Shown piece after piece: positions 1-64,000 of a stretch of 64,000 bases of DNA. The position numbers were made by a program, and so were the translations under genes. The notes under the pieces were generated by a model. It did no database searches, was not told the origin of the DNA, and saw nothing but the letters and a program-made list of their open reading frames with translations. The stretch spans positions 62,001 through 126,000 of the forward strand of contig DVFL01000002.1 of NCBI GenBank assembly GCA_018713255.1, read 5' to 3'. How positions within the stretch are numbered: position 1 is the first letter of the stretch; every line of letters begins with the position of its first letter. Source of the DNA: Candidatus Cottocaccamicrobium excrementipullorum. Lineage in GTDB: Bacteria > Bacillota > Clostridia > Lachnospirales > Lachnospiraceae.

Positions 1-1387
1 TTTCTTCCAGATGATGCCGCACAAGCTGCCGCACATTTTCCTTAGGAATATTTAAAATCTCCTGATCAATCAATGCAAGCCCCTTCCTGCGGGTATCTTC
101 TGAAGCGTAATCCATCAAATATTCCTTCAGCGTCATCAATGCATTGGGCAGACAGCAGTTTTGGATCTGTCCGGATTTACATAAGGACATAAACCGGTCT
201 CCCGTTCGTCCCTCCCGGTAACATGCGGTGCAGAAACTGGGAATATATCCCATTCCCATCAGCCAATTTACCACCTCATCCAAGGTACGCTGGTCGCTGA
301 CCTCAAACTGCTCTGATTTCTCATCTTCTGGCTCTTCTTCTACATAGCCTCCTATGCTGGTTCTTGACCCGCCGGAAATCTGAGAAATGCCAAGATGAAG
401 CACTCTCTCCCGGCATGTTTTGCTCTCTCTGGTGGAAAGAATCATGCCGGTATAAGGAACCGCGATGCGAATGCAGGCCACAATTTTGGCAAAGGTATCG
501 TCATCGATTCCATTATCAAAAGCATCTGGATCAATATCATCCGCTTTTTTAATTCTGGGAACGCTGATCGTATGAGGACCTACGCCGTATACCGCTTCCA
601 AATGTTCGGCATGCATCAGCAATCCGGCAAACTCATACCGGTAAAGCTCCAGGCCGAACAGCACACCGCAGCCCACATCATCGATTCCTCCCTCCATGGC
701 TCTGTCCATAGCCTCCGTGTGGTAATTATAATCATGCTTAGGACCTGTGGGATGAAGCTTTAAGTAGCTTTCCTTATGGTAGGTTTCTTGGAACAGAATG
801 TAGGTGCCAATTCCTGCTTCTTTCAGCTTCCGGTAATTTTCCACGGTAGTGGCAGCAATGTTAACGTTCACCCGGCGGATGGCTCCGTTCTTATGTTTAA
901 TGCTGTAAATTGTCTTAATGCTTTCCAGCACATACTCAATCGGATTGTTCACCGGATCCTCTCCCGTCTCCAGCGCCAGACGTTTATGCCCCATATCCTG
1001 AAGAGCGATTACCTCCTGCCGGATCTCATCCTGGGTCAGCTTCTTCCTGGGAATGTGTTTATTTTTTGCATGATAAGGACAGTATACGCAGCCGTTGACA
1101 CAGTAATTTGACAGATAAAGAGGGGCAAACATCACGATGCGGTTGCCGTAAAAATCCTTCTTAATCTGCTCAGCCAGAGCGTAGATTTCCTGGTTTTTAT
1201 CTTCCAGATCACAGTCCAGAAGAACGGCGGCCTCTCTGTGGCTCAGCCCCTTCCGCAGCCTGGCCTTATTAAGGATTTCATCAATGAGCTGGCGATTATG
1301 CTTATTTTGTTCTGCATAAGCAAGAGTTTCCATGATCTCTTCATGGTTGATAAAGTCATCTGCACATTTTGATTTTGGATCGTACAT
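1..1387 (-). CDS. hydG: [FeFe]-hydrogenase H-cluster radical SAM maturase HydG (3' end beyond window)
   Basis: HydG cleaves tyrosine to p-cresol, CO and cyanide and delivers the Fe(CO)(CN) unit of the hydrogenase H-cluster. The translated 462 residues show the radical-SAM CxxxCxxC motif at C96, C100 and C103. They also show the HydG-specific C-terminal cluster motif CX2CX22C at C386, C389 and C412, which binds the auxiliary [4Fe-5Fe] site. The family is usually about 470 residues, so only a few residues lie beyond base 1, and no stop is seen. The ATG at 1387 follows a GGAGAAAGGA ribosome site. It is the last gene of the TM1266-hydE-hydG set, 56 nt after hydE, with no terminator between, so co-transcription is likely. 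Confidence 0.95.
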   Translation of the reverse strand, partial: MYDPKSKCADDFINHEEIMETLAYAEQNKHNRQLIDEILNKARLRKGLSHREAAVLLDCDLEDKNQEIYALAEQIKKDFYGNRIVMFAPLYLSNYCVNGCVYCPYHAKNKHIPRKKLTQDEIRQEVIALQDMGHKRLALETGEDPVNNPIEYVLESIKTIYSIKHKNGAIRRVNVNIAATTVENYRKLKEAGIGTYILFQETYHKESYLKLHPTGPKHDYNYHTEAMDRAMEGGIDDVGCGVLFGLELYRYEFAGLLMHAEHLEAVYGVGPHTISVPRIKKADDIDPDAFDNGIDDDTFAKIVACIRIAVPYTGMILSTRESKTCRERVLHLGISQISGGSRTSIGGYVEEEPEDEKSEQFEVSDQRTLDEVVNWLMGMGYIPSFCTACYREGRTGDRFMSLCKSGQIQNCCLPNALMTLKEYLMDYASEDTRRKGLALIDQEILNIPKENVRQLVRHHLEE

Positions 1388-1443
1388 TTTCTTTCCTTTC
1401 TCCCTTGGGTCAGTACCTTCTTCCCCTTCAGGTTTAACTGCCT

Positions 1444-2502
1444 TTAGGCAGTGTTCTTTTTATAGTCTCCACGGTCAACAACCACCTGATACCCAATGGA
1501 TGCCATGGACGCTTTCAGCTCTTCCAGGCCCTGGGCGGCTTCTTTTCCCGTGCAGATTTTATTGTCATAGAGCAGGTATTTTCCCCGCACATTTTCCGGT
1601 GAAAGATTCGGCATTACCACATTTGCACCAGAAAGAATCCCGGCTTCTCTCCCATCCTCAGAAGCAGTTCCCAGGGCTGTGGTAGCGGGAAGGAGCACCT
1701 TCGGCAGCATAATTCTCACCAGACTTAACAAATATAAAGTCAAGCCCACATCCCCCGCCGGCTGATGGCGAAAGGGCGTATCATGATGAGGAAGGAAAGG
1801 ACCGATCCCCACCATTTCCGGCTTTAATTCCTGTAAAAATTCCATGTCTGCAGCTAAGGTATCCGGCGTTTGGCCAGGAGTGCCCACCATAAATCCGGCT
1901 CCAGTCTGGTAACCCAGCTCTTTTAAGGTGCGCAGACAATCTTTTCGATGCTTGGGAGAAAGCTCTGGCGGATGGAGAAGCCGATAATGGTCATCATCCG
2001 CCGTTTCATGGCGGAGCAGGTACCGGTCCGCCCCAGCCTGGCGGAAGGCCGCATAACTTTCCCGTTCCTTCTCCCCGATGGATAAGGTCAGCGCACAGTC
2101 AGGGAATGCTTCCTTTATTCCCCGAATCAGGCAGATCATTCTCTCATCAGTAAAATAGGGATCCTCTCCGCCCTGGAGAACGAAGGTACGAAATCCCAGT
2201 TCATGACCGATTCTGCAGCATTCCATAATCTCTTCCTGGGTGAGCCGGTAGCGGCTGGCATGCAGATTGCTTCTGCGGATGCCGCAGTAATAGCAGTCGT
2301 TTTTGCAATAGTTAGTAAATTCAATCAAGCCCCGGATAAAAATACGCTTTCCATATTGCTGGTCTCGAATCTTACTGGCTTTTTCCGCTAAAATCCGGGC
2401 ATCCTCCTTTGTAGGGGCCTGAAGCAAAATCTTCCACTGATCCCGGGAAAGAATTTCTCCTTCTTCCAGGGCATTCAGGCATTTCTCTTTTTCCAGGTTC
2501 AT
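1444..2502 (-). CDS. hydE: [FeFe]-hydrogenase H-cluster radical SAM maturase HydE
   Basis: HydE is the second radical-SAM enzyme of H-cluster assembly and acts on the HydG-made Fe complex while the azadithiolate-bridged subcluster is built. The 352-residue length is normal. The CxxxCxxC motif that holds the SAM-binding [4Fe-4S] cluster is at C66, C70 and C73 (NYCKNDCYYCGIRR). The start overlaps the stop of the upstream TM1266-like gene in an ATGA, so translation is probably coupled. HydE resembles biotin synthase-type BioB/PylB proteins, but the adjacent hydG and TM1266-type gene make HydE the clear choice. HydF, the GTPase scaffold, is not in the window. Confidence 0.95.
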   Translation of the reverse strand: MNLEKEKCLNALEEGEILSRDQWKILLQAPTKEDARILAEKASKIRDQQYGKRIFIRGLIEFTNYCKNDCYYCGIRRSNLHASRYRLTQEEIMECCRIGHELGFRTFVLQGGEDPYFTDERMICLIRGIKEAFPDCALTLSIGEKERESYAAFRQAGADRYLLRHETADDDHYRLLHPPELSPKHRKDCLRTLKELGYQTGAGFMVGTPGQTPDTLAADMEFLQELKPEMVGIGPFLPHHDTPFRHQPAGDVGLTLYLLSLVRIMLPKVLLPATTALGTASEDGREAGILSGANVVMPNLSPENVRGKYLLYDNKICTGKEAAQGLEELKASMASIGYQVVVDRGDYKKNTA

Positions 2503-2801
2503 CCTGCCCCTTCCTCTCTGCCGGTGCCGGATGCCGCAGGAGCCTTGGAATAGAGTGCCTTGGAACTGACCCCAGGAAGTCTCCCCAGCTTTCCGGACAA
2601 AGCACTGATCACATCCATAGGTGCATCCAGCACCACGCTGATAATATTTACCTGCTTCTTTTCGTAAGGCAGACCCATCCGTCCGATCACATAGGAGCCG
2701 TATTGATGAAGCAGGGCATTGATCTTTTCCGCCTGACGGCGATCCTCAATAATGATGCCGATCACGGCAATTCTTGTACTGGATTCCTCCACAATAACCA
2801 T
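2499..2801 (-). CDS. TM1266-family iron-only hydrogenase system putative regulator
   Basis: A 100-residue ACT-like protein whose central part (TRIAVIGIIIEDRRQAEKIN, then a segment starting YGSYVIGRMGLPY) fits the TM1266 family. That family is found beside [FeFe]-hydrogenase maturation genes and is assumed to regulate them; its ligand is unknown. It is the first gene of the operon and overlaps hydE by 4 bp. The start is uncertain: the ATG at 2801 directly abuts an AGAGAGGA ribosome site, whereas the in-frame GTG at 2792 has a better 9-nt spacing. It lies behind a terminator-bearing leader (2802-3036), so expression may be controlled by transcription attenuation. Confidence 0.8.
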   Translation of the reverse strand: MVIVEESSTRIAVIGIIIEDRRQAEKINALLHQYGSYVIGRMGLPYEKKQVNIISVVLDAPMDVISALSGKLGRLPGVSSKALYSKAPAASGTGREEGAG

Positions 2802-3036
2802 TCCTCTCTTTTATGGACTAACATCTCCATAACAAAAAAAGCACCGGAAAATCTGGACATTAGTCCTCCCGGTGCGCTGAGTACACGAAATAAACTCTAT
2901 GCCTGCAAACGGCATACAGATCCGCTTCTTCCCGTCAGATTTTCTTTCCGGTCAGTCCCATGTATTTTTCCTCTTTGCCGCAAAAATATTTCTGATTCAC
3001 GGCGCAGATGCATGAAATTATTTATAGTCCATATGT
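2802..3036 (-). ncRNA. Candidate attenuated 5' leader of the hyd maturation operon
   Basis: Between the promoter at 3042-3071 and the first hyd gene lies about 235 nt without a gene. It ends in an intrinsic terminator (2834-2875) only 32 nt before the start codon. Three segments are mutually complementary. The 5'-terminal TATGGACTA (transcript sense, 3033-3025) pairs perfectly over 9 nt with TAGTCCATA just before the ribosome site (2820-2812). The terminator loop carries GGACTAA (2866-2860), which pairs with the same TTAGTCC (2821-2815). A further small hairpin (ATGCC/GGCAT) lies near 2900-2916. I did not recognise a known riboswitch family, so calling it a regulatory RNA is inference. Confidence 0.5.
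2834..2875 (-). terminator. Intrinsic terminator inside the hyd operon leader
   Basis: Read on the minus strand, GCACCGG (2875-2869) pairs with CCGGTGC (2847-2841) and is followed by a run of seven T (2840-2834). There is no room for a normal promoter between it and the TM1266-like start, so the operon must be read through it. It could also end readthrough from the MerR gene 290 nt upstream. Confidence 0.75.
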
Positions 3037-3041
3037 AAAAT

Positions 3042-3071
3042 AGTTTACCGCAGAATGAAAGATTCTGTCAA
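3042..3071 (-). promoter_or_regulatory. Promoter of the hyd maturation operon
   Basis: On the minus strand TTGACA (3071-3066) and TAAACT (3047-3042) are separated by 18 bp, close to the housekeeping sigma consensus. The predicted transcript start is near 3035. It lies downstream of the MerR stop, so the hyd operon has its own promoter. Confidence 0.65.
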
Positions 3072-3165
3072 GGAAAACATCCGTGATTCAGCCTTCTCTT
3101 TTGTGCTTTCTGCCATTGCTTCTGCTGAGTTTTAAGTCTATCATCTCTTTCCCGTATGTCAGGGG

Positions 3166-3990
3166 TTAAAAACCATCATTTCCTGACAGCCCCATGAAGC
3201 AACCTGAGCAGTCATACAAAGGAATTTGAATTTGATAATTCCACTGCAAAATACCCGATGCGAGAATAAGCTGTACTGTAAATGGAGGATTCACACCATA
3301 TTCGGTTTTGGCTTTATCCATTAATTCGTCCAAGGTGTTTTTTCTGTTTTCTTCGGTACAGCTTGCACACAGATATTTTCCTTTTGGCAATATCTTCAAC
3401 CCATCCGTTTCCGCATAATGAGTACAGACAGCAAAAAGCCTTGATACTCCGTTTCTGGTGTATATTCCCGCTAAATCCTCAAAGGAAAACTGTTCTGCCA
3501 GTTCAGGAGTTATCTTTTCATAGAAATGGCTTAAATAGTTCCAAAGGTTGTCCAGCGTAGGCACTTCCAGGGTGTCAGATAGTAAAATAATACGTTCTGG
3601 GATCTCTTTGATGAACGAGCCATTGGGATTTTTGTGTGCCTGCAATTTCCGCTCATAGTCTGCTTTTGCCAACTGGATTTTAGATTTACTGTATTGCAGC
3701 GCAGCTATTTTTTCATCCGCTTTTTTCTCTGCCTGTGCTAAGAAATCCACAATTTTTTCCAAATCGTTGTATTCCAAAACCTTTTTGATTTCCTGCAAAG
3801 ACAAGTCCATAAGCTGCAAAGCACGAACTGTATTCAGACGGACAATATCCTCTTCGGTATAGTAACGATAATTTGTCCATTCATCCCTTGTACTCGGCTT
3901 TACTAATCCGATACGGTCATAATGCCGCAGCGTTTCTGTCGTTGTCTGCACAGCCTTTGCCGCTTCTCCAATCGAAAAATAATTTTTCAA
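3166..3990 (-). CDS. MerR-family transcriptional regulator with effector-binding domain
   Basis: A 274-residue MerR-type regulator. Residues 1-70 are the winged helix-turn-helix (FSIGEAAKAVQTTTETLRHYDRIGLVKP, then the YRYYTEED wing), followed by the dimerisation coiled coil to about 125. A C-terminal GyrI-like small-molecule domain resembles BmrR-type multidrug sensors. The start is a TTG at 3990 with an AGAGGGG site about 10 nt upstream; a nearby ATG at 3997 is out of frame. It is divergent from an ABC transporter pair and almost certainly acts on the 19-bp-spacer promoter between them. The effector is unknown, possibly a lipophilic compound. The block looks more AT-rich than its flanks. Confidence 0.88.
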   Translation of the reverse strand: MKNYFSIGEAAKAVQTTTETLRHYDRIGLVKPSTRDEWTNYRYYTEEDIVRLNTVRALQLMDLSLQEIKKVLEYNDLEKIVDFLAQAEKKADEKIAALQYSKSKIQLAKADYERKLQAHKNPNGSFIKEIPERIILLSDTLEVPTLDNLWNYLSHFYEKITPELAEQFSFEDLAGIYTRNGVSRLFAVCTHYAETDGLKILPKGKYLCASCTEENRKNTLDELMDKAKTEYGVNPPFTVQLILASGILQWNYQIQIPLYDCSGCFMGLSGNDGF

Positions 3991-4005
3991 TTTTCATTTC
4001 CCCTC

Positions 4006-4036
4006 TTGACCTTTGTGTATCACAAAAGTTTACAAT
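4006..4036 (+). promoter_or_regulatory. MerR-type promoter with operator dyad in a 19-bp spacer
   Basis: TTGACC (4006-4011) and TACAAT (4031-4036) are separated by exactly 19 bp, the over-long spacing that MerR activators correct by untwisting DNA. The spacer carries a dyad, ACCTTTGTG-TAT-CACAAAAGT (4009-4029), with 8 of 9 arm positions matching. It reads toward the ABC genes from beside the divergent merR gene. Confidence 0.85.
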
Positions 4037-4052
4037 TTATTTTAGCATAGGA

Positions 4053-4877
4053 CAGTACGGACAAGCAGCCGTACTGAAAAACATTACTTTGTCAATCGAC
4101 GAGCCGGGTATTTACTGCCTGCTTGGCAGAAACGGCGCAGGTAAAACAACACTTCTCAAGTCCATTGCAGGGTATCAGAATATTACAAACGGCAGGATAC
4201 AGGTTGACGGCAAGGTGATCACCACCTCCACTTTAGATATAGGCGTCAGCTATATCGAAAACTTTGCAAAGCATTTTAATCTTCCGGTACGGAAGCTGTT
4301 GAAGATCGCTTCCGAAGTAAATCCCAACTACGATTATGACTTTGCTTCTGAAATGATGGAGCGCTTTGAACTGGACGGGAAAAAGAAGTTTAATCATCTT
4401 TCCCTCGGTATGAAAACAATGGTTTCCACGATTATCTGTTTGGCAAGCAATAACCGCGTCGTGCTTTTAGATGAACCCGTCCTTGGTTTTGACGCAATTA
4501 TGCGGGTGGAGTTTTACGATATGCTCACAGAGAGTTTTCGGAAGCACCCCCGAATTATTATTGTATCTACCCATATCATTGAAGAAATCGCAAAGACAAT
4601 TCAGAAGTTAATCATCATTGATCAAGGAAGCGTCCGTTTTTTTGACACGCTGCAGTCGGTTGAAACAAAGGCGTTTAGTATCAGCGGACTACAAAAGGAC
4701 GTGGAAGCTGCAACGCAAAATCTAAACGTGATCGGTCAAGATACGGTTGGTGGTCTAGTAACAACTTATATCTTTGACAATCCCCCGGAACGAACTGCTT
4801 CTTTGGACATCCACCCATTATCCTTACAGGATTTCTTCATCCAAATGGTCGGGCATAAAGGAGGTGCAGCAAGATGA
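4053..4877 (+). pseudogene. ABC transporter ATP-binding protein lacking its start and first beta strand
   Basis: The reading frame encodes an ABC ATPase. It shows Walker A GRNGAGKTT, a divergent signature LSLGM in place of LSGGQ, Walker B RVVLLDEPVLGFD and the switch histidine STHI. Homologous ATPases begin with about 12-15 residues before the YGQAAVLKN segment. Here that part is missing: just upstream come only the MerR promoter -10 (4031-4036), the predicted transcript start near 4043 and a GGACAG stretch. No in-frame ATG, GTG or TTG with a ribosome site precedes Walker A. An upstream in-frame extension to 3873 runs through the promoter and the merR start and cannot be translated from this promoter. 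A 5' deletion is the simplest reading; a sequence error is possible. Confidence 0.6.
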
Positions 4878-5521
4878 ATGCTGTTTTTGCGATTGTAAAA
4901 CGTTTGCTTGCCAGCAATAAAATCAGTTTTATCATGACGGCTCTTGTGGTGCTTTGTGCCACATCTTCCGGCGATGTGGTTTTAAGCAATGGAAATTACA
5001 CCTGGCTGCTTGCAGTCATGACGCCATTTTTCTTTGTTTTTTACGATTACACAAAGTTAATGCACTTGGGAGCCAGCAAAAGGGATTACTTTATCGGCTG
5101 CCTAATCAGCTATAGCGTTTTAGCTCTCGGTATCTCTCTTGCCAATACACTAATCCATTTGTTAATTGACCCTCTATATCCAGCGCAGGCAGTTCTCAAT
5201 ATGATGGATGTGTGTAAATGGACGGAAAATGGCATTTTCATTGCCGGAGTCCAGCAGACGTTCTTTTTGCTGCAGGTTATGATTTTTCTTCATGTGCTGC
5301 TATCTATGCAGCCCCATTGGTATGGGTGGCTGACAGACACAATTTTCATTGCAATCATCTGTGTTTTCACGCCAATCCCAGCTTTGAGAAGAATTTTGTC
5401 TGGTTTCTTCCAGATAATCATGCTGAACCGCAACGCTGTTTTACACATTTGTATTTCCCTGTTACTAAGTGCCGCTTTATCGTTCGCAGGGCTTTGTGTC
5501 TTAAAGAGGAAAACTTTATGA
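4874..5521 (+). CDS. ABC transporter permease subunit (MerR-linked)
   Basis: A 215-residue membrane protein with about six hydrophobic segments, for example 18-40, 45-60, 75-97, 125-147, 155-172 and 185-207. It overlaps the ATPase stop by ATGA and a GGAGGTGCAGCAAG site precedes it, so translation is coupled. It is the probable membrane partner of the upstream ATPase in a small exporter of the kind regulated by MerR/BmrR-like proteins. No substrate can be read. If the ATPase is truly decapitated, this permease may be unexpressed or nonfunctional. Confidence 0.7.
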   Translation: MNAVFAIVKRLLASNKISFIMTALVVLCATSSGDVVLSNGNYTWLLAVMTPFFFVFYDYTKLMHLGASKRDYFIGCLISYSVLALGISLANTLIHLLIDPLYPAQAVLNMMDVCKWTENGIFIAGVQQTFFLLQVMIFLHVLLSMQPHWYGWLTDTIFIAIICVFTPIPALRRILSGFFQIIMLNRNAVLHICISLLLSAALSFAGLCVLKRKTL

Positions 5522-5591
5522 AGATTGCTTGCTTTGTGTTTTCTCCTGAGCAGCATTGCTTTGACACACCTTTCGCCGCTGTCACCCCGGC

Positions 5592-5672
5592 TATGCATGC
5601 AGCTTTAACAAGAACGGCACCCACAGGCAGCACATTGAAATTTATTACAGCTTTGTCGGCAAGATTGACTTG
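5592..5672 (+). pseudogene. Possible C-terminal remnant of a serine recombinase (DUF4368-like)
   Basis: In one + frame a short stretch reads HRQHIEIYYSFVGKIDL. It resembles the C-terminal tail of large serine recombinases from clostridial mobile elements, whose last segment has the form xQxIxIYYxFVGxI. A stop lies about 30 nt further upstream in this frame and nothing of the catalytic domain is present. It sits at the edge of the MerR/ABC block, directly after the permease, which suggests the block arrived with or beside an element. A 60-codon ORF in another frame (5518-5700) starts on the permease stop but looks like no known protein. The call rests on a short match. Confidence 0.3.
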
Positions 5673-5673
5673 C

Positions 5674-6831
5674 TCATTCATCTGTGTGCCGGTAAACTGA
5701 AAATAATTCTTCCAGCATCAGCCAGTTTGCACGGAAAAAATTCATCAGCTGCCAGTATCCCGCCCCAGTCAGCCCAAACTCCTGAATCAGCTGAAATTTT
5801 GCCAAAAGGCTTCTGGGGTCTTCAAACCAAACTTCATGGCGGATTCCGTACTGCCAGTAATAAAAGTACGGTGATTTAGCTGTCTGGTCAAAGAAAATCT
5901 CGGAACCACGGTCAATGGCCAGCCGGATAGCTTCCAGTGTGTGAATGGTGTTTGCCCTGGTTACGCCCCGTTCATAAGGCAGGGGCCAATCATAACCGTA
6001 ATTCGGAATGCCAAGACTGATTTTTTCCGGCGGAATTTCTGACACGGCATATTCCACCACACGGCGGACTTTGTGAATAGGTGCTACAGCCATGGGCGGC
6101 CCCTGGCTGTAGCCCCACTCATAGGTCATCAGCATCACCCGGTCAGCCGCCTGCCCCAGCATCCCATAGTCAATTCCTTCATATAAAAGCCCTTTCTGGT
6201 CCGCTGAAGTCTTCGGCGCAAGGGCCACCGTCACCCAATATCCAAACAAATTCAAGATCTGACGAGTTCTGGATACAAATTCTACATAGGCAGCGGCGTC
6301 CTGTGCCCGAACATACTCAAAATCGATATCCAGTCCAGCAAACCCTTTCTCCTGCATGGTCCTCCCCAGCTCCCAAATCAACCGCTGCTGGACGGAAAGG
6401 TTCTGAACCAGCACGGTAATTAAATTATTGTTAAAGGTACCGCTGGAATCGATGGGCGTCAGCGTCATCACCGGTCCTACGCCAGCATCTCTGGCCGCCT
6501 GAATCATCCACCGGTCATCGCTGATGGGATGCACCAAGTTTCCCTCTGCAGTAAACCCATAAGAAAACACATACAAATCTGTTAAATAAGGCAGTGTCTC
6601 ATCTAAAACCCGGGAGTTGATAAATGGATAGGCGTAGCCGAAAACATAAAGGCCCCTTGTTGCACGGTCCGCACCCGCCTCTCTTTCCTCCGGGATGTAG
6701 AGAGACTGGCCTACTGCCAGCCGATATGGATATTCGATCTGGTTTGCCCATAAAAGAAGCTCCACAGAAATTCCTGTGCTCTGGGCGATGGCATCCACAT
6801 TATCCCCTTCTTTTACCACATAAATGGTCAA
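5674..6831 (-). CDS. LysM / glycosyl hydrolase family 18 protein (SleL/YaaH-like)
   Basis: A 385-residue protein with one N-terminal LysM (about 2-46) and a GH18 catalytic domain. The family motif appears as GLDIDFEYV with D168, D170 and the acid E172. This layout matches SleL/YaaH, the N-acetylglucosaminidase that acts on spore cortex muralactam peptidoglycan; many have two LysM domains, this one has one. The start is a TTG at 6831 placed 6-7 nt after AGGTG, and the LysM begins at once, so no signal peptide is present. That is typical of spore-coat or cortex proteins loaded from the mother cell. It converges on the accessory block and is divergent from the condensation-domain gene. Confidence 0.85.
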   Translation of the reverse strand: MTIYVVKEGDNVDAIAQSTGISVELLLWANQIEYPYRLAVGQSLYIPEEREAGADRATRGLYVFGYAYPFINSRVLDETLPYLTDLYVFSYGFTAEGNLVHPISDDRWMIQAARDAGVGPVMTLTPIDSSGTFNNNLITVLVQNLSVQQRLIWELGRTMQEKGFAGLDIDFEYVRAQDAAAYVEFVSRTRQILNLFGYWVTVALAPKTSADQKGLLYEGIDYGMLGQAADRVMLMTYEWGYSQGPPMAVAPIHKVRRVVEYAVSEIPPEKISLGIPNYGYDWPLPYERGVTRANTIHTLEAIRLAIDRGSEIFFDQTAKSPYFYYWQYGIRHEVWFEDPRSLLAKFQLIQEFGLTGAGYWQLMNFFRANWLMLEELFSVYRHTDE

Positions 6832-7165
6832 TCTGCTTCACCTGATTTTCTCTGCTTTCCACAGTATATGCGCCGGAGCGCAGAAAAATCCGGCCGAAAA
6901 AATCACCAAAATTCCTTTTGATTTTCCAGCGGGATTAATCATAACGTTTCTTGACAAAATGAGTTTTCACGATATTTTTTTCTGTGTTTCCCCGAAATGT
7001 CTGATTTTTGCCCTTCCTTTCCAAAGGATTCCTGTAATTATTTCCGAAATTTCCCCCTGCACAAGGCAAACTTAATCAACACTTGCCCCATATTGTGTCA
7101 ATTATCTTTTTGTGTTAGCATACACATAGAACGTTGAATCTAGGAGTAGAATCAAGGAGGTCAAT
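6832..7165. other. Divergent intergenic region, 334 bp
   Basis: It separates the LysM/GH18 gene (-) from the condensation-domain gene (+). On the + strand TTGTGT (7093-7098), a 17-bp spacer and TAGCAT (7116-7121) form a possible promoter for the condensation-domain gene, followed by an AAGGAGG ribosome site (7156-7162). On the minus strand CATATACT, near 6862-6869, resembles a mother-cell sigma -10, but no matching -35 was found. An open frame in this stretch has no ribosome site or recognisable content. Confidence 0.4.
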
Positions 7166-8548
7166 ATGAAATACGAAACCTTTCCCTTAACTGCTGCCGA
7201 GAAGCTTCATCTCCTGGCTGTACAAGAATTCAATCCCCAGGTAGTAAATATCGGCGTCTGTCTGACCATGAAGGCAAATCTGGATTTCGGCCTGCTGAAA
7301 AAATGCATTCAGCTGGAATATGAACGCTGCGACAGTCTTCGGATCCGCTTTACTCCCCCGGACTCTTCTGGAGAAATCCGGCAGTATATTGTTCCCTTCG
7401 ATTCCCGAGATATACGATTTGTGGACTTTACCGGAAAAAGCGAGGAAGAAATCCAAAAAACCATGTATGCCTGGACTGCCGTGCCCTTTGCCCGATATGA
7501 TTCTCCCATGAATGAATTTGTGATGGTATCCCTTCCTGATGGATATCAGGGGATTTACCTTTTATTTGATCATATGCTTACCGATTCCTGCGGCGTCATC
7601 GCCATGGTAAAGGATATTATGGAATTATACAGCTACTATGTGTTCGGCACCCCTTATCCCCAGCCTCTTCTCTCCTACCGGGATGCAGCAGAAGCAGATC
7701 TGAAAAAGGCCGCTGACCCGGTGCGCCACGCCAAAGATGAAGCCTTCTGGAAAGAGCAGGCCGCTATCGGCGAACCAATCTTTACCTCTATTGCAGGACC
7801 GCGCCTGCTGGAAGAAAGCCGCCGCCGTCATCATAACCCTAATCTGCGGGCAGCTGACCGGCAGATGACTGATCTTTCCGTGGGACAGTCCAGTTACTTT
7901 CTGGAACCGGAACCTGCCCAGAGACTGATGGATTACTGCGCCATGTACGGTATTTCTATGACAAACCTATTCTTAATGGGACTTCGCACTTACCTTTCCA
8001 AGGTCAATAACAGGCAGCCGGATATCAGTGTGCGCAACTACGTTTCCCGCCGTACTTCCCGTTTAAGCCGCCTTTCCGGAGGCACCCGGATTCACTGCTA
8101 TCCCTGCCGAACCATTATTCCGGAAGATACAGAATTCTTAGACGGAGTCCGCACCATCCAGATTCTCCAGAACAACATTTATAAACATGTAAACTATGAC
8201 TCCACTGCGGCAGTTCAGGCCTATTTAAAAGCCTATAACGCTCCGCCCAAAACCACCTATGAAAGCGTTGCCCTGACCTATCAGCCGGTGCCTATCCGCA
8301 TGCCTAATGAAAAGCTGGCTCAGATTCCCTACAAAACCAAGTGGTTTACCAATGGAACCGCCATTCAGGAGCTGTATCTCACGGTAATGGATTGTCCTGC
8401 CGGAGGGCTGGAATTTTACTTTAAATACCAAACTGCCCAGGTTTCTGCCCACGATGTAGAGCTGCTGTATTATTATCTGATGCGGATCATCTTTATGGGA
8501 ATGGAAAACCCGGAAATGACAGTGGGCGAAATAATGGATGCGGTGTAA
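7166..8548 (+). CDS. Stand-alone condensation-domain (NRPS-type / acyltransferase-like) protein
   Basis: A 460-residue protein with the size and fold signature of a single condensation domain or the related WES/PapA acyltransferases. The active-site motif appears as FDHMLTDSCG, with H136 and D140 in the HxxxD spacing; the usual following Gly is Ser. No adenylation or carrier domain, and no other biosynthetic gene, is next to it, so its acyl donor and acceptor are unknown. AAGGAGG lies 6 nt before the ATG. The gene is monocistronic, with its own promoter candidate and a strong terminator that incorporates the stop codon. Roles in modifying a lipid, peptide or cell-wall glycan are guesses. Confidence 0.75.
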   Translation: MKYETFPLTAAEKLHLLAVQEFNPQVVNIGVCLTMKANLDFGLLKKCIQLEYERCDSLRIRFTPPDSSGEIRQYIVPFDSRDIRFVDFTGKSEEEIQKTMYAWTAVPFARYDSPMNEFVMVSLPDGYQGIYLLFDHMLTDSCGVIAMVKDIMELYSYYVFGTPYPQPLLSYRDAAEADLKKAADPVRHAKDEAFWKEQAAIGEPIFTSIAGPRLLEESRRRHHNPNLRAADRQMTDLSVGQSSYFLEPEPAQRLMDYCAMYGISMTNLFLMGLRTYLSKVNNRQPDISVRNYVSRRTSRLSRLSGGTRIHCYPCRTIIPEDTEFLDGVRTIQILQNNIYKHVNYDSTAAVQAYLKAYNAPPKTTYESVALTYQPVPIRMPNEKLAQIPYKTKWFTNGTAIQELYLTVMDCPAGGLEFYFKYQTAQVSAHDVELLYYYLMRIIFMGMENPEMTVGEIMDAV

Positions 8549-8573
8549 TAATACACCGCATTCTCTTTTTTTT
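8538..8573 (+). terminator. Terminator of the condensation-domain gene
   Basis: A perfect 10-bp stem, ATGCGGTGTA (8538-8547) and TACACCGCAT (8552-8561), with loop ATAA, is followed by TCTC and eight T. The stop codon TAA lies in the hairpin. Confidence 0.95.
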
Positions 8574-8580
8574 GTCACAG

Positions 8581-8623
8581 AAAAAGAGCTGCTGTAAGGC
8601 AGAATGCCTTACAGCAGCTCTTT
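8581..8623 (-). terminator. Terminator of serS
   Basis: A perfect 19-bp stem (8583-8601 with 8605-8623) around a 3-nt loop. Read on the minus strand it is followed by five T. It stands back to back with the + strand terminator at 8538-8573. Confidence 0.95.
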
Positions 8624-8629
8624 AATATT

Positions 8630-9916
8630 TCAATGCTTTGGAATCAAAACCTTGGTTCCGCCCATATAAGGCCACAGAACCTCAGGAATCGTTACGCTTC
8701 CGTCTGCCTGCAGATGATTCTCCAGGAAGGCAATCAGCATACGAGGCGGAGCTACCACCGTGTTATTCAACGTGTGGGCTAAATATTTTCCATTGGGGCC
8801 TTCCACCCGAATGCGAAGGCGGCGTGCCTGGGCGTCTCCTAAGTTGGAGCAGGAACCTACCTCAAAATATTTCTTCTGTCTGGGAGACCAAGCCTCCACG
8901 TCGCAGGATTTTACCTTCAGATCAGCCAGATCGCCGGAGCAGCACTCTAAGGTCCGCACCGGAATCTCCATGGAACGGAACAGATCCACCGTATTCTGCC
9001 ACAGCTTGTCATACCACATGGGAGACTCCTCCGGCTTGCAGATCACGATCATCTCCTGCTTCTCAAACTGGTGAATCCGGTATACGCCTCTTTCCTCAAT
9101 GCCGTGAGCGCCTTTCTCCTTGCGGAAGCAGGGAGAGTAGCTGGTGAGCGTCTGAGGCAGCTTCTCCTCAGGAGTTACCGTATCAATAAACTTTCCAATC
9201 ATGGAATGTTCGCTGGTTCCGATCAAATATAGATCCTCACCCTCGATCTTATACATCATGGCGTCCATCTCCGCAAAGGACATTACGCCTGTTACCACGT
9301 TGCTGCGGATCATAAATGGAGGAATACAATAAGTAAATCCACGGTTAATCATAAAATCCCGGGCATAAGCAAGAACAGCAGAATGAAGCCTTGCAATATC
9401 TCCCATCAGATAGTAGAAGCCATTTCCGGCAACCCGCCCTGCTGCATCCAGATCGATGCCGTCAAACCGGGCCATAATATCCGTGTGGTAAGGAATCTCA
9501 AAATCAGGAACCACAGGCTCGCCGAAACGTTCAATCTCCACATTCTCGCTGTCATCTTTTCCAATAGGAACGCTTGGATCGATGATGTTGGGAATCGTCA
9601 TCATAATCTTCCGAACTCTTGCCTTTAAATCTGTCTCCTGCTCTTCAAGCTCCGCCAGACGAGAAGCATTAGCGTTTACCTGAGCCTTTACCGCCTCGGC
9701 CTCTTCCTTCTTACCCTGGCCCATCAGTTTTCCGATCTCCTTGGAAAGCTTATTCCGAGAAGCTCTGAGATTGTCAGCCTCTGCCTGAACCGCACGGCTT
9801 TTGGCATCTAATTCAATCACCTCATCTACCAGAGGCAGCTTTTCATCCTGAAACTTATTCTTAATGTTCTGTTTTACGATGTCCGGATTTTCCCGGACAA
9901 ACTTTAAATCTAACAT
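8630..9916 (-). CDS. serS: Seryl-tRNA synthetase
   Basis: A class II aminoacyl-tRNA synthetase of 428 residues, normal for bacterial SerRS. The N-terminal half (about 1-110) is the long antiparallel coiled-coil arm that grips the long variable arm of tRNA-Ser. The catalytic core holds the class II motifs, including the segment around TSYSPCFRKEKGAHG (motif 2) and the C-terminal GSCSNLGDAQARRL and NNTVVAPPRMLIAFLENH (motif 3). The ATG follows CAGGAGG. The gene is followed by its own terminator. Only about 118 nt lie upstream, which leaves no room for a T-box leader. Confidence 0.97.
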   Translation of the reverse strand: MLDLKFVRENPDIVKQNIKNKFQDEKLPLVDEVIELDAKSRAVQAEADNLRASRNKLSKEIGKLMGQGKKEEAEAVKAQVNANASRLAELEEQETDLKARVRKIMMTIPNIIDPSVPIGKDDSENVEIERFGEPVVPDFEIPYHTDIMARFDGIDLDAAGRVAGNGFYYLMGDIARLHSAVLAYARDFMINRGFTYCIPPFMIRSNVVTGVMSFAEMDAMMYKIEGEDLYLIGTSEHSMIGKFIDTVTPEEKLPQTLTSYSPCFRKEKGAHGIEERGVYRIHQFEKQEMIVICKPEESPMWYDKLWQNTVDLFRSMEIPVRTLECCSGDLADLKVKSCDVEAWSPRQKKYFEVGSCSNLGDAQARRLRIRVEGPNGKYLAHTLNNTVVAPPRMLIAFLENHLQADGSVTIPEVLWPYMGGTKVLIPKH

Positions 9917-10034
9917 AATTTTCCTCCTGGAGTTACAAAGAATTAATTGTCCTGCCTTTTAAGATATCACATTTTCTAGGAAAAAGAAAGACTGCATCTG
10001 CAAAATTCCTTCTATTTGCTCCAGGCAGCCGCCG

Positions 10035-10658
10035 TTATGCCATGGGGCGGGTCCTGTGATAAAGGCTGGACAGAAGCCCGGCCTTTGACAGCGCAGGTCT
10101 GAGGGCCATATAGACGGCTGTGGATGCCACAGCAGAAATCACAGCGTTAATGCTGGTGGAAGCAATATTCCACACCAGCGCCACATCGGCAGCCGGCTTT
10201 CCCAAAATCAGCAGCTTATAGTAATAGCTTACCAGGGGATCAAAAATAACGTTAAATAATAACCCGCCAGCTGCCGCCAGAATGGTCCATTTCAGCACGT
10301 GGCCTTTATCGTGAGATTCTGTAATATGGCCCAGACGATGAGCAATCAATCCGGTAACCAGACCAATTCCCATTTTCAGCAGCAGAGTTTTCGGCACATA
10401 GATGGCATACACCGGATCAAAAAGATCGCCGATGGCCATACCAATGGCACCGCCCAGTCCTCCGTAAGCGCCGCCTAACAACAGAGCGCCCAGCACGCAG
10501 ACCGCATTGCCAAGATGGATGGACGTTGCATCCCCGCCCGGCAGCTGAATCTTAATCTGCAAAAAGGTAAATACCACATAAGACAAGGCTGCCATCAGCC
10601 CGGTAAGGGCGATTTTTTCCAGCTGTTCATTTTTTCGCTGCTCATTTTTTATTTTCAT
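10035..10658 (-). CDS. ECF transporter S component (substrate-specific membrane subunit)
   Basis: A 207-residue integral membrane protein with about six segments and the conserved layout of ECF-type vitamin S components (IHLGNAVCVLGALLLGGAYGGLGGAIGMAIGDLFDP). S components bind the vitamin and dock on a shared EcfA/A'/T energising module, which is not in this window. The specificity cannot be read. The thiamine pyrophosphokinase gene 96 bp upstream suggests thiamine or a precursor, but this is an inference, and no TPP riboswitch lies in the gap. AAGGAGACG precedes the ATG. Confidence 0.8.
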   Translation of the reverse strand: MKIKNEQRKNEQLEKIALTGLMAALSYVVFTFLQIKIQLPGGDATSIHLGNAVCVLGALLLGGAYGGLGGAIGMAIGDLFDPVYAIYVPKTLLLKMGIGLVTGLIAHRLGHITESHDKGHVLKWTILAAAGGLLFNVIFDPLVSYYYKLLILGKPAADVALVWNIASTSINAVISAVASTAVYMALRPALSKAGLLSSLYHRTRPMA

Positions 10659-10754
10659 GATGATCGTCTCCTTCTTTCATGTTTTCTGGGCATTAGAATA
10701 GCACGAAAGTGGAGTGTTTTAAATATCCAGTCTTTTTGAAATTAACCAGTCCAG

Positions 10755-11417
10755 TTACGTTGTTAAATCTCTGGACTCTACACAGATGGCAATCCCTTCC
10801 CGAAAATAAATCGTACCTTTATCTCCAGCCAATTCATTGCTGATGCAGCGGCTGCTTCCAGCCTCAAGATCATAATCCTTAAGGGGATAGCAAAAGCCTT
10901 CCAGAGTAATGCCACGGATCTCCCCAAGAAGAGGGAGAAAAGAAATGTATTTGCCCCACAGCTTATCCCGGTAAAAGGTATAAGTATCTTCAATTAAAAA
11001 AATACGGTTCTGCCGGTCTAAAATATACGCTTCCACTCCTTTTTGCAGGCAGCCGTAAAGCAAAAACACATTTGCCAGCATATGATCGAACCGCCCTCCT
11101 GTAGCTCCCAGGATCTGAATGCGGTCCGCGCCCATGGACATCGCCCGCCGCAAGGCCAGCTCAGTATCGGTTTCATTCTTTTCTGGAGGATGGATATCCC
11201 AAAGAATATAGGGCACCTTTCGAAATTCTTCTATCAAAGAGGGATCCGCCGTATCCAGATCTCCCACAATTACATCAGGGCAGATGCCCAGGGCTTTAGC
11301 CGCTTTTAATCCTCCGTCCGCCACAATGGTCAGGTCAAAGGACTGGCTTTTGCAAAAAGCGCCGGCGAAATCCAAGTCAAGGTTTCCGCCGGTAATCAGC
11401 AAACAGTTTTTCATCAT
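10755..11417 (-). CDS. thiN: Thiamine pyrophosphokinase
   Basis: It transfers pyrophosphate from ATP to thiamine to make the cofactor TPP, used in this window by pyruvate:ferredoxin oxidoreductase. The 220-residue protein has the family's VADGG (about 32-36) and VGDLDT (about 51-56) motifs in the N-terminal nucleotide domain. The metal-binding ETDTELAL follows, and a C-terminal beta-domain carries the SNEL segment. It overlaps rpe by 4 bp (ATGA) at the end of the prkC-rsgA-rpe-thiN string, a gene order common in Firmicutes. Confidence 0.93.
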   Translation of the reverse strand: MMKNCLLITGGNLDLDFAGAFCKSQSFDLTIVADGGLKAAKALGICPDVIVGDLDTADPSLIEEFRKVPYILWDIHPPEKNETDTELALRRAMSMGADRIQILGATGGRFDHMLANVFLLYGCLQKGVEAYILDRQNRIFLIEDTYTFYRDKLWGKYISFLPLLGEIRGITLEGFCYPLKDYDLEAGSSRCISNELAGDKGTIYFREGIAICVESRDLTT

Positions 11418-12082
11418 GCTTTCGCCTCGTATTGATTTAATATCTTAATGAACGCTTTGGTATTGGCTCCAGGATCTCCGGAAAATACAGATGAGCCTGC
11501 CACCAGAATATTCGCTCCTGCCTTCAAAAGAAGAGGCGCGTTTTCCAGAGTTACCCCTCCGTCCACCTGAATATCCGCATTGATTCCCCGATGATTCATC
11601 ATTTCCCGAAGGTTCTTTACCTTATCCAGCGTATATGGAATGAATTTCTGCCCTCCAAAACCAGGATTCACCGTCATGATCAGAATTTGATCCACCTGGT
11701 CCAAAACACAGTCCAGCACGCTCACAGGCGTCGCCGGATTAATAGCTACTCCGGCTTTCATTCCTAATTCCTTAATTTGATTTATGGTTCGGTCAAGATG
11801 GAGACAAGCCTCCTGGTGCACACAGAACAAATCTGCCCCAGCCTCTTTCATGGCAGCTGCATACCGCCCCGGCTCCTGAACCATCATGTGCACGTCAAAC
11901 ACCATGCCAGTACATTTCCGAATGCTGGAAATCAAAGGCATGCCAAAAGAAATGCTGGGCACGAAAGCCCCATCCATTACATCGAGATGAAGATAATGAG
12001 CCCCTGCCTGCTCCACTGCCTGGATCTGATCCTTAATGCAGGAAAAATCGCAGCCTAAAAGGGAAGGTGCTAATCGGTTCAT
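11414..12082 (-). CDS. rpe: Ribulose-phosphate 3-epimerase
   Basis: It interconverts ribulose 5-phosphate and xylulose 5-phosphate in the pentose phosphate pathway. The 222-residue (beta/alpha)8 barrel shows the signature LHLDVMDGAFVPSISFG near the N-terminus, the catalytic region VNPGFGGQKFI, and the C-terminal phosphate-binding QVDGGV and AGSSVF segments. AAGGAG lies 8 nt before the ATG. It sits 2 nt after rsgA and overlaps thiN. Confidence 0.97.
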   Translation of the reverse strand: MNRLAPSLLGCDFSCIKDQIQAVEQAGAHYLHLDVMDGAFVPSISFGMPLISSIRKCTGMVFDVHMMVQEPGRYAAAMKEAGADLFCVHQEACLHLDRTINQIKELGMKAGVAINPATPVSVLDCVLDQVDQILIMTVNPGFGGQKFIPYTLDKVKNLREMMNHRGINADIQVDGGVTLENAPLLLKAGANILVAGSSVFSGDPGANTKAFIKILNQYEAKA

Positions 12083-12083
12083 A

Positions 12084-12962
12084 TTAGTATCTCCTTTTAT
12101 CCTTCAGCTCCTGATAAAGAAGCCTGTAATTTTCATATCGGCTTTTGCTCAGCCGCCCCTCTTCCAACGCAGTTTTTACCCCGCAATCCCTCTCTCCCAC
12201 ATGAACACAGCCTAAAAACCGGCAGTCCTGCTCATAAGACCGGAATTCCGGAAAATACTCCTTCAGCTCTTCCGGGTTTAAATCACTTACATACATCGAA
12301 CTGAATCCAGGAGTATCCATCACATATGTGTCTTCCTCCACATAAAACAGCTGAGAATGCCTGGTGGTATGTCTTCCTCGTTTGATTTTTTCACTGACCG
12401 CGCCTGTTTCCATGGATGCTTTCGGCTGAATCAAATTAGTAAGGGAAGATTTGCCTACCCCGGAAGGCCCGGCCAGCACGGTGGTTTTTCCATGAATAAA
12501 TCTGCGGACATCCTCAATTCCCCAGTCCTTTTTCGCGCTGATCAGATGAACCGGATATCCTGCATCTTCGTAAATCTTCCGGTACTCTTCCAGACGCTCC
12601 TTTGGACACAGCTCAATTTTGTTGAAACACAAAATCACGGGAACTTCAGCCCGCTCCATCATCACTAAAAATCGGTCCAAAAGATTTAAGTTGGGATCAG
12701 GCTCCGCCGCTGCAAACAGAATAAGAGCCTGATCAACATTTGCCACCTCTGGTCTGATCAACGTATTTTTCCGCGGAAGAATCTGATCAATATTTCCTTC
12801 TTTATCCGTTTCATCCAGCACGGAAAACTCTACATTATCCCCCACCAAAGGCTTGATCTTCCGATTTCGGAAAATTCCCTTGGCCCGGCACTGATACACG
12901 GTTTCCCTGCCGTCATGAACGTAATAAAATCCTGCAATTCCTTTTATGATCTTTCCTGTCAT
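12084..12962 (-). CDS. rsgA: Ribosome small subunit-dependent GTPase A
   Basis: A circularly permuted GTPase that acts in late 30S maturation. About 292 residues give an N-terminal OB-fold (VYQCRAKGIFRNRKIKPLVGD), a permuted G domain (NKIEL = G4, then GPSGVGKSSL = G1, DTPGF = G3) and a C-terminal zinc module with CRFLGCVHVGERDCGVK. The ATG at 12962 (MTGKIIKG) was chosen because AAGGAAAG precedes it. An open frame continues 21 codons upstream into the kinase gene but has no ribosome site. It starts 8 nt after the kinase stop. Confidence 0.96.
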   Translation of the reverse strand: MTGKIIKGIAGFYYVHDGRETVYQCRAKGIFRNRKIKPLVGDNVEFSVLDETDKEGNIDQILPRKNTLIRPEVANVDQALILFAAAEPDPNLNLLDRFLVMMERAEVPVILCFNKIELCPKERLEEYRKIYEDAGYPVHLISAKKDWGIEDVRRFIHGKTTVLAGPSGVGKSSLTNLIQPKASMETGAVSEKIKRGRHTTRHSQLFYVEEDTYVMDTPGFSSMYVSDLNPEELKEYFPEFRSYEQDCRFLGCVHVGERDCGVKTALEEGRLSKSRYENYRLLYQELKDKRRY

Positions 12963-12969
12963 TCTTTCC

Positions 12970-15051
12970 TTATTCCTCTGTCTTAAAGAAGGATACGGGA
13001 TAGGATACCAGAACTTTATCCTCATCCAGATCCACTAACTCCACCGTTCCTTCCTCCACTCCATCAGCTCCTTCAATCCGTGAGAACGAAATCGGCACTA
13101 CAGAATCTCCCACCACAGTCCGGGGTTCAATCAGATTCCGGTATACCACCTTGCCGTCCACCTCCTGACGGAGACGAATGACAATCCGCATACTGGTTTC
13201 GGCATAGCCCGGCCCATAATTTAAACTGAGCTTATACTCTCGGTCAATAGAACCGATGTAATGGGTTTTTCCGATTAATGTTTCTTCCGGCCCAAGGCTG
13301 ATGGTATATTGAACTACTGTTCCTCGGGGCGCTGTTGTTCCAGCCGCCACAGTTTGATTAAAGACCATTCCCTCTTCAACATCACTGCTGTAATCAGAGC
13401 CAGCCGCCTCCGGCACAAATCCTTGTTCAGTTAAAAGCGCATTCGCCGCTTCCGGCGTAGCGCCGGTAATATCTGGGACAGGAATCAAAGCCGGCCCGCT
13501 GCTTACCGTCAAGGTTACTGTTTCCCCTTCTCTAAGCACTTGTGGACTGTAGCTGATCACATTTCCTGCAGGCATCGTATCGCTGTTTTCTTCTGTTGAT
13601 GCCACCACCAGATTTTTCTGCGTCAGCAGCGTTTTGGCCGCCTGAAATTCCATGCCTTCAAGGCCAAGGGCAGTTAAATCTACGGTTCCGGTTCCTCGGC
13701 TCACCTTTACTGATACTGCAGTATTGCGTTCAAGAACCGTTCCTTCCGGGTAAGTCTGGGCCATCACATATCCAGCAGGATACCGGTCAGAGGTCTCCAC
13801 ACTGCTTACCGTCATGCTCAGACCTGAATTTTCCAGAAGCACTCTGGCGTCCTCCTGAGAAAGTCCTACCACATAAGGCATATAAACCTGGCCATCAGCT
13901 AAGGCTGCCGTAGTTACCTGTGCCTGGCTGACTGCAGACTCCTGCCCTTCTGGATTGCTGACACTCGGCCGAAAGAACATCAGTCCCCCTACCCGCAGCA
14001 CCACAAATACCAGCACCGCCACAATAAGAATCGCCGCCACCACGCCGGTCACTGCAAAAATGCGTTCAAGCTGATGACTGATATCCATCTGCGCCCGTTC
14101 CCTGGGCTTTTCCGGCTTTGGCTTAATCTCCGAATCCGAACTATTTTCCTGTTCAGTTTCCTCTTTCTCCTGATGGCTCTTCGCTTTTTTGCTCTTTGCC
14201 TTTTTGACAGAAGCAAGAGGATGATTTCCATAAGGATTAATCAGCGCCCGGCGCAAATCGGCGATCACCTCTTCTGCAGACCCGTATCGGTCTTCCGGCC
14301 GTTTTTCTGTACATTTTAAAATAATCTGCTCTAAACTTTCTGGAATATCCGGGTTACAGACCTTCGGCGGGGTAATGGGGTTTTCCAGATGAGCCATGGC
14401 AACGGAAAGCGTATTTTCTCCATCAAAGGGCAGACGTCCCGTTACCATTTCAAACATGGTAATCCCCAGAGAATAAATATCGCTTCTGGCGTCTACCGGT
14501 TCTCCTTTAGCCTGCTCGGGAGAAATGTAATGGACAGATCCCATGGCATTTAAATCCTGAGTGTTTGAGGAAGCCGCCCGGGCGATGCCAAAATCTGCAA
14601 CTTTCACTTTTCCATCGCGGGAAACAATAATATTCTGAGGTTTAATGTCCCGATGAATAATATTGTGCTGATGGGCGGCAGACATTCCCTGGGCTACCTG
14701 AATGGCAATGCCAATGGTTTCTTTTACTTCCAGCCGTCCCTTTTTGGCAATGTAGCTTTTCAGGGTGATGCCTTCAATTAACTCCATAATAATGTAATGG
14801 CTGTCTCCCTCGTCAATTACGTCATATACGTTTACAATGTTTGGATGAGACAGCCTGGCCGCCGCCTGCGCTTCCATCTTAAACCGGTTGACAAAGCTTT
14901 CATTGCTGCTGAATTCCTCTTTTAATACCTTTACTGCCACCAGTCGGTTTAAAGTGTGACATCTCGCCTTGTATACATCCGCCATTCCGCCGGAACCGAT
15001 TTTCTCAATGATCTCATACCGGCCCTGGAGATACATTCCCGGTTTCAGCAT
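12970..15051 (-). CDS. prkC: PASTA-domain Ser/Thr protein kinase (PrkC/Stk1 type)
   Basis: A 693-residue membrane kinase that senses muropeptides or lipid II and controls cell-wall growth, dormancy exit and division. The Hanks-type kinase domain (about 11-275) has GSGGMADV, the ATP lysine K41, HRDIKPQN with D135 and DFG with D153. A basic/acidic juxtamembrane linker follows, then one transmembrane helix (about 341-366) and an extracellular part with three PASTA repeats (about 395-585), ending in a further beta-rich domain of about 100 residues. It overlaps the phosphatase gene by 7 bp, the usual kinase-phosphatase pair. Confidence 0.96.
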   Translation of the reverse strand: MLKPGMYLQGRYEIIEKIGSGGMADVYKARCHTLNRLVAVKVLKEEFSSNESFVNRFKMEAQAAARLSHPNIVNVYDVIDEGDSHYIIMELIEGITLKSYIAKKGRLEVKETIGIAIQVAQGMSAAHQHNIIHRDIKPQNIIVSRDGKVKVADFGIARAASSNTQDLNAMGSVHYISPEQAKGEPVDARSDIYSLGITMFEMVTGRLPFDGENTLSVAMAHLENPITPPKVCNPDIPESLEQIILKCTEKRPEDRYGSAEEVIADLRRALINPYGNHPLASVKKAKSKKAKSHQEKEETEQENSSDSEIKPKPEKPRERAQMDISHQLERIFAVTGVVAAILIVAVLVFVVLRVGGLMFFRPSVSNPEGQESAVSQAQVTTAALADGQVYMPYVVGLSQEDARVLLENSGLSMTVSSVETSDRYPAGYVMAQTYPEGTVLERNTAVSVKVSRGTGTVDLTALGLEGMEFQAAKTLLTQKNLVVASTEENSDTMPAGNVISYSPQVLREGETVTLTVSSGPALIPVPDITGATPEAANALLTEQGFVPEAAGSDYSSDVEEGMVFNQTVAAGTTAPRGTVVQYTISLGPEETLIGKTHYIGSIDREYKLSLNYGPGYAETSMRIVIRLRQEVDGKVVYRNLIEPRTVVGDSVVPISFSRIEGADGVEEGTVELVDLDEDKVLVSYPVSFFKTEE

Positions 15052-15791
15052 GCCCTCACCCCGCTTTCCTCAGGGCGCACAAGCACCACGGATATATTGT
15101 CTGCTCCTCCGCTGGCATTGGCTTTGTCCACAAGGATTCTGGCCGCCGCCTCCAAAGAAGGGGCATTTTTAATAATTTTCTGAATCGTAGTGTTTTCCAC
15201 CATATTAGAAAGGCCGTCGGAGCAAAGAAGAAACACCTGCCCTGGTTCCACCTCGGCCTCAAAAAAGTCCACGTTTACCTCCGGAGCGGTTCCCACCGCC
15301 CGGGTAATAATATTTTTATTTCTCAGGTAATCTGCGCTTCCCCGGTCCATACGTCCCAGGGCTACCATTTCTTCCACATAAGAATGATCTCTGGTAATCT
15401 GGCGGATCTCTTTCCCCACAAGATAAAGCCGACTGTCCCCCACATTAGCTACATAGAGAACGCCTGCCTGATATACAGCCGCCACCAAAGTAGTGCCCAT
15501 ACCGCTTAAATGGATGTCTTCAGACGCCTTTTCATAAAGCTGATAATTCGCCGCCGCAATACTTTCTTTCAGAACCTGAACCTCCGGCTTTCCAGAAGGC
15601 TGTTCCTTGACCGCAGCCACCAGCTGCTGAACTAAAAAGCGGGAAGCAAAATCTCCTGCATTATGACCGCCCATTCCATCTGCCACCAGAAAAAGATTCG
15701 GCAGCGGCCCTACGGGCTCGGCTGAGGTATAAATATAGTCCTGATTTATTTCCCGAACCAGGCCTTTATCCGTTCTTCCAACTGCCTGCAC
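15045..15791 (-). CDS. stp: PP2C-type Ser/Thr protein phosphatase (Stp/PrpC)
   Basis: The cognate phosphatase that reverses PrkC signalling. The 248 residues show PPM motifs: DKGLVREINQD at the N-terminus, LVADGMGGHNAGD (metal-binding Asp), GMGTTL, NVGDSRLYL, and the C-terminal LCSDGLSNMV and ASGGADNISVVLV. The start is a GTG at 15791 behind AGGAAGGAG. It lies 32 nt after rlmN and overlaps the kinase start, so stoichiometry is probably coupled. Confidence 0.95.
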   Translation of the reverse strand: MQAVGRTDKGLVREINQDYIYTSAEPVGPLPNLFLVADGMGGHNAGDFASRFLVQQLVAAVKEQPSGKPEVQVLKESIAAANYQLYEKASEDIHLSGMGTTLVAAVYQAGVLYVANVGDSRLYLVGKEIRQITRDHSYVEEMVALGRMDRGSADYLRNKNIITRAVGTAPEVNVDFFEAEVEPGQVFLLCSDGLSNMVENTTIQKIIKNAPSLEAAARILVDKANASGGADNISVVLVRPEESGVRAC

Positions 15792-15823
15792 CGAATCACT
15801 CCTTCCTTTTTATGGTTTTCCGG

Positions 15824-16867
15824 TCAGGAAACGGGTTGATCCAGATAACTTTTGCGAAGCTGTCCGCAGGCTCCGTTAATATCCCGGCCCATTTCCCTTC
15901 TAATAGTAACATTTATCCCGTTTTTTTCAAGCAGATTTTTAAATGCCTGGATAGACCGATGATCAGACTGCACATAATCCCTTTCCTTTATGGGATTAAC
16001 CGGGATCAGGTTCACATGGCCGTGCTGACCTTTCAGCAGCTTAGCCAAAGCCATGGCCTCTTCTGGAGTATCGTTCACCCCTCTCACCAGACTGTACTCA
16101 AAAGTCAGCCGTCGCCCGGTTTTTACAAAATACTGGTGGCAGGCCGCCAATACATCCTTAAGAAGATACCGGTTGGCAATCGGCATCAAAGTCTTTCTCA
16201 CCTGATCATTGGGCGCATGAAGAGATAACGCCAGCGTAACGGAAAGGCCTTCCTCAGACAGCTTTTCAATTCCCGGTACAATCCCGCAGGTAGATACGGT
16301 AATGCTTCTCTGGCTGATATTCAATCCCTGCTCATCACTCAGCAGACGGATAAACCGAACCAAATTGTCATAATTATCCATCGGTTCACCGGAACCCATC
16401 ACCACCACATTATCCACCCGTTCTCCCGTATCCTTCTGAATCTGATAAACCTGATCCAACATTTCCGAAGGCAGCAGGTTTCTCTCCAGCCCATCCAAGG
16501 TAGAGGCGCAGAAGCGGCAGCCCATTCGGCAGCCCACCTGAGAAGAAATGCATACAGAATTGCCGTGTTTATATTTCATCCATACGCTTTCAATCACATT
16601 TCCATCGGCAAGAGAAAACAAGTATTTTCTGGTCCCGTCAATTTTAGAAACCAGAATCCTCTCCGGCTTGAGACGGGTAATAAAATACCGTTCCTTCAGA
16701 CTCTGCCTGTCCTTGATGGAAAGATTAGTCATCTGATCAAATTCATCTGCCAGCTTTCCATGAAGCCATTGAAAAATCTGCTTTCCCCGAAAGGAAGCCA
16801 TTCCCATCTCCTTAAGCTCCTGGGTCAGCTCCTGAAGCGTAAGAGATTTAATATCCTTCTTATCCAT
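15824..16867 (-). CDS. rlmN: 23S rRNA A2503 / tRNA A37 C2-methyltransferase RlmN
   Basis: A radical-SAM enzyme that methylates C2 of A2503 in 23S rRNA and A37 in some tRNAs. The 347 residues carry the cluster motif CRMGCRFCAST, the GEPMDN segment and the substrate-bridging cysteine late in the chain (ACGQL). The ATG at 16867 (MDKKDIKS) was preferred over an upstream in-frame start because GAAGGAGAA is 5-6 nt before it. It overlaps the rsmB stop as TAATG. Confidence 0.95.
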   Translation of the reverse strand: MDKKDIKSLTLQELTQELKEMGMASFRGKQIFQWLHGKLADEFDQMTNLSIKDRQSLKERYFITRLKPERILVSKIDGTRKYLFSLADGNVIESVWMKYKHGNSVCISSQVGCRMGCRFCASTLDGLERNLLPSEMLDQVYQIQKDTGERVDNVVVMGSGEPMDNYDNLVRFIRLLSDEQGLNISQRSITVSTCGIVPGIEKLSEEGLSVTLALSLHAPNDQVRKTLMPIANRYLLKDVLAACHQYFVKTGRRLTFEYSLVRGVNDTPEEAMALAKLLKGQHGHVNLIPVNPIKERDYVQSDHRSIQAFKNLLEKNGINVTIRREMGRDINGACGQLRKSYLDQPVS

Positions 16868-18207
16868 TAGTTCTCCTTCCTTCTCATGGCTGCCAGGAAA
16901 AATCCATCCCACGGACCTTTTCCCGGTAAAAACTGCATCCAGCCCTTTTCCAGGGAAGGTTCTCCCTCAAGGCTGTGCAGCCGCTGGGTAAGATCAACTG
17001 GTTCGAAGGGATAATGTTCCATAAACCATTCGGCATTCTCCTGATTTTCAGCCTGATGAATGGTGCATGTACTGTAGAGCAGCGTTCCTCCAGGTTTTAC
17101 ATACTGCCAGACCACAGAAAGAATCTGACGCTGAAGCTTTGCCAGCTCATTTGCATTTTCCTTCGTCATATGTAGCTTAATATCTGGTTTTTTCCCCAGA
17201 ATTCCCAAACCGGAGCAGGGAAGATCCGCGAAAAGAACATCTGCCTTTTCAATCATGGTTTCATCCAAGGTCAAGGCATCCCATACTTTAGTGCGAATGT
17301 TGGAAAAACCTGTCCGAAGAATATTTTCCTGAATCAGTCCGATTTTATATTCCGTAAGATCCCGGGTTTCCACCATTCCTGTTCCCTTGAGAAGGTCTGC
17401 GGCATGAAGGCTTTTTCCCCCAGGCGCTCCGCATACATCCAGCACAAAGCTTCCCGCTTTAGGACTGGCAGCAATTCCTGCAAAAACAGAACTTAAATCC
17501 TGCACCTGAATCCATCCTCGCTGAAAAGCTTCCAACGCTTCCAGATAATCATAAGATTTCAAAAGCAATACCGAATCCGCATAAGGGGAAGCTTCTGCCA
17601 GTACATTCTGCGCCTTGAGACTGGCCAGAATCTCTTCCTTCCCTGCCAAGCTGAAATTACAGCGAACCGTAAGGGGCCTCTCCTGTAAAAAGGCCTTCAG
17701 GATCTCCTCAGTCTGCTCGCTTCCCAGCTCCTTATTCCACATGTCAATTATCCAGGAGGGGACACTGTAGCGAACCGAAAGATCCGGAAGGCTTTTTCGG
17801 ATAGTGTCTTTTTCTCTGGCGATGTTTCGCAGGACACCGTTCACAAACCCCTTCAGGCCGGAAAATCTGCGCTTCACCGCCAATTTTACTGCTTCATTGC
17901 AGGCCGCTGAATGAGGAATCCGGTCCAGATACATAATCTGATAAACCGACATTCTGAGAATGGTGCGGATTACCGGTTTCATTTTCGGAACAGGAACTTT
18001 GGAATACTGGTTCAAAATATAGTCAATCTGAATCAGGTATTCCAAAGTGCCCTCCGTCAATCTGGTCACCAGGGCCCGCTCTGGCCGGGACAGGTACTGG
18101 TATTTCTCCAGCGCCTGCCTGAGCACCATGTGACTGGGCCTGCCTTTTTCCAGAATTTCCATCAGCACTTCCAAAGACAGCTCTCTGCTGTCAGCCACTT
18201 CACTCAT
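16867..18207 (-). CDS. rsmB: 16S rRNA (cytosine-967)-C5-methyltransferase RsmB
   Basis: It methylates C967 of 16S rRNA. About 446 residues: an N-terminal NusB-like RNA-binding domain (about 10-140) and a Rossmann methyltransferase domain. Visible motifs are DVCGAPGGKSLHAADL (SAM binding), DLPCSGLG (motif IV cysteine) and the catalytic STCTIHQAENQENAEWF. The ATG at 18207 has GGAGGA about 10 nt upstream; a TTG six codons earlier is in frame but lacks a site. It overlaps the metallopeptidase stop by 8 bp. Confidence 0.95.
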   Translation of the reverse strand: MSEVADSRELSLEVLMEILEKGRPSHMVLRQALEKYQYLSRPERALVTRLTEGTLEYLIQIDYILNQYSKVPVPKMKPVIRTILRMSVYQIMYLDRIPHSAACNEAVKLAVKRRFSGLKGFVNGVLRNIAREKDTIRKSLPDLSVRYSVPSWIIDMWNKELGSEQTEEILKAFLQERPLTVRCNFSLAGKEEILASLKAQNVLAEASPYADSVLLLKSYDYLEALEAFQRGWIQVQDLSSVFAGIAASPKAGSFVLDVCGAPGGKSLHAADLLKGTGMVETRDLTEYKIGLIQENILRTGFSNIRTKVWDALTLDETMIEKADVLFADLPCSGLGILGKKPDIKLHMTKENANELAKLQRQILSVVWQYVKPGGTLLYSTCTIHQAENQENAEWFMEHYPFEPVDLTQRLHSLEGEPSLEKGWMQFLPGKGPWDGFFLAAMRRKEN

Positions 18208-18916
18208 CGTTTCTTCTTCCTCCAAATAAGATTACCAGACGGAGCAGCTGCAGAATTGAGGAAGCTGCCGCCGCAACATAAGTCAGCGCCGCAGCCCCTA
18301 ACACCTCCCTGGCCTGACGCACCTCATCTTCACTGAGAATCCAGCTGTCTCCCAATATTCGCAGGGCTCTTGATGAGGCATTAAACTCCACAGGAAGAGT
18401 AACCAGCTGGAACAGCACCGCCAGGCTGAACATAATAATTCCCAGTTCTGCCAGAGGAGAACCCACTCCTCCAATAATGACTCCCAGAATAATCAAAGGG
18501 ATCGCCAGGTTGCTGCCAATATTCGCCGCCGGCACCAATGCCGTGCGGATTCTGAGAGGCGCATAGCCTCTGGCATCCTGAATCACATGCCCGCATTCAT
18601 GGGCAGCCACCCCGATTGCAGAAATTGACGTGGAGCCATACACAGAAGCCGAAAGATTTACCGTTTTAGAACGAGGATCGTAGTGATCCGTTAAATTTCC
18701 CGGCACCTGCCGCACCGCCACATCGTAAATTCCATTAGCATCCAAAATCCTTTTTGCCGCCTCAGCGCCGGTCATGCCGCTGCGGGACCAAGTTCTGGAA
18801 TATTTCCTGAAGGTGCCGTTTACCTTGGCAGATGCCCCCAAAGAAAGAATAATGCCGATCAGCACCAAAATATAGGTCCAGTCAAAATAATAATAACCCA
18901 GGCCGCCAAAATACAT
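18200..18916 (-). CDS. Membrane-anchored neutral zinc metallopeptidase (YugP-like)
   Basis: A 238-residue protein of the YugP/DUF neutral zinc metallopeptidase family. The zinc motif appears as AAHECGH (HExxH variant HECGH), with membrane segments at the N-terminus (about 11-30) and in the middle and C-terminal half (about 130-175 and 205-225). Its substrate is unknown. It is a constant neighbour of fmt and rsmB in clostridial genomes, which suggests co-expression rather than a shared pathway. It starts 5 nt after the fmt stop. Confidence 0.9.
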   Translation of the reverse strand: MYFGGLGYYYFDWTYILVLIGIILSLGASAKVNGTFRKYSRTWSRSGMTGAEAAKRILDANGIYDVAVRQVPGNLTDHYDPRSKTVNLSASVYGSTSISAIGVAAHECGHVIQDARGYAPLRIRTALVPAANIGSNLAIPLIILGVIIGGVGSPLAELGIIMFSLAVLFQLVTLPVEFNASSRALRILGDSWILSEDEVRQAREVLGAAALTYVAAAASSILQLLRLVILFGGRRNDE

Positions 18917-18921
18917 TCTTT

Positions 18922-19869
18922 TTACTGCCTCCTCTCTGCCTCAGGAAATACCGTGCCCTCAGGCACCGAATTTCCCCGCAGAAACGTTTCTGTGTCCATC
19001 CGTTTTTTCCCTTCCAGCTGAAGGGAACGGATACTTAATGTTCCCTTTCCGGTTTTTACATAAAGATGCTTTTTATCAGATTTAACTACCTGACCATTCT
19101 GCCCCTCATACTCCTCTTGAAGCACCTCTGCCTCCCAAAGCTTAAGGGTCTTTCCATTTAACTGGGTATAGGCGCTGGGCCATGGATTCAGTCCCCGGAT
19201 CAGCCGCTCAATACGCTGAGCATCCCAGCTCCAGTCGATCCATCCCATCTCTTTCGTAAGCATCTTCGCATGGCTGCTTCCTTCCTCAGGCTGAGGCACC
19301 GGAATAATACTTCCAGCCTGAAGTTTCTCCAGAGTAGACAAAATCAATGGGCCAGCCATGGCGCTGAGTTTTTCATGGAGACTTCCTCCCGTCTCCTGGG
19401 GAGAAAGCGGTACCGCCGCCTGCTCGAGCATGTCTCCAGTATCCACCCCAGCATCCATCTTCATCGTAGTAATTCCCGTCTCCTTCTCGCCGTTGATCAC
19501 CGCCCACTGAATCGGAGCAGATCCCCGATACTTGGGAAGGAGCGACGCATGAATATTGATGCAGCCATATTTGGGAATATCCAAAATCCGCTGAGGAAGA
19601 ATCTGCCCGAAAGCTACTACTACCGCCGCATCGGGAGAAAGCTCTTCCATCTGCCGGATAAATGATTCTTCCCTTGCTTTCAAAGGCTGATATACTGGAA
19701 TCCCCAGCGCAAGAGCCTTTTCCTTTACTGGTGACATCATTACGGCTTTCCCTCTGCCTTTAGGCCTGTCCGGCTGGGTAACCGCAGCAATTACCTGATG
19801 GCCGCCTTCAACCAGCGCTTCTAAAACCGGAACGGAAAAATCCGGCGTTCCCATAAATACAATTCTCAT
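18922..19869 (-). CDS. fmt: Methionyl-tRNA formyltransferase
   Basis: It formylates initiator Met-tRNA with 10-formyl-THF, the product chain fed by Fhs upstream. The 315 residues show VFMGTPDFSVPVLEAL at the N-terminus and the catalytic region INIHASLLPKYRGSAPIQWAVINGEKETGITTM (Asn, His, Asp triad of the formyltransferase fold). The C-terminal OB-like domain lies at about 205-305. GGAGGAAAGC precedes the ATG. It follows def by 34 nt, the usual def-fmt pair. Confidence 0.97.
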   Translation of the reverse strand: MRIVFMGTPDFSVPVLEALVEGGHQVIAAVTQPDRPKGRGKAVMMSPVKEKALALGIPVYQPLKAREESFIRQMEELSPDAAVVVAFGQILPQRILDIPKYGCINIHASLLPKYRGSAPIQWAVINGEKETGITTMKMDAGVDTGDMLEQAAVPLSPQETGGSLHEKLSAMAGPLILSTLEKLQAGSIIPVPQPEEGSSHAKMLTKEMGWIDWSWDAQRIERLIRGLNPWPSAYTQLNGKTLKLWEAEVLQEEYEGQNGQVVKSDKKHLYVKTGKGTLSIRSLQLEGKKRMDTETFLRGNSVPEGTVFPEAERRQ

Positions 19870-19903
19870 GCTTTCCTCCTGTTTTCATCGACTGAAGTCT
19901 GGT

Positions 19904-20404
19904 TTATTGTTCAATTGGTTCTGCCGGATCGATTTCCTCTTCCATCTCCACATCCTCCAGTTCGCCTTCCACCCGGTCCACATAAAGTTCTCCGTGAAGA
20001 TGAGCGCACTCATGACAGATCGCTCTGGCCAAAAGATCCTCGCCGGTAACCTGAATCTCTTCCATTTCCATGTTCAGCGCCCGGACGGTTACTTTCGCTG
20101 GGCGGGTAACAATTCCGGTTTTCCCGGGAACACTTAAGCAGCCCTCGTATCCGGTTTGACTTCCTTCTTCCTCCACAATTTCCGGATTAATCAACACGTA
20201 CTGATTTCCATCTTCCACGTCAATCACAACGATCTGCTTTAAAATTCCCACCTGAGGCGCCGCAAGGCCAACTCCGTTGGCTGCGTACATGGTTTCAAAC
20301 ATATCCTCAATCAGCTCTTTTGTCCGTGGGGTCATTATCTTTACCGGCTTGCACTCTTTTCTTAATATTTCATCGCCAATGGTCCTGATTTTTCTGATTG
20401 CCAT
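19904..20404 (-). CDS. def: Peptide deformylase
   Basis: It removes the N-formyl group from nascent proteins. The 166-residue metalloenzyme shows all three family motifs: GVGLAAPQVG, EGCLSVPG (metal-ligand Cys) and HECAH (HExxH). The length fits type I enzymes with an acidic C-terminal tail. AAGGGAAGGA is upstream of the ATG. It lies between priA and fmt in the conserved cluster. Confidence 0.97.
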   Translation of the reverse strand: MAIRKIRTIGDEILRKECKPVKIMTPRTKELIEDMFETMYAANGVGLAAPQVGILKQIVVIDVEDGNQYVLINPEIVEEEGSQTGYEGCLSVPGKTGIVTRPAKVTVRALNMEMEEIQVTGEDLLARAICHECAHLHGELYVDRVEGELEDVEMEEEIDPAEPIEQ

Positions 20405-20425
20405 AGTCTATTCCTTCCCTTTCTT

Positions 20426-22657
20426 CTATAAAAAGTCGAACTGCACGCCAACCTGACGGTTTAATCCTCTATGGATGAGTACAGATTCCACCTGATTTCG
20501 AATTTTTATTAGTATATCATAATTTTCGCTCTTCATATATAAAATTTTTCTGTAAATATCGTTAAGTTTGTAAATCGGTGCATTTACCGGCCCCACAGTT
20601 TGAATTTCCGGCGCTGTCTGCACCGCTTCAAAAGCAATTTTCATGGCTGAATCCACAGCCTCTTCACTGGTCCCGCCAATCAACAGCGTCATCATCACGC
20701 AAACCGGCGGATAATGGAGCATACGCCGATACTCCATCTCTTTTTCATAAAAGGCCTCATAGTCTTGGGCAGCAGCTGTTTGGATGCAGTAATGATCAGG
20801 ACTGTAGGTCTGAATCACCACATCGCCGTTTAGCTGATCTCTTCCCGCCCGCCCCGCAGCCTGGGTAAGAAGCTGAAACGTTCTCTCCCCGCAGCGATAA
20901 TCCGGTGCGTATAAGGACAAATCTGCCGCCAAAATCCCCACCAGCGTAACGCCTGGAAAATCATGGCCTTTCACGATCATCTGGGTTCCAATCAGAATAT
21001 CTGCTTCCCTTCCTCCAAAGGCAGCAAGAATAGTCTGATGCCCTCCTTTTTTTGCGGTGGTGTCCAGATCCATGCGCAGCACCCTGGCCTGGGGAAACTC
21101 TTCTTTAACCAGCGCCTCTACCTTCTCCGTTCCCGCGCCAAAGGGCGCCAGATAAGGGGAATGACAAGATGGGCAGCAGTCCGGCCTCCTGATCTGGTAC
21201 CCACAGTAATGGCAGACCAGCCGCCCGTTCTGATGGAGAGTCAAAGTCACATCACAGTGGGGACACTTAATGGCTTCTCCGCAGCTGCGGCAGGACAAAA
21301 ACCGAGAATATCCCCTCCGGTTTAAAAACAGCATAATCTGCTGGCCTTGTTCCAGCTTTTCTTCCATTAACTGTCTGAGCGGACGGCTGAACACCGATCG
21401 GTTTCCCTCTTTCAGCTCCTGCCGCATGTCCACCACCTGGACTCTGGGGAGGATGCTGTTTTTTTTCGCCCGTCTGGACAATTTAAAATAACCGTAAACA
21501 CCTTGAAGCGCTTTCGTGTACGTTTCCAGAGAAGGCGTGGCAGAGCCAAGAACCACAAAGGCTCCGCTTTGTCCGGCGCGGTACTCTGCCGCCTCTCTGG
21601 CATGATACCGGGGAGTAACCTCGCTTTTATAAGCCTGCTCGTGCTCCTCGTCAATAATAATCAATCCAAGATTGGAAAAGGGAGTAAACAGGGCGGAGCG
21701 GGGACCGATCATAATCTGAATCTCGCCTTTTTTTGCCCGTTCAAACTGATCGTACCGTTCTCCCTGAGACAACCGTGAATGAATGAAGGACACCTTACCG
21801 CCGAACTGCCGGGTAAACCGAAGCACCGTCTGATAAGTCAGAGCAATTTCCGGGATCAGCACAATCACCTGTTTTCCTTCCCCGGCTACCTGACGGATCA
21901 ATTCCAGGTACACCTCCGTTTTTCCGCTTCCGGTAATGCCGTAAAGCAGAAAAGTTTTCTGAATTCCCTGCCGGTACTGGGCCAATATTCCTGAAACCGC
22001 CGCTTTCTGCTCATCATTCAGATCAACTAATTCTCCAGAAGAAAGCTTTTCCCGGCTTTCTGAAATATCCTGCACCGGATCCCGGTAAACCAGGCGGGAA
22101 TCAACAGAAATCAATCCCTGATCTTCCAACGGCTTTAAGGCTGCCCGGGTAAGGTTCAGCTGGGTCATGGCCATTCCATAAGGGAGAACTTCTGTTTCCA
22201 GAAAACTCTTCAGCAGCCGCTCTCTGGCCCGATACTTCTTGGTTTCCGCCAGTCTGATCTGGGCTGCCAGAGTTTCCTGGTCCATCAGGCAGCGAATCCA
22301 TCGTTCTTCTTTTTGGCGCACCTGCTGTTTTACCGGCAGAACAGTGTTGAGAGCCTGGTTCATGGTACAGCCGTATCGTTCTTTCATCCACCAAGCCATC
22401 TGAATCAGCTGGGTTTCTGCCGAAACGCTTTGGGCCTTAATCCCGGCAATCGATTTCAGCTTTTCCGGGTCATACTCCGGCTGATCGGTCAGACCAACCA
22501 CGTATCCGCTGCGGAGATGATTGCCTCTTCCAAAGGGGACCTCCACCTGACATCCTGTATAAATCTGATCCTTCAGCCCCTCTGGAATCCTGTACTGGAA
22601 GGGCCTGTCCACACTCTCATGTGTTATATCAATAATCACGTCGGCAAACTTCGCCAT
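20426..22657 (-). CDS. priA: Primosomal protein N' (replication restart helicase PriA)
   Basis: A 743-residue SF2 helicase that reloads the replisome at stalled forks. In order it has the 3'-DNA-binding domain (about 1-100), Walker A GITGSGKTEVYL and a DEEH box. The paired zinc-binding cysteines follow (CRSCGEAIKCPHCDVTL, and a second set in CHYCGYQIRRPDCCPSC), then helicase motifs V/VI (GTQMIVKGHDFPGVTLVG, QAAGRAGR). The ATG at 22657 (MAKFADVIID) follows AGAGAGGA; the frame continues 17 codons upstream without a site. It overlaps the end of murF by 29 bp. Confidence 0.96.
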   Translation of the reverse strand: MAKFADVIIDITHESVDRPFQYRIPEGLKDQIYTGCQVEVPFGRGNHLRSGYVVGLTDQPEYDPEKLKSIAGIKAQSVSAETQLIQMAWWMKERYGCTMNQALNTVLPVKQQVRQKEERWIRCLMDQETLAAQIRLAETKKYRARERLLKSFLETEVLPYGMAMTQLNLTRAALKPLEDQGLISVDSRLVYRDPVQDISESREKLSSGELVDLNDEQKAAVSGILAQYRQGIQKTFLLYGITGSGKTEVYLELIRQVAGEGKQVIVLIPEIALTYQTVLRFTRQFGGKVSFIHSRLSQGERYDQFERAKKGEIQIMIGPRSALFTPFSNLGLIIIDEEHEQAYKSEVTPRYHAREAAEYRAGQSGAFVVLGSATPSLETYTKALQGVYGYFKLSRRAKKNSILPRVQVVDMRQELKEGNRSVFSRPLRQLMEEKLEQGQQIMLFLNRRGYSRFLSCRSCGEAIKCPHCDVTLTLHQNGRLVCHYCGYQIRRPDCCPSCHSPYLAPFGAGTEKVEALVKEEFPQARVLRMDLDTTAKKGGHQTILAAFGGREADILIGTQMIVKGHDFPGVTLVGILAADLSLYAPDYRCGERTFQLLTQAAGRAGRDQLNGDVVIQTYSPDHYCIQTAAAQDYEAFYEKEMEYRRMLHYPPVCVMMTLLIGGTSEEAVDSAMKIAFEAVQTAPEIQTVGPVNAPIYKLNDIYRKILYMKSENYDILIKIRNQVESVLIHRGLNRQVGVQFDFL

Positions 22658-24065
22658 CCGTTTCCTCTCTTCCCAATTCTTTGATAAGATCTGCCGCAAT
22701 CTCTCCAAGCCCCATGCTGTTAGATCCTTTAAACAACACGCTGTCTCCCTTTTTCACCACAGACCGGAGACGACTGCCCAGCTCTTCCTTGTTTGAACAC
22801 CACATGCACTCTATCTGAGAACTGCGGCCTTCCTTTTGGCTTTCCTGGATCCCTTCCTGAATTTCCCTGGACAAAGGGCCGAAAAGCAGAACTAAATCCG
22901 TCCGGCTGTCCGCTATGTATCGTCCAACCTGCCGGTGAAACTCTTTCTCTTCAGGACCCAGCTCCTTCATGTCCGCCAGCACTGCAATTCTCCTGCCTCG
23001 GGTTTCCATATCCTGCAGCACCTGGATCCCCGCTTTCATGGAAACTGGACTGGCATTATAGGAGTCGTCAATGATCGTAACGCCTCCCTCATGCCAGATC
23101 TGCTGCCGCCCCTTAAGACCAGAAAAGCTTTGAAGAGCAGCTGCCCCCTCCTCCATGGGCACTCCATTTTCCGCTGCCACCGCCAAAGCTGCCATGGCGT
23201 TGCTGATCATATGATTTCCATAAACATTAAGACGGACAGGAATTCGCTGGCCTGTTTTTCGGCAGAGCGCCGTAAAAGATGGCCTTCCTCCATCTCCTTT
23301 CACTTCAATGGCCTGATAGTCACAGCCCTCTCCCAGTCCATAAGTGATTTTTCGGATGCCGGTTCCTGGATTGACCTGACAAAGCAACGGATCATCCCCG
23401 TTCACATAGAGAATCCCCTCCGGCTTCATCCCGTCTAAAATGTGCAGTTTCTCCCGGAGAATGTTTTCCTGAGAACCCAGCTGCTCAATGTGGGCCACGC
23501 CGATATTGGTGATCACCGCCTGATTCACCTTTGCTACCATGGCAATCCGGTGCATTTCCCCAGGCTCACTCATGCCCAGTTCAATCACTCCAATCTGATC
23601 CGCCCTAGAGATTTCTGAAATCGTAATAGGCACTCCAACCTGGCTGTTGCTGTTTCCCGGAGTCTTATATACCCGGTACCCCGCAGAAAGAGCGGTCCCG
23701 ATCATTTCCCTGGTAGTGGTTTTCCCCACGCTTCCCGTAATGCCGATGATGGGAATTTCCAGCCTGTCTCTGTACCAGGCGCCAATCGCCTGGAGCGCAT
23801 CCCGGGTATCCTCCACCTGGATCCAGGCATCTGCTGAATCCATTGTCTGGCGGCGGCTGGTGAGTACTGCCGCCGCCCCGTTTCGAAAAGCCTGGTCAAT
23901 AAACTGATGACCGTCTACCCGCTCCCCCACAATGGGAACATAAAGATCTCCTTCCTTTACCTTTCTGGAATCAATGGCAATATCCAGAACCGGTCTCTCA
24001 GGATCTCCGCACAGAAGCTTTCCTCCTGCAGCGTTTACTATATCTGATACCGTTGTATGTTCCAT
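22629..24065 (-). CDS. murF: UDP-MurNAc-tripeptide:D-Ala-D-Ala ligase MurF
   Basis: It adds D-Ala-D-Ala to the UDP-MurNAc-tripeptide, the last cytoplasmic step of the peptidoglycan precursor. The 478 residues hold the N-terminal substrate domain, the ATP motif GITGSVGKTTTREM, the carbamylated-lysine region IGVIELGMSEPGEM, and the C-terminal domain with IIDDSYNASPVSM and VLADMKELG. It directly follows murE (24-nt gap) and overlaps priA, so the ligases are co-transcribed. Confidence 0.96.
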   Translation of the reverse strand: MEHTTVSDIVNAAGGKLLCGDPERPVLDIAIDSRKVKEGDLYVPIVGERVDGHQFIDQAFRNGAAAVLTSRRQTMDSADAWIQVEDTRDALQAIGAWYRDRLEIPIIGITGSVGKTTTREMIGTALSAGYRVYKTPGNSNSQVGVPITISEISRADQIGVIELGMSEPGEMHRIAMVAKVNQAVITNIGVAHIEQLGSQENILREKLHILDGMKPEGILYVNGDDPLLCQVNPGTGIRKITYGLGEGCDYQAIEVKGDGGRPSFTALCRKTGQRIPVRLNVYGNHMISNAMAALAVAAENGVPMEEGAAALQSFSGLKGRQQIWHEGGVTIIDDSYNASPVSMKAGIQVLQDMETRGRRIAVLADMKELGPEEKEFHRQVGRYIADSRTDLVLLFGPLSREIQEGIQESQKEGRSSQIECMWCSNKEELGSRLRSVVKKGDSVLFKGSNSMGLGEIAADLIKELGREETDGEVCRRDY

Positions 24066-24089
24066 AAGGATTTCCTTTCCTGCCCTTCT

Positions 24090-25574
24090 TTATTCTTTTG
24101 AAGGTTTCTCGCCGGCGTAAAGAGACTGAATCACCTGGTCAACCACTTCCCGGTCAAGAAAATGGGTGCGGACACCATTTACCTCCTGGTAATCTTCGTG
24201 TCCCTTTCCAATGATGGCAATCATGTCCCCCGGCTGTGCATGCTCAATAGCATAAGAAATAGCCTCCCGGCGGTCTGGAATTTCAAGGTACGCTCCTTTA
24301 GTCGGGATCAGGGCCTGTTTAATGTCCTCAATAATATCCTCCACCTTTTCATAGCGGGAATTATCCGCCGTGAGAATACTAAGATCCGCCATCTTGCCGG
24401 CAATCTCTCCCATGGAGTATCGTCTGTCCTTAGAACGGTTTCCGCCGCAGCCAAAAACCACCACCAGGCGCTTGGGATGATAAGCCCGAAGAGTCTGAAG
24501 CAGACTTTCCATACTTACTGCGTTATGGGCGTAATCAATAATCACCTGAAACTTTTCTGAAGCCCAGGCTATTTCCATCCGCCCGTTCACATGAATATGT
24601 TCAAGTCCTTTCAGCATCTGCTCCATAGGGAGCCCCAGGAAGCTGACGGTGCTGATGGCCGCTAATGCATTCATGGCATTAAACCGGCCGGGAATGCCTA
24701 CCTTCACCTCTGCAGAAATTCTGCCCTTAACCTGAAACTCAAGGCCCACAAAGCCATCCTGGGATACATATCGGAGATGTTCCCCCACAAAATCCCCATC
24801 CTGTTCCATAGTATATGTATAAACAGGGCAGTCAGCATTTTGTGTAATCTGTTCGAAATGTTCATCATCCCGATTGGCAATCCCGATTTTGCTCTGATTA
24901 AAGATCATGGACTTACAGTGTAAATATTCCTGAAAATCTTTATGTTCATTGGGGCCGATATGATCTGGAGACAGGTTGGTGAAAACACCGTAATCAAACT
25001 GAATTCCCCAGGTTCTGTTCAGCTTAAAGGCCTGCGATGATACTTCCATCACCACATACCGGCAGCCATTTTCCACCATGGCAGCAAAATATCGGTGAAG
25101 GTCGTAAGATTCCGGGGTGGTGTTTGCCGACGGATAAAAAGACTGCCCGTCATCAATTCCATTGGTTCCAATCATTCCCGTTTTCTGGCCGCAGGCCTCC
25201 AGCATCCCCTTGATCATATGAGTGGTGGTGGTCTTGCCCTTTGTTCCTGTAACGCCGATCACCGTTATCTTTTCTGCCGGATAACCGAACCGGGCGGCAG
25301 ACAAAAGGGCCAGGGCCTTCCTTCCGTTCTCTGTCTGAATCACCACACAGTCCTGAGGCAATTCTACAGGATGTTCCACAACGAACACCCGGCATCCTGC
25401 CTGGTAAACTGCCTGGCAGAACTGGTGAGAATCTACATTCGCCCCTTTCATGCAAACAAATACACATCCTGGAGCTGCCTTTCTGGAGTCATACACGACT
25501 TCATTTACTTCAGTCTCCAGGCTTCCCTGAAGAAGGGTACAGGAAACTTTTTTAAGCCAATCCTTAATCTTCAT
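24090..25574 (-). CDS. murE: UDP-MurNAc-dipeptide ligase MurE (probably meso-diaminopimelate adding)
   Basis: It adds the third residue of the peptide stem. The 494 residues show GVTGTKGKTTTTHM (ATP), the carbamyl-lysine region YVVMEVSSQAFKL, and the C-terminal DYAHNAVSMESLL and VFGCGGNRSKDRR. The substrate-selecting motif is DNSR instead of the DNPR of diaminopimelate enzymes. The diagnostic Arg is kept and the Lys-type DNPA is absent, so diaminopimelate is the likely substrate. It starts 36 nt after fhs. Confidence 0.95.
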   Translation of the reverse strand: MKIKDWLKKVSCTLLQGSLETEVNEVVYDSRKAAPGCVFVCMKGANVDSHQFCQAVYQAGCRVFVVEHPVELPQDCVVIQTENGRKALALLSAARFGYPAEKITVIGVTGTKGKTTTTHMIKGMLEACGQKTGMIGTNGIDDGQSFYPSANTTPESYDLHRYFAAMVENGCRYVVMEVSSQAFKLNRTWGIQFDYGVFTNLSPDHIGPNEHKDFQEYLHCKSMIFNQSKIGIANRDDEHFEQITQNADCPVYTYTMEQDGDFVGEHLRYVSQDGFVGLEFQVKGRISAEVKVGIPGRFNAMNALAAISTVSFLGLPMEQMLKGLEHIHVNGRMEIAWASEKFQVIIDYAHNAVSMESLLQTLRAYHPKRLVVVFGCGGNRSKDRRYSMGEIAGKMADLSILTADNSRYEKVEDIIEDIKQALIPTKGAYLEIPDRREAISYAIEHAQPGDMIAIIGKGHEDYQEVNGVRTHFLDREVVDQVIQSLYAGEKPSKE

Positions 25575-25610
25575 TGGACGGTCCGTCCTTCCTTTCTGCG
25601 CTATTTTCCA

Positions 25611-27281
25611 TTAAAATAATCCGGTGATTTTCCCCGTATCATCTACATCAATTCCCTCTGCCGCAGGCGTCTTGGGAAGTCCAGGCATGGTCATGATCGC
25701 TCCCGTAAGAACCACCACAAATCCCGCTCCTGCAGAAACATAAGCATCTCTTACATTAATGGTAAAATGCTCCGGTCTTCCCAGCTTAGTCTGGTCGTCA
25801 GACAGAGAATACTGGGTCTTTGCCATACAGACGGGAAGATTTCCAAATCCCATCTCTTCTGCCTTTTTTAACGCTTTCGCTGCCGCCGGAGAATAGGAAA
25901 CTCCATCTGCACCGTAGATCTCTCTGGCTACCGTTTCAATTTTCTCCGTCAGGCTGGCTTCGTCTGGATAAATAGGCGCAAAATGGCTTTCTTTCTGTTC
26001 CAGGGTGTCCAGAACCTTTTGTGCCAGCTGGATTCCTCCTTCTCCGCCTTTCTCCCATACTTTGGACAGTGCAAACTCACAGCCTCTTTCTTCACAGAAG
26101 TTCTTTACAAATTCGTATTCTGCTTCAGTGTCCGTGATGAATGAATTTAAGGTAACCACCACAGGCACACCGAATTTCTGCAGATTTTCAATATGCTTCT
26201 CCAGGTTTACAATGCCTTTCTTAAGAGCATCAAGATTTTCCTTGCTCAATTCTGCCTTAGGAACACCGCCGTTGTACTTTAAGGCGCGGACAGTGGCCAC
26301 CAAAACCACCGCATCCGGCTTAAGACCTGCCATACGGCACTTAATATCAAAAAACTTTTCTGCGCCAAGGTCTGCGCCGAAACCTGCCTCGGTTACCGTA
26401 ATATCCGCCAGCTTAAGCGCCGTTCTGGTCGCCCGGACGCTGTTGCAGCCATGAGCAATATTGGCAAATGGACCGCCGTGAACCAGTGCTCCGGTATGCT
26501 CCAGGGTCTGAATCAAATTAGGCTTCAGAGCATCCTTCAGCAGAGCCGCCATAGCCCCCACCGCTTTAAGATCCGCTGCTGTAACCGGCTCTCCCTGATA
26601 ATTATAAGCCACAATAATCCGGCCAAGTCTCTCCTTCAGATCTGCCATATTCTCTGCCAGACAGAGAATCGCCATAATTTCTGAAGCAACGGTAATCACA
26701 AAATGATCCTCACGGACAAAGCCATCTGCCTTAGCCCCAAGACCTACTACAATATTTCTGAGAACCCGGTCATTCATATCCAGGCAGCGTTTCCACAGGA
26801 TCTGTCTGGTATCAATTCCCAGGCTGTTCCCCTGCTGAATGTGATTATCCAGCATTGCTGCCAGCAGATTGTTTGCGGAAGTAATGGCGTGAAAATCTCC
26901 TGTAAAATGCAGATTCAAATCCTCCATGGGAACTACCTGCGCGTAGCCGCCGCCGGCCGCTCCGCCTTTAATGCCGAAGCAAGGTCCTAAAGACGGCTCG
27001 CGCAGGGCAATAATGGCTTTCTTATTCAATTTTGCAAAAGCCTGTCCCAGGCCTACCGTAGTGGTAGTCTTTCCCTCTCCTGCCGGAGTCGGGTTGATCG
27101 CAGTAACTAAAACCAGCTTTCCATCTGGCCGGTCCTTTACCTGCTCCCAAAGCTCATCGGTGATTTTAGCTTTGTACTTTCCGTAAAATTCCAGATCATC
27201 TTCTGTAATTCCGTAAGCAGCTGCCACCTCCTTAATGGGAATCATCTTTGCTTCCTGTGCAATCTCAATATCTGTCTTCAT
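25611..27281 (-). CDS. fhs: Formate-tetrahydrofolate ligase
   Basis: It makes 10-formyl-THF from formate, THF and ATP, for purines, initiator Met-tRNA and, in acetogens, the methyl branch of the Wood-Ljungdahl pathway. The full-length 556-residue protein has the P-loop [50 protein letters not shown] and the C-terminal [25 protein letters not shown] precedes the ATG. It lies 14 nt after ftsK and before murE. Other acetogenesis genes are not in the window, so the pathway role stays open. Confidence 0.97.
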
Positions 27282-27295
27282 CCTCTGCTCCTCCT

Positions 27296-30160
27296 TTATT
27301 CTTTTGGGCCAGATAACATCTGGTCAAATTCTTCTATGGTCATCAGGATTTTTCTGGGCTTTGTGCCTTCCTCAGGCCCTACCACCCCAGCCTGGGCCAG
27401 CTGGTCCATAATTCTGGCTGCACGATTAAAGCCAATTTTAAAGGCTCTCTGCAGCATTCCAATGGAAGCCTTTTCTTTCTCAATTATCAGTCTTCCTGCC
27501 TGGACAAAATATTCATCCCGGTTGGAATCACCTCCCTGGGCGTCCTCCGATGCATTGGCCTCCATTCGGCTTTCCACCTCCTGGCTGTATTCCGCCGTCA
27601 TTCCCTGTTCCGTCAGGAACTCGACAACTTTAGAAACTTCTTCATCTGATACAAAGGCTCCCTGAACCCGCTGAGGTTTAGGATAACCAGAAGGATAAAA
27701 GAGCATATCTCCTTTTCCCAGAAGTTTTTCTGCTCCGTTCATATCAATGATCGTTCGGGAATCCACCCCGGAAGATACGGAAAACGCAATACGAGAGGGA
27801 ACATTCGCCTTAATCAGGCCGGTGATAACATTCACCGACGGCCGCTGGGTTGCAATGACCAGATGAATTCCCGCCGCCCTGGCCAGCTGAGCCAGACGGC
27901 AAATGGCATCCTCCACCTCGCCGGGCACAACCATCATCAAATCTGCAAGCTCATCCACAATAATCACAATCTGCGGAAGCTTCTTGGGCCGTTCCTCTTC
28001 CGGAATATCTGTCATATGTTCAATTTTTTCATTATATCCTTTTAAATCCCGCACATTGTAGGCAGCAAACTTTTTGTATCGGTCTCCCATCTCTGCCACT
28101 GCCCAATTTAAGGCTCCGGAGGCTTTTTTCGGATCGGTAACCACGGGAATCAGAAGATGGGGAATTCCATTATACACGCTTAATTCCACCACCTTGGGAT
28201 CTACCATGATCAGTTTTACCTCATCCGGCTTAGCTTTGTAGATAATGCTCATGATCAAGGTGTTGATACACACAGATTTACCCGAACCGGTAGCTCCGGC
28301 AATCAGAAGGTGCGGCATTTTAGCAATATCCGCCATAACCGGCTGGCCTCCAATATCCTTTCCTACCGCAAAGGTCAGCTTGGATTTGCTGTTTTTAAAG
28401 CTGTCCGCTTCAAGAAGATCCCGCAGGTACACAATCGAATTCTCCTTATTGGGCACCTCGATTCCCACCGCGGATTTCCCGGGAATGGGAGCCTCAATCC
28501 TGATCTCCGCCGCAGCCAGGCTCAGCTTAATGTCGTCTGCCAATCCTACAATCTTGCTTACCTTAACCCCCTGTTCTGGGTGGAGTTCATAACGGGTCAC
28601 CGTGGGACCGCAGCTGATATTGGTCACCGTTACGCCGACACCGAAATTCCGCAGAGTCTGCTGAAGCTTCACCGCCGTTTCCCGGTATTCTTTATCTGAG
28701 AAACTTCCTCCAGACCGGGAACCCTTCTTTAGCAAGCTTACCGGCGGAAAAACATACTCTTTTTCCGGTTCCTGCTTTTTCTCCTGTACCTGAGCCTCAA
28801 CTGCCTCCCGGCTGTCTCCCTCTGCGGCATCCTTCCGTTTCTTCTCGATCTTTTTCTGCAGAAGTTCCGTTTCCGTTTCAATGATTTTACCAGTGGCAGT
28901 TACAACCCGCTTAGGCTCCTCCGCCACAAAAATCGTATCCTGAGCAAAGGATTCAGGCGCTGGTTCTGCTGCCGGCTCCAAACCCTCCGGCTGGTAATTA
29001 TCCTCCTCTTCCTTCTTTCCATCCCCCATCTCGCCAAAGGCCGCATCCATCTCTTCCATGGTCTTGATCTCCCGGTCAGGATGAATAGGCTCTGCCTTCT
29101 TCGCTGAAGAACGGACAAATACCGCCGGCTGGCCCGGCTCGTCTTCTGTAAAAGGAACCGGCTCCTCGTATTCTGGGGGAAGATCAATACTCCCAGAGAA
29201 AACATCGTCCCGATTTTCTTTCTGGCTCTTTTCCGCTTCACCTTCCGGGCTCTGTTCCATCCTTCTCTGCTCTTCTTCTTGATTGAGCAGCTCCTCTTCC
29301 TTTAACAGCTCAGCCTCAAAAGGCTGGCCTTTCTTTCCCTTGCCTGAAAGATGTCTGGTCAGATCCTCCAAAGAATCCTCTTCCTCTTTGTGAAGAAAAC
29401 CTGTAATGTTCGTGGCATGGAAATCCACTCCTCGAACCACATTTTCTTCCCGGGAAACTCTCCGCTCTTCCTGCCGTTCCTTTCTCCGGCGCTCCACATC
29501 CTCCCTTGCATATTGATAGGCTTTCCCGCTGCCTGTCTTTACCGCTTTCACCACTGAACGCTCAGTAATGCAAACACCGCAGATGATCAGCACTGCAAAC
29601 AAGATCAAATATGTACCGATGGTTCCCACTACCGATACCAAAGCACCGGAAAGAAGGCCGCCAATAAGGCCGCCCCCTCTTCCATTAAGGCTGGAAGCCT
29701 GATAATAGCCGAGAACACTTTGGCCTTCTTTCAGTCCCTCACCAAAGATCAGCTGAGCCAGACCGCAGATCACCACGCCTCCCACCACTGCCGCCGCCAG
29801 TTTCACCGCCGCCTTGCGATTTCCTGTGTTGGACAAATAGAAGCTGATTCCCACGAACAGCAAAATAGGAGCGCAATACCCTACCGCGCCGAAAAGGCCC
29901 AGCTGAAGGCTCCGCAAAAAGTCGCCGACCACGCCGCAAAGATGAAAATTGCTTAAAAATAAAAGCACAGCTGCCGCAAAGGCCAGGATAATCAGCACCT
30001 CAGCCCGCAAAAATGCAGGAACTTCCTCCTGAAAGGTTTCCTGCTTTTTCGACTGTTTTCCAGCTTTTCGGCCGGCAGCCCTGCTTCTTGAGCTTCCTGC
30101 TGTTTTTTGTTTTCTGTTTCCTTGTGCCACGAACCTTCTGCCTCCCTGTATCTTATCCAT
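27296..30160 (-). CDS. ftsK: DNA translocase FtsK/SpoIIIE
   Basis: A septum-bound DNA pump that clears chromosome from the division or sporulation septum. Up to 954 residues: a basic N-terminus, four to five membrane helices (about 50-200), a long acidic and Glu-rich linker (about 215-480), the motor with Walker [12 protein letters not shown] and Walker [14 protein letters not shown], and a C-terminal winged-helix gamma domain (about 885-950). The ATG at 30160 lacks a clear ribosome site. An in-frame GTG at 30130 has GGGAGG 10 nt upstream and may be the true start. The neighbouring tepA and the spore-forming background favour SpoIIIE. Confidence 0.94.
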
Positions 30161-30247
30161 TTAATGTCATGTTTCTTTTCTGCGGCAAAACCGAAATTTG
30201 CCCATTATTAACAGTATACATAAACTTTGCTGAAAATGCAAGCAAGA

Positions 30248-30272
30248 ACGGACCACTCATAGTCTGGTCCGT
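30248..30272 (-). repeat. Hairpin at the tepA-ftsK junction
   Basis: ACGGACCA (30248-30255) and TGGTCCGT (30265-30272) form an 8-bp stem that includes the tepA stop codon. In the minus direction it is followed by TCTTGC, not a T-run, so it is at best a weak terminator or an mRNA stability element. Confidence 0.35.
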
Positions 30273-30952
30273 TTTCTCTTTCCCTTTCCCTGATCCATCA
30301 TTTCATACAGCTTATCTAAAGCCTCTCGGATTCCCCCTACTTCATCAATCAGTCCTTCTTTGACTGCCTGCTCCCCCACCAAAACGGTTCCCAGATCTCT
30401 TGTGAGCATTTTTGTATTGTGCATCAGCCGTTTCAGCTGGTCATAGGCGATATCCGCATGACCGGCCACAAAAGAAAGAATCCGGTCCTGGATCATTTCA
30501 AAATACTCATAGGTTCTGGAGGTTCCAATCACCATCCCGCTCATCCGCACTGGATGGATCATCATGGTTCCTGTGGGCACAATAAAAGAATAATCTGAAG
30601 CCACTGCCAGAGGAACCCCAATAGAATGACTTCCCCCAAGAACCAGAGAAACGGTGGGGATGCTTAATGAAGCAATCATTTCCGCAATAGCCAGCCCTGC
30701 ATCCACATCTCCTCCAGAAGTATTAAGCAAAACCAGAAGGCCTTCTATTTGTGCATCATCTTCGATCTGGGCAAGCTTTGGCAGCACATGATCATATTTT
30801 GTGGTCTTGCAGCTGCCGGAAGCATTCTCATGGCCTTCTACTTCTCCAATAATCGATAAAAGCTGAATTTTCCGTCCTCCACTCTCTTCCATTACTACTT
30901 GTCCCAGCTCTTCTAACTCCTGATCCTTTTGACTTAATCCGTTTTGTCCCAT
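30257..30952 (-). CDS. tepA: ClpP-family serine protease, TepA-like
   Basis: A 231-residue ClpP-fold protein of the TepA (translocation-enhancing protein) group. The likely catalytic Ser is S110 in GGSHSIGVPLA, with the His at H133 in MMIHPVR; the ClpP-like NTSGGDVDAGLAIAEMI lies before them. In Bacillus tepA also sits next to spoIIIE. It is placed in the cytosol or at the inner membrane face because no signal peptide is visible; the substrate is unknown. It precedes ftsK by 96 nt and is probably the first gene of the long housekeeping transcript. Confidence 0.88.
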   Translation of the reverse strand: MGQNGLSQKDQELEELGQVVMEESGGRKIQLLSIIGEVEGHENASGSCKTTKYDHVLPKLAQIEDDAQIEGLLVLLNTSGGDVDAGLAIAEMIASLSIPTVSLVLGGSHSIGVPLAVASDYSFIVPTGTMMIHPVRMSGMVIGTSRTYEYFEMIQDRILSFVAGHADIAYDQLKRLMHNTKMLTRDLGTVLVGEQAVKEGLIDEVGGIREALDKLYEMMDQGKGKRKRTRL

Positions 30953-31060
30953 CGACTTTTATCCGCCTTTCCCACATTCCTTAATTCCGGGCAAAAGAGC
31001 CCTTCAGCTTTAGTATGGGAAATTTTCTCTGCTTTATGCCTGCCGCCGCAGTATTTTCCA

Positions 31061-31107
31061 GAAAATAAAAGGCCCCGGTTCTGAATGCTTAATGCACTCG
31101 GACCGGG
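31061..31107 (-). terminator. Terminator of the citrate synthase gene
   Basis: CCCGGT/ACCGGG closes a longer stem with an inner GAGTGC/GCATTC helix. On the minus strand it is followed by TTTTATTTT. Confidence 0.85.
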
Positions 31108-31122
31108 ACGCACATTTATGCC

Positions 31123-32454
31123 TTATCGGAGATTCATGGGAACATACTCTTCCGTTCCCCCTACATATTTAGTTGCCGGACGCATGATCTTGCCGTCATA
31201 CAGCTTGTTTTCCAGGTTATGAGCAACCCAGCCAACAATCCGGCTGATCACAAAGAGAGGAGTATACATTTCTCTGGGAATCTGAAGCATCTCATAGGCA
31301 AATCCGCTGTAATAGTCTACATTCGTGGGAATTACCTTATGCTTGTCTTCCTTGATTACCTCTTTCACACACTGCTCAAAGAAACAGTAGAAATTAAATT
31401 CTTCCATTTTATACTGTTCTCTGGCTACCATCTCACAATATCCTCTCAGGATCTCTGCTCTGGGATCAGAGATGGTGTAGACTGCATGGCCGAAACCGTA
31501 AACCAAACCGCTGCGGTCATAAAATTCCCCAGCCAGAATCCGCCGGATCAATGCCTTCACCGTCTCTTCACTGGTAGAATAGCCGATCTCCTGAATTACC
31601 GCCTCCATCATCTCAGATACTTTAATATTGGCGCCTCCATGACGAGGTCCTTTTAACGATCCGATGGAACCGGAAATAGCAGAGTACAGATCCGTTCCCG
31701 TGGAGGAAATGACCACGTTGGTAAAGGTCGAATTGTTTCCGCCGCCATGATCTGCGTGAAGCATGAGAATGGCATCCAGAAGATCCGCCTCCTTGTGGGA
31801 AAACTGCTTATCCTCCCGCAGCATATACAAAATGTTTTCTGCGATGGAATAATCTTCCCTGGGGTAATGAATCACCAGGCTCTTCCGGTCAAAGTGATGG
31901 ACTTTGCTCTGGTAAGCATAGCAGGCCACCGAAGGAAATTTCGCCAGAAGATTAACGCCCTTTAACAGGGTCTGGTATACATCCTGTACATCCGGCTCCT
32001 CATCATAATTATAAAATGTCAGAGCCGCCTGCTGCAGCTTGTTCATCAGGTTTTTTCCAGGAAGACGAAGAAGGTTCATCTCCAGGAAATCGTCAGGAAG
32101 GGCATACAATCCTCTCAAAACCTCCTGGAAATGGCGCAGATCCTCTTTTCCGGGAAGATAACCGAACAGCAGAAGAAAGCAAACTTCCTCAAAACCGCAG
32201 CAGCCTGTTTTCCCCTTCACCAAATCGTATACGCTGTAGCCGCGGTAAAGGAGATTTCCTTCCGCCTCTTCCACGCCCTCTTCTTTAATCACGTATCCGA
32301 CCACATCCGAAACCTTGGTCAAGCCAATGCGGACTCCTGTGCCGTCCTCGTTGCGGAGACCTTTTTTCACATTATATTCTTTAAACAATCCATTGGGAAT
32401 ATCTGTGAAATTAGAAGATTTCCCATAATATTGTGCCAGGTATGTGTTATTCAT
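31123..32454 (-). CDS. Citrate synthase
   Basis: It condenses acetyl-CoA and oxaloacetate to citrate, in such anaerobes mainly for glutamate synthesis. The 443 residues carry the family's catalytic regions LHADHGGGNNSTF (His), KGPRHGGANIKV (His) and GFGHAVYTISDPRA, and a late Asp region. The ATG at 32454 (MNNTYLAQ) has GAAGGAG upstream; the frame continues 17 codons further but without a site, and the promoter at 32492-32519 would exclude it. No aconitase or isocitrate dehydrogenase lies beside it; the gene appears monocistronic. Confidence 0.95.
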   Translation of the reverse strand: MNNTYLAQYYGKSSNFTDIPNGLFKEYNVKKGLRNEDGTGVRIGLTKVSDVVGYVIKEEGVEEAEGNLLYRGYSVYDLVKGKTGCCGFEEVCFLLLFGYLPGKEDLRHFQEVLRGLYALPDDFLEMNLLRLPGKNLMNKLQQAALTFYNYDEEPDVQDVYQTLLKGVNLLAKFPSVACYAYQSKVHHFDRKSLVIHYPREDYSIAENILYMLREDKQFSHKEADLLDAILMLHADHGGGNNSTFTNVVISSTGTDLYSAISGSIGSLKGPRHGGANIKVSEMMEAVIQEIGYSTSEETVKALIRRILAGEFYDRSGLVYGFGHAVYTISDPRAEILRGYCEMVAREQYKMEEFNFYCFFEQCVKEVIKEDKHKVIPTNVDYYSGFAYEMLQIPREMYTPLFVISRIVGWVAHNLENKLYDGKIMRPATKYVGGTEEYVPMNLR

Positions 32455-32491
32455 TCGTATGCTCCTTCCCGCTAAACATAAATTTCCTATA

Positions 32492-32519
32492 ATCATACCA
32501 CACATCTGTCATCTGTCAA
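32492..32519 (-). promoter_or_regulatory. Promoter of the citrate synthase gene
   Basis: TTGACA (32519-32514), a 16-bp spacer and TATGAT (32497-32492) on the minus strand. It overlaps the 3' end of the upstream NlpC/P60 gene. Confidence 0.8.
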
Positions 32520-34132
32520 TCCCCAAGCATATTCCGTATGGTCTTAGGGGTGCGGTAATTCCAGGTGGAAATCTTGATTCCGCTTCGTCTGCTGGCAGCA
32601 TGAACAATCTGTCCGTTGCCGATATACATGGCCACATGATTGACCGTTCCGCTGCTGTTGGCATAGAAAATCAGATCTCCAGGACGCATCTCGCTGGAAG
32701 ATACAGCCTTGCCCATCCGGGCCTGAGAACCAGAATAATGAGGCAGGCTGATTCCGAAATTCCGCATTACCTGCATGGTAAAGCCAGAACAATCTACGCC
32801 GTTAGTCAAGCTGGTTCCGCCCCATACATAGGGATTTCCCACAAACTGAAGCGCATAATTGACGATTCTGGTTCTTAAAGATGCAGAAGCCTGGGCCGCC
32901 TCCTCAAGGGGAGAGAACTTAATCGCTTCAGGAAGAGCATAACGCACCTCCACATTGTTATCCCGTGTGGAAATGTAAGCCAGATCCGCCTCTCCGTCTC
33001 CATCATCAGAATCCAGCTCGATCTGCACCCAGCCATCCAGCTGGGAAATCACCGGATACCGTTCTTCCTTGGAAATCTGCGTCCAGATCGTGGCATCTGT
33101 GGAAGGCTCTGTCCGTACATTCAGCCGGTCGGTATTCACAATCGCCATCAGACTTGCCGTAGAAACCGCAAGATCGCTGGCCTCCTGGCCTACCGCCGTA
33201 TACTGGGGATCTGCAGTAATATATCCGGTAATATTTCCAGACTTGATCTTATACCAGCCGTCCAGGGTTTCCAGAATTTCTCCTGCTGCCTTGCTGGTCA
33301 TCTTGCCGATAATCTCTCCATCTGTGCTGGGCTCCGCCCTCACATTCAGGTAATTGTTCACCTTAGAAATGACCAGATGATCATACTGACTTAAGGCCAT
33401 GGTCACCAGGTCAAGTTCTCTGGCTTCGTTCAGCGCATACTGCACATTCACGTAATCAGCGGACACATAGCCTGAAGGAATTTCCACCCAGCCGTCTATC
33501 TGGCTGATTACCTCATACCGCTCATTTTCCAGCACCTGCCCGATCACATTAGATGGATCCAGAACCGGCTCCGATCGGATATTCAGCTTGTCCGCTGTCA
33601 CAATCGCTCTCAGTTTTACATTGGGCCTGGCTGCTTGAACCGCCTCTTCTCCGGTGAGAACATACTGGCTGCTGATGTAGCCCTCAATGCCTCCAGAAGT
33701 AATATGGTACCAGTCTCCTTCCTGCCCTAAAATCTCACAGGCGCTGTCCCCTAAAAGCTTTCCGATAATTCGTCCGTCACTGGCAGGGGTCTCGCGGATA
33801 TTTAAATATCCGCTTACCTGAACCAAGCCCAAGTTTTCATAGGAATCCAGGACTGCCTGAATTTCCTCTTCCTCCTTCGCAGCCGCTTCTTCAGCAGCTG
33901 CCCGAGCCTGGGCTTCCTGCGCCGCCGCATCTGCATCCTGCTGCTGGGAATCTCTGCTGTCCGCCGCTGCCGGTACCTCCGGCCTGGTACGGAAATAATA
34001 AACCGCCCCTGCCGCCAGCACCAGCAAAAGGAATATTCCCACCGCCGCCAAAATAATCCGTTTATCCGGACCTCCTCGTCTCCTCCGTCTGGCCCGGTTA
34101 AGCCTTGACATATAATCTTTATTGTCCAGCAT
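32516..34132 (-). CDS. Cell-wall hydrolase: four SH3b domains and NlpC/P60 (C40) peptidase
   Basis: A 538-residue secreted or membrane-anchored peptidoglycan hydrolase. An RRRRRGG basic stretch precedes one transmembrane or uncleaved signal helix (about 25-47). An Ala/Gln/Glu-rich coiled segment follows (about 57-95). Four bacterial SH3 domains (about 98-395, each with an LNIR or LNVR start) precede the C40 catalytic domain with VDCSGF (Cys), NHVAMYIG (His) and IVHAAS. It probably cleaves stem-peptide bonds during growth or separation. AAGGAG lies 8 nt before the ATG, and a strong terminator stands only 16 nt upstream of the start. Confidence 0.92.
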   Translation of the reverse strand: MLDNKDYMSRLNRARRRRRGGPDKRIILAAVGIFLLLVLAAGAVYYFRTRPEVPAAADSRDSQQQDADAAAQEAQARAAAEEAAAKEEEEIQAVLDSYENLGLVQVSGYLNIRETPASDGRIIGKLLGDSACEILGQEGDWYHITSGGIEGYISSQYVLTGEEAVQAARPNVKLRAIVTADKLNIRSEPVLDPSNVIGQVLENERYEVISQIDGWVEIPSGYVSADYVNVQYALNEARELDLVTMALSQYDHLVISKVNNYLNVRAEPSTDGEIIGKMTSKAAGEILETLDGWYKIKSGNITGYITADPQYTAVGQEASDLAVSTASLMAIVNTDRLNVRTEPSTDATIWTQISKEERYPVISQLDGWVQIELDSDDGDGEADLAYISTRDNNVEVRYALPEAIKFSPLEEAAQASASLRTRIVNYALQFVGNPYVWGGTSLTNGVDCSGFTMQVMRNFGISLPHYSGSQARMGKAVSSSEMRPGDLIFYANSSGTVNHVAMYIGNGQIVHAASRRSGIKISTWNYRTPKTIRNMLGD

Positions 34133-34148
34133 TATAATCTCTCCTTAC

Positions 34149-34200
34149 AAAAAACGGGGGCCCTGGACGCTGCGGAATCTTCCGGCAGCTACCGGCCCCC
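34149..34200 (-). terminator. Terminator between the trpXYZ-like operon and the NlpC/P60 gene
   Basis: GGGGGCC/GGCCCCC (34194-34200 with 34156-34162) encloses a GCTGC..GCAGC inner stem. On the minus strand it is followed by six T (34154-34149). It ends the upstream operon, but it also lies between any promoter at 34250-34278 and the peptidase start. Confidence 0.9.
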
Positions 34201-34249
34201 ATCATGCCTTTACATCCTGCTTTGCAGCATAATCCTTACATGCTCTGCT

Positions 34250-34278
34250 ATTTTATCACAGATTTTCGGCAATGAAAA
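34250..34278 (-). promoter_or_regulatory. Possible promoter upstream of the NlpC/P60 leader
   Basis: TTTTCA (34278-34273), 17 bp and TAAAAT (34255-34250) on the minus strand, a weak -35 with a fair -10. If real, transcripts must pass the terminator at 34149-34200 to reach the peptidase gene. Confidence 0.35.
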
Positions 34279-34320
34279 TGACAAAATTATTAAAAAAGTA
34301 TAACAAAATCCTGCTTTTCC

Positions 34321-35118
34321 TTAATTTGCCAGCATCATACGGTCATTTGCAAATTTCTCGCCGCTGGCCTCCTCAAATTTCAGCAAAAGATCCTTTACCT
34401 CCAGAGCCTTCTTCTCTTCTCCAGCCACATCATAAATAATCCGTCCTTCGTGCATCATAATCAGACGGTTTCCAATATGGATCGCATCGTTCATATTATG
34501 CGTAACCATCAAAGCAGTAAGCTTCTGACTTCCCACAATCTCCTCTGTAAGATCCAAAACCTTTTTCGCCGTCTTCGGATCCAGGGCCGCCGTATGTTCA
34601 TCCAGCAAAAGCACCTTAGGCTTTTTTAAGGTGGCCATTAACAGCGTAAGCGCCTGTCTCTGTCCGCCGGAAAGAAGGCCTACCTTGCTGGTCATCCGCC
34701 CTTGGAGCCCCAGTCCAAGCCGGCTTAAGGCGTCATAGTAAAATTCTTTCTCTTCTGATTTAATTCCCCAGCCCAGTCCTCTGCGCTGCCCGCGGCGGAA
34801 GGCAAGGGCCAGATTCTCCTGAATTTCCATCCCGGCAGCAGTGCCCATCATTGGATCCTGAAACACCCGCCCGATGTATTTTGCCCGTTTAAACTCCGGC
34901 TCCCTGGAAACATTAACCCCGTCAATCACCACTTTGCCGGAATCAATGGGATAAACACCAGCAATCATGTTCAGCATCGTGGACTTTCCTGCGCCATTTC
35001 CACCGATAACCGTAACGAAATCTCCCGGATTCAAGTGAAGATTAATGCCGTTTAAGGCCTTTTTTTCATTAATCGTTCCTTTATTAAAGGTTTTCCGAAC
35101 ATTTGTCAGGGTCAGCAT
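34321..35118 (-). CDS. ABC transporter ATP-binding protein, TrpZ-like
   Basis: The energising subunit of a three-gene importer. The 265 residues show Walker A GGNGAGKST, signature LLSGGQRQ, Walker B VLLLDEHTAALD and switch His VTHNMND. The DEHT variant of Walker B (His after Glu) is typical of this subfamily. It overlaps the permease stop (TGATG) behind GGAGGTG, so translation is coupled. The set substrate-binding protein, permease, ATPase with an ABC_sub_bind lipoprotein matches TrpXYZ-type tryptophan/tyrosine or related importers. Confidence 0.88.
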   Translation of the reverse strand: MLTLTNVRKTFNKGTINEKKALNGINLHLNPGDFVTVIGGNGAGKSTMLNMIAGVYPIDSGKVVIDGVNVSREPEFKRAKYIGRVFQDPMMGTAAGMEIQENLALAFRRGQRRGLGWGIKSEEKEFYYDALSRLGLGLQGRMTSKVGLLSGGQRQALTLLMATLKKPKVLLLDEHTAALDPKTAKKVLDLTEEIVGSQKLTALMVTHNMNDAIHIGNRLIMMHEGRIIYDVAGEEKKALEVKDLLLKFEEASGEKFANDRMMLAN

Positions 35119-36083
35119 CAGTCTTCACCTCCTTCTTCTGAATAAGCCCGCTTAAGCTGCCATTTATTCACCGCAACAGGAATGCAGAGAGCCAGGGCTA
35201 CAATAATTGCAGACAGCAGCTTCATATCGTTAGGATCCATACCCAGCTGAAGCACAATAGCCCGAATCAGAAAATAAACCACAGAACCAAGCACTGCCGA
35301 GGTGAGTTTCCAAGCAAAATGACGGAACCTGCCCAACAGCACTTCTCCAATTACAATGGCTGCCAGACCGATTACAATCGCGCCGGTTCCCATTCCTACA
35401 TCGGCATACTTCTGGCTCTGGCAGACTAAAGCGCCAGAAAGCCCTACCAAGCCGTTGCTTAACATTAAGGCAAGGAGTTTCGTCATCTTCGTATTCACGC
35501 CCAGGGCCCGGATCATGGCTTCGTTATTTCCTGTTGCCCGCAGAGCACTTCCGATCTCAGTACCAAAAAACCAGTACAAAGCGGCTACCACCAAAACAGC
35601 GATAATGATTCCCACTACCAGAGAGGCCTGAGACTGAGTAAGCCCAAGCTTCTGCACCAGGGGAGACGCAGTTTCCACTGTTTTCGTGCCGGTACGTCCC
35701 ACCAGGCGGGAAATCAAGGTTTCTTCCTGAAGCAGAGGGTTATTGCTCTTTCCGCCCATAATCCGAAGATTTACAGACCATAACCCGATCTGGGTAAGAA
35801 TTCCCGCCAGAATCGCCGGAATTTCAAATAAAGTATGGAGAAGACCGGTAACTGCTCCTGCCGCCACGCCGGCAACAGCCGCCACAATAATGGCCAGCAC
35901 AGGATCCATATGAAAATTCAGAATCATTACTGCGCAGACACAGCCTCCCAAGGCAAAACTTCCATCCACCGTAAGATCTGCAATATCAAGGAGCTTATAG
36001 GTAATGTAAACTCCCAGCACCATGATTCCCCACAGCACCCCTTGGGCTGCCGCGCCCAAAAGGGCCGTAAATAAACCACTCAT
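35118..36083 (-). CDS. ABC transporter permease, TrpY-like
   Basis: A 321-residue inner-membrane permease with about eight to nine hydrophobic helices, related to the BPD_transp_2 (LivH/RbsC-like) family. The segment LLDIADLTVDGSFALGG is characteristic of permeases paired with ABC_sub_bind lipoproteins. TTGGAGG precedes the ATG. It lies 138 bp after the binding-protein gene, with two hairpins between, and overlaps the ATPase start. Confidence 0.88.
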   Translation of the reverse strand: MSGLFTALLGAAAQGVLWGIMVLGVYITYKLLDIADLTVDGSFALGGCVCAVMILNFHMDPVLAIIVAAVAGVAAGAVTGLLHTLFEIPAILAGILTQIGLWSVNLRIMGGKSNNPLLQEETLISRLVGRTGTKTVETASPLVQKLGLTQSQASLVVGIIIAVLVVAALYWFFGTEIGSALRATGNNEAMIRALGVNTKMTKLLALMLSNGLVGLSGALVCQSQKYADVGMGTGAIVIGLAAIVIGEVLLGRFRHFAWKLTSAVLGSVVYFLIRAIVLQLGMDPNDMKLLSAIIVALALCIPVAVNKWQLKRAYSEEGGED

Positions 36084-36127
36084 AAAAAACCTCCAAAAGA
36101 ACTGTAATCGCTTCTCAATGAAGATAA

Positions 36128-36214
36128 ATGGCTTGCATAATAAGGAAAGCAGCTCTCCCCCTTATGCAAACCATCTGTCTTCGCAGCGGCCGCCTGAACC
36201 ATGCAGCCGCTGCG
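36128..36214 (-). repeat. Two intercistronic hairpins between the binding-protein and permease genes
   Basis: CGCAGCGG/CCGCTGCG (36207-36214 with 36182-36189) forms the first stem after the binding-protein stop. A second longer imperfect stem pairs the region 36161-36174 with 36128-36143 (ATGGTTTGCATAAG with its complement). Neither is followed by a good T-run. Such hairpins often raise the mRNA level of the binding protein over the membrane subunits. Confidence 0.5.
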
Positions 36215-36221
36215 GATTTGT

Positions 36222-37277
36222 TTACTGCAGACCGGAAACGTCAATTCCCAGGGCATCTGCTGTATCCTGATTTACTGTGAGTTCACACTCATCAGCAGAC
36301 AAGTATTCAATCGGCATTTCAGCCGGATCAGCGCCGTCCACTAAAATCTCAATGGCCTGCTGACCGGTAAGGTAGCCAAGCTGATAGTAATCAATTCCAT
36401 AGGTTGCCAGGCCGCCGGCTTCAACCATACCGGACTCGCCGCAGATAACGGGAAGACCATTATCATTTGCAACCATGGCAACTGTAGCCATGCCGGCTGC
36501 AATCATATTATCCGTAGGAGCATAGATGGCATCTACTTTTCCTACCATGGATTCAACCACTGTCTGAATCTCATTGGAAGCAGAAACGGTGTACTCCACA
36601 GCCTCCATACCCTCTTCTGCACACGCTTCCTTCGCCATCTCCGCCTGAAGAACAGAGTTAGCCTCCGCGGAACAATAAAGGATGCCTACTGTTTTTGCAT
36701 CAGGAAGAATCTGCTTTAACAGCTGGATCTGCTCCGCAACAGGAGTAAGATCAGAAGTTCCCGTTACATTTCCGCCAGGAGCATCATTTGAAGCAACCAA
36801 TCCTGATTCTGCCGGGTCGGTAACTGCCGTAATCAGTACCGGCGTATCTGCAATCACTCCGGCTACCGCCTGAGCTGCAGGAGTTGCAATGGCGAAAATC
36901 AAGTCGTCTCCATCAGTGGCAAATTTTTCTGCAATGGTCTGACAGGTGGACTGCTCGCCGGCAGCATTCTGCTGGTCAGCCTCATACTGGATTCCGGCAT
37001 CATCCAAAGCAGCGAAAAATCCTTCATTGGCGCGGTCCAGCGCATCATGCTGAGTCAGCTGAAGAACACCGATTTTATAAACTTTGTCCGAATCTGCATT
37101 TTCTGCCTGGGCTTCTGTGGTCTCCTCCCCTTCTGCTGCCTCTGCCGACGTGGTTTCCGTTGCCTCTGCCGCAGTCTCTGCCGCTGTCGTTTCCGTCTCG
37201 CCAGATCCGCATGCCGTTAAGGAAAATCCCATTAACCCTGCCATGGCAAGAGCAAGAAGTCTTCTGCTTTTTTTCAT
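36222..37277 (-). CDS. ABC transporter substrate-binding lipoprotein, TrpX-like
   Basis: A 351-residue lipoprotein of the ABC_sub_bind family, which binds tryptophan, tyrosine or similar ligands outside the membrane. The signal peptide MKKSRRLLALAMAG ends in the lipobox LTAC with C23. A Thr/Glu/Ala-rich tether follows (about 25-60), then a two-lobed binding domain (from YKIGVLQLTQHDALD onward). The ATG at 37277 has GGGAGCG upstream; the frame extends 44 codons further back through the promoter at 37336-37364 and was not used. The gene leads the trpXYZ-like operon. Confidence 0.88.
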   Translation of the reverse strand: MKKSRRLLALAMAGLMGFSLTACGSGETETTAAETAAEATETTSAEAAEGEETTEAQAENADSDKVYKIGVLQLTQHDALDRANEGFFAALDDAGIQYEADQQNAAGEQSTCQTIAEKFATDGDDLIFAIATPAAQAVAGVIADTPVLITAVTDPAESGLVASNDAPGGNVTGTSDLTPVAEQIQLLKQILPDAKTVGILYCSAEANSVLQAEMAKEACAEEGMEAVEYTVSASNEIQTVVESMVGKVDAIYAPTDNMIAAGMATVAMVANDNGLPVICGESGMVEAGGLATYGIDYYQLGYLTGQQAIEILVDGADPAEMPIEYLSADECELTVNQDTADALGIDVSGLQ

Positions 37278-37335
37278 AATTTCACGCTCCCTGTATATAA
37301 TATGATTTTCAGGCCTTACCCCTGAAATCCTCCTT

Positions 37336-37364
37336 ATCATACTACAAAATACAGCGCCAGTCAA
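37336..37364 (-). promoter_or_regulatory. Promoter of the trpXYZ-like operon
   Basis: TTGACT (37364-37359), 17 bp, TATGAT (37341-37336) on the minus strand. The 5' leader holds a small hairpin TTTCAGG/CCTGAAA (37302-37326) that may be an operator or RNA element. Confidence 0.8.
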
Positions 37365-37430
37365 TTTTATCACATTAATTTTTTTAGAATTTAACGCAAT
37401 AAAGAGCAAAAGACAAGGAATTCAGCTTTT

Positions 37431-38855
37431 TTACAGATTCAAATCGTCTTCATCTTCCTCGTCCGCCTTTCTTACCGGCAGAGAAACCATAAATTCGCTA
37501 CCCTCATCCACCTTGGAGTGAACCTGAATAGTTCCATGATAAAAATTCACAATATGTTTTACAATCGACAGTCCTAATCCGGTTCCTCCCTGCTTTTTGC
37601 TCCGGCCCTTGTCCACCCGGTAAAACCGCTCAAAAATCCGGTCCAAAGAATCCTCAGGAATTCCTACGCCGTTATCCCGTACATTAATAATCATATGGCC
37701 ATCCTCTTCCCGAACGGTCACCCATACCTGACCTCCCGGCCGGTTATACTTAATCGCATTGGACATCAGGTTCATTAAAAGCTCTCTGATCTGCTGGGGA
37801 TTGGCATAAATCCGAATAGGCGGACAATCTGTATGGAGAAAAATACCCAAATTAGCTGCCACCGGCTCTAAGGAACCTCGGATATCCTCCAGAAGCACCG
37901 CCATACGTACCGGTGTAAAAGGCACCTCCGCTTCTTTCGCCTCAAGCTTGGAGATCATGAGGATATCATTGATCAGGCTGGTCATATGTACCGCTTCTTT
38001 TTTAATCCGCCGAATGAAATCCTTCTGCATCGCCGGGTCAGTAACAATATCATTTTCCAGCAGTTCTGCGTATCCCTGAATGGAGGTGATGGGAGTTTTC
38101 AGTTCGTGGGAAGCATTGCTGAAAAACTCCTGACGGATCTTCTTCTCTTTTTCGATCTGTCCCAGGTATTCCTTTACATTATTGGACATTTTTACCGTGG
38201 TCGAGCCGATAATATTGATCTCCGGGTAAGGACTTGGTTCAAAATGAAGGTCGATGCAGTCCCCACGCACCTTCATCATCTCATTTGAAAGATCCTGGAT
38301 CGGCTTAGTTACCGAAGAAACAAACCGGTCGGTTACGCTTAAAGAAACCAGCACCGCCACGGCGAAGCTTAACCAGGCTGCAGGAAGAAGCATGGGAAGA
38401 TACTCCCGCATTCCTGAGAAGGGAACAGAAAGCCTGAGAATAATTCCAGATTCTGGAGACCGATAAGCCACATAAAGCATCGTTCTCTTTACCGTTGAGG
38501 AGTACCGGGTAGAATACCCTTCGCCTTCTTCCATGGCCATCACCACTTCTTCCCGTTCCAGGTGATTATCCATTTCCGACTCCTCTGCCCCTGTATCTGC
38601 AAGCACCGTTCCGTCCGATGCAATCAAGGTCAAACGGCTTTCGTTCCGCCCGGCAGCGTCCTTCATTTCCCGAACCTGATCAGAAACTTTTCCGCTATAA
38701 TCCAGAATACAGTCAATGCTCTGAAGCGTATAAAGCATATCACTCCGAACGGTTCTCAGCATCATACTGCTGCTGGCCACATAGAAAATCACACTGTTTA
38801 ATACCAAAGCAGCCAGAAGCACCTGCACAAATTTAATCAATATGGCCTTTCGCAC
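37431..38855 (-). CDS. phoR: PhoR-type sensor histidine kinase
   Basis: A 474-residue membrane kinase. Two transmembrane helices (about 10-32 and 152-175) flank an extracytoplasmic sensor. A HAMP-like linker leads to the HisKA box FFSNASHELKTPITSIQGYAELL (phospho-His) and the HATPase domain with NAIKYN (N box), DNGVGIPEDSLDRIFERFYRVDKGRSKKQGGTGLGLSIV (G1/F/G2). The start is a GTG with AGGTGATAAAG upstream, 6 nt after the response regulator. Placement after a Na/Pi transporter and a PhoB-type regulator points to phosphate sensing. The gene symbol is given on context. Confidence 0.85.
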   Translation of the reverse strand: MRKAILIKFVQVLLAALVLNSVIFYVASSSMMLRTVRSDMLYTLQSIDCILDYSGKVSDQVREMKDAAGRNESRLTLIASDGTVLADTGAEESEMDNHLEREEVVMAMEEGEGYSTRYSSTVKRTMLYVAYRSPESGIILRLSVPFSGMREYLPMLLPAAWLSFAVAVLVSLSVTDRFVSSVTKPIQDLSNEMMKVRGDCIDLHFEPSPYPEINIIGSTTVKMSNNVKEYLGQIEKEKKIRQEFFSNASHELKTPITSIQGYAELLENDIVTDPAMQKDFIRRIKKEAVHMTSLINDILMISKLEAKEAEVPFTPVRMAVLLEDIRGSLEPVAANLGIFLHTDCPPIRIYANPQQIRELLMNLMSNAIKYNRPGGQVWVTVREEDGHMIINVRDNGVGIPEDSLDRIFERFYRVDKGRSKKQGGTGLGLSIVKHIVNFYHGTIQVHSKVDEGSEFMVSLPVRKADEEDEDDLNL

Positions 38856-38861
38856 CCTTTA

Positions 38862-39542
38862 TCACCTCACCAAACGATATCCTACTCCACGGACAGTCTT
38901 AATACAGGAGCCCCCTTCTTCTCCCAGCTTCTGGCGCAGCGTCCGAATATGCATATCCAGCGTTCTTGTCTCGCCATCATAACTATACCCCCAGATCTGG
39001 TTAAGCAGCTCATCCCTGGTGACCACTCTGGTCTGATGTTCCATCAGATATACCAGCAGCTCATATTCTTTCAGCGTAAGCTCCACCTTTCGTCCTCCAG
39101 AAAACACTTCTCTGGTTTTTTTATCTACCTCAATGGGATAAAAGGTCAGCTTCACGCTCTCCTCAGTCTGACGTCCTGTACGGCGCAGTAGACTGCGGAT
39201 TCTGGCGGAAAGCTCCAGAATGCCGAAGGGCTTTACCATATAATCATCGGCTCCGCAGTCTAATCCCACTACCTTATCCAGCTCTTTTTCCTTGGCTGTC
39301 AGCATAATGATGGGAAGATGGCGGATATTTTCCGTCTGGCGGATTTTCTTAATTGCCGTCACTCCGTCCATCCCCGGAAGCATCCAGTCAAAAATCACCA
39401 GATCCGGGATCTGTTCCTGAATTCTGGCTAATCCCTCCTCCGCCGTCTCAAAGGCTTCCGCCTCATAGCCAAACCCTTCCAACGCAATCTTTAACAAATT
39501 CCGGATATTGTCATCATCCTCAATTACATATATTCTCTCCAT
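38862..39542 (-). CDS. phoB: PhoB/PhoP-type response regulator
   Basis: An OmpR-family regulator of 226 residues. The receiver domain has the acidic pair EDD (8-10), phospho-acceptor D52 in IFDWMLPGMDG and the switch lysine in MVKPFG. The C-terminal winged helix ends with TVRGVGYRLVR. It lies 47 nt after the Na/Pi transporter gene and 6 nt before the kinase, so the three share a transcript. It likely binds the TTTACA repeats upstream of the transporter gene. Pho specificity is inferred from context; without it, only the OmpR family is certain. Confidence 0.88.
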   Translation of the reverse strand: MERIYVIEDDDNIRNLLKIALEGFGYEAEAFETAEEGLARIQEQIPDLVIFDWMLPGMDGVTAIKKIRQTENIRHLPIIMLTAKEKELDKVVGLDCGADDYMVKPFGILELSARIRSLLRRTGRQTEESVKLTFYPIEVDKKTREVFSGGRKVELTLKEYELLVYLMEHQTRVVTRDELLNQIWGYSYDGETRTLDMHIRTLRQKLGEEGGSCIKTVRGVGYRLVR

Positions 39543-39589
39543 ATTATTCTCTTATCCTCCATCTTTGGTCCCTATTGGCTTCCCTGTCT

Positions 39590-41245
39590 TTATATCTCAT
39601 CTCTGACATAGCCAGCAATATTCAACGCATGATCCGATATCTGTTCCAGATTGCTGACCGCATCCAAAAATACCATCCCGTTTTCTGTGGTACATAAATT
39701 CTGGGCGAGACGGTCAACATGACGCTCCCGCAGGTCTTCCGCCAGTGTATCTGCCTGTTCCTCACTCTGCACCACCTGGCGCACCTCATACAGATCACGA
39801 GATTCCCTGGCCTTAATGGCATGATCAAGGGCGGCCTGGGAGGCCTTGATCATTTCCCGCAGATCCTGATCTGCTTCATAGGAAAACTGAGCCTTGTGCT
39901 TGATCTTGTTTTCTGCCAGCTGAGCCAGATGATCACAATGATCGCCCACCCGTTCCAAGTCGCTGATGGTGTAGAACAAATTCTTTACTAAAAGGCGCTG
40001 CTCCTCATTCAGCGATAAATTGCTGATCTTAACCAGGTAACTGGTCAGCATCTTTTCCATACGGTTAATCGCCTCTTCATTTTTCCTGACTTCTTCCGCC
40101 TCATGCGGATTGTTTTCCAGAATTGCCTCTCCTGCAATGTTTAAATTCATCAAAGCAGTCTCCCCCATGCGGACTACCTCGTTCTCTGCATGTTCAATGG
40201 CAAAAGAGGGATTCTCCAAAATGCGGCTGTCCAAATGACGCTCCATTTCGTTTTCCACATTTACGGTTCCCGCTTTTCGGTTTTTCGAATTCTTCACAAA
40301 CCGATAAGAAAGCTTCACCATCACTCCGGTAAACGGATAAAGCACAATGGTATTGGCCAAATTAAAAATCGTATGAAACACAGAAATCTCCACACTGCTG
40401 ATGGGAGAAAGGGCAAAGGAAGGCCAGAAAACAAAAACAGCCGCCATGATTATTCCAAAGACCATAGCGCCGATGCAGTTAAACAGCAAGTGAATCACCG
40501 CCGCCCGCTTTGCCATGCGATGAGCGCCCACGCATGACAGCAAAGCAGTCACACAAGTTCCAATATTCTGTCCCAGGGTAATAAAAACCGCCGCCTGCCA
40601 ATTCACCATTCCATTGGTGGCAAGAGTTTGAAGGATTCCAATCGAAGCAGATGAACTCTGGATCACCGCCGTAACCGCCGCTCCCGCCAGGATGCCGAGC
40701 AAAGGATTTCTCCCCATCAGTGCAAAAGCCTGCGCAAAAACCGGCGCATCGCGGTAAGGACGGATAGACATGGACATTAATTCCAAACCCATGAACAAAA
40801 AGCCAAACCCCACCAGGATTTCTCCCACCTGCCGCTTCCGGGAATCCTTGGAAAAAATATTTACCGCCTCACCGATTCCCACTAAAAGGGGAGCAAAATA
40901 CTCCGGTTTAAGCATTTCGCCCCATTCATTCATCGAAACGATCCAGCTGGTAACCGTAGTGCCGATGTTGGCGCCCATAATAATTCCTACCGCCTGGCTT
41001 AAAGTCATGACTCCCGCATTGACAAAGCCCACTACCATTACCGTGGTGGCAGAAGAGCTTTGAATCAAGGCAGTAATTCCCGCCCCTAGGATAATTCCCA
41101 GCAGCTTATTTGAGGTAAATACCCCAAGCAGCTGCTGCATACGGCTCCCGGCAGATTTTTGAAGGCCGTCTGCCATGGCGTTCATTCCATAGAGAAACAT
41201 CCCCAAGCCGCCGATAAACTGAAACAATACGCCGAATGCTCCCAT
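39590..41245 (-). CDS. Na/Pi cotransporter family protein with PhoU-like C-terminal domain
   Basis: A 551-residue NptA/YjbB-type sodium-phosphate transporter. It has two inverted repeats of membrane helices (about 1-310), each with the family's QSSSA motif (ALIQSSSATTV and AVIQSSSASIG). A cytosolic PhoU-like helical domain follows (about 340-545), which may gate transport or signal to PhoR. GGAGGAATGC precedes the ATG. It leads the transporter-phoB-phoR operon behind a Pho-box-like array. Confidence 0.92.
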   Translation of the reverse strand: MGAFGVLFQFIGGLGMFLYGMNAMADGLQKSAGSRMQQLLGVFTSNKLLGIILGAGITALIQSSSATTVMVVGFVNAGVMTLSQAVGIIMGANIGTTVTSWIVSMNEWGEMLKPEYFAPLLVGIGEAVNIFSKDSRKRQVGEILVGFGFLFMGLELMSMSIRPYRDAPVFAQAFALMGRNPLLGILAGAAVTAVIQSSSASIGILQTLATNGMVNWQAAVFITLGQNIGTCVTALLSCVGAHRMAKRAAVIHLLFNCIGAMVFGIIMAAVFVFWPSFALSPISSVEISVFHTIFNLANTIVLYPFTGVMVKLSYRFVKNSKNRKAGTVNVENEMERHLDSRILENPSFAIEHAENEVVRMGETALMNLNIAGEAILENNPHEAEEVRKNEEAINRMEKMLTSYLVKISNLSLNEEQRLLVKNLFYTISDLERVGDHCDHLAQLAENKIKHKAQFSYEADQDLREMIKASQAALDHAIKARESRDLYEVRQVVQSEEQADTLAEDLRERHVDRLAQNLCTTENGMVFLDAVSNLEQISDHALNIAGYVRDEI

Positions 41246-41283
41246 TCCTTTTGCATTCCTCCTGTTATCTGTATATCGTAATC

Positions 41284-41337
41284 AGCATAACAAAGCCATG
41301 TAAAATTTACAGCATGATCATGTAAAATCCCCGTAAA
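41284..41337 (-). promoter_or_regulatory. Pho-box-like promoter of the Na/Pi transporter-phoB-phoR operon
   Basis: On the minus strand TTTAC(G/A) occurs at 41337-41332, 41326-41321 and 41304-41299, spaced exactly 11 and 22 bp. This is the one-face spacing of PhoB/PhoP direct repeats. A -10-like TATGCT (41289-41284) follows the last repeat by 9 bp, with no consensus -35, as in response-regulator-activated promoters. Confidence 0.65.
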
Positions 41338-41347
41338 TTATTTCATC

Positions 41348-41378
41348 AGCGTCAGTGTTCAGGCAGAACACCAACGCT
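41348..41378 (-). repeat. Inverted repeat upstream of the Pho-like array
   Basis: AGCGTTGGTGTTC (41378-41366) and GAACACTGACGCT (41360-41348) form a stem with one internal mismatch pair and loop TGCCT. It lies after the dipeptidase stop but lacks a T-run, so it is a poor terminator candidate. Confidence 0.4.
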
Positions 41379-41417
41379 ATTATAGTTTAAACATATTTTC
41401 CTGCTTCTATGAGCCGG

Positions 41418-42413
41418 TTATAAAATTTCTCGATAAAGCCGCAGCACGTTCCCATAAAACACGGCTTCAATCTCTCCTGACGTAAATCCTGCCTTTTTCA
41501 TCGCATCTGCCAGCCGCTGCATCCCAGAAGCATCTCCCATTTCCACCGGATTAGAAATTCCGTCAAAATCAGAGCCCAGCCCTACTACGCCGATCCCTCC
41601 TATATTTTTCATGTGAAGCATATGCCTAATCAGCTCTTCCATCCGGGTCTCACTTTCCCTGTCTGGATCTGCACCCACAAAGGCGGAACAGAAATTGATT
41701 CCTGCCACGCCTCCCCGTTCGCCCAGCGCCCTGATCATCTCATCCGTAAGATTCCTGGGATGGGGAGATAAACTTCTGCAGTTGGAATGACTTGCCACAA
41801 ACGGCTTTTGCGTAAGGCGAAACACATCCCAGATCCCCGCATCATTTAAATGGGATACGTCAATGATCATTCCCATCTCCTCCATGGCGGCCACAAACTC
41901 TTTCCCCTTCTCGGTCAAACCATGTTCCCGGTCTTCCTGGTAAGAAACCGATCCATCTTCTTTTTCCACCCGAAGATTAGGCCAGCCAAGCTCATTGGGA
42001 TAATTCCAGGTCAGCGTCATCATCCGCACGCCCAGTGCATAGAGAATTCTGAGAAATGCCAGACTGCCCTGACACACGCCCCCTTCTTCCACCGTCAAAA
42101 GAGCAGACATCTTTCCTGCCTTCCAGTTTGCTTCAATCTCCTCGGCATTGCGGACAATCCCAATCTCATCCTTATGGGCCTCCATTTCCGTGAAGAACGT
42201 ATCCGCCAGCTTAAGGCAGTAAAGAAAGGGCTGGTCTCCTGCTCCCTTAAGATTCGTAAACAGCGCAAAATTCTGAAGCCCATAGCCGCCCTTTTTCATT
42301 TTATCCAAACTTACGCTTAAGGAGCTGTCCTTAATCGACGCCTTTCCGCCTTTTTCGTGATCCAGATATAATTCTGCGATGGTGTCACAATGCATATCAA
42401 TTACCTTTACCAT
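41418..42413 (-). CDS. Membrane dipeptidase (peptidase M19 family)
   Basis: A 331-residue zinc dipeptidase of the renal-dipeptidase/amidohydrolase fold. Visible metal and substrate residues are HCD in VIDMHCDTIAEL, the bridging Glu in LLTVEEGGVCQGS, DVSHLN and SHSNCRSLSPHPRN, and GSDFDGI. It may hydrolyse dipeptides, including D-residue-containing ones from cell-wall turnover. The ATG at 42413 (MVKVIDMHCD) has CAGGAGG 7 nt upstream; an in-frame ATG seven codons earlier lacks a site. It appears monocistronic, preceded by the macB-like terminator. Confidence 0.92.
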   Translation of the reverse strand: MVKVIDMHCDTIAELYLDHEKGGKASIKDSSLSVSLDKMKKGGYGLQNFALFTNLKGAGDQPFLYCLKLADTFFTEMEAHKDEIGIVRNAEEIEANWKAGKMSALLTVEEGGVCQGSLAFLRILYALGVRMMTLTWNYPNELGWPNLRVEKEDGSVSYQEDREHGLTEKGKEFVAAMEEMGMIIDVSHLNDAGIWDVFRLTQKPFVASHSNCRSLSPHPRNLTDEMIRALGERGGVAGINFCSAFVGADPDRESETRMEELIRHMLHMKNIGGIGVVGLGSDFDGISNPVEMGDASGMQRLADAMKKAGFTSGEIEAVFYGNVLRLYREIL

Positions 42414-42467
42414 ATGATGCCTCCTGAAATACATTTGCTTTGCCGATCATTTTACCATATTTCCCAG

Positions 42468-42522
42468 GAAAAGAAAATGGCAGAAAGGATTGAACCAAAG
42501 TTCTTTCCATTCTGCCATTTTT
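42468..42522 (-). terminator. Terminator of the macB-like efflux operon
   Basis: AAAATGGCAGAA (42472-42483) pairs with TTCTGCCATTTT (42508-42519), with inner complementarity. On the minus strand it is followed by TTTTCTTTTCC. It can also act in the + direction. Confidence 0.85.
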
Positions 42523-42527
42523 TCTCT

Positions 42528-43706
42528 TTAATCGCTGCGCAGCGCATCAATGGGATTGAGCTTCGCCGCCCGGTTTGCCGGCATATATCCAAAGATTAAT
42601 CCGATTCCTACGGAAACGCTGAAGGAAATCAGCACAGCGGCAGGAGTTGGAGTGGCGGTAATGCCAATCATATTTCCTGCAATCTGAGTGACAATAGCTC
42701 CCAGCACGATGCCGATTATTCCTCCGATGGAGCTGGTTACCGCCGCCTCAATTACAAACTGCTGCATAATGGTTCCCCGCTTTGCCCCAAGGGATTTGCG
42801 GATTCCGATTTCTCTGGTTCTCTCTGTAACAGACACCAGCATAATATTCATTACCCCTACGCCTGCCACCAGCAGGGAAATTCCGGCGATTCCCCCCAGC
42901 ATGGCGGACATCATGCCGATCTGCTCATTTAAAGAATCCAGCATTTCACTGTTTGCTGTAATGTTGTATAAATCGTCATTCCGATAAACCTCGTATAAGA
43001 AATCCTCAAGAAGCGTTTTGCAGGTATCGGTATCGTCTGTATCAATTGTGGCAAAGGTGTAGCTGGTGATATCTGCACTTCGAGAAAGCTTGGTGGCCAC
43101 ACTGTAAGGCATCCATAAAAAGTCATCGCTTCCCCCTTCCTCCAGCTCATCTTCATCCTGGCGCTCTACTACTCCAATCACAGTAAAAGCATACCCATTC
43201 ACCTTGACCGTCTGATCCAAGGCCTCTGTGGGCGAACCGAAAAGCTGACTGGCCACATAATACCCAATTACACACACCTTATTTCTGGCTGCAATATCTG
43301 CATAAGAAATATTCCGCCCTGCTTCCAAATCATAATCCATCAGATCCAGATATTCTTCACTGTATCCTCCCACAGAACTCATATCCAGAGAGTCATCCCC
43401 TTTTTTCAGCACGGCGTTCACCGATACATTAGGGCTCATCTGAGCAAAAAGATCCCTGTGCTCCTCATAGAATTCGTACATATCGTCCACACTTACTGAC
43501 CGGGATGACAAATTCGTCAAACGGACGGATATCCGGTTTACGCCCATGCTGGCAAAGCTTTCCACCACGGAAGACATGTACCCATTCACAATGCTGACCA
43601 GGATAATCACCGATGCCACACCAATAATGATGCCAAGCATGGTCAGAAAGGAGCGCATTTTATTGCTCCATATACTTTTAATCGCCAATTTAAAGGATTG
43701 CAGCAT
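42528..43706 (-). CDS. MacB/FtsX-type ABC permease of an efflux system
   Basis: A 392-residue permease with the MacB layout: an N-terminal helix (about 20-42), a large extracellular MacB_PCD domain (about 45-260) and three C-terminal helices of the FtsX domain (about 270-385), with TREIGIRKSLGAKRGTIM before the second. It works with the ATPase and the HlyD-type adaptor upstream, like Bacillus YknXYZ or Gram-negative MacAB. The start overlaps the ATPase gene end by 17 bp. Confidence 0.92.
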   Translation of the reverse strand: MLQSFKLAIKSIWSNKMRSFLTMLGIIIGVASVIILVSIVNGYMSSVVESFASMGVNRISVRLTNLSSRSVSVDDMYEFYEEHRDLFAQMSPNVSVNAVLKKGDDSLDMSSVGGYSEEYLDLMDYDLEAGRNISYADIAARNKVCVIGYYVASQLFGSPTEALDQTVKVNGYAFTVIGVVERQDEDELEEGGSDDFLWMPYSVATKLSRSADITSYTFATIDTDDTDTCKTLLEDFLYEVYRNDDLYNITANSEMLDSLNEQIGMMSAMLGGIAGISLLVAGVGVMNIMLVSVTERTREIGIRKSLGAKRGTIMQQFVIEAAVTSSIGGIIGIVLGAIVTQIAGNMIGITATPTPAAVLISFSVSVGIGLIFGYMPANRAAKLNPIDALRSD

Positions 43707-44418
43707 AATCTTTCACATCTCCGTCAAAATTAATCTTGCCGTCGCTAACCCGGATGATCCGCTTTGCCTCCATCGCAATAGAATTATCATGGGTAATCAT
43801 CACAATGGTATTGCCCTCTTCGTTCAGCTGTTTCAAAAAATTCAGCACCTCACGGCTGGTTCTGGAATCAAGAGCGCCTGTAGGCTCATCAGCCAAGATC
43901 AGAGAAGGATTTCCCGCCAAAGCTCTGGCAATGGAAACTCGCTGCTGCTGGCCGCCAGAAAGCTGAGACGGCATGTTTTTCCATTTTTCTTTCAATCCCA
44001 CCCGTTCCAGAGAAGCCAAGGCACGTTCTTTCCTCTCCTGGGCTGGCACCCCTGCATACAGCAGAGGCAGTTCCACATTCTCCAGAAGATTCAGCTTCGG
44101 CAAAAGATTATACTGCTGGAAGATAAATCCAATCATCTTATTTCGGATTTCTGCCAGTTCATCATCCGTCATGTCGCTGACGTCTTCTCCGCCCAGATAA
44201 TATTCGCCAGATGTGGGCACATCCAGCGCTCCAATAATATTCATCAATGTAGACTTTCCACTTCCGGATTTTCCTACAATCGCCACAAACTCGCCTCGGT
44301 AGATGGTAAAGGATACGCCGTCGCTGGCTCTTACCTCTTCGTCTCCCATGTGATAAATCTTGTATATATTTTTCAGCTCGATTAAAGGCTCTCTCGTTTC
44401 ATTCTTTACTTCCGCCAT
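43690..44418 (-). CDS. MacB/LolD-type ABC transporter ATP-binding protein
   Basis: A 242-residue ATPase with Walker A GKSGSGKST, signature LSGGQQQRV, Walker B ILADEPTGALD and ITHD switch His. The EPTGALD motif is typical of the MacB/LolD/FtsE class, whose permeases act as mechanotransmitters rather than classical channels. It lies 27 nt after the adaptor gene and overlaps the permease gene. The substrate is unknown; antimicrobial peptides or toxins are typical. Confidence 0.93.
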   Translation of the reverse strand: MAEVKNETREPLIELKNIYKIYHMGDEEVRASDGVSFTIYRGEFVAIVGKSGSGKSTLMNIIGALDVPTSGEYYLGGEDVSDMTDDELAEIRNKMIGFIFQQYNLLPKLNLLENVELPLLYAGVPAQERKERALASLERVGLKEKWKNMPSQLSGGQQQRVSIARALAGNPSLILADEPTGALDSRTSREVLNFLKQLNEEGNTIVMITHDNSIAMEAKRIIRVSDGKINFDGDVKDYAAIL

Positions 44419-44445
44419 GGCTTTACGTCCTCTCCCATTTCAAAC

Positions 44446-46242
44446 TTAACGTCCGCCGCCAGGAGGGCCTCCCGGACCTCCGCCGCCAGGCATTCCGCCC
44501 CGCATCATAAAGGCAGCACTTGAATCTGTAGAAGACTCAGCCACATATACCTCCTGCCCCTCTTCCAGGCCGCTTAAAATTTCTACATAATCATCGCTGA
44601 TCAGGCCGGTTTCCACTTCCACCGCCCGGAATCCAGCGGGAACAGCTCCCTGAGGTTCAGTCACTGAATCATCCTTCACATAAACCTGATTGCCCCGCAT
44701 AAGAGAATCCGCCGGAATCGACAGCGCATTTTCCACTGAATCCAAAATAATCACACCGTCAACATTCATGCCCGGAAGCAGGCTGCCCACTTCATCCATG
44801 GTCACGGTTACTGGATAGTTAGTAACTCCGTTTGCCGCTGTGCTCTGAAGGCTGACATTGGTTACTGTTCCGGTGAAGGTCTGCCCTTCAATGGCATCTG
44901 CAGTGACTTCCACTTTTTGCCCCACTTCTACCTTCTGAATATCCAATTCGTCGATGGACATCTCAAAGGTTAAGGAAGAAAGGTCGTAAATCACTGCCAT
45001 AACCGTGTTGCTGCTTCCGCTTCGGTCAATATTATCTCCTACCTTTGAGGTTTTGGTAATAATCTGGCCGGAAATCGGCGCTGTAATCGTATAATTATCG
45101 TAGCTGTTCTGGGTGCTTTCCAGCTGATTCTGGGCGGACTCCACACTGGCCTCCGCGTTATCCAGAGAGTTCTCATAATTATCCAGAATATCCGCAGCAG
45201 AACTGGGAGTAATTTGAAAAATTGGTGTTCCTGTTGTGACATAAGAGCCTTCGCTGACTAACAGAGACTCTACTTCAACAGTTCCGTCAATATTTCCTGT
45301 CATCACCGTATCTACCGTAGGCTCAAACGATCCTTCCTGGGCGCAGTAACAATCAGCTACCACAGCAGTGGCCGTCATGTTCGTGGTCAGACCTCCTGGA
45401 TTGGCTACCTGAATGGTTACATATCGAACCAGCGTCCCTCCAGTCAGCACCTCCTCAAGAGCGCTGACTGCAGATACAGTGCCGTTTAACTGCTCGCCGG
45501 TATCAGAAAGAGTGACAAGAGCTGTCATTCCCGGAGCAATAACAGCCGCTTCGCCTGATAAGAACGGAACCCTCAGTTCCATAATCTGGTCATTGTAGAT
45601 GCTGCAGATCTGGGTGTTGGAACCTACCTGATCGCCTACATCAATCAAAAGATCTTTAACATATCCGGTTTTTGTTGCTTTATATGTATTGCCGCTTAAT
45701 TTTGCCTGAATCTCGTTGTAATCCTTCAGCGCATCCTGATAATTCTTCTGCGCCCGAGTCAGAGAATTATTGGCGGAGGTTAGCTGAGATTCCATGCTGC
45801 TGGAATCAATCACATACAGCACCTGCCCTTTTTCCACCTGATCCCCTTCTTCAAAATCGGCGGAAACTACTTCTCCTTCCACCAGAGAAGTAATCTCATA
45901 AGTATCTTTGGGCTGCAGCGTTCCAGAGGAAGACAGCTCTGAAGTGATTGTTCTCCGCTCAACCGTAGCCGTTCTCTGCTGTCCGGCTGAGGCAGCCGCC
46001 ATCTGCGCCTCCTGAGCCCGTCTCCGTCCATTCAGCCAGAGAATTCCTACCAGGACGACCACAACTCCTGCAGCAATGATGCGCTTATTTCTCTTCTTTT
46101 TTCTCTTGGATAATTTTGAGGAAGGGATGGTTTCCCCTTCTGCCGGCTTTTTCGCCTCCTGCTTTTTCCGGCCTAAGACAGGGAGTTTTATCCCCTTTTT
46201 TCCCCCTTCCTCCTTTGCCTGATTCTCCTTACGCTCTTCCAT
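44446..46242 (-). CDS. HlyD/MacA-like efflux adaptor (YknX-type)
   Basis: A 598-residue membrane-fusion-type adaptor. A cytosolic Lys-rich start and one transmembrane helix (about 53-70) lead to an outside part with barrel-sandwich halves (ITSLVEGEVVSADFEEGDQVEKGQVLYVID and TITAPISGQIITKTSKVGD), a coiled-coil hairpin (about 335-385) and beta-barrel domains. The C-terminus is Gly/Pro-rich (MRGGMPGGGGPGG). In a Gram-positive it pairs with the MacB-like ATPase and permease rather than an outer-membrane channel. It starts 18 nt after the SLH gene. Confidence 0.9.
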   Translation of the reverse strand: MEERKENQAKEEGGKKGIKLPVLGRKKQEAKKPAEGETIPSSKLSKRKKKRNKRIIAAGVVVVLVGILWLNGRRRAQEAQMAAASAGQQRTATVERRTITSELSSSGTLQPKDTYEITSLVEGEVVSADFEEGDQVEKGQVLYVIDSSSMESQLTSANNSLTRAQKNYQDALKDYNEIQAKLSGNTYKATKTGYVKDLLIDVGDQVGSNTQICSIYNDQIMELRVPFLSGEAAVIAPGMTALVTLSDTGEQLNGTVSAVSALEEVLTGGTLVRYVTIQVANPGGLTTNMTATAVVADCYCAQEGSFEPTVDTVMTGNIDGTVEVESLLVSEGSYVTTGTPIFQITPSSAADILDNYENSLDNAEASVESAQNQLESTQNSYDNYTITAPISGQIITKTSKVGDNIDRSGSSNTVMAVIYDLSSLTFEMSIDELDIQKVEVGQKVEVTADAIEGQTFTGTVTNVSLQSTAANGVTNYPVTVTMDEVGSLLPGMNVDGVIILDSVENALSIPADSLMRGNQVYVKDDSVTEPQGAVPAGFRAVEVETGLISDDYVEILSGLEEGQEVYVAESSTDSSAAFMMRGGMPGGGGPGGPPGGGR

Positions 46243-46260
46243 GTTCTAACCTCACTCTGC

Positions 46261-47367
46261 TTAATCTTCCAAGAAATCAGTTACCCGATAAGTGACATCG
46301 CCATCTTCGTTTTCTGCAGATCCGCTGCACACCAAGATAACATCCTCGCCAACCTCCACGGTTCCATAAATGGAAAACGCAAACTGAAGATCTGAGGTCG
46401 TCAGTTCACATTCATAGGTTTCTCCGTCATCAGAAGTGATGGTCACCGCCGTAGGCGTCATCACATCAGAAGATTGATAATAGATATTGGTAACTTCTCC
46501 ACTGATTACCCGATTTCCTGTGGTGCTGCTTGCTTCTTCTGTATAAACCCATACCGTCTTCGCTGAACTGTTATAATAGATCAGCAAATACCCATACTCG
46601 TTCAGCGCTGCATTAACCGCAGATCGGGAAGCTGATTCTCCATTAATAAAGAAGCTGGCCTCATCCAAATCAAAGGGCACCTGATTTGACAGCTTTTTCC
46701 GTTTATTAACCAAATACGGGCCTTTAACTGTTGTATCCAGCATTTCCAATGGATTAAGCTCATCGTCAGAACTTAAGGTCAAATCAAAAATTGTGCCGTA
46801 AATTTGCTGAGAATCCTTCGGTTCCGTTTTCAGCAGGTTATAAAACAGGTTAATACAATTATCCTCCGTTAAGATTTCTGTTCCCTGCATATTTCCCAGC
46901 TCTTCATCAAGCTCAAGGAATTTAAACTTGGCCATTCGGCTTCCATTCTGATCTCCCGTAAAATCATCATTGGTGTACCCTAACACCGCTAATACTGCCC
47001 AAGCTGCATCCTGCAGCGTAATATATTCATCTGGCTTAAACTGGCCTCCAAGATATCCCTTCATCCATCCCTGCCTGGCAGCAATGCGAATATAGGGCGC
47101 ATAAACACTGTCCACCGGCACATCGGCAAACACAGAGACAGGTACAGTACTGCTGACCGTGCTCCGATATTCTGAAGCCTTCACCAGCATAGAAGCAAAC
47201 TCAGCCCGGCTTATATAACGGCTTCCGTCACCTGGATTCATAATTCCCGTCAGCTGAATCACCTTCTTGCGCAAATCATATGTAGTCGTCGCCATGGCAT
47301 CGGCAGGAAAGGCGGAAACAGCCGTAGCAGCAAGTAAGATTGAAGAAACAAGTTGTTTAGAAGTCAT
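46261..47367 (-). CDS. SLH-domain surface protein
   Basis: A 368-residue exported protein. A signal peptide (about 1-26, ending near ADAMA) is followed by SLH-type repeats (about 40-150; RAEFASMLVKASEYRS and ITLQDAAWAVLAVLGYT). The remaining C-terminal region is beta-rich and unassigned. SLH domains anchor proteins to secondary cell-wall polymers. Lying 18 nt before the adaptor gene and behind the same promoter, it may link the efflux machine to the wall or be co-regulated with it. The C-terminal function is unknown. Confidence 0.85.
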   Translation of the reverse strand: MTSKQLVSSILLAATAVSAFPADAMATTTYDLRKKVIQLTGIMNPGDGSRYISRAEFASMLVKASEYRSTVSSTVPVSVFADVPVDSVYAPYIRIAARQGWMKGYLGGQFKPDEYITLQDAAWAVLAVLGYTNDDFTGDQNGSRMAKFKFLELDEELGNMQGTEILTEDNCINLFYNLLKTEPKDSQQIYGTIFDLTLSSDDELNPLEMLDTTVKGPYLVNKRKKLSNQVPFDLDEASFFINGESASRSAVNAALNEYGYLLIYYNSSAKTVWVYTEEASSTTGNRVISGEVTNIYYQSSDVMTPTAVTITSDDGETYECELTTSDLQFAFSIYGTVEVGEDVILVCSGSAENEDGDVTYRVTDFLED

Positions 47368-47415
47368 CGCTTTACTCCTCTCTGAACATTTCCCTGGGAT
47401 TTATTTTACTGTAAC

Positions 47416-47449
47416 ATTGTATTGTGTTCATTTTGTGTTCATCTGACAA
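47416..47449 (-). promoter_or_regulatory. Direct-repeat promoter region of the SLH-efflux operon
   Basis: TTGTGTTCA occurs twice on the + strand (47422-47430 and 47433-47441), exactly 11 bp apart, and TACAAT (47421-47416, minus) follows directly. A TTGTCA further upstream is too far (22 bp) to be its -35. This is the layout of an OmpR-type activator site. Confidence 0.5.
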
Positions 47450-47500
47450 CTATTTTTTTTGATTTATTGTATTTTTTTTCGTACATTTCCCCTAAAAAGC

Positions 47501-47563
47501 AAAAAAACGGTGCTGTATCCCCCATTCACCACACACTTCTGGAAAATGCAGGTATACAGCATC
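47501..47563 (-). terminator. Terminator of the patatin-like gene
   Basis: GGTGCTGTAT (47509-47518) pairs with ATACAGCATC (47554-47563) with one G-T pair. On the minus strand it is followed by seven T. Confidence 0.75.
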
Positions 47564-47581
47564 GCCATTTTCATCTTATTC

Positions 47582-48517
47582 TTAACTGTTCTCCACAGCC
47601 GCTTTCGTCTGTCCCAGAATCTGATTCTCCTTCTCAATTACTTCAGGAATAACCTCCGGCACCGGGATTTCCAGATATCGGCATAAATCATCCAGCCTTT
47701 CCTGGGTAATCCGCCGTCCAGAACCGTAAAGCTCTTGAAGCTTCATTTTATCTCGCTCAAACCGGGAAACCTTCACTGGTTCATCCGGCCGGATAATCAA
47801 CAGCTTTCCTTCTTCTTCCAGCCGGTCCATCTCCTCCTGCATCCGATTATACCGGTCAGGAATCTCTTCGATGGATTGCAGCAGTTGGGGCAGAGGAGCA
47901 AAATATCGCCGAAAAGCTCTCTGCGTCCACTGATCTGTAGGTTTCTTGCGAAATCCCTTGTTCCTGGTCAGAACCACAACCACCTTATCATATCCTCGGT
48001 CAAAGGCTCTCTGATAAGCAATGGGCATCGACAGCCCGCCGTCCAGATACTGCTTTCCTTCCACCTTTACCATATGCGAAAGAATAGGAAGACTGCTGGA
48101 AGCCTGAACTGCCTTTAGCATATCGCTGCAGGATTTGCTGCTGAAATATTCCGGCTGGCCGGTCCGGCATCTGGTTGCCACCGCCTCAAGTTCCTGGGGA
48201 GACTGGTTAAAGGCTTCGAAATCAAAGGGAACCAGCTTCTGGCTCAATTCGCCGAACATGAATTCAAAGCTGAAAATTTCTCTCTTTTTCACCATATTCC
48301 GAAAGCTCATAAACCGCTTGTCGTGGAGGTAATCCAGATCAACTTTAAGCGAACGGCCAGGCTGATCACTGAGATAGCTGAGAGCATTCATGGAACCTGC
48401 CGACACTCCGTTCACATAGGAAAACTTGATCCCATGTTCCATCAGTACATCCAGCACTCCGGCGGTAAATAACCCTCTTAAGGAACCGCCTTCCAAAACT
48501 AACGCGCCATTTACCAT
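47582..48517 (-). CDS. Patatin-like phospholipase
   Basis: A 311-residue cytosolic lipid acyl hydrolase of the RssA/YqhO-like patatin group. It shows the oxyanion box EGGSLRG, the nucleophile elbow GVSAGS (GxSxG) and the catalytic Asp in YLDGGLSMPI. The ATG at 48517 (MVNGALVLEGG) has GGAGGAA 9 nt upstream; a TTG seven codons earlier is in frame but close to no site. It lies after metY by about 39 nt and may share its transcript. The physiological lipid is unknown. Confidence 0.9.
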   Translation of the reverse strand: MVNGALVLEGGSLRGLFTAGVLDVLMEHGIKFSYVNGVSAGSMNALSYLSDQPGRSLKVDLDYLHDKRFMSFRNMVKKREIFSFEFMFGELSQKLVPFDFEAFNQSPQELEAVATRCRTGQPEYFSSKSCSDMLKAVQASSSLPILSHMVKVEGKQYLDGGLSMPIAYQRAFDRGYDKVVVVLTRNKGFRKKPTDQWTQRAFRRYFAPLPQLLQSIEEIPDRYNRMQEEMDRLEEEGKLLIIRPDEPVKVSRFERDKMKLQELYGSGRRITQERLDDLCRYLEIPVPEVIPEVIEKENQILGQTKAAVENS

Positions 48518-48555
48518 AAATCTGCTTTCCTCCGTCAATCCTTAGCCTCTAGCGC

Positions 48556-49836
48556 TCAGTCATCCAGAGCCTGACGGATATCTTCTATGATATCCTCTGC
48601 ATTCTCAATTCCCACGCTGAAGCGGATCATTGCAGGATCCACTCCTGCCTCCACCAGCTGTTCATCACTTAACTGACGGTGGGTGTGGCTGGCCGGGTGA
48701 AGAACACAGGTCTTCGCATCCGCCACATGAGTGGCGATAGAGGCCAGCTTAAGTTTATCCATGAATGCGGCTGCAGCAGCTCTTCCTCCCTTTAAGCCGA
48801 AGGAAATTACGCCGCAGGTGCCGTTAGGCATATATTTCTGGGCCAGTTCATAATACTGATCTCCAGGAAGTCCTGGATATTTCACCCAGGCCACATCTTC
48901 TCTGCTCTGAAGGTACTGAGCAACCTTAAGAGCGTTCTCACAATGTCTTGGCATCCGCAGATGGAGACTTTCCAGTCCTGCATTCAGAAGGAATGCGTTC
49001 TGCGGAGATTGGATAGCCCCAAGATCACGCATCAGCTGGGCAGTAGCCTTGGTGATAAATGCGCCTTTTCCAAACCGCTCCGTATAAATAATCCCGTGGT
49101 AGGACTCATCCGGCGTGGTCAATCCTGGGAATTTATCCTTATGGGCATCCCAGTCGAAGTTTCCGCTGTCCACAATGCATCCTCCTACCGCCATGGCATG
49201 GCCGTCCATGTATTTGGTGGTGCTGTGGGTTACAATATCTGCCCCCCACTCAAAAGGTCTGCAGTTGATTGGCGTAGCAAAAGTATTATCCACAATCAGG
49301 GGAACGCCATGACTGTGAGCCAGGTGAGCGAACTTCTCAATATCCAGCACCACTAAGGCCGGATTGGCAATGGTTTCCGCGAACACACATTTGGTGTTGG
49401 GCTTAATGGCCTTAGCCAGCTCCTCTTCAGGAAGGTCCGGGTCAACCAGGGTAGTCTCAATGCCGAACCGCTTCAGGGTAACAGTGAGCAGATTGCTGGT
49501 GCCTCCGTAAATCGTAGCGGAGCTGACCACATGATCTCCTGCAGAACAAATATTAATAATGGCGAAGAAATTCGCCGCCTGGCCGGAAGAGGTAAGCATA
49601 GCTGCCGCTCCCCCTTCCATCTCGCAGATCTTAGCGGCCACTGCGTCATTGGTGGGATTCTGCAGACGGGTATAGAAATAACCTTCCGCCTCCAAATCGA
49701 ACAGCTTTCCCATCTCCTCGCTGGTGGAGTATTTAAAGGTAGTGCTCTGATAAATCGGAAGCTGCCTTGGTTCTCCGTTTCCCGGCTGCCATCCCCCCTG
49801 AATACATGTAGTTTCAATGGAACGTGATTTACTCAT
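48556..49836 (-). CDS. metY: O-acetylhomoserine (thiol)-lyase / MetY
   Basis: A PLP enzyme that makes homocysteine (with sulfide) or methionine (with methanethiol) from O-acetylhomoserine. The 426 residues are typical for MetY, longer than MetB. The PLP lysine lies in HSTTKYMDGHA and the Asp in VDNTFATPINCRP. The ATG at 49836 (MSKSRSIETTCIQGG) has CAGGAGG upstream; the frame extends 27 codons further without a site. No SAM riboswitch lies in the 90-bp gap upstream; a weak promoter (TTGTTG with TGATAG, 17 bp) may be there. Confidence 0.94.
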   Translation of the reverse strand: MSKSRSIETTCIQGGWQPGNGEPRQLPIYQSTTFKYSTSEEMGKLFDLEAEGYFYTRLQNPTNDAVAAKICEMEGGAAAMLTSSGQAANFFAIINICSAGDHVVSSATIYGGTSNLLTVTLKRFGIETTLVDPDLPEEELAKAIKPNTKCVFAETIANPALVVLDIEKFAHLAHSHGVPLIVDNTFATPINCRPFEWGADIVTHSTTKYMDGHAMAVGGCIVDSGNFDWDAHKDKFPGLTTPDESYHGIIYTERFGKGAFITKATAQLMRDLGAIQSPQNAFLLNAGLESLHLRMPRHCENALKVAQYLQSREDVAWVKYPGLPGDQYYELAQKYMPNGTCGVISFGLKGGRAAAAAFMDKLKLASIATHVADAKTCVLHPASHTHRQLSDEQLVEAGVDPAMIRFSVGIENAEDIIEDIRQALDD

Positions 49837-49927
49837 ATGCGAATCCTCCTGCTTTCTGTCTGTAAAGTCTTCATCTCGCTGATGATTCTTGCATAAGTCT
49901 ATCACAATTTTTTCCATCCCACAACAA

Positions 49928-52051
49928 TTACTTTTCGAAGTCCTGAATTACAAAATCCGGCACTCTGTCTTTCAGGAAGGTTCCGTTCAGTTCCATCTCC
50001 TCTCCGTTCTCCTCTTTTAACGTGACAGTCAAATCGTATTCCGGCTCCTGAAGAACCAGGGAATTGTTCGTTTCATAAGAAACAAAACCTTCCATCAGGC
50101 TTCGGATCTGATCCGGATCGTCATAGATCTTGATGACAGGATCAGCGGTATATACCTGGGAATAGGTGACTCCTGCTGAATCTACATGAACTCCGTGTTC
50201 TATCTGCTGGCTGTAAGCCACCTTTACCTCGGTTACGTTTTCCCCGGTTAATATTCTTCCCGTCTCCACGCCGCATGCCTTCAGCGCTTCTATGGTTTTG
50301 GTAAAGGAAGGGTATACTGGATACTTGTACCCTGAATACCGGTAATGCTCATAATATCTCACCGGAATATCCGGATTCTCCGGATCCAGAATATGCTTAT
50401 CCTCATCGGAAATCAGAAGAAGACTTCCTATGGGCGCTTCTTCTTTCCTCTGGCTGAGAGACAAGGCTGCCGCCTCTTCCTGATATGCCCGATATACGGC
50501 AATCCTCTGCGCTTCAGTTCCCGGCACCCTTTCCATGGCCAAGCCGTTGTCCTGATAAGCCAGATTCTTAGCAGCCTCCTGCTCATCCAGGGCAATTCCC
50601 GGATACAGAACAGCTTTATAAGCCGGATCCGTATAAATCCTGTCTGCCGCCTCAATCACCGGCTCAAGGTCCATGCGGTAAGCCCGGTAAACCTTTCGTC
50701 CGCCTTTCAGAGTATAGCATACTGTCACATAATCCATATTGTCATAAGACCATTCTCCCTTTTCCAGGAGCTCAGTCTGCCGAATTCCCTCCCCGGCGAT
50801 TTCAAGGAGAGCCGGAATATCAGAAATCTCTCCGTTTTCCAAGAGATAATCCCGTCCTGATTCATAGATGTTTTTCGGATTGTAAGTTACCCAGTAATCC
50901 ATATCAAAATCAATAGAAGCCTGCTGAATATCCCCTTCCCCAGGAAGATAAGCGTCATAATGCAGCACATCAAAATGGAAACTCAGCAAAACAGCCAGCA
51001 CCACTGCCATGCAGGCTGCCATCGCCTTTTCATGGCAGAACAGCCGCTTAAAATCGCTGTGGTAGATCACTTCAATGATACAATGGGAAATCACCACTCC
51101 GGCCACTGCTCCGAAGACGCCCCAGCCCAGACTGTCGTTCATGGCCTGGAAAAACAAAGCTGAGGCTAAGCCGAAGGGAATCACCAGCATAATCTTTATT
51201 ACCTGAGAGGGCAGCCAGAAAGCCATGGTTTTCCCCGCCGCTTCAGAAGGACGCTTTTGGTATAAAAACAGACTTACCGCCAAAGCGCCAAAAATTCCCA
51301 GGACAAATCCCAGAATCCGTCCTGCCCTCATCCCTTCAGACATGGCTCTGATCACACAGCCCCCCGGAGTTAGTTTTAAAAACAAGGTATTAAACAAATT
51401 GGGGGTGCTGTAGTAGGTATGAAAACTTTGGGAGCATAATGCCTCGATCAAAGCTCCCACTGCCGGAAAAAACAAAGAAAATACAGCGGTGCCAAGAACG
51501 GCAGCAATTCTTGTCCCGGTAAACATCACTGCCAACACCGTAAAGCTATAAATCATCACATAGCATACCATGTGGCACAGCCAGGATTTCGCCCCGAGAA
51601 TGATCAAATTCGGAGAAAGTACTTTTCCTGCTGCCGCTACAGCCAGAGATGCTCCCACAGCCACCAGATAGACCAGACTCGGGATCAGAATCCCGGAAGT
51701 AAAATTCACCCCGAACCACATCTGCCGTTTAACAGGAAGACTATGATAAAAATCCACCTGTTTTCTGCTCTGCAGATAAGAGAATTCAGCAATTCCCAAG
51801 ATTACTGCTCCCACCGCCAGAATGATCATCACCAAAGGATAGCTGGTTCCAAATCCCACGATGGTCTCTGCCATTTTTACCCGAGCTTCCATTATCTTAT
51901 CCAAAGGCTGCTGATCATTGATATTGCTGATCTGCATGGCAAATGCCACCGGCATCACAAAAAATAAGGTCAGGCCTGCCAAAGCCGCGGCCCAGGCTTT
52001 CCGTTTTATCTCTTCCCAGAGAAGCTTAAAGAATAAGCGATTTGATGTCAT
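49928..52051 (-). CDS. Large ABC-2-type permease of the YtrA-linked transporter (DUF6449-like C-terminus)
   Basis: About 707 residues. The N-terminal half (about 1-355) has some ten hydrophobic helices of an ABC-2-like permease. The C-terminal half (about 375-705) is a soluble extracytoplasmic domain with no motif that I recognise by residue, resembling those annotated as DUF6449. The ATG at 52051 (MTSNRLFF) has GGAGG 8 nt upstream, and the reading frame overlaps the ATPase gene by 26 bp. It is the probable membrane partner of the ATPase. No substrate can be read. Confidence 0.8.
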   Translation of the reverse strand: MTSNRLFFKLLWEEIKRKAWAAALAGLTLFFVMPVAFAMQISNINDQQPLDKIMEARVKMAETIVGFGTSYPLVMIILAVGAVILGIAEFSYLQSRKQVDFYHSLPVKRQMWFGVNFTSGILIPSLVYLVAVGASLAVAAAGKVLSPNLIILGAKSWLCHMVCYVMIYSFTVLAVMFTGTRIAAVLGTAVFSLFFPAVGALIEALCSQSFHTYYSTPNLFNTLFLKLTPGGCVIRAMSEGMRAGRILGFVLGIFGALAVSLFLYQKRPSEAAGKTMAFWLPSQVIKIMLVIPFGLASALFFQAMNDSLGWGVFGAVAGVVISHCIIEVIYHSDFKRLFCHEKAMAACMAVVLAVLLSFHFDVLHYDAYLPGEGDIQQASIDFDMDYWVTYNPKNIYESGRDYLLENGEISDIPALLEIAGEGIRQTELLEKGEWSYDNMDYVTVCYTLKGGRKVYRAYRMDLEPVIEAADRIYTDPAYKAVLYPGIALDEQEAAKNLAYQDNGLAMERVPGTEAQRIAVYRAYQEEAAALSLSQRKEEAPIGSLLLISDEDKHILDPENPDIPVRYYEHYRYSGYKYPVYPSFTKTIEALKACGVETGRILTGENVTEVKVAYSQQIEHGVHVDSAGVTYSQVYTADPVIKIYDDPDQIRSLMEGFVSYETNNSLVLQEPEYDLTVTLKEENGEEMELNGTFLKDRVPDFVIQDFEK

Positions 52052-52925
52052 AACCAGCCACCTCCGTCTCACTGATAAAGATTTCTTCCAGGGATAAAGG
52101 AATCATTTCGAAAAACAGGGGGTCATAAGACTCCATCCAATTTGTAATCTCCTTTTCCTCTCCCCTCACCGTCAGCGTATAAATACTGCCGCTCTGCTCT
52201 GTCTTTACAATATCCAGAGCTTTCAGATCTTCTGCCTTCATTCCCGGCTTTAACACGCACTGAATCTTATGGAGATTCAGCTTCATCTCATCCAGATCCT
52301 TAGACAGGAGAATTCCGCCCCGGTGAAGAAGCCCCACATGATCACAGATATCCTCCAGCTCCCGAAGATTGTGGGAAGCAATAATGGGCGTCAGATTTCT
52401 CTCCGCCATGTCGTTGGCAAACAAGCTCTTTACCGTCTGACGCATCACAGGGTCCAAACCATCAAAGGTCTCATCGCAAAACAGATAATCTGTCCCGGCA
52501 CATAATCCGCAGATCACAGAAAGCTGTTTTTTCATGCCTTTAGAAAACGCAGAAATCTTTCGGTCCTTCTTTAAGCCAAAGCTTCCCAGCAAATGATAAA
52601 ACCGTTTCTGATCAAACCCCGGATAAATGCAGGCGTAAAACAGCTTCAGCTCCTCCGGCGTACCGTTGCTGAAAAAATACTGGTCATCAGAAATATAGAA
52701 AAACCTGGATTTTACGCTGGGATTTTCCCACACTCCTTCCCCGTCAATAGTAATGCTTCCTTCATCAGGCTTAAGAATTCCGCTGACCATTCTGAGAAAA
52801 GTGCTCTTTCCTGAACCATTAGTTCCAATAAGCCCAAATACATTTCCTTCCTTTATCTCTGCAGTGATATGATCCACCGCCACAATATCCTCAAATCGTT
52901 TCGTTACATTCTCTGCCCGGATCAA
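52026..52925 (-). CDS. ABC transporter ATP-binding protein (YtrB-like)
   Basis: A 299-residue ATPase with Walker A GTNGSGKST, a weak signature FSKGMKKQ, Walker B LFCDETFDGLDP and the switch His ASHN. The Cys-Asp-Glu Walker B and KGMKKQ match the YtrB/YhcG group regulated by GntR-type repressors. The start overlaps the GntR stop in ATGA, so translation is coupled. With the large permease it forms one exporter or cell-envelope stress transporter. Confidence 0.9.
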   Translation of the reverse strand: MIRAENVTKRFEDIVAVDHITAEIKEGNVFGLIGTNGSGKSTFLRMVSGILKPDEGSITIDGEGVWENPSVKSRFFYISDDQYFFSNGTPEELKLFYACIYPGFDQKRFYHLLGSFGLKKDRKISAFSKGMKKQLSVICGLCAGTDYLFCDETFDGLDPVMRQTVKSLFANDMAERNLTPIIASHNLRELEDICDHVGLLHRGGILLSKDLDEMKLNLHKIQCVLKPGMKAEDLKALDIVKTEQSGSIYTLTVRGEEKEITNWMESYDPLFFEMIPLSLEEIFISETEVAGYDIKSLIL

Positions 52926-53338
52926 TCTTTATTCCCCCTTTCTGTCTCCTGTCCGCTGCTCTTCAGATGAATATCCGCCATCGTTTCCGCCTGAGCCGTT
53001 AACGTATTCATCTCTTCCCGGGTAATTCCCAGGGAATATCCTTCTGCCGCCATACGCAAAAACTCCTCTCTCCATCCAGCCTTCTGCTGATCTAAAAGCT
53101 GTCCTGTATCTGCCACAAAGCTTCCGCGGCCTTTTATGGTGTAAATATACCCCTGCTGCTCCAGCTGGCTGTAAGCTCTCTGAATTGTATTAGGATTAAT
53201 CGAAAGCGCAATCGCCTGGCTCCGCACCGACGGCATCTGGGTATCTGCCGGAAGCACGCCCCGGATGATCAACTCCTTAAACCGTTCTGCCACCTGTTCA
53301 TACAGCGGCCTTCGGTCCTTATAATCTAAAACGATCAC
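52922..53338 (-). CDS. GntR-family regulator, YtrA subfamily
   Basis: A 138-residue repressor. The winged helix (about 10-75; MPSVRSQAIALSINPNTIQRAYSQLEQQGYIYTIKGRGSFV) is followed by only a short helical tail, the hallmark of YtrA-type proteins that govern ABC transporters. The start is a GTG at 53338 with GAAAGGAG upstream. It leads the regulator-ATPase-permease operon and probably represses it through the palindrome at 53399-53429 until cell-wall-active compounds appear. Confidence 0.92.
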   Translation of the reverse strand: MIVLDYKDRRPLYEQVAERFKELIIRGVLPADTQMPSVRSQAIALSINPNTIQRAYSQLEQQGYIYTIKGRGSFVADTGQLLDQQKAGWREEFLRMAAEGYSLGITREEMNTLTAQAETMADIHLKSSGQETERGNKD

Positions 53339-53398
53339 AAATTGACTCCTTTCCGCTGTTCCATCGCAGCATTTGCCGGAACAGCTGTATTATGTGGA

Positions 53399-53429
53399 TT
53401 AACTGTATTAATAATCTTAATACAGTTAA
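53399..53429 (-). promoter_or_regulatory. Perfect palindromic operator upstream of the YtrA-like operon
   Basis: TTAACTGTATTAA (53399-53411), five bases, TTAATACAGTTAA (53417-53429): perfect 13-bp arms. On the minus strand a possible promoter (TTGCTA, 17-18 bp, TTATTAAT) overlaps it, so binding would block transcription. It is the likely site of the GntR regulator. Confidence 0.8.
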
Positions 53430-53435
53430 TATAGC

Positions 53436-53467
53436 AAAAAGAAACGGTCCCGTCAAGGAACCGTTTC
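53436..53467 (-). terminator. Terminator of the GntP gene
   Basis: GAAACGGT (53441-53448) with ACCGTTTC (53460-53467). On the minus strand five T follow (53440-53436). Confidence 0.85.
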
Positions 53468-53484
53468 TTACGTTTTTCGAAACA

Positions 53485-54861
53485 TTAAAAGATTACATTT
53501 AGGATCAACAGCTCTATCATGCCGACACCTGTCATAATCAGAGAAACTGCCGTCTTGCATTTCACCTGATCTTTTAACTCTGACAAGCCAAACATGCCGT
53601 TAAACACCCAGAAACCGCTGTCATTAAAATAGCTGAATGCAATTGCGCCGATACAGCTTGCCTGGGCCAGCAAAATAGGATGTACGCCCAGTACTGTGGT
53701 CAAAGGAGCCGTCAAAGAAGCTGCTGTTGTGATAGCTACCATCGCAGATCCCAGCGCAATTCTCATTAACGCGCCGATAATAACCGGGATCAAAATTGCC
53801 GGAATTGGAAGAGAAACCACCGCTGCACCAAGTACATCGCCAATACCGCTTACCTTGATTACATTTCCCAAAGATCCGCCGGCACCGGTAATCAGCATAA
53901 TCATGCCGGTATCCTTGATGCTTTCATCCATAATCTTCATTAAACGGGATTTTTCCATCTTCCCGCCAAGTCCGTACACCGCCAGCGTAGTTCCGATGCC
54001 TAATGCAACAATAGGGGAACCTAACAGGCTGATAAGATCATAAATGATTCCTTCGCTCATCCCCACAAAACCTGCTACTGTATTGCAAAGAATTAAAACC
54101 AGAGGAATTAAAATCGGAGCAAGGGAGGGGAATAAAGCCGGAAGGTCTTTTGCATTCATGACCTCTTCCAACTGCTCCATTGACTTAATGTATTCTTTCT
54201 TGTATTCCTTTCGGTCAAACGTACCATCTTCTCTGGGGATCTGGTAAATTTTCTTTCCAATCCACTGAGCGTAAAGAATTGCAGCAATAAAAATCGGAAT
54301 TGACATTGCTGCGCCCGCTAAAATCATCTGCCCCACATCTACACCGAACATTCCCGCTGCGGTTAATGGGCCCGGAGTAGGCGGAACCATTACATGAGTA
54401 CACTGAAGTCCGCAGGCCAGCGCCAATGCAAGACCAATTACAGATTTGCCGGTTACTCTCGACATTGCCTTACATAAAGGAGCAAAAATAACAATTGCAG
54501 AATCAGCAAATACAGGAATGGATACCAGCCATCCGGTAATTCCCAATGCCCATTCTTCTTTTCCTTTACCGATTGTTTTAATAAAAGTATACGCCAGTCT
54601 CTCTGCCGCGCCAGTTTTTTCAAGGATACCGCCCATCATTACGCCTAAGCCAATGATAATACCTGTACTCTGCAGAGTATTGCCAAAGCCGGTCTGGATT
54701 GCTGAAATGGCGTCTGACGGACTCATTCTGCCGATTAATCCAGTGATCAAGGCTGCCAGAAGCAATGCGATGAAGGTATGTGTCTTCGTTTTCATCACCA
54801 AGATAATCATAATCGCAATGCCCAGGAAAAGTCCCAACAGCATTTGTGTCTCCTGTGTCAT
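53485..54861 (-). CDS. GntP-family gluconate/sugar-acid permease
   Basis: A 458-residue membrane protein with about twelve helices and the GntP family layout (MGGILEKTGAAERLAYTF, PPTPGPLTAAGMFGVDVG, IALGSAMVAITTAASLTAP). It imports gluconate or a related organic acid. The ATG at 54861 (MTQETQMLLG) has AGAGGGGA 8 nt upstream; an in-frame ATG 17 codons earlier lies in a palindrome and lacks a site. No kinase or dehydrogenase gene is near, so the exact substrate is open. Confidence 0.88.
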   Translation of the reverse strand: MTQETQMLLGLFLGIAIMIILVMKTKTHTFIALLLAALITGLIGRMSPSDAISAIQTGFGNTLQSTGIIIGLGVMMGGILEKTGAAERLAYTFIKTIGKGKEEWALGITGWLVSIPVFADSAIVIFAPLCKAMSRVTGKSVIGLALALACGLQCTHVMVPPTPGPLTAAGMFGVDVGQMILAGAAMSIPIFIAAILYAQWIGKKIYQIPREDGTFDRKEYKKEYIKSMEQLEEVMNAKDLPALFPSLAPILIPLVLILCNTVAGFVGMSEGIIYDLISLLGSPIVALGIGTTLAVYGLGGKMEKSRLMKIMDESIKDTGMIMLITGAGGSLGNVIKVSGIGDVLGAAVVSLPIPAILIPVIIGALMRIALGSAMVAITTAASLTAPLTTVLGVHPILLAQASCIGAIAFSYFNDSGFWVFNGMFGLSELKDQVKCKTAVSLIMTGVGMIELLILNVIF

Positions 54862-54908
54862 CTTATCATCCCCTCTTCGCTCAACAAATTTTAACATTTT
54901 CTTAGCAG

Positions 54909-54922
54909 CCATTGCGCAATGG
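54909..54922 (-). promoter_or_regulatory. Palindromic operator candidate in the GntP leader
   Basis: CCATTGCGCAATGG is a perfect 14-bp palindrome with a central CpG, placed a few bases after the predicted transcript start. Such even palindromes are typical of LacI-family repressor sites. No LacI-type gene is in the window. Confidence 0.45.
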
Positions 54923-54935
54923 AACTTACTTAGAC

Positions 54936-54964
54936 ATTATATCCTATTTTGTTCATTTAGTAAA
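54936..54964 (-). promoter_or_regulatory. Promoter of the GntP gene
   Basis: TTTACT (54964-54959), 17 bp, TATAAT (54941-54936) on the minus strand. The predicted transcript start is near 54929. Confidence 0.7.
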
Positions 54965-55014
54965 TTTTATTACTTTTTACTCTAAATTATTTTAATATCC
55001 GAAGTAATAAGGAG

Positions 55015-55075
55015 AAAAAAGCAAAAGAAGTGCCTCTCCATCACCAATAATTGATGACTTTGAGGCACTTCTTTT
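55015..55075 (-). terminator. Terminator of nifJ
   Basis: AAAAGAAGTGCCTC (55023-55036) pairs with GAGGCACTTCTTTT (55062-55075), with an inner CATCA/TGATG stem. On the minus strand the stem is followed by TTTTGCTTTTTT. Confidence 0.9.
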
Positions 55076-55121
55076 CAGCTGATGATTTCACAGCAGCTTG
55101 TTATTACGATTTTTTCATGAA

Positions 55122-58100
55122 TTAGTCAGCCTTATACATATCAACTAACTTCTTCAGGTATTCATATCTTGCCTTGGACTCGCCTTCATTCTTAGCGAAC
55201 AGCTTAGCTGCTCTCTCAGGATTCTTCATAGCCAGGGACAGATAACGAACCTCGCCCTTCAGATAATCCTGATATCCATCCATCTTCGGCTCCTTGCTGT
55301 CTAAGGAGAACTTGTTCTCAGCAGCAGGATTGAAGCGGAACAGATGCCAGTAGCCGCACTCTACAGCCAGCTTCTCCTCGGTCTGAGCCTTTGCCATGCC
55401 CTTCTTGATACCATGATTGATACAAGGAGCGTAAGCAATGATCAGAGATGGTCCCGGATATGCCTCAGCCTCAGAAATAGCCTTAACGGTCTGAGCATAA
55501 TCAGCGCCCATGGAGATCTGAGCAACGTATACATAGCCATAGCTCATGGCAATGGAAGCTAAGTCTTTCTTCTTTACTTCCTTACCGCCTGCAGCGAACT
55601 GTGCAACAGCGCCGGTAGGAGTAGCCTTAGAGGACTGTCCGCCGGTGTTGGAGTAAACCTCGGTATCGAATACCATTACATTGATATCCTTGCCGGAAGC
55701 TAATACATGGTCAACGCCGCCGAAGCCGATATCATATGCCCAGCCGTCGCCGCCGAATACCCACTGAGACTTCTTAGCCAGGAAATCCTTGCTGTTTACA
55801 ATATCCTTGCAGGTTGGGCAGTCGCATCCCTCTAATGCAGCAACCAGCTTATCGGTAGCTGCGCCGTTGGTTGCGCCGCAGGAGAAGGTGTCTAACCACT
55901 CCTGGCATGCAGCCTTAACTTCATCAGAAGCCTTATCAGAAGCTGCAACTTCCTCTACCTTAGCCTTTAAGCCGTCACGGATTGCAGTCTGTGCTAACAG
56001 CATACCATAACCGAACTCTGCGTTATCCTCGAACAGAGAGTTGCTCCATGCAGGACCCTGTCCCTTAGCGTTAACGGTATAAGGAGTGGACGGTGAAGAG
56101 TTGCCCCAGATAGAGGAGCATCCAGTTGCATTTGCAATGTACATTCTGTCACCGAACAGCTGGGTGATTAACTTCGCATAAGGAGTCTCGCCGCAGCCTG
56201 CGCAGGCGCCGGAGAACTCAAGCAGAGGCTGCTTGAACTGGGAGCCCTTAACAGTGGTTGGCTTAAACTTAGCAATAACCTCTTCCTTGATGGGCAGAGT
56301 CTGTCCGAAATCAAAGATTGGCTGCTCAGCTAAGTTGTCTGCCAGAGTCTGCATGGTCAGAGCCTTGTTGCCCTTCATGCCTGGGCAAACATTTGCACAG
56401 GAACCGCATCCGGTACAGTCAAGTGCAGATACTGTCATGGCGAACTTATAACCAGGCATACCGGTCATATCCTTCATCTTCATGTCAGCAGGAGCCTTAG
56501 CTGCCTCTTCAGCAGTCATCGCTACTGGACGGATAACGGCATGAGGACAAACGTAAGAGCAGAAATTACACTGAATACAGTTGTCCGGATTCCATACAGG
56601 AACATTTACGGCAATACCGCGCTTCTCGTATGCGGAGGAGCCGGAAGGAGTGGTTCCGTCTACGTACTCATTGAATGCAGATACTGGTAAAGTATTGCCT
56701 TCCTGAGCAGAAACCTTGGTCTGGATATTGTTAACGAAATCAACAACGTCCTTTCTTCCCTCGGTAATTACCTTGTAATCAAGACCTTCGTCCTCGCAGT
56801 TCTTCCAGGACTCAGGAACTTCTACCTTATGAACGTTCTTTGCACCTGCATCGATAGCAGCCCAGTTCTTCTCAACCACATCCTGACCCTTGCGGCCGTA
56901 GGTCTTCTGAGCAGCTTCCTTCATCAGCTTATTCGCCTTCTCAGAAGGAATAATGCCGGTGAGCTCAAAGAATGCAGACTGTAAAATGGTATTGATACGG
57001 GTGGGACCCATGCCGGTCTCGATACCGATCTTTACACCGTCGATGGTGTAGAAATTAATGTTGTGATCAGCGATGAACTTCTTCATCTGGCCAGGCAAAT
57101 GCTTATCCAGCTCTTCATCACTCCATGGGCAGTTTAATAAGAAAGTACCGCCGTCTACCAGCTCCTGAACCATGTTGTACTTACGTACGTATGCAGGATT
57201 ATGACAGGCAACGAAATTAGCCTTGTGGATCAGGTAGGTGGACTTAATTGGAGTATGTCCAAAACGTAAGTGAGACATGGTAACGCCGCCGGACTTCTTA
57301 GAGTCATAATCAAAGTAAGCCTGAGCATACATGTCGGTGTTGTCACCGATGATCTTAATGGAGTTCTTGTTTGCACCTACAGTACCGTCAGCGCCTAAGC
57401 CCCAGAACTTGCAGTTGGTGGTACCTTCAGGAGTGGTTACCAGAGGCTCGCCTAACTTCAGGGATAAGCCGGTAACATCATCCTCGATACCTACAGTGAA
57501 TCTCTTCTTCTCCGTGTTCTCGTATACTGCTACGATCTGAGCCGGAGTAGTATCCTTGGAACCTAAGCCGTAACGGCCGGAGTAAACCGGAACAGCATCA
57601 AACTTGGTGCCCTTTAATGCAGCCACTACATCTAAGTACAGCGGCTCGCCTAAGGAACCAGGCTCTTTGGTTCTGTCTAATACAGTAATCTTCTTAACCG
57701 TATCAGGAATAGCACTGATCAGAGCCTCAGCGCAGAACGGACGGTACAGGCGAACCTTTACCACACCTACCTTAGCGCCGGTGGTCTTTACCATGTAATC
57801 AATGGTCTCTTCAATGGTATCATTTACAGAGCCCATAGCAATGATGATCTGCTCTGCATCAGCAGGACCATAGTAGTTGAACAGCTTGTAATCGGTGCCG
57901 ATCTTTGCGTTAACCTTGTCCATGTACTCCTGAACAATGCCCGGAAGAACGTTGTAATAGGGGTTGCAGGCCTCTCTTGCCTGGAAGAAGATGTCAGGGT
58001 TCTGAGCGGAACCTCTCTGAACCGGATGGTTCGGATTCAGCGCATGCTTGCGGAATGCTTCAACTGCATCCATATCTACCAGGTCCTTTAAATCCTCATA

Positions 58101-58661
58101 ATCCCAGGTCTCGATCTTCTGGATCTCATGAGAAGTACGGAAACCATCAAAGAAATTGATGAAAGGAACTTTGCCCTTAATTGCAGCACAGTGAGCTACA
58201 GGGGTTAAATCCATAACTTCCTGAACGCTGGACTCGCACAGCATAGCGCATCCAGTCTGACGACAAGCATAAACGTCAGAGTGATCACCGAAAATCGATA
58301 ATGCGTGAGAAGCGATGGCACGAGCGGATACGTTAATTACGCCCGGCAGCTGCTCTCCGGCAATTTTGTAAAGGTTGGGAATCATCAGCAGAAGACCCTG
58401 AGATGCAGTGTAGGTGGTGGTCAAAGCACCTGCTGCTAAGGATCCGTGAACGGCGCCTGCTGCGCCTGCCTCGGACTGCATTTCGGTTACCTGTACGGTG
58501 CGGCCGAAAATATTGGTTCTTCCGTCGGTTGCCCACTCATCCGTATGCTCAGCCATTACGGAAGAAGGGGTAATCGGGTAGATGGCAGCTACATCGGTAT
58601 AAGCATAGGATGCATGAGATGCAGCCTGATTGCCATCCATGGTTTTCATTTTTCTTGCCAT
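55122..58661 (-). CDS. nifJ: Pyruvate:ferredoxin (flavodoxin) oxidoreductase
   Basis: The central enzyme of anaerobic pyruvate breakdown: pyruvate and CoA give acetyl-CoA, CO2 and reduced ferredoxin, which can feed the hydrogenase served by hydE/hydG. The single-chain 1179-residue form holds the pyrimidine-binding TPP domain (about 1-250), the gamma domain, two [4Fe-4S] motifs (CIQCNFCSYVCP and CTGCGSCANVCP) and the C-terminal PP-binding TPP domain with CAGCGE and ATGCSSIWG. The ATG at 58661 (MARKMKTMDGNQ) follows GGAGGAAAG; an ATG six codons earlier lacks a site. Confidence 0.97.
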   Translation of the reverse strand: MARKMKTMDGNQAASHASYAYTDVAAIYPITPSSVMAEHTDEWATDGRTNIFGRTVQVTEMQSEAGAAGAVHGSLAAGALTTTYTASQGLLLMIPNLYKIAGEQLPGVINVSARAIASHALSIFGDHSDVYACRQTGCAMLCESSVQEVMDLTPVAHCAAIKGKVPFINFFDGFRTSHEIQKIETWDYEDLKDLVDMDAVEAFRKHALNPNHPVQRGSAQNPDIFFQAREACNPYYNVLPGIVQEYMDKVNAKIGTDYKLFNYYGPADAEQIIIAMGSVNDTIEETIDYMVKTTGAKVGVVKVRLYRPFCAEALISAIPDTVKKITVLDRTKEPGSLGEPLYLDVVAALKGTKFDAVPVYSGRYGLGSKDTTPAQIVAVYENTEKKRFTVGIEDDVTGLSLKLGEPLVTTPEGTTNCKFWGLGADGTVGANKNSIKIIGDNTDMYAQAYFDYDSKKSGGVTMSHLRFGHTPIKSTYLIHKANFVACHNPAYVRKYNMVQELVDGGTFLLNCPWSDEELDKHLPGQMKKFIADHNINFYTIDGVKIGIETGMGPTRINTILQSAFFELTGIIPSEKANKLMKEAAQKTYGRKGQDVVEKNWAAIDAGAKNVHKVEVPESWKNCEDEGLDYKVITEGRKDVVDFVNNIQTKVSAQEGNTLPVSAFNEYVDGTTPSGSSAYEKRGIAVNVPVWNPDNCIQCNFCSYVCPHAVIRPVAMTAEEAAKAPADMKMKDMTGMPGYKFAMTVSALDCTGCGSCANVCPGMKGNKALTMQTLADNLAEQPIFDFGQTLPIKEEVIAKFKPTTVKGSQFKQPLLEFSGACAGCGETPYAKLITQLFGDRMYIANATGCSSIWGNSSPSTPYTVNAKGQGPAWSNSLFEDNAEFGYGMLLAQTAIRDGLKAKVEEVAASDKASDEVKAACQEWLDTFSCGATNGAATDKLVAALEGCDCPTCKDIVNSKDFLAKKSQWVFGGDGWAYDIGFGGVDHVLASGKDINVMVFDTEVYSNTGGQSSKATPTGAVAQFAAGGKEVKKKDLASIAMSYGYVYVAQISMGADYAQTVKAISEAEAYPGPSLIIAYAPCINHGIKKGMAKAQTEEKLAVECGYWHLFRFNPAAENKFSLDSKEPKMDGYQDYLKGEVRYLSLAMKNPERAAKLFAKNEGESKARYEYLKKLVDMYKAD

Positions 58662-58731
58662 TTTACTTTCCTCCTGCATAAAATGTATAAATAGTGGAAT
58701 CCCTGACAGGCAGGGAAACTGACCTGTATAT

Positions 58732-58759
58732 ATTATATCAATAAATCCATAAAATGCAA
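58732..58759 (-). promoter_or_regulatory. Promoter of nifJ
   Basis: TTGCAT (58759-58754), 16 bp, TATAAT (58737-58732) on the minus strand. A short hairpin TCCCTG/CAGGGA (58700-58716) lies at the start of the leader. Confidence 0.75.
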
Positions 58760-58848
58760 ATAATTACGTCAAAAAATACAATGTTTTTCACTGGCAATTC
58801 CTTTTCGCCTGTTATTCTTTTAGGCAGCCTGCTCAGTTGATCACCAGT

Positions 58849-58893
58849 CAAAAAGGGCCTTTCAAAGAACTTCCCGTTCTTTGAAAGGCCCTT
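58849..58893 (-). terminator. Terminator of the VanW-family gene
   Basis: A perfect 18-bp stem (58853-58870 with 58876-58893). On the minus strand it is followed by TTTTTGAC. Confidence 0.95.
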
Positions 58894-58905
58894 GGAGCTT
58901 CTCTG

Positions 58906-60723
58906 TCAGCTTAAGGGATTGGGAGCAACCACGTTTCCTGCCCCGCCAGGCCCGGCTTCTGCTGCCGCGCCAGGGCCTTCTCCAGAAATCGTTTCCGAAG
59001 GCTGGGGAAGTGCAAAACCCGGTCCGTACTCCACCGGAGCAGTTGTCGCTGCCTCTGTCTGTCCCGGCGTCACGGCTGCTGCGCCAGAAGATTCCGCCGG
59101 AGCTTCAGAGCTTTCAATGATCTGACCCGGGGCAAGGCCGTCTCCTGCTCCTTCTGATGCAGGAACTGTCTCTCCCGGCGCCGTGGTCTCCTCCGGAGAA
59201 ATCACCACTCCTGAAGTGTTCCGCAGAACAACCGGCGCATGTCCCCGATAAGTGGTATTATGATCTACCTCATCGCTTACTACTTCACCATTCTTAGTAA
59301 TAATCAGCCTGGTTTCCCAGTAACTGCCCTTGCTGCCCTGGCTCTTTACTTTCTCCTCTCCAGGCCGCAGCGTCTGATCCTCCTCATAAGTAGGCGCCGG
59401 CGGATCCATATCCTTCAGCTTCGTAGATTTTAAATCATACTTTACGCCGTCTTCCAGAAGAGGAATGGCATAAACTGAAACGGTAACCACCTGGCTGGCG
59501 TAACTTGCCCGCAGTCCAATGGGGGCATTCGAATTATTGACAAACTTAAAATCCGGTCCGCCGTAACTTACTGTGGCGTCCTGCCCCGGCGTTACGTAAG
59601 AGGGCTCGTAGGTGTGGGAACGCCTGGTGGTAATCTTAAACCCAGCCCGCACAACAGCATTGTACAACGTAGTGGATACCTGGCAGACGCCGCCGCCGAT
59701 TTCCTGAACTACTTCTCCGTTATTATACGCTGCTGCCGCCTGATAGCCTTTTTTCTCAGTACGCTCTCCCACTACGCCGTTGAAAGAAAACTCTTCTCCT
59801 GGCTGCAGGATCGTGCCATTAATCGCTTCACAGGCAAGACGGATATTCGTATTCCGCTTACTGTTTGATGTAGTATTCGTGGAAAAGGTGCTGACCGTTT
59901 TATACTGGTCTTTCGCTGAAGCCTCATCATATTCCGGGGCCACTTCATTTACCGCCGCTGCAATGGAGGCATCGAAGTTTTTCCCTGCAATGGCTGCATT
60001 AATATCAGAAATCAGCTTTTCCTGATCTACCGCCAGTCCATTTTCTCCTTCGCTGAACACAAAACGTGAAGAATCCGCATCAAAGGACGTAATGGCACCG
60101 CTCTTCGGCGCTTTATCCCATAAATCTGCCACTGCGGCCGCCTGAGCAGTCACCGCATCTTCCAAACCGCTGGTATCCAACGTATAGGATTCCTGAGGAT
60201 CGCCGGAATAAATCTCATTCAAAAGAGACTCTACCTTCTCCTGCATCAGATTAGGGACCTCGTAAGTCTCCTCTCCGTAAGTAATCGTCATGGACCATGG
60301 ATACTCTGCCAAAATGGCATTCTCTGCTGCCGTTCGGTCCATTCCGGTAATATCAATGCCATCTACCGACACCTGGCGCGCCAGCTCTGTTTCTGCCTGA
60401 GAAGAACCACTTTCCTCTCCTGTTTGACTGGCAGGAAGCCCTCGCCCCCGCAGGGCAAAAATAATGGACACCGCCGCGACTACCAGCACAAGAGCAACCA
60501 CAGCCATCCACCAACCGCCGCCGCCCCGTTTCGACGTATATGCGCTGCGGCTGTGACGATATGCACTGCTGCTTTTTGAGGAAGAACTGCTTTTCGAAGA
60601 ACTGCTTCTAGAAGAGGTGCTTCTAGAAGAGCTGCTTTTGCCGGAGGCCCTGGAACTTCCCTTAGCCCTGCTTCTTCCTGCAGTCCGGCGGTTTTTCTCT
60701 AACTCACTCATACCTTTTTTCAC
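58906..60723 (-). CDS. VanW-family membrane-anchored surface protein
   Basis: A 605-residue protein. The N-terminal cytosolic part (about 1-68) is extremely Ser/Lys/Arg-rich, one transmembrane helix (about 70-92) follows, then a peptidoglycan-binding-type domain (about 130-270) and the VanW core with GQDATVSYGGPDF and GGGVCQVSTTLYNA. A G5-like segment and a Ser/Ala/Pro/Glu-rich disordered tail (about 510-605) end it. The role in the envelope is unknown. The start may be GTG 60723 or ATG 60711; neither has a strong site. A TATACT -10 lies near 60757-60762. Confidence 0.87.
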   Translation of the reverse strand: MKKGMSELEKNRRTAGRSRAKGSSRASGKSSSSRSTSSRSSSSKSSSSSKSSSAYRHSRSAYTSKRGGGGWWMAVVALVLVVAAVSIIFALRGRGLPASQTGEESGSSQAETELARQVSVDGIDITGMDRTAAENAILAEYPWSMTITYGEETYEVPNLMQEKVESLLNEIYSGDPQESYTLDTSGLEDAVTAQAAAVADLWDKAPKSGAITSFDADSSRFVFSEGENGLAVDQEKLISDINAAIAGKNFDASIAAAVNEVAPEYDEASAKDQYKTVSTFSTNTTSNSKRNTNIRLACEAINGTILQPGEEFSFNGVVGERTEKKGYQAAAAYNNGEVVQEIGGGVCQVSTTLYNAVVRAGFKITTRRSHTYEPSYVTPGQDATVSYGGPDFKFVNNSNAPIGLRASYASQVVTVSVYAIPLLEDGVKYDLKSTKLKDMDPPAPTYEEDQTLRPGEEKVKSQGSKGSYWETRLIITKNGEVVSDEVDHNTTYRGHAPVVLRNTSGVVISPEETTAPGETVPASEGAGDGLAPGQIIESSEAPAESSGAAAVTPGQTEAATTAPVEYGPGFALPQPSETISGEGPGAAAEAGPGGAGNVVAPNPLS

Positions 60724-60923
60724 CTATCTATCTCTGCTAAATTTCCTTATTGCCGGAGTATAGTATAGCATATTTTCCATAAAATAGAATTACTAAATTA
60801 TTAAATTTTAAGGTCGTTTTACCGGCAAAATTTGTAATTCTGTTACGTTCATTTTCCGATTTAACACTTTCTTAAAATCTTTCAGCTAAACCTCCGGTTA
60901 AACTCAAGACAATCCATCTTTTT

Positions 60924-60953
60924 TTGTACAGAACGGCAAAAACGTGCTATGAT
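60924..60953 (+). promoter_or_regulatory. Promoter of the PHP-domain gene
   Basis: TTGTAC (60924-60929), 18 bp, TATGAT (60948-60953). A hairpin GGCAGG/CCTGCC (60962-60977) begins right at the predicted transcript start, and AAAGGAGG precedes the ATG at 60998. The 274-bp divergent gap to the VanW gene holds no gene. Confidence 0.7.
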
Positions 60954-60997
60954 AAAGAACAGGCAGGATAACCTGCCGCTGATTAAAGGAGGTTTCT

Positions 60998-61843
60998 ATG
61001 TCATCAGTTGATCTTCACGTTCATTCCAATGCATCTGACGGCACCCTTTCTCCCACCCAGGTGGTAAATCTGGCAAAAGAAAAAGGACTTTCCGCCATTG
61101 CACTGACAGACCATGATACGGTAAAAGGAATCCCGGAAGCCGTCCATGCAGCCAATCAGACCGGAATTGAGCTGGTTCCTGGAATTGAATTGTCCTGCAT
61201 GTATGAAGGCTGCGAAATTCATATTCTTGGGCTTTACATTAACCCGAATGAAGCTGATTTTGCCCAGGCAATCGAGGAGCTGGCCGCTGTCCGTGCAAGA
61301 AGAAACGAAGAAATGCTCCGCCGGTTTAATGAAGGCGGCTTCGGGATCACCAGAGAAGAACTTACAGCAGGCAACCCGGATACGGTAATTACCCGGGCAC
61401 ACTTTGCCCGGGTTCTTGTGGAAAAAGGATATGCCTCTTCCATGAATCAAGCTTTTCAGAAATATTTGCAGTACGGCGGACCTTATTGCATGCGCAAAGA
61501 AAAGATTAGTCCCCGCCGCGCCATGGAAATTCTCACAAAAAATCACGCATTCCCTTCTCTGGCCCATATTATGCAGTACAAACTAGGCTGGTCAGAAAAC
61601 GAAAAACTGGTATCTTACTTGAAAGACCTTGGTCTCAAAGGCCTTGAAATTTACCACTCTTCCCATAATCAGGGACAAATTCCCCGGCTGACCAAACTGG
61701 CCAAAGATTATGGCCTGCTTCCCACCGGCGGTTCTGATTTTCACGGTTCCAATAAACCAGACATTCAAATCGGCATTGGCCGCGGTAATTTGAATCTCCC
61801 CTACACGCTTTTAGCTGACATCAAAAAGGAGATGGGAAGATAA
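60998..61843 (+). CDS. PHP-domain phosphoesterase (YciV/RNase AM-like)
   Basis: A 281-residue metal-dependent phosphoesterase. PHP motifs are visible: VDLHVHSNASDGTLSP (I), LTDHDTVKGI (II), PGIELS (III) and GGSDFHGSNK near the C-terminus (IV), which together bind a trinuclear metal centre. Related proteins hydrolyse 3',5'-nucleoside bisphosphate or trim RNA 5' ends; which applies here cannot be told. AAAGGAGG precedes the ATG. It is divergent from the VanW gene and convergent with the AI-2E-family gene, and its 3' end overlaps that gene's terminator. Confidence 0.9.
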   Translation: MSSVDLHVHSNASDGTLSPTQVVNLAKEKGLSAIALTDHDTVKGIPEAVHAANQTGIELVPGIELSCMYEGCEIHILGLYINPNEADFAQAIEELAAVRARRNEEMLRRFNEGGFGITREELTAGNPDTVITRAHFARVLVEKGYASSMNQAFQKYLQYGGPYCMRKEKISPRRAMEILTKNHAFPSLAHIMQYKLGWSENEKLVSYLKDLGLKGLEIYHSSHNQGQIPRLTKLAKDYGLLPTGGSDFHGSNKPDIQIGIGRGNLNLPYTLLADIKKEMGR

Positions 61844-61858
61844 TTTCTTCTCATCTCC
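61823..61858 (-). terminator. Terminator of the AI-2E-family gene
   Basis: GGAGATG (61828-61834) with CATCTCC (61852-61858), extended inward by a GAAGA/TCTTC helix. On the minus strand it is followed by five T (61827-61823). The hairpin includes the stop codon of the convergent PHP gene. Confidence 0.8.
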
Positions 61859-61883
61859 TAAAGCAGCTGAATCTTCGATATGT

Positions 61884-63068
61884 TTAAGAGGACTTTCCCT
61901 TTCTTTCTGCCGCCTTAGCCGTATGGCCGGGAACCTTAGGACTTATTTTCCCTCTTTTCTTTAATTCCAGCCTGCGGTTCACCTCTTCTTTCAGCAAAGC
62001 ATACAGCACAGAACAAAGCGGAATAAATACAAGCATGCCCACAATGCCGAAGGCGCTGCCGCCAACAGTCACCGCCGCCAGCACCCAAATGGAAGGCAGT
62101 CCTACAGAGCCGCCGACCACATGAGGATAAATCAAGTTGCCTTCCACCTGCTGCAGAATAAGGAAGGTAACGGCAAAAATCAAGGCATCCATAGGATCAT
62201 TCATCAGCATCAAAAACGCGCCCACGCCAAAACCGATGAATGCGCCAAAAATAGGAATCAGTGCGGTAAATGCGATCAGCACGCCAATCAGCAGCGCATA
62301 AGGAAGCCGCAGAACCATCAAAGACACAAAAAACATTGTTCCCAAAATCACCGCTTCCACACACTGTCCTGTCAGGAAGCTGGAAAAGATTTGTCCTGTC
62401 AGAGACGCCACCTTAAACACCCATTCCGAAGCAGAATCTGAAAAAAAAGCCTGAATCAGCTTCTTCATCTGTCTGGACAGTTCTTCTTTCTGCGCCAGAA
62501 TGTAAATGGCAAAGACCAGAGCAATGATAAATGTGGTCACGCCGCTGACAAAGGACACGGCGGCGGATATGGTGCCCGAAAGAAAAGAAGTGGCTCCGCT
62601 CCGCAAAAAGCTTACGGTGTCAGAAAGCAGCTGAGGCCAGTCGATCTGGAAGCTGTTGATCAGATTCTCAATTGCCGGCTCATTGGAAAACGTCTGTTCC
62701 AGGAAAGTTTGAATTTCCAGGAAAAACCGCGGAACGCTTCCCTGAAGAGAACGAAGGGTATAAAAAAGCTGAGGTGTTACCACAAAGCTCACCAGAACCA
62801 CCACGCCGGTAACAATAACCAAAGTCAGCACGAGACTGATTCCCCGTCTGGCTTTTTTCTTTTTAATCGGAAGACAGCCTTCCACAAGCCGCATGGGCAC
62901 ATTCAGAACGAAAGCAATCGCTCCCCCTAAAATAAAAGGGGAAATCAAATTAAACAAAAGACCTGCTACCCAGATCACCTTCTGATAATTCACGCCGATC
63001 ACTACCACGATGACGGTAAAGATAATCAGCCGCTGAATTTTTTTCATATTTTCCGTATTTAATTCCAT
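61884..63068 (-). CDS. AI-2E-family transporter (TqsA/UPF0118-like)
   Basis: A membrane protein of about 394 residues with the family layout of seven to eight helices: an early pair (about 10-55), the amphipathic middle, and the C-terminal helices with ALLIGVLIAFTALIPIFGAFIGFGVGAFLMLM and GLPSIWVLAAVTVGGSAFGIVGMLVFIPL. Family members export autoinducer-2, ions or other small solutes; the substrate here is unknown. The ATG at 63068 (MELNTENMKKIQRL) has AAGGAG 12-13 nt upstream. ATGs at 63128 and 63125 and a TTG at 63158 are in frame, so the start is uncertain. Confidence 0.85.
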   Translation of the reverse strand: MELNTENMKKIQRLIIFTVIVVVIGVNYQKVIWVAGLLFNLISPFILGGAIAFVLNVPMRLVEGCLPIKKKKARRGISLVLTLVIVTGVVVLVSFVVTPQLFYTLRSLQGSVPRFFLEIQTFLEQTFSNEPAIENLINSFQIDWPQLLSDTVSFLRSGATSFLSGTISAAVSFVSGVTTFIIALVFAIYILAQKEELSRQMKKLIQAFFSDSASEWVFKVASLTGQIFSSFLTGQCVEAVILGTMFFVSLMVLRLPYALLIGVLIAFTALIPIFGAFIGFGVGAFLMLMNDPMDALIFAVTFLILQQVEGNLIYPHVVGGSVGLPSIWVLAAVTVGGSAFGIVGMLVFIPLCSVLYALLKEEVNRRLELKKRGKISPKVPGHTAKAAERKGKSS

Positions 63069-63226
63069 AACAGAAACATTCTCCTTTTCCTTCTGGCTTT
63101 TATCAACATTATAACCGGTTCCCATCATTTCCTCAACGTTTACTTTGCCTTTTTTCAAATTTCAGGAAACTCTGGCAAGCCGGGTCTCATATGATGGAGT
63201 GTAAAGAAAATCTTGGAGGAATTCAT

Positions 63227-63460
63227 ATGAGTGATGTTGCAGCAACGAACTGCGGTTGCGGATGCGAATGCCAGTCAGGAGGAAACAGCTGCTGTAATCT
63301 GATTTTCCTGATCCTGATCCTGTGCTGCTGCTGCGGAGGCGGAAACAACAACGGCTGTTTCGAACATAACTGTAACTGCGGCTGCGGCGGATTCGGAGGA
63401 GATTTCTGCTGGATCATTATCCTTCTCCTGTTCTGCGGCGGCGGAAACAGCTTCTGCTGA
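63227..63460 (+). CDS. Small Cys/Gly-rich protein (chorion class HCB13-like)
   Basis: A 77-residue protein with about 19 Cys in clusters (TNCGCGCECQ, NLIFLILILCCCCGGG, HNCNCGCGGFGG) and two short hydrophobic stretches (LIFLILIL and WIIILLL). It starts MSDVAATNCGCGC at the ATG at 63227 because GGAGGA is 6 nt upstream; an in-frame ATG 12 codons earlier lacks a site. It resembles proteins annotated as chorion class high-cysteine HCB protein 13 in Lachnospiraceae. Such proteins could be cross-linked surface or spore-coat material; this is inference. It has its own terminator. Confidence 0.75.
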   Translation: MSDVAATNCGCGCECQSGGNSCCNLIFLILILCCCCGGGNNNGCFEHNCNCGCGGFGGDFCWIIILLLFCGGGNSFC

Positions 63461-63489
63461 TCATCCCTTCCCGCCATCCGGCCACGAAG

Positions 63490-63521
63490 CGGCATCCTCT
63501 TTATCAGAGGATGCCGTTTTT
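63490..63521 (+). terminator. Terminator of the Cys-rich gene
   Basis: CGGCATCCTCT (63490-63500), loop TTATC, AGAGGATGCCG (63506-63516) and TTTTT (63517-63521). A perfect 11-bp stem. Confidence 0.95.
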
Positions 63522-63527
63522 CGCGGT

Positions 63528-63671
63528 TCAGATTTTTTCCCTTTTCTCCGCCGAATTTTGAGGCTCAGACCCTTCTTTCTTCCCCGAAAAAGAGCACCGC
63601 ATCCGTTTTAAACACTCTTCATCTATTTCATACACAGCATTGCCGTCAATAATCAGCTTTAAACAGATCAT
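63528..63671 (-). CDS. Small hypothetical protein, 47 residues
   Basis: An open frame MICLKLIIDGNAVYEIDEECLKRM... with a strong AGAAGGAGG site and an eight-T stretch before the ATG at 63671. The protein has two Cys and a Lys/Glu-rich tail and no motif I recognise. The ribosome site and its position divergent from the next gene support it as real, though codon support over 47 residues is weak. It converges on the Cys-rich gene terminator. Confidence 0.5.
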   Translation of the reverse strand: MICLKLIIDGNAVYEIDEECLKRMRCSFSGKKEGSEPQNSAEKREKI

Positions 63672-63766
63672 AAAAAAAACCTCCTTCTAAATCCATAATA
63701 TGCAGGGGAATAAATCCTGTACATCATCCATATACATACACCAAGAAACAATCAGGCGGTTGATTG

Positions 63767-64000
63767 ATGATGGAAAAAGAAGAACTGAAATTCACGGACC
63801 TGGATTATCTCATTGGTGACCATCACCTGCAGATGATCAAAGCGGCCCTTCCTTATGTCTCTGTATCCCAGCAAAAGTTCTTTTCTCTGCTGGTCAAAAG
63901 CAATGAACTCATGCGCACAGCACAGCTGTTCCGAGAGGACGGCAGAGGCGAAATGGGGATCTGTTCTGTGGAGCAGGACCATATCTCTCCCATCGAGATG
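63767..64000 (+). CDS. Hypothetical protein, 5' part (runs off the window)
   Basis: The frame from ATG 63767 (or ATG 63770) stays open to base 64000: MMEKEELKFTDLDYLIGDHHLQMIKAALPYVSVSQQKFFSLLVKSNELMRTAQLF... Only a weak AGGCGG ribosome site is 9-10 nt upstream. The protein is hydrophilic, without membrane segments or a recognised motif in the visible 78 residues, and may belong to a pair with the divergent 47-residue ORF. Function unknown. Confidence 0.55.
   Translation, partial: MMEKEELKFTDLDYLIGDHHLQMIKAALPYVSVSQQKFFSLLVKSNELMRTAQLFREDGRGEMGICSVEQDHISPIEM

Follow-up and report, generated by a model that had tools for sequence, protein, structure and literature searches.

The guanidine-II (mini-ykkC) riboswitches form a class defined by conserved hairpin loops, and in NikR a regulatory C-domain is coupled to a ribbon-helix-helix DNA-binding domain. 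Among RNAs associated with hydrogenase genes, a Moco RNA motif upstream of a Eubacterium limosum hydrogenase cluster is reported in PMC5651825. TM1266 is a conserved "iron-only hydrogenase system regulator", and no account of its mode of action was found in the open-licence literature searched. The leader described here precedes a TM1266-hydE-hydG operon and carries tandem hairpins upstream of a terminator; a search of the open-licence literature yielded no paper naming such an RNA.

Organization of the leader and operon

In the window (the whole 64,000-nt stretch of DNA that was analyzed), the operon and its leader lie on the minus strand and comprise the following features.

3042–3071, minus strand: sigma-70-type promoter TTGACA-18-TAAACT (TTGACA at 3071–3066, 18-nt spacer, TAAACT at 3047–3042)
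2973–3007, minus strand: P1 hairpin, CUGC-GCCG-(loop)-CGGC-AAAG, within the R1 model match at 2919–3010
2928–2955, minus strand: P2 hairpin, CUGA-CCG-GAAAG..UCUGA-CGG-GAAG, within the R2 match at 2924–2959 and present in the leader MFE
2898–2916, minus strand: P3 hairpin, UAUGCCGUUUGCAGGCAUA, following P2 and preceding the terminator, from sequence and fold, with the genus alignment read by eye
2834–2875, minus strand: intrinsic terminator, 7-bp stem and T7, −12.3 kcal/mol
2499–2801, minus strand: TM1266-like gene, candidate RNA-binding regulator (PF21699, E 9.8e-33; TIGR03959)
1444–2502, minus strand: hydE (TIGR03956 rSAM_HydE, 563.5 bits against a cut-off of 254.6)
1400–1435, minus strand: third hairpin copy, CUGA-AGGG-GAAG..CUGA-CCC-A, adjoining the hydG Shine-Dalgarno sequence AAAGGA at 1399–1394
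1–1387, minus strand: hydG, running off the window (TIGR03955 rSAM_HydG, 933.1 bits against a cut-off of 312.15)

An earlier, sequence-only reading of this DNA had proposed a TTGACA-18-TAAACT promoter, a gene-free leader of about 235 nt, and a 7-bp GC-rich terminator with seven T ending 32 nt before the first gene. The promoter is present on the minus strand at 3071–3042, the length of the leader is borne out by the window sequence, and the terminator is as described: its stem GCACCGG/CCGGTGC is formed by 2875–2869 with 2847–2841, and its T7 at 2840–2834 ends 32 nt short of the ATG at 2801. The conserved pair P1 and P2, and a related hairpin in front of hydG, were absent from that description. 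In all eight same-genus leaders examined, the conserved RNA is preceded by a −35 sequence of the TTGAC type and a −10 sequence of the TA type, spaced by 17–18 nt, and terminators follow it within the genus.

Folding of the leader (3036–2780) gave −75.9 kcal/mol, with a z-score of −2.96. The R1 match (2919–3010, corresponding to 1918–2009 of locus L001) scored 61.0 bits, L001 being among the training sequences, and the R2 match at P2 scored 33.7 bits, P2 itself being a training sequence. The hydG-front copy, which was not a training sequence, scored 19.0 bits with R2 (E 0.0048) and was the second best match in the 64 kb, the next one reaching 13.7 bits. This copy has a 3-bp stem and ends at the hydG Shine-Dalgarno sequence, at a distance of approximately 1.3 kb downstream from where TM1266 starts. 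Upstream of the operon, a MerR-type regulator gene (minus strand) and a divergent ABC transporter gene occupy 3166–4877; no sign of a link between the leader and these genes was seen.

Comparison of the whole window with Rfam 15 gave no match at or above the gathering score. The leader region at E ≤ 10 gave three matches, all far below gathering, and for 14 related loci, searched at E ≤ 1, the only matches were REN-SRE and PreQ1, again below gathering. An Rfam assignment was rejected, since nothing reached the gathering score. The hairpin RNA is assigned here to no known family, in agreement with the earlier description of an attenuator leader outside the known riboswitch families.

Conservation and covariation of the hairpins

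DNA upstream of TM1266 orthologues was taken from 31 of 61 related genomes, the window's own included (30 loci), and from a further set of 80 loci (the best 80 of 593); both sets were read by eye. P1 and P2, in tandem before the terminator, share the form CUGA-N4-RAAG-loop-CUGA-N4'-NAAG. Each strand reads CUGA-N4-NAAG, so that the hairpin consists of CU/AG pairs, an internal loop of GA/RA, a middle stem of free sequence, an RA/GA loop and AG/CU pairs; the middle stem has 4 bp, or 3 bp in the genus of the window. Nine same-genus loci whose upstream sequence is long enough carry CUGMGCYGU...ACRGCRAAG, a linker and ACUGACCGGNAAG...UCUGACGGGAAG (with some variation), followed by a terminator, and a degenerate form, CUGACRCC-NAA...GGYGGAAGGC, is common to many distant loci. 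The R2 hairpin model, built without P1 sequences, recovered P1 in L010, L050 and L072 (23.0, 19.3 and 17.5 bits); for most other loci the R2 output did not list P1.

Alignment A2 was made with MAFFT from 19 of 28 hand-picked leader seeds, chosen by eye, leaving out three with long loops and six of type B. Both sides had changed in 14 of 18 pairs, including all nine P1 pairs, and 85.6% of cells were paired, compared with 69.4% after shuffling and no more than 49.7% when partners were slid. In A5, whose 35 sequences were CM-aligned and hence lean toward the structure, the values were 87.9% and 67.5%. Alignment A6 held 29 of 32 single hairpins, partly selected for pairing (L072, L092 and L108 were omitted), and gave 90.0% against 70.5%; one of its pairs occurred as GC 9, AU 8, CG 7 and UA 5 times. 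Double-sided changes (5 against 4.6) and extra pair types (15 against 14.1) in A6 showed no excess over shuffles. A selection-free test used all CUGA-N4-..-N4-NRAG matches in the first 110 loci, pairing not being required. Near TM1266 or HydG starts, 20 of 37 such matches were fully paired at four pairs, against a shuffled mean of 3.5 and a maximum of 9 in 2000 shuffles; elsewhere, all four pairs formed in 2 of 36. Conservation and strong covariation mark the tandem of CUGA-N4-RAAG hairpins that lies ahead of the terminator.

A second leader type (type B) was observed approximately 100–250 nt upstream of TM1266 in eight loci (L045, L054, L055, L068, L071, L079, L088 and L096) from Clostridium, Sporomusa, Anaerovorax and others. 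Several contain a GGUNAGC hairpin, followed by CGURCUGA..GAGGGUUCGUCCC..GAGAAGGCGAGAGAAUAG. Judging from alignment A9, this type looks like a variant of the P1/P2 RNA; R1 finds a few of these leaders, at weak scores.

Genomic distribution of the hairpins

Hairpins were counted over loci L001–L110, a TM1266 gene being included only when at least 250 nt of upstream sequence was available (106 genes). At R2 scores of at least 15 bits, hairpins preceded 51 of 106 TM1266 genes and 25 of 78 HydG starts, with one copy or more in 59 of 106 loci; at 20 bits, the corresponding numbers were 40 genes, 19 starts and 50 loci. The HydG copies lie at a median distance of 13 nt from the start codon. In 47 of 106 TM1266 loci, no hairpin of at least 15 bits was found before TM1266 or HydG, and these loci include some with type-B leaders, some whose TM1266 gene is not the first of its row, and some with nothing visible. 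In L046 (2397–2447), a hairpin and terminator lie 2.5 kb upstream of TM1266, the intervening sequence appearing as if inserted.

Scanning 295 genomes of the order with R2 (E ≤ 0.01; all places fetched and classified) gave 63 places in 54 genomes, of which 55, including the best 37, were linked to TM1266/hyd clusters. The next gene was TM1266 in 25 cases, hydG in 24 and hydE in 3, and three further places (G285, G302 and G312) lie before a different gene that shares a row with TM1266 or diverges from it. A wider regulon at the order level was rejected: of the eight unlinked places, seven lie inside open reading frames and the remaining one, L191, was left unassigned. The R1 scan of 391 genomes of the class (E ≤ 0.05) gave 45 places, 34 of them linked to TM1266/hyd clusters, with 26 of 26 linked at E ≤ 0.005. 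A wider regulon was likewise rejected at this level, the 11 unlinked places all having E above 0.005 and that of G682 lying at a contig edge. TM1266 is 699 nt from the R1 place in G556 and approximately 80–105 nt downstream of it in G360.

Copies were also observed directly before hydF (L069 5313–5362; HydF domains) and directly before an aspartate ammonia-lyase gene (L268 479–551; NF008909, 687.7 bits against a cut-off of 510). The aspA gene is a known hyd-operon neighbor, according to PMC11736057. In L251, a hairpin and terminator (6512–6549) precede a glycosyltransferase-family-3 (TrpD/nucleoside phosphorylase-like) gene, which heads a row ending in TM1266-hydG-hydF. A 17.5-bit match before a substrate-binding-protein-like gene (L093) was treated as chance.

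Co-occurrence with TM1266

Among the 295 genomes of the order, the cut-off for PF21699 was exceeded in 134 genomes and that for HydG in 135. R2 matched 46 of 103 genomes with both genes (45 genuine; that of G317 lies inside a coding sequence), 2 of 32 with hydG and no TM1266 (G145 and G256, each time within a coding sequence), 3 of the 31 that have TM1266 alone (G104, G285 and G302, all beside TM1266) and 3 of 129 with neither gene (all inside open reading frames). For raw matches among the hydG-bearing genomes, Fisher's test gave p 3.6e-5, uncorrected for phylogeny. Scans of more than 40 genomes use strict filters, and the copies of G257, G287 and G218 were missed there and found in other searches; 45 of 103 is therefore a lower bound. 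For the same reason, the 32 genomes with hydG and no TM1266 were searched again with looser filters, which gave 10 places at E ≤ 0.3 in nine genomes; no hydG gene lay within 30 kb of any of them. The same filters added a copy within 500 nt of TM1266 or hydG in 5 of 32 previously match-free genomes with both genes (G218, G077, G067, G037 and G278); weaker places away from these genes were judged by coordinates alone. In genus g147, TM1266 is present in G278 and G306, preceded by a hairpin in each, and in G293 hydG has neither of the two beside it. TM1266 was present in 24 of 25 checked genomes with a model match, the exception (G441) being a match in coding sequence. As a local control, 0 of 20 regions upstream of hydG without TM1266 gave a match of at least 10 bits, and 7 of 20 with TM1266 gave one of at least 14 bits, five before TM1266 and two before hydG; this control is weaker than it appears, because the stretches miss operon leaders that start before hydE and five of the seven matches lie before TM1266.

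In genomes lacking hydG, TM1266 accompanies an NMT1-type ABC transporter, and the hairpin either precedes the transporter (L243 and L248) or is divergent from TM1266 (L244), at the following positions.

L243 1418–1457: hairpin by NMT1-type transporter
L248 997–1044: hairpin by NMT1-type transporter
L244 3428–3465: hairpin by NMT1-type transporter

In L243 (1418–4282), L248 (997–3705) and L250 (3496–6085), TM1266 stands in a row with an NMT1/phosphonate-binding-kind protein, a BPD permease (assigned by eye in L248) and an ABC ATPase. Rows of TM1266-hydE-hydF occur in L244 (3623–6128), L246 (4047–6544) and L247 (1703–4224), with HydF domains detected in L244 and L246 and the rest assigned by eye. 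No hydG exceeded the family cut-off in the genomes of these three loci, which apparently hold an [FeFe] maturation set without the CO/CN-making enzyme. In L249 (1118–6974), a TM1266-like gene lies between hypD with an AIRS-domain (HypE-like) gene and NifH-/nitrogenase-component-like genes, a neighborhood that hints at a wider role in metallocofactor assembly.

The RNA tracks TM1266 rather than hydG, and TM1266 is probably its partner; the RNA element thus occurs with the gene of its putative binding protein, as protein-responsive attenuators do. The earlier suggestion of a possible response of the leader to a protein, the TM1266-like product for instance, is supported. Since TM1266 and the RNA share operons, their co-occurrence, uncorrected for phylogeny, could also reflect a shared signal. 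The hairpins could instead be tandem aptamers of a small-molecule or metal riboswitch, binding a ligand of H-cluster assembly or one imported by the NMT1-type transporter, with TM1266 a mere member of the regulon. Small hairpins in tandem that act on a terminator or Shine-Dalgarno sequence do resemble small riboswitches such as guanidine-II, a conserved structured RNA is indeed coupled to a terminator or Shine-Dalgarno sequence here, and the RNA also precedes the NMT1-type transporter. However, all three transporter cases lie beside TM1266, the 32 genomes with hydG and no TM1266 have no copy near hydG, and the conserved nucleotides make up two short internal loops around a variable 4-bp stem, in which no large pocket is visible. 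We regard a riboswitch as unlikely, although it merits serious attention, and favor TM1266 as the putative binder of the hairpins.

The TM1266 protein

The 100-aa TM1266-like product matches the TM1266 family only (PF21699, 112.4 bits against 27; TIGR03959 hyd_TM1266, 115.3 bits against 60.8). Its predicted model (pLDDT 85.8) has a beta-alpha-beta-beta-alpha-beta domain, for which the first structure match was 2nzc, followed by NikR C-domains. According to this model, TM1266 is a predicted stand-alone NikR-C/ACT-like sensor domain that carries no DNA-binding region.

The hairpins might instead be bound by a different RNA-binding protein, such as a sensor of iron or Fe-S, with TM1266 acting downstream or as a modulator. 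The closest folds of TM1266, the NikR regulatory C-domains and ACT domains, would be compatible with such a role, its own nucleic-acid binding being putative. An unlinked global regulator would not, however, predict the tie to the presence of TM1266, and hairpin copies should then turn up in front of other genes, whereas seven of the eight unlinked places in the order lie inside open reading frames. This alternative therefore seems doubtful, and direct binding by TM1266 is retained as the preferred reading.

Alternative pairing of P2 and the terminator

A simple scanner located a terminator in the interval from P2 to TM1266 for 64 of 72 leaders, and several of the remaining eight show one by eye that the scanner had cut off. 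Over these 64 leaders, the energy of the duplex of P2 with its own terminator averaged −16.8, compared with −14.4 (sd 0.37) after permutation, and none of 5000 permutations was as good; in 22 of 64, the complementarity fell within the best 5% of the leader's own shuffles. For the 12 genus-like leaders alone the matched-pair test was weak, 280 of 5000 permutations being as good, and the scanned terminator of L009 was wrong. Examples of P2 and terminator segments are GCAAGGG with CCCTTGC (L008), GGTAAGG with CCTTACC (L010) and CGAAAGC with GCTTTCG (L003); outside the genus, the P2 3' strand GGAAGGC of L040 pairs with GCCTTCC of the terminator. Alternative pairing of the putative binding hairpin with the terminator, as in attenuators, is thus found over the 64 leaders and more weakly in the 12 genus-like ones. 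The corresponding strands in the window are as follows.

2936–2952, minus strand: candidate antiterminator 5' strand (ACCGG at 2952–2948 with 2847–2843; AAAAUCUG at 2943–2936 with 2855–2848)
2843–2855, minus strand: candidate antiterminator 3' strand, inside the terminator, from duplex computation

This candidate helix has 13 pairs and a 4-nt bulge, at −10.9 kcal/mol. The window leader was computed at −59.3 kcal/mol in the terminator state and −50.0 kcal/mol in the forced antiterminator state; the terminator state being the more stable, the default of this leader may already be OFF. P2 is compatible with the terminator and the antiterminator helix is not, so stabilization of P2 favors termination. 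The polarity of the switch rests on this logic and on the position of the hydG copy at the ribosome site, not on energies.

The sequence-only reading had placed the switch at the 5' end of the leader, in a 9-nt pairing with the segment before the ribosome site. In the window, TATGGACTA (3033–3025) is indeed complementary to TAGTCCATA (2820–2812), and the match is longer than in most shuffles (fraction equally long, 0.01). In the seven other same-genus leaders the longest match is only 5–6 nt, as in shuffles; kept in just one of eight leaders, the 9-nt helix is therefore not the conserved feature, and the helix competing with the terminator comes from the P2 strand instead. A constitutive attenuator without a sensor, or a switch by the 9-nt pairing, is very improbable: the terminator is indeed stable on its own and the window does contain the 9-nt match, but the match occurs in one of eight genus leaders, and a passive attenuator leaves the covarying P1 and P2 and the copies before hydG, hydE, hydF and aspA unexplained.

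Discussion

Our preferred reading, to which we assign a probability of roughly one in two, is that the leader is a cis-regulatory RNA, unlisted in Rfam, of tandem hairpins with two-fold quasi-symmetry, which TM1266 binds to shut the operon. The covarying structure, its concentration at TM1266/hyd clusters, its co-occurrence with TM1266 and the complementarity of P2 to its own terminator are observations; binding is the step that we infer. TM1266, the first product of the operon, would bind the hairpins as a symmetric oligomer. Bound P2 would be stabilized and its strand kept from the terminator, which would then form and stop transcription, and the hydG-front copy, once bound, would cover the ribosome site. 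Termination and Shine-Dalgarno occlusion would both lower maturase synthesis, providing a feedback; a metal or H-cluster intermediate carried by TM1266 could tune it. The leader would then work like a protein-responsive attenuator, a class assignment that hinges on the predicted binding of TM1266.

The hairpin, which turns up beside TM1266 in many bacterial groups, looks like a genetic switch not described before. More tentatively, the TM1266 family may consist of RNA-binding sensors whose NikR-C/ACT-like domain, rather than being joined to a DNA-binding one, reads the two-fold symmetric CUGA-N4-RAAG-repeat hairpin; they would, in response to a metal or H-cluster intermediate, control the maturases, the NMT1-type transporter and their own gene through termination and Shine-Dalgarno occlusion. 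TM1266 now has a candidate conserved RNA target, partner and mechanism, and a 40-nt RNA together with a 10-kDa protein would allow a direct test of the proposal. If true, it would define an RNA family as well as a type of RNA-binding sensor tying metallocofactor supply to gene expression; its reach would extend to many anaerobes, including gut Clostridia, with a bearing on H2 metabolism and engineering.

Compared with the leader associated with the Moco RNA motif, the leader described here has no Rfam match and precedes genes for [FeFe] maturases. Like guanidine-II (mini-ykkC), it has two small tandem hairpins; its loops vary, however, its conserved bases lie in internal loops, and the Rfam comparison did not assign it to that class. 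The C-terminal regulatory domain of NikR has the same fold as the TM1266 model, but NikR adds the ribbon-helix-helix domain, which TM1266 lacks. In ribosomal-protein leaders and the PyrR and TRAP systems, and as proposed here, an operon's own product acts on an RNA hairpin whose formation and that of an antiterminator exclude each other, and a second copy can block translation; the present leader differs from these in its motif and in its putative binder, a stand-alone NikR-C/ACT-like domain.
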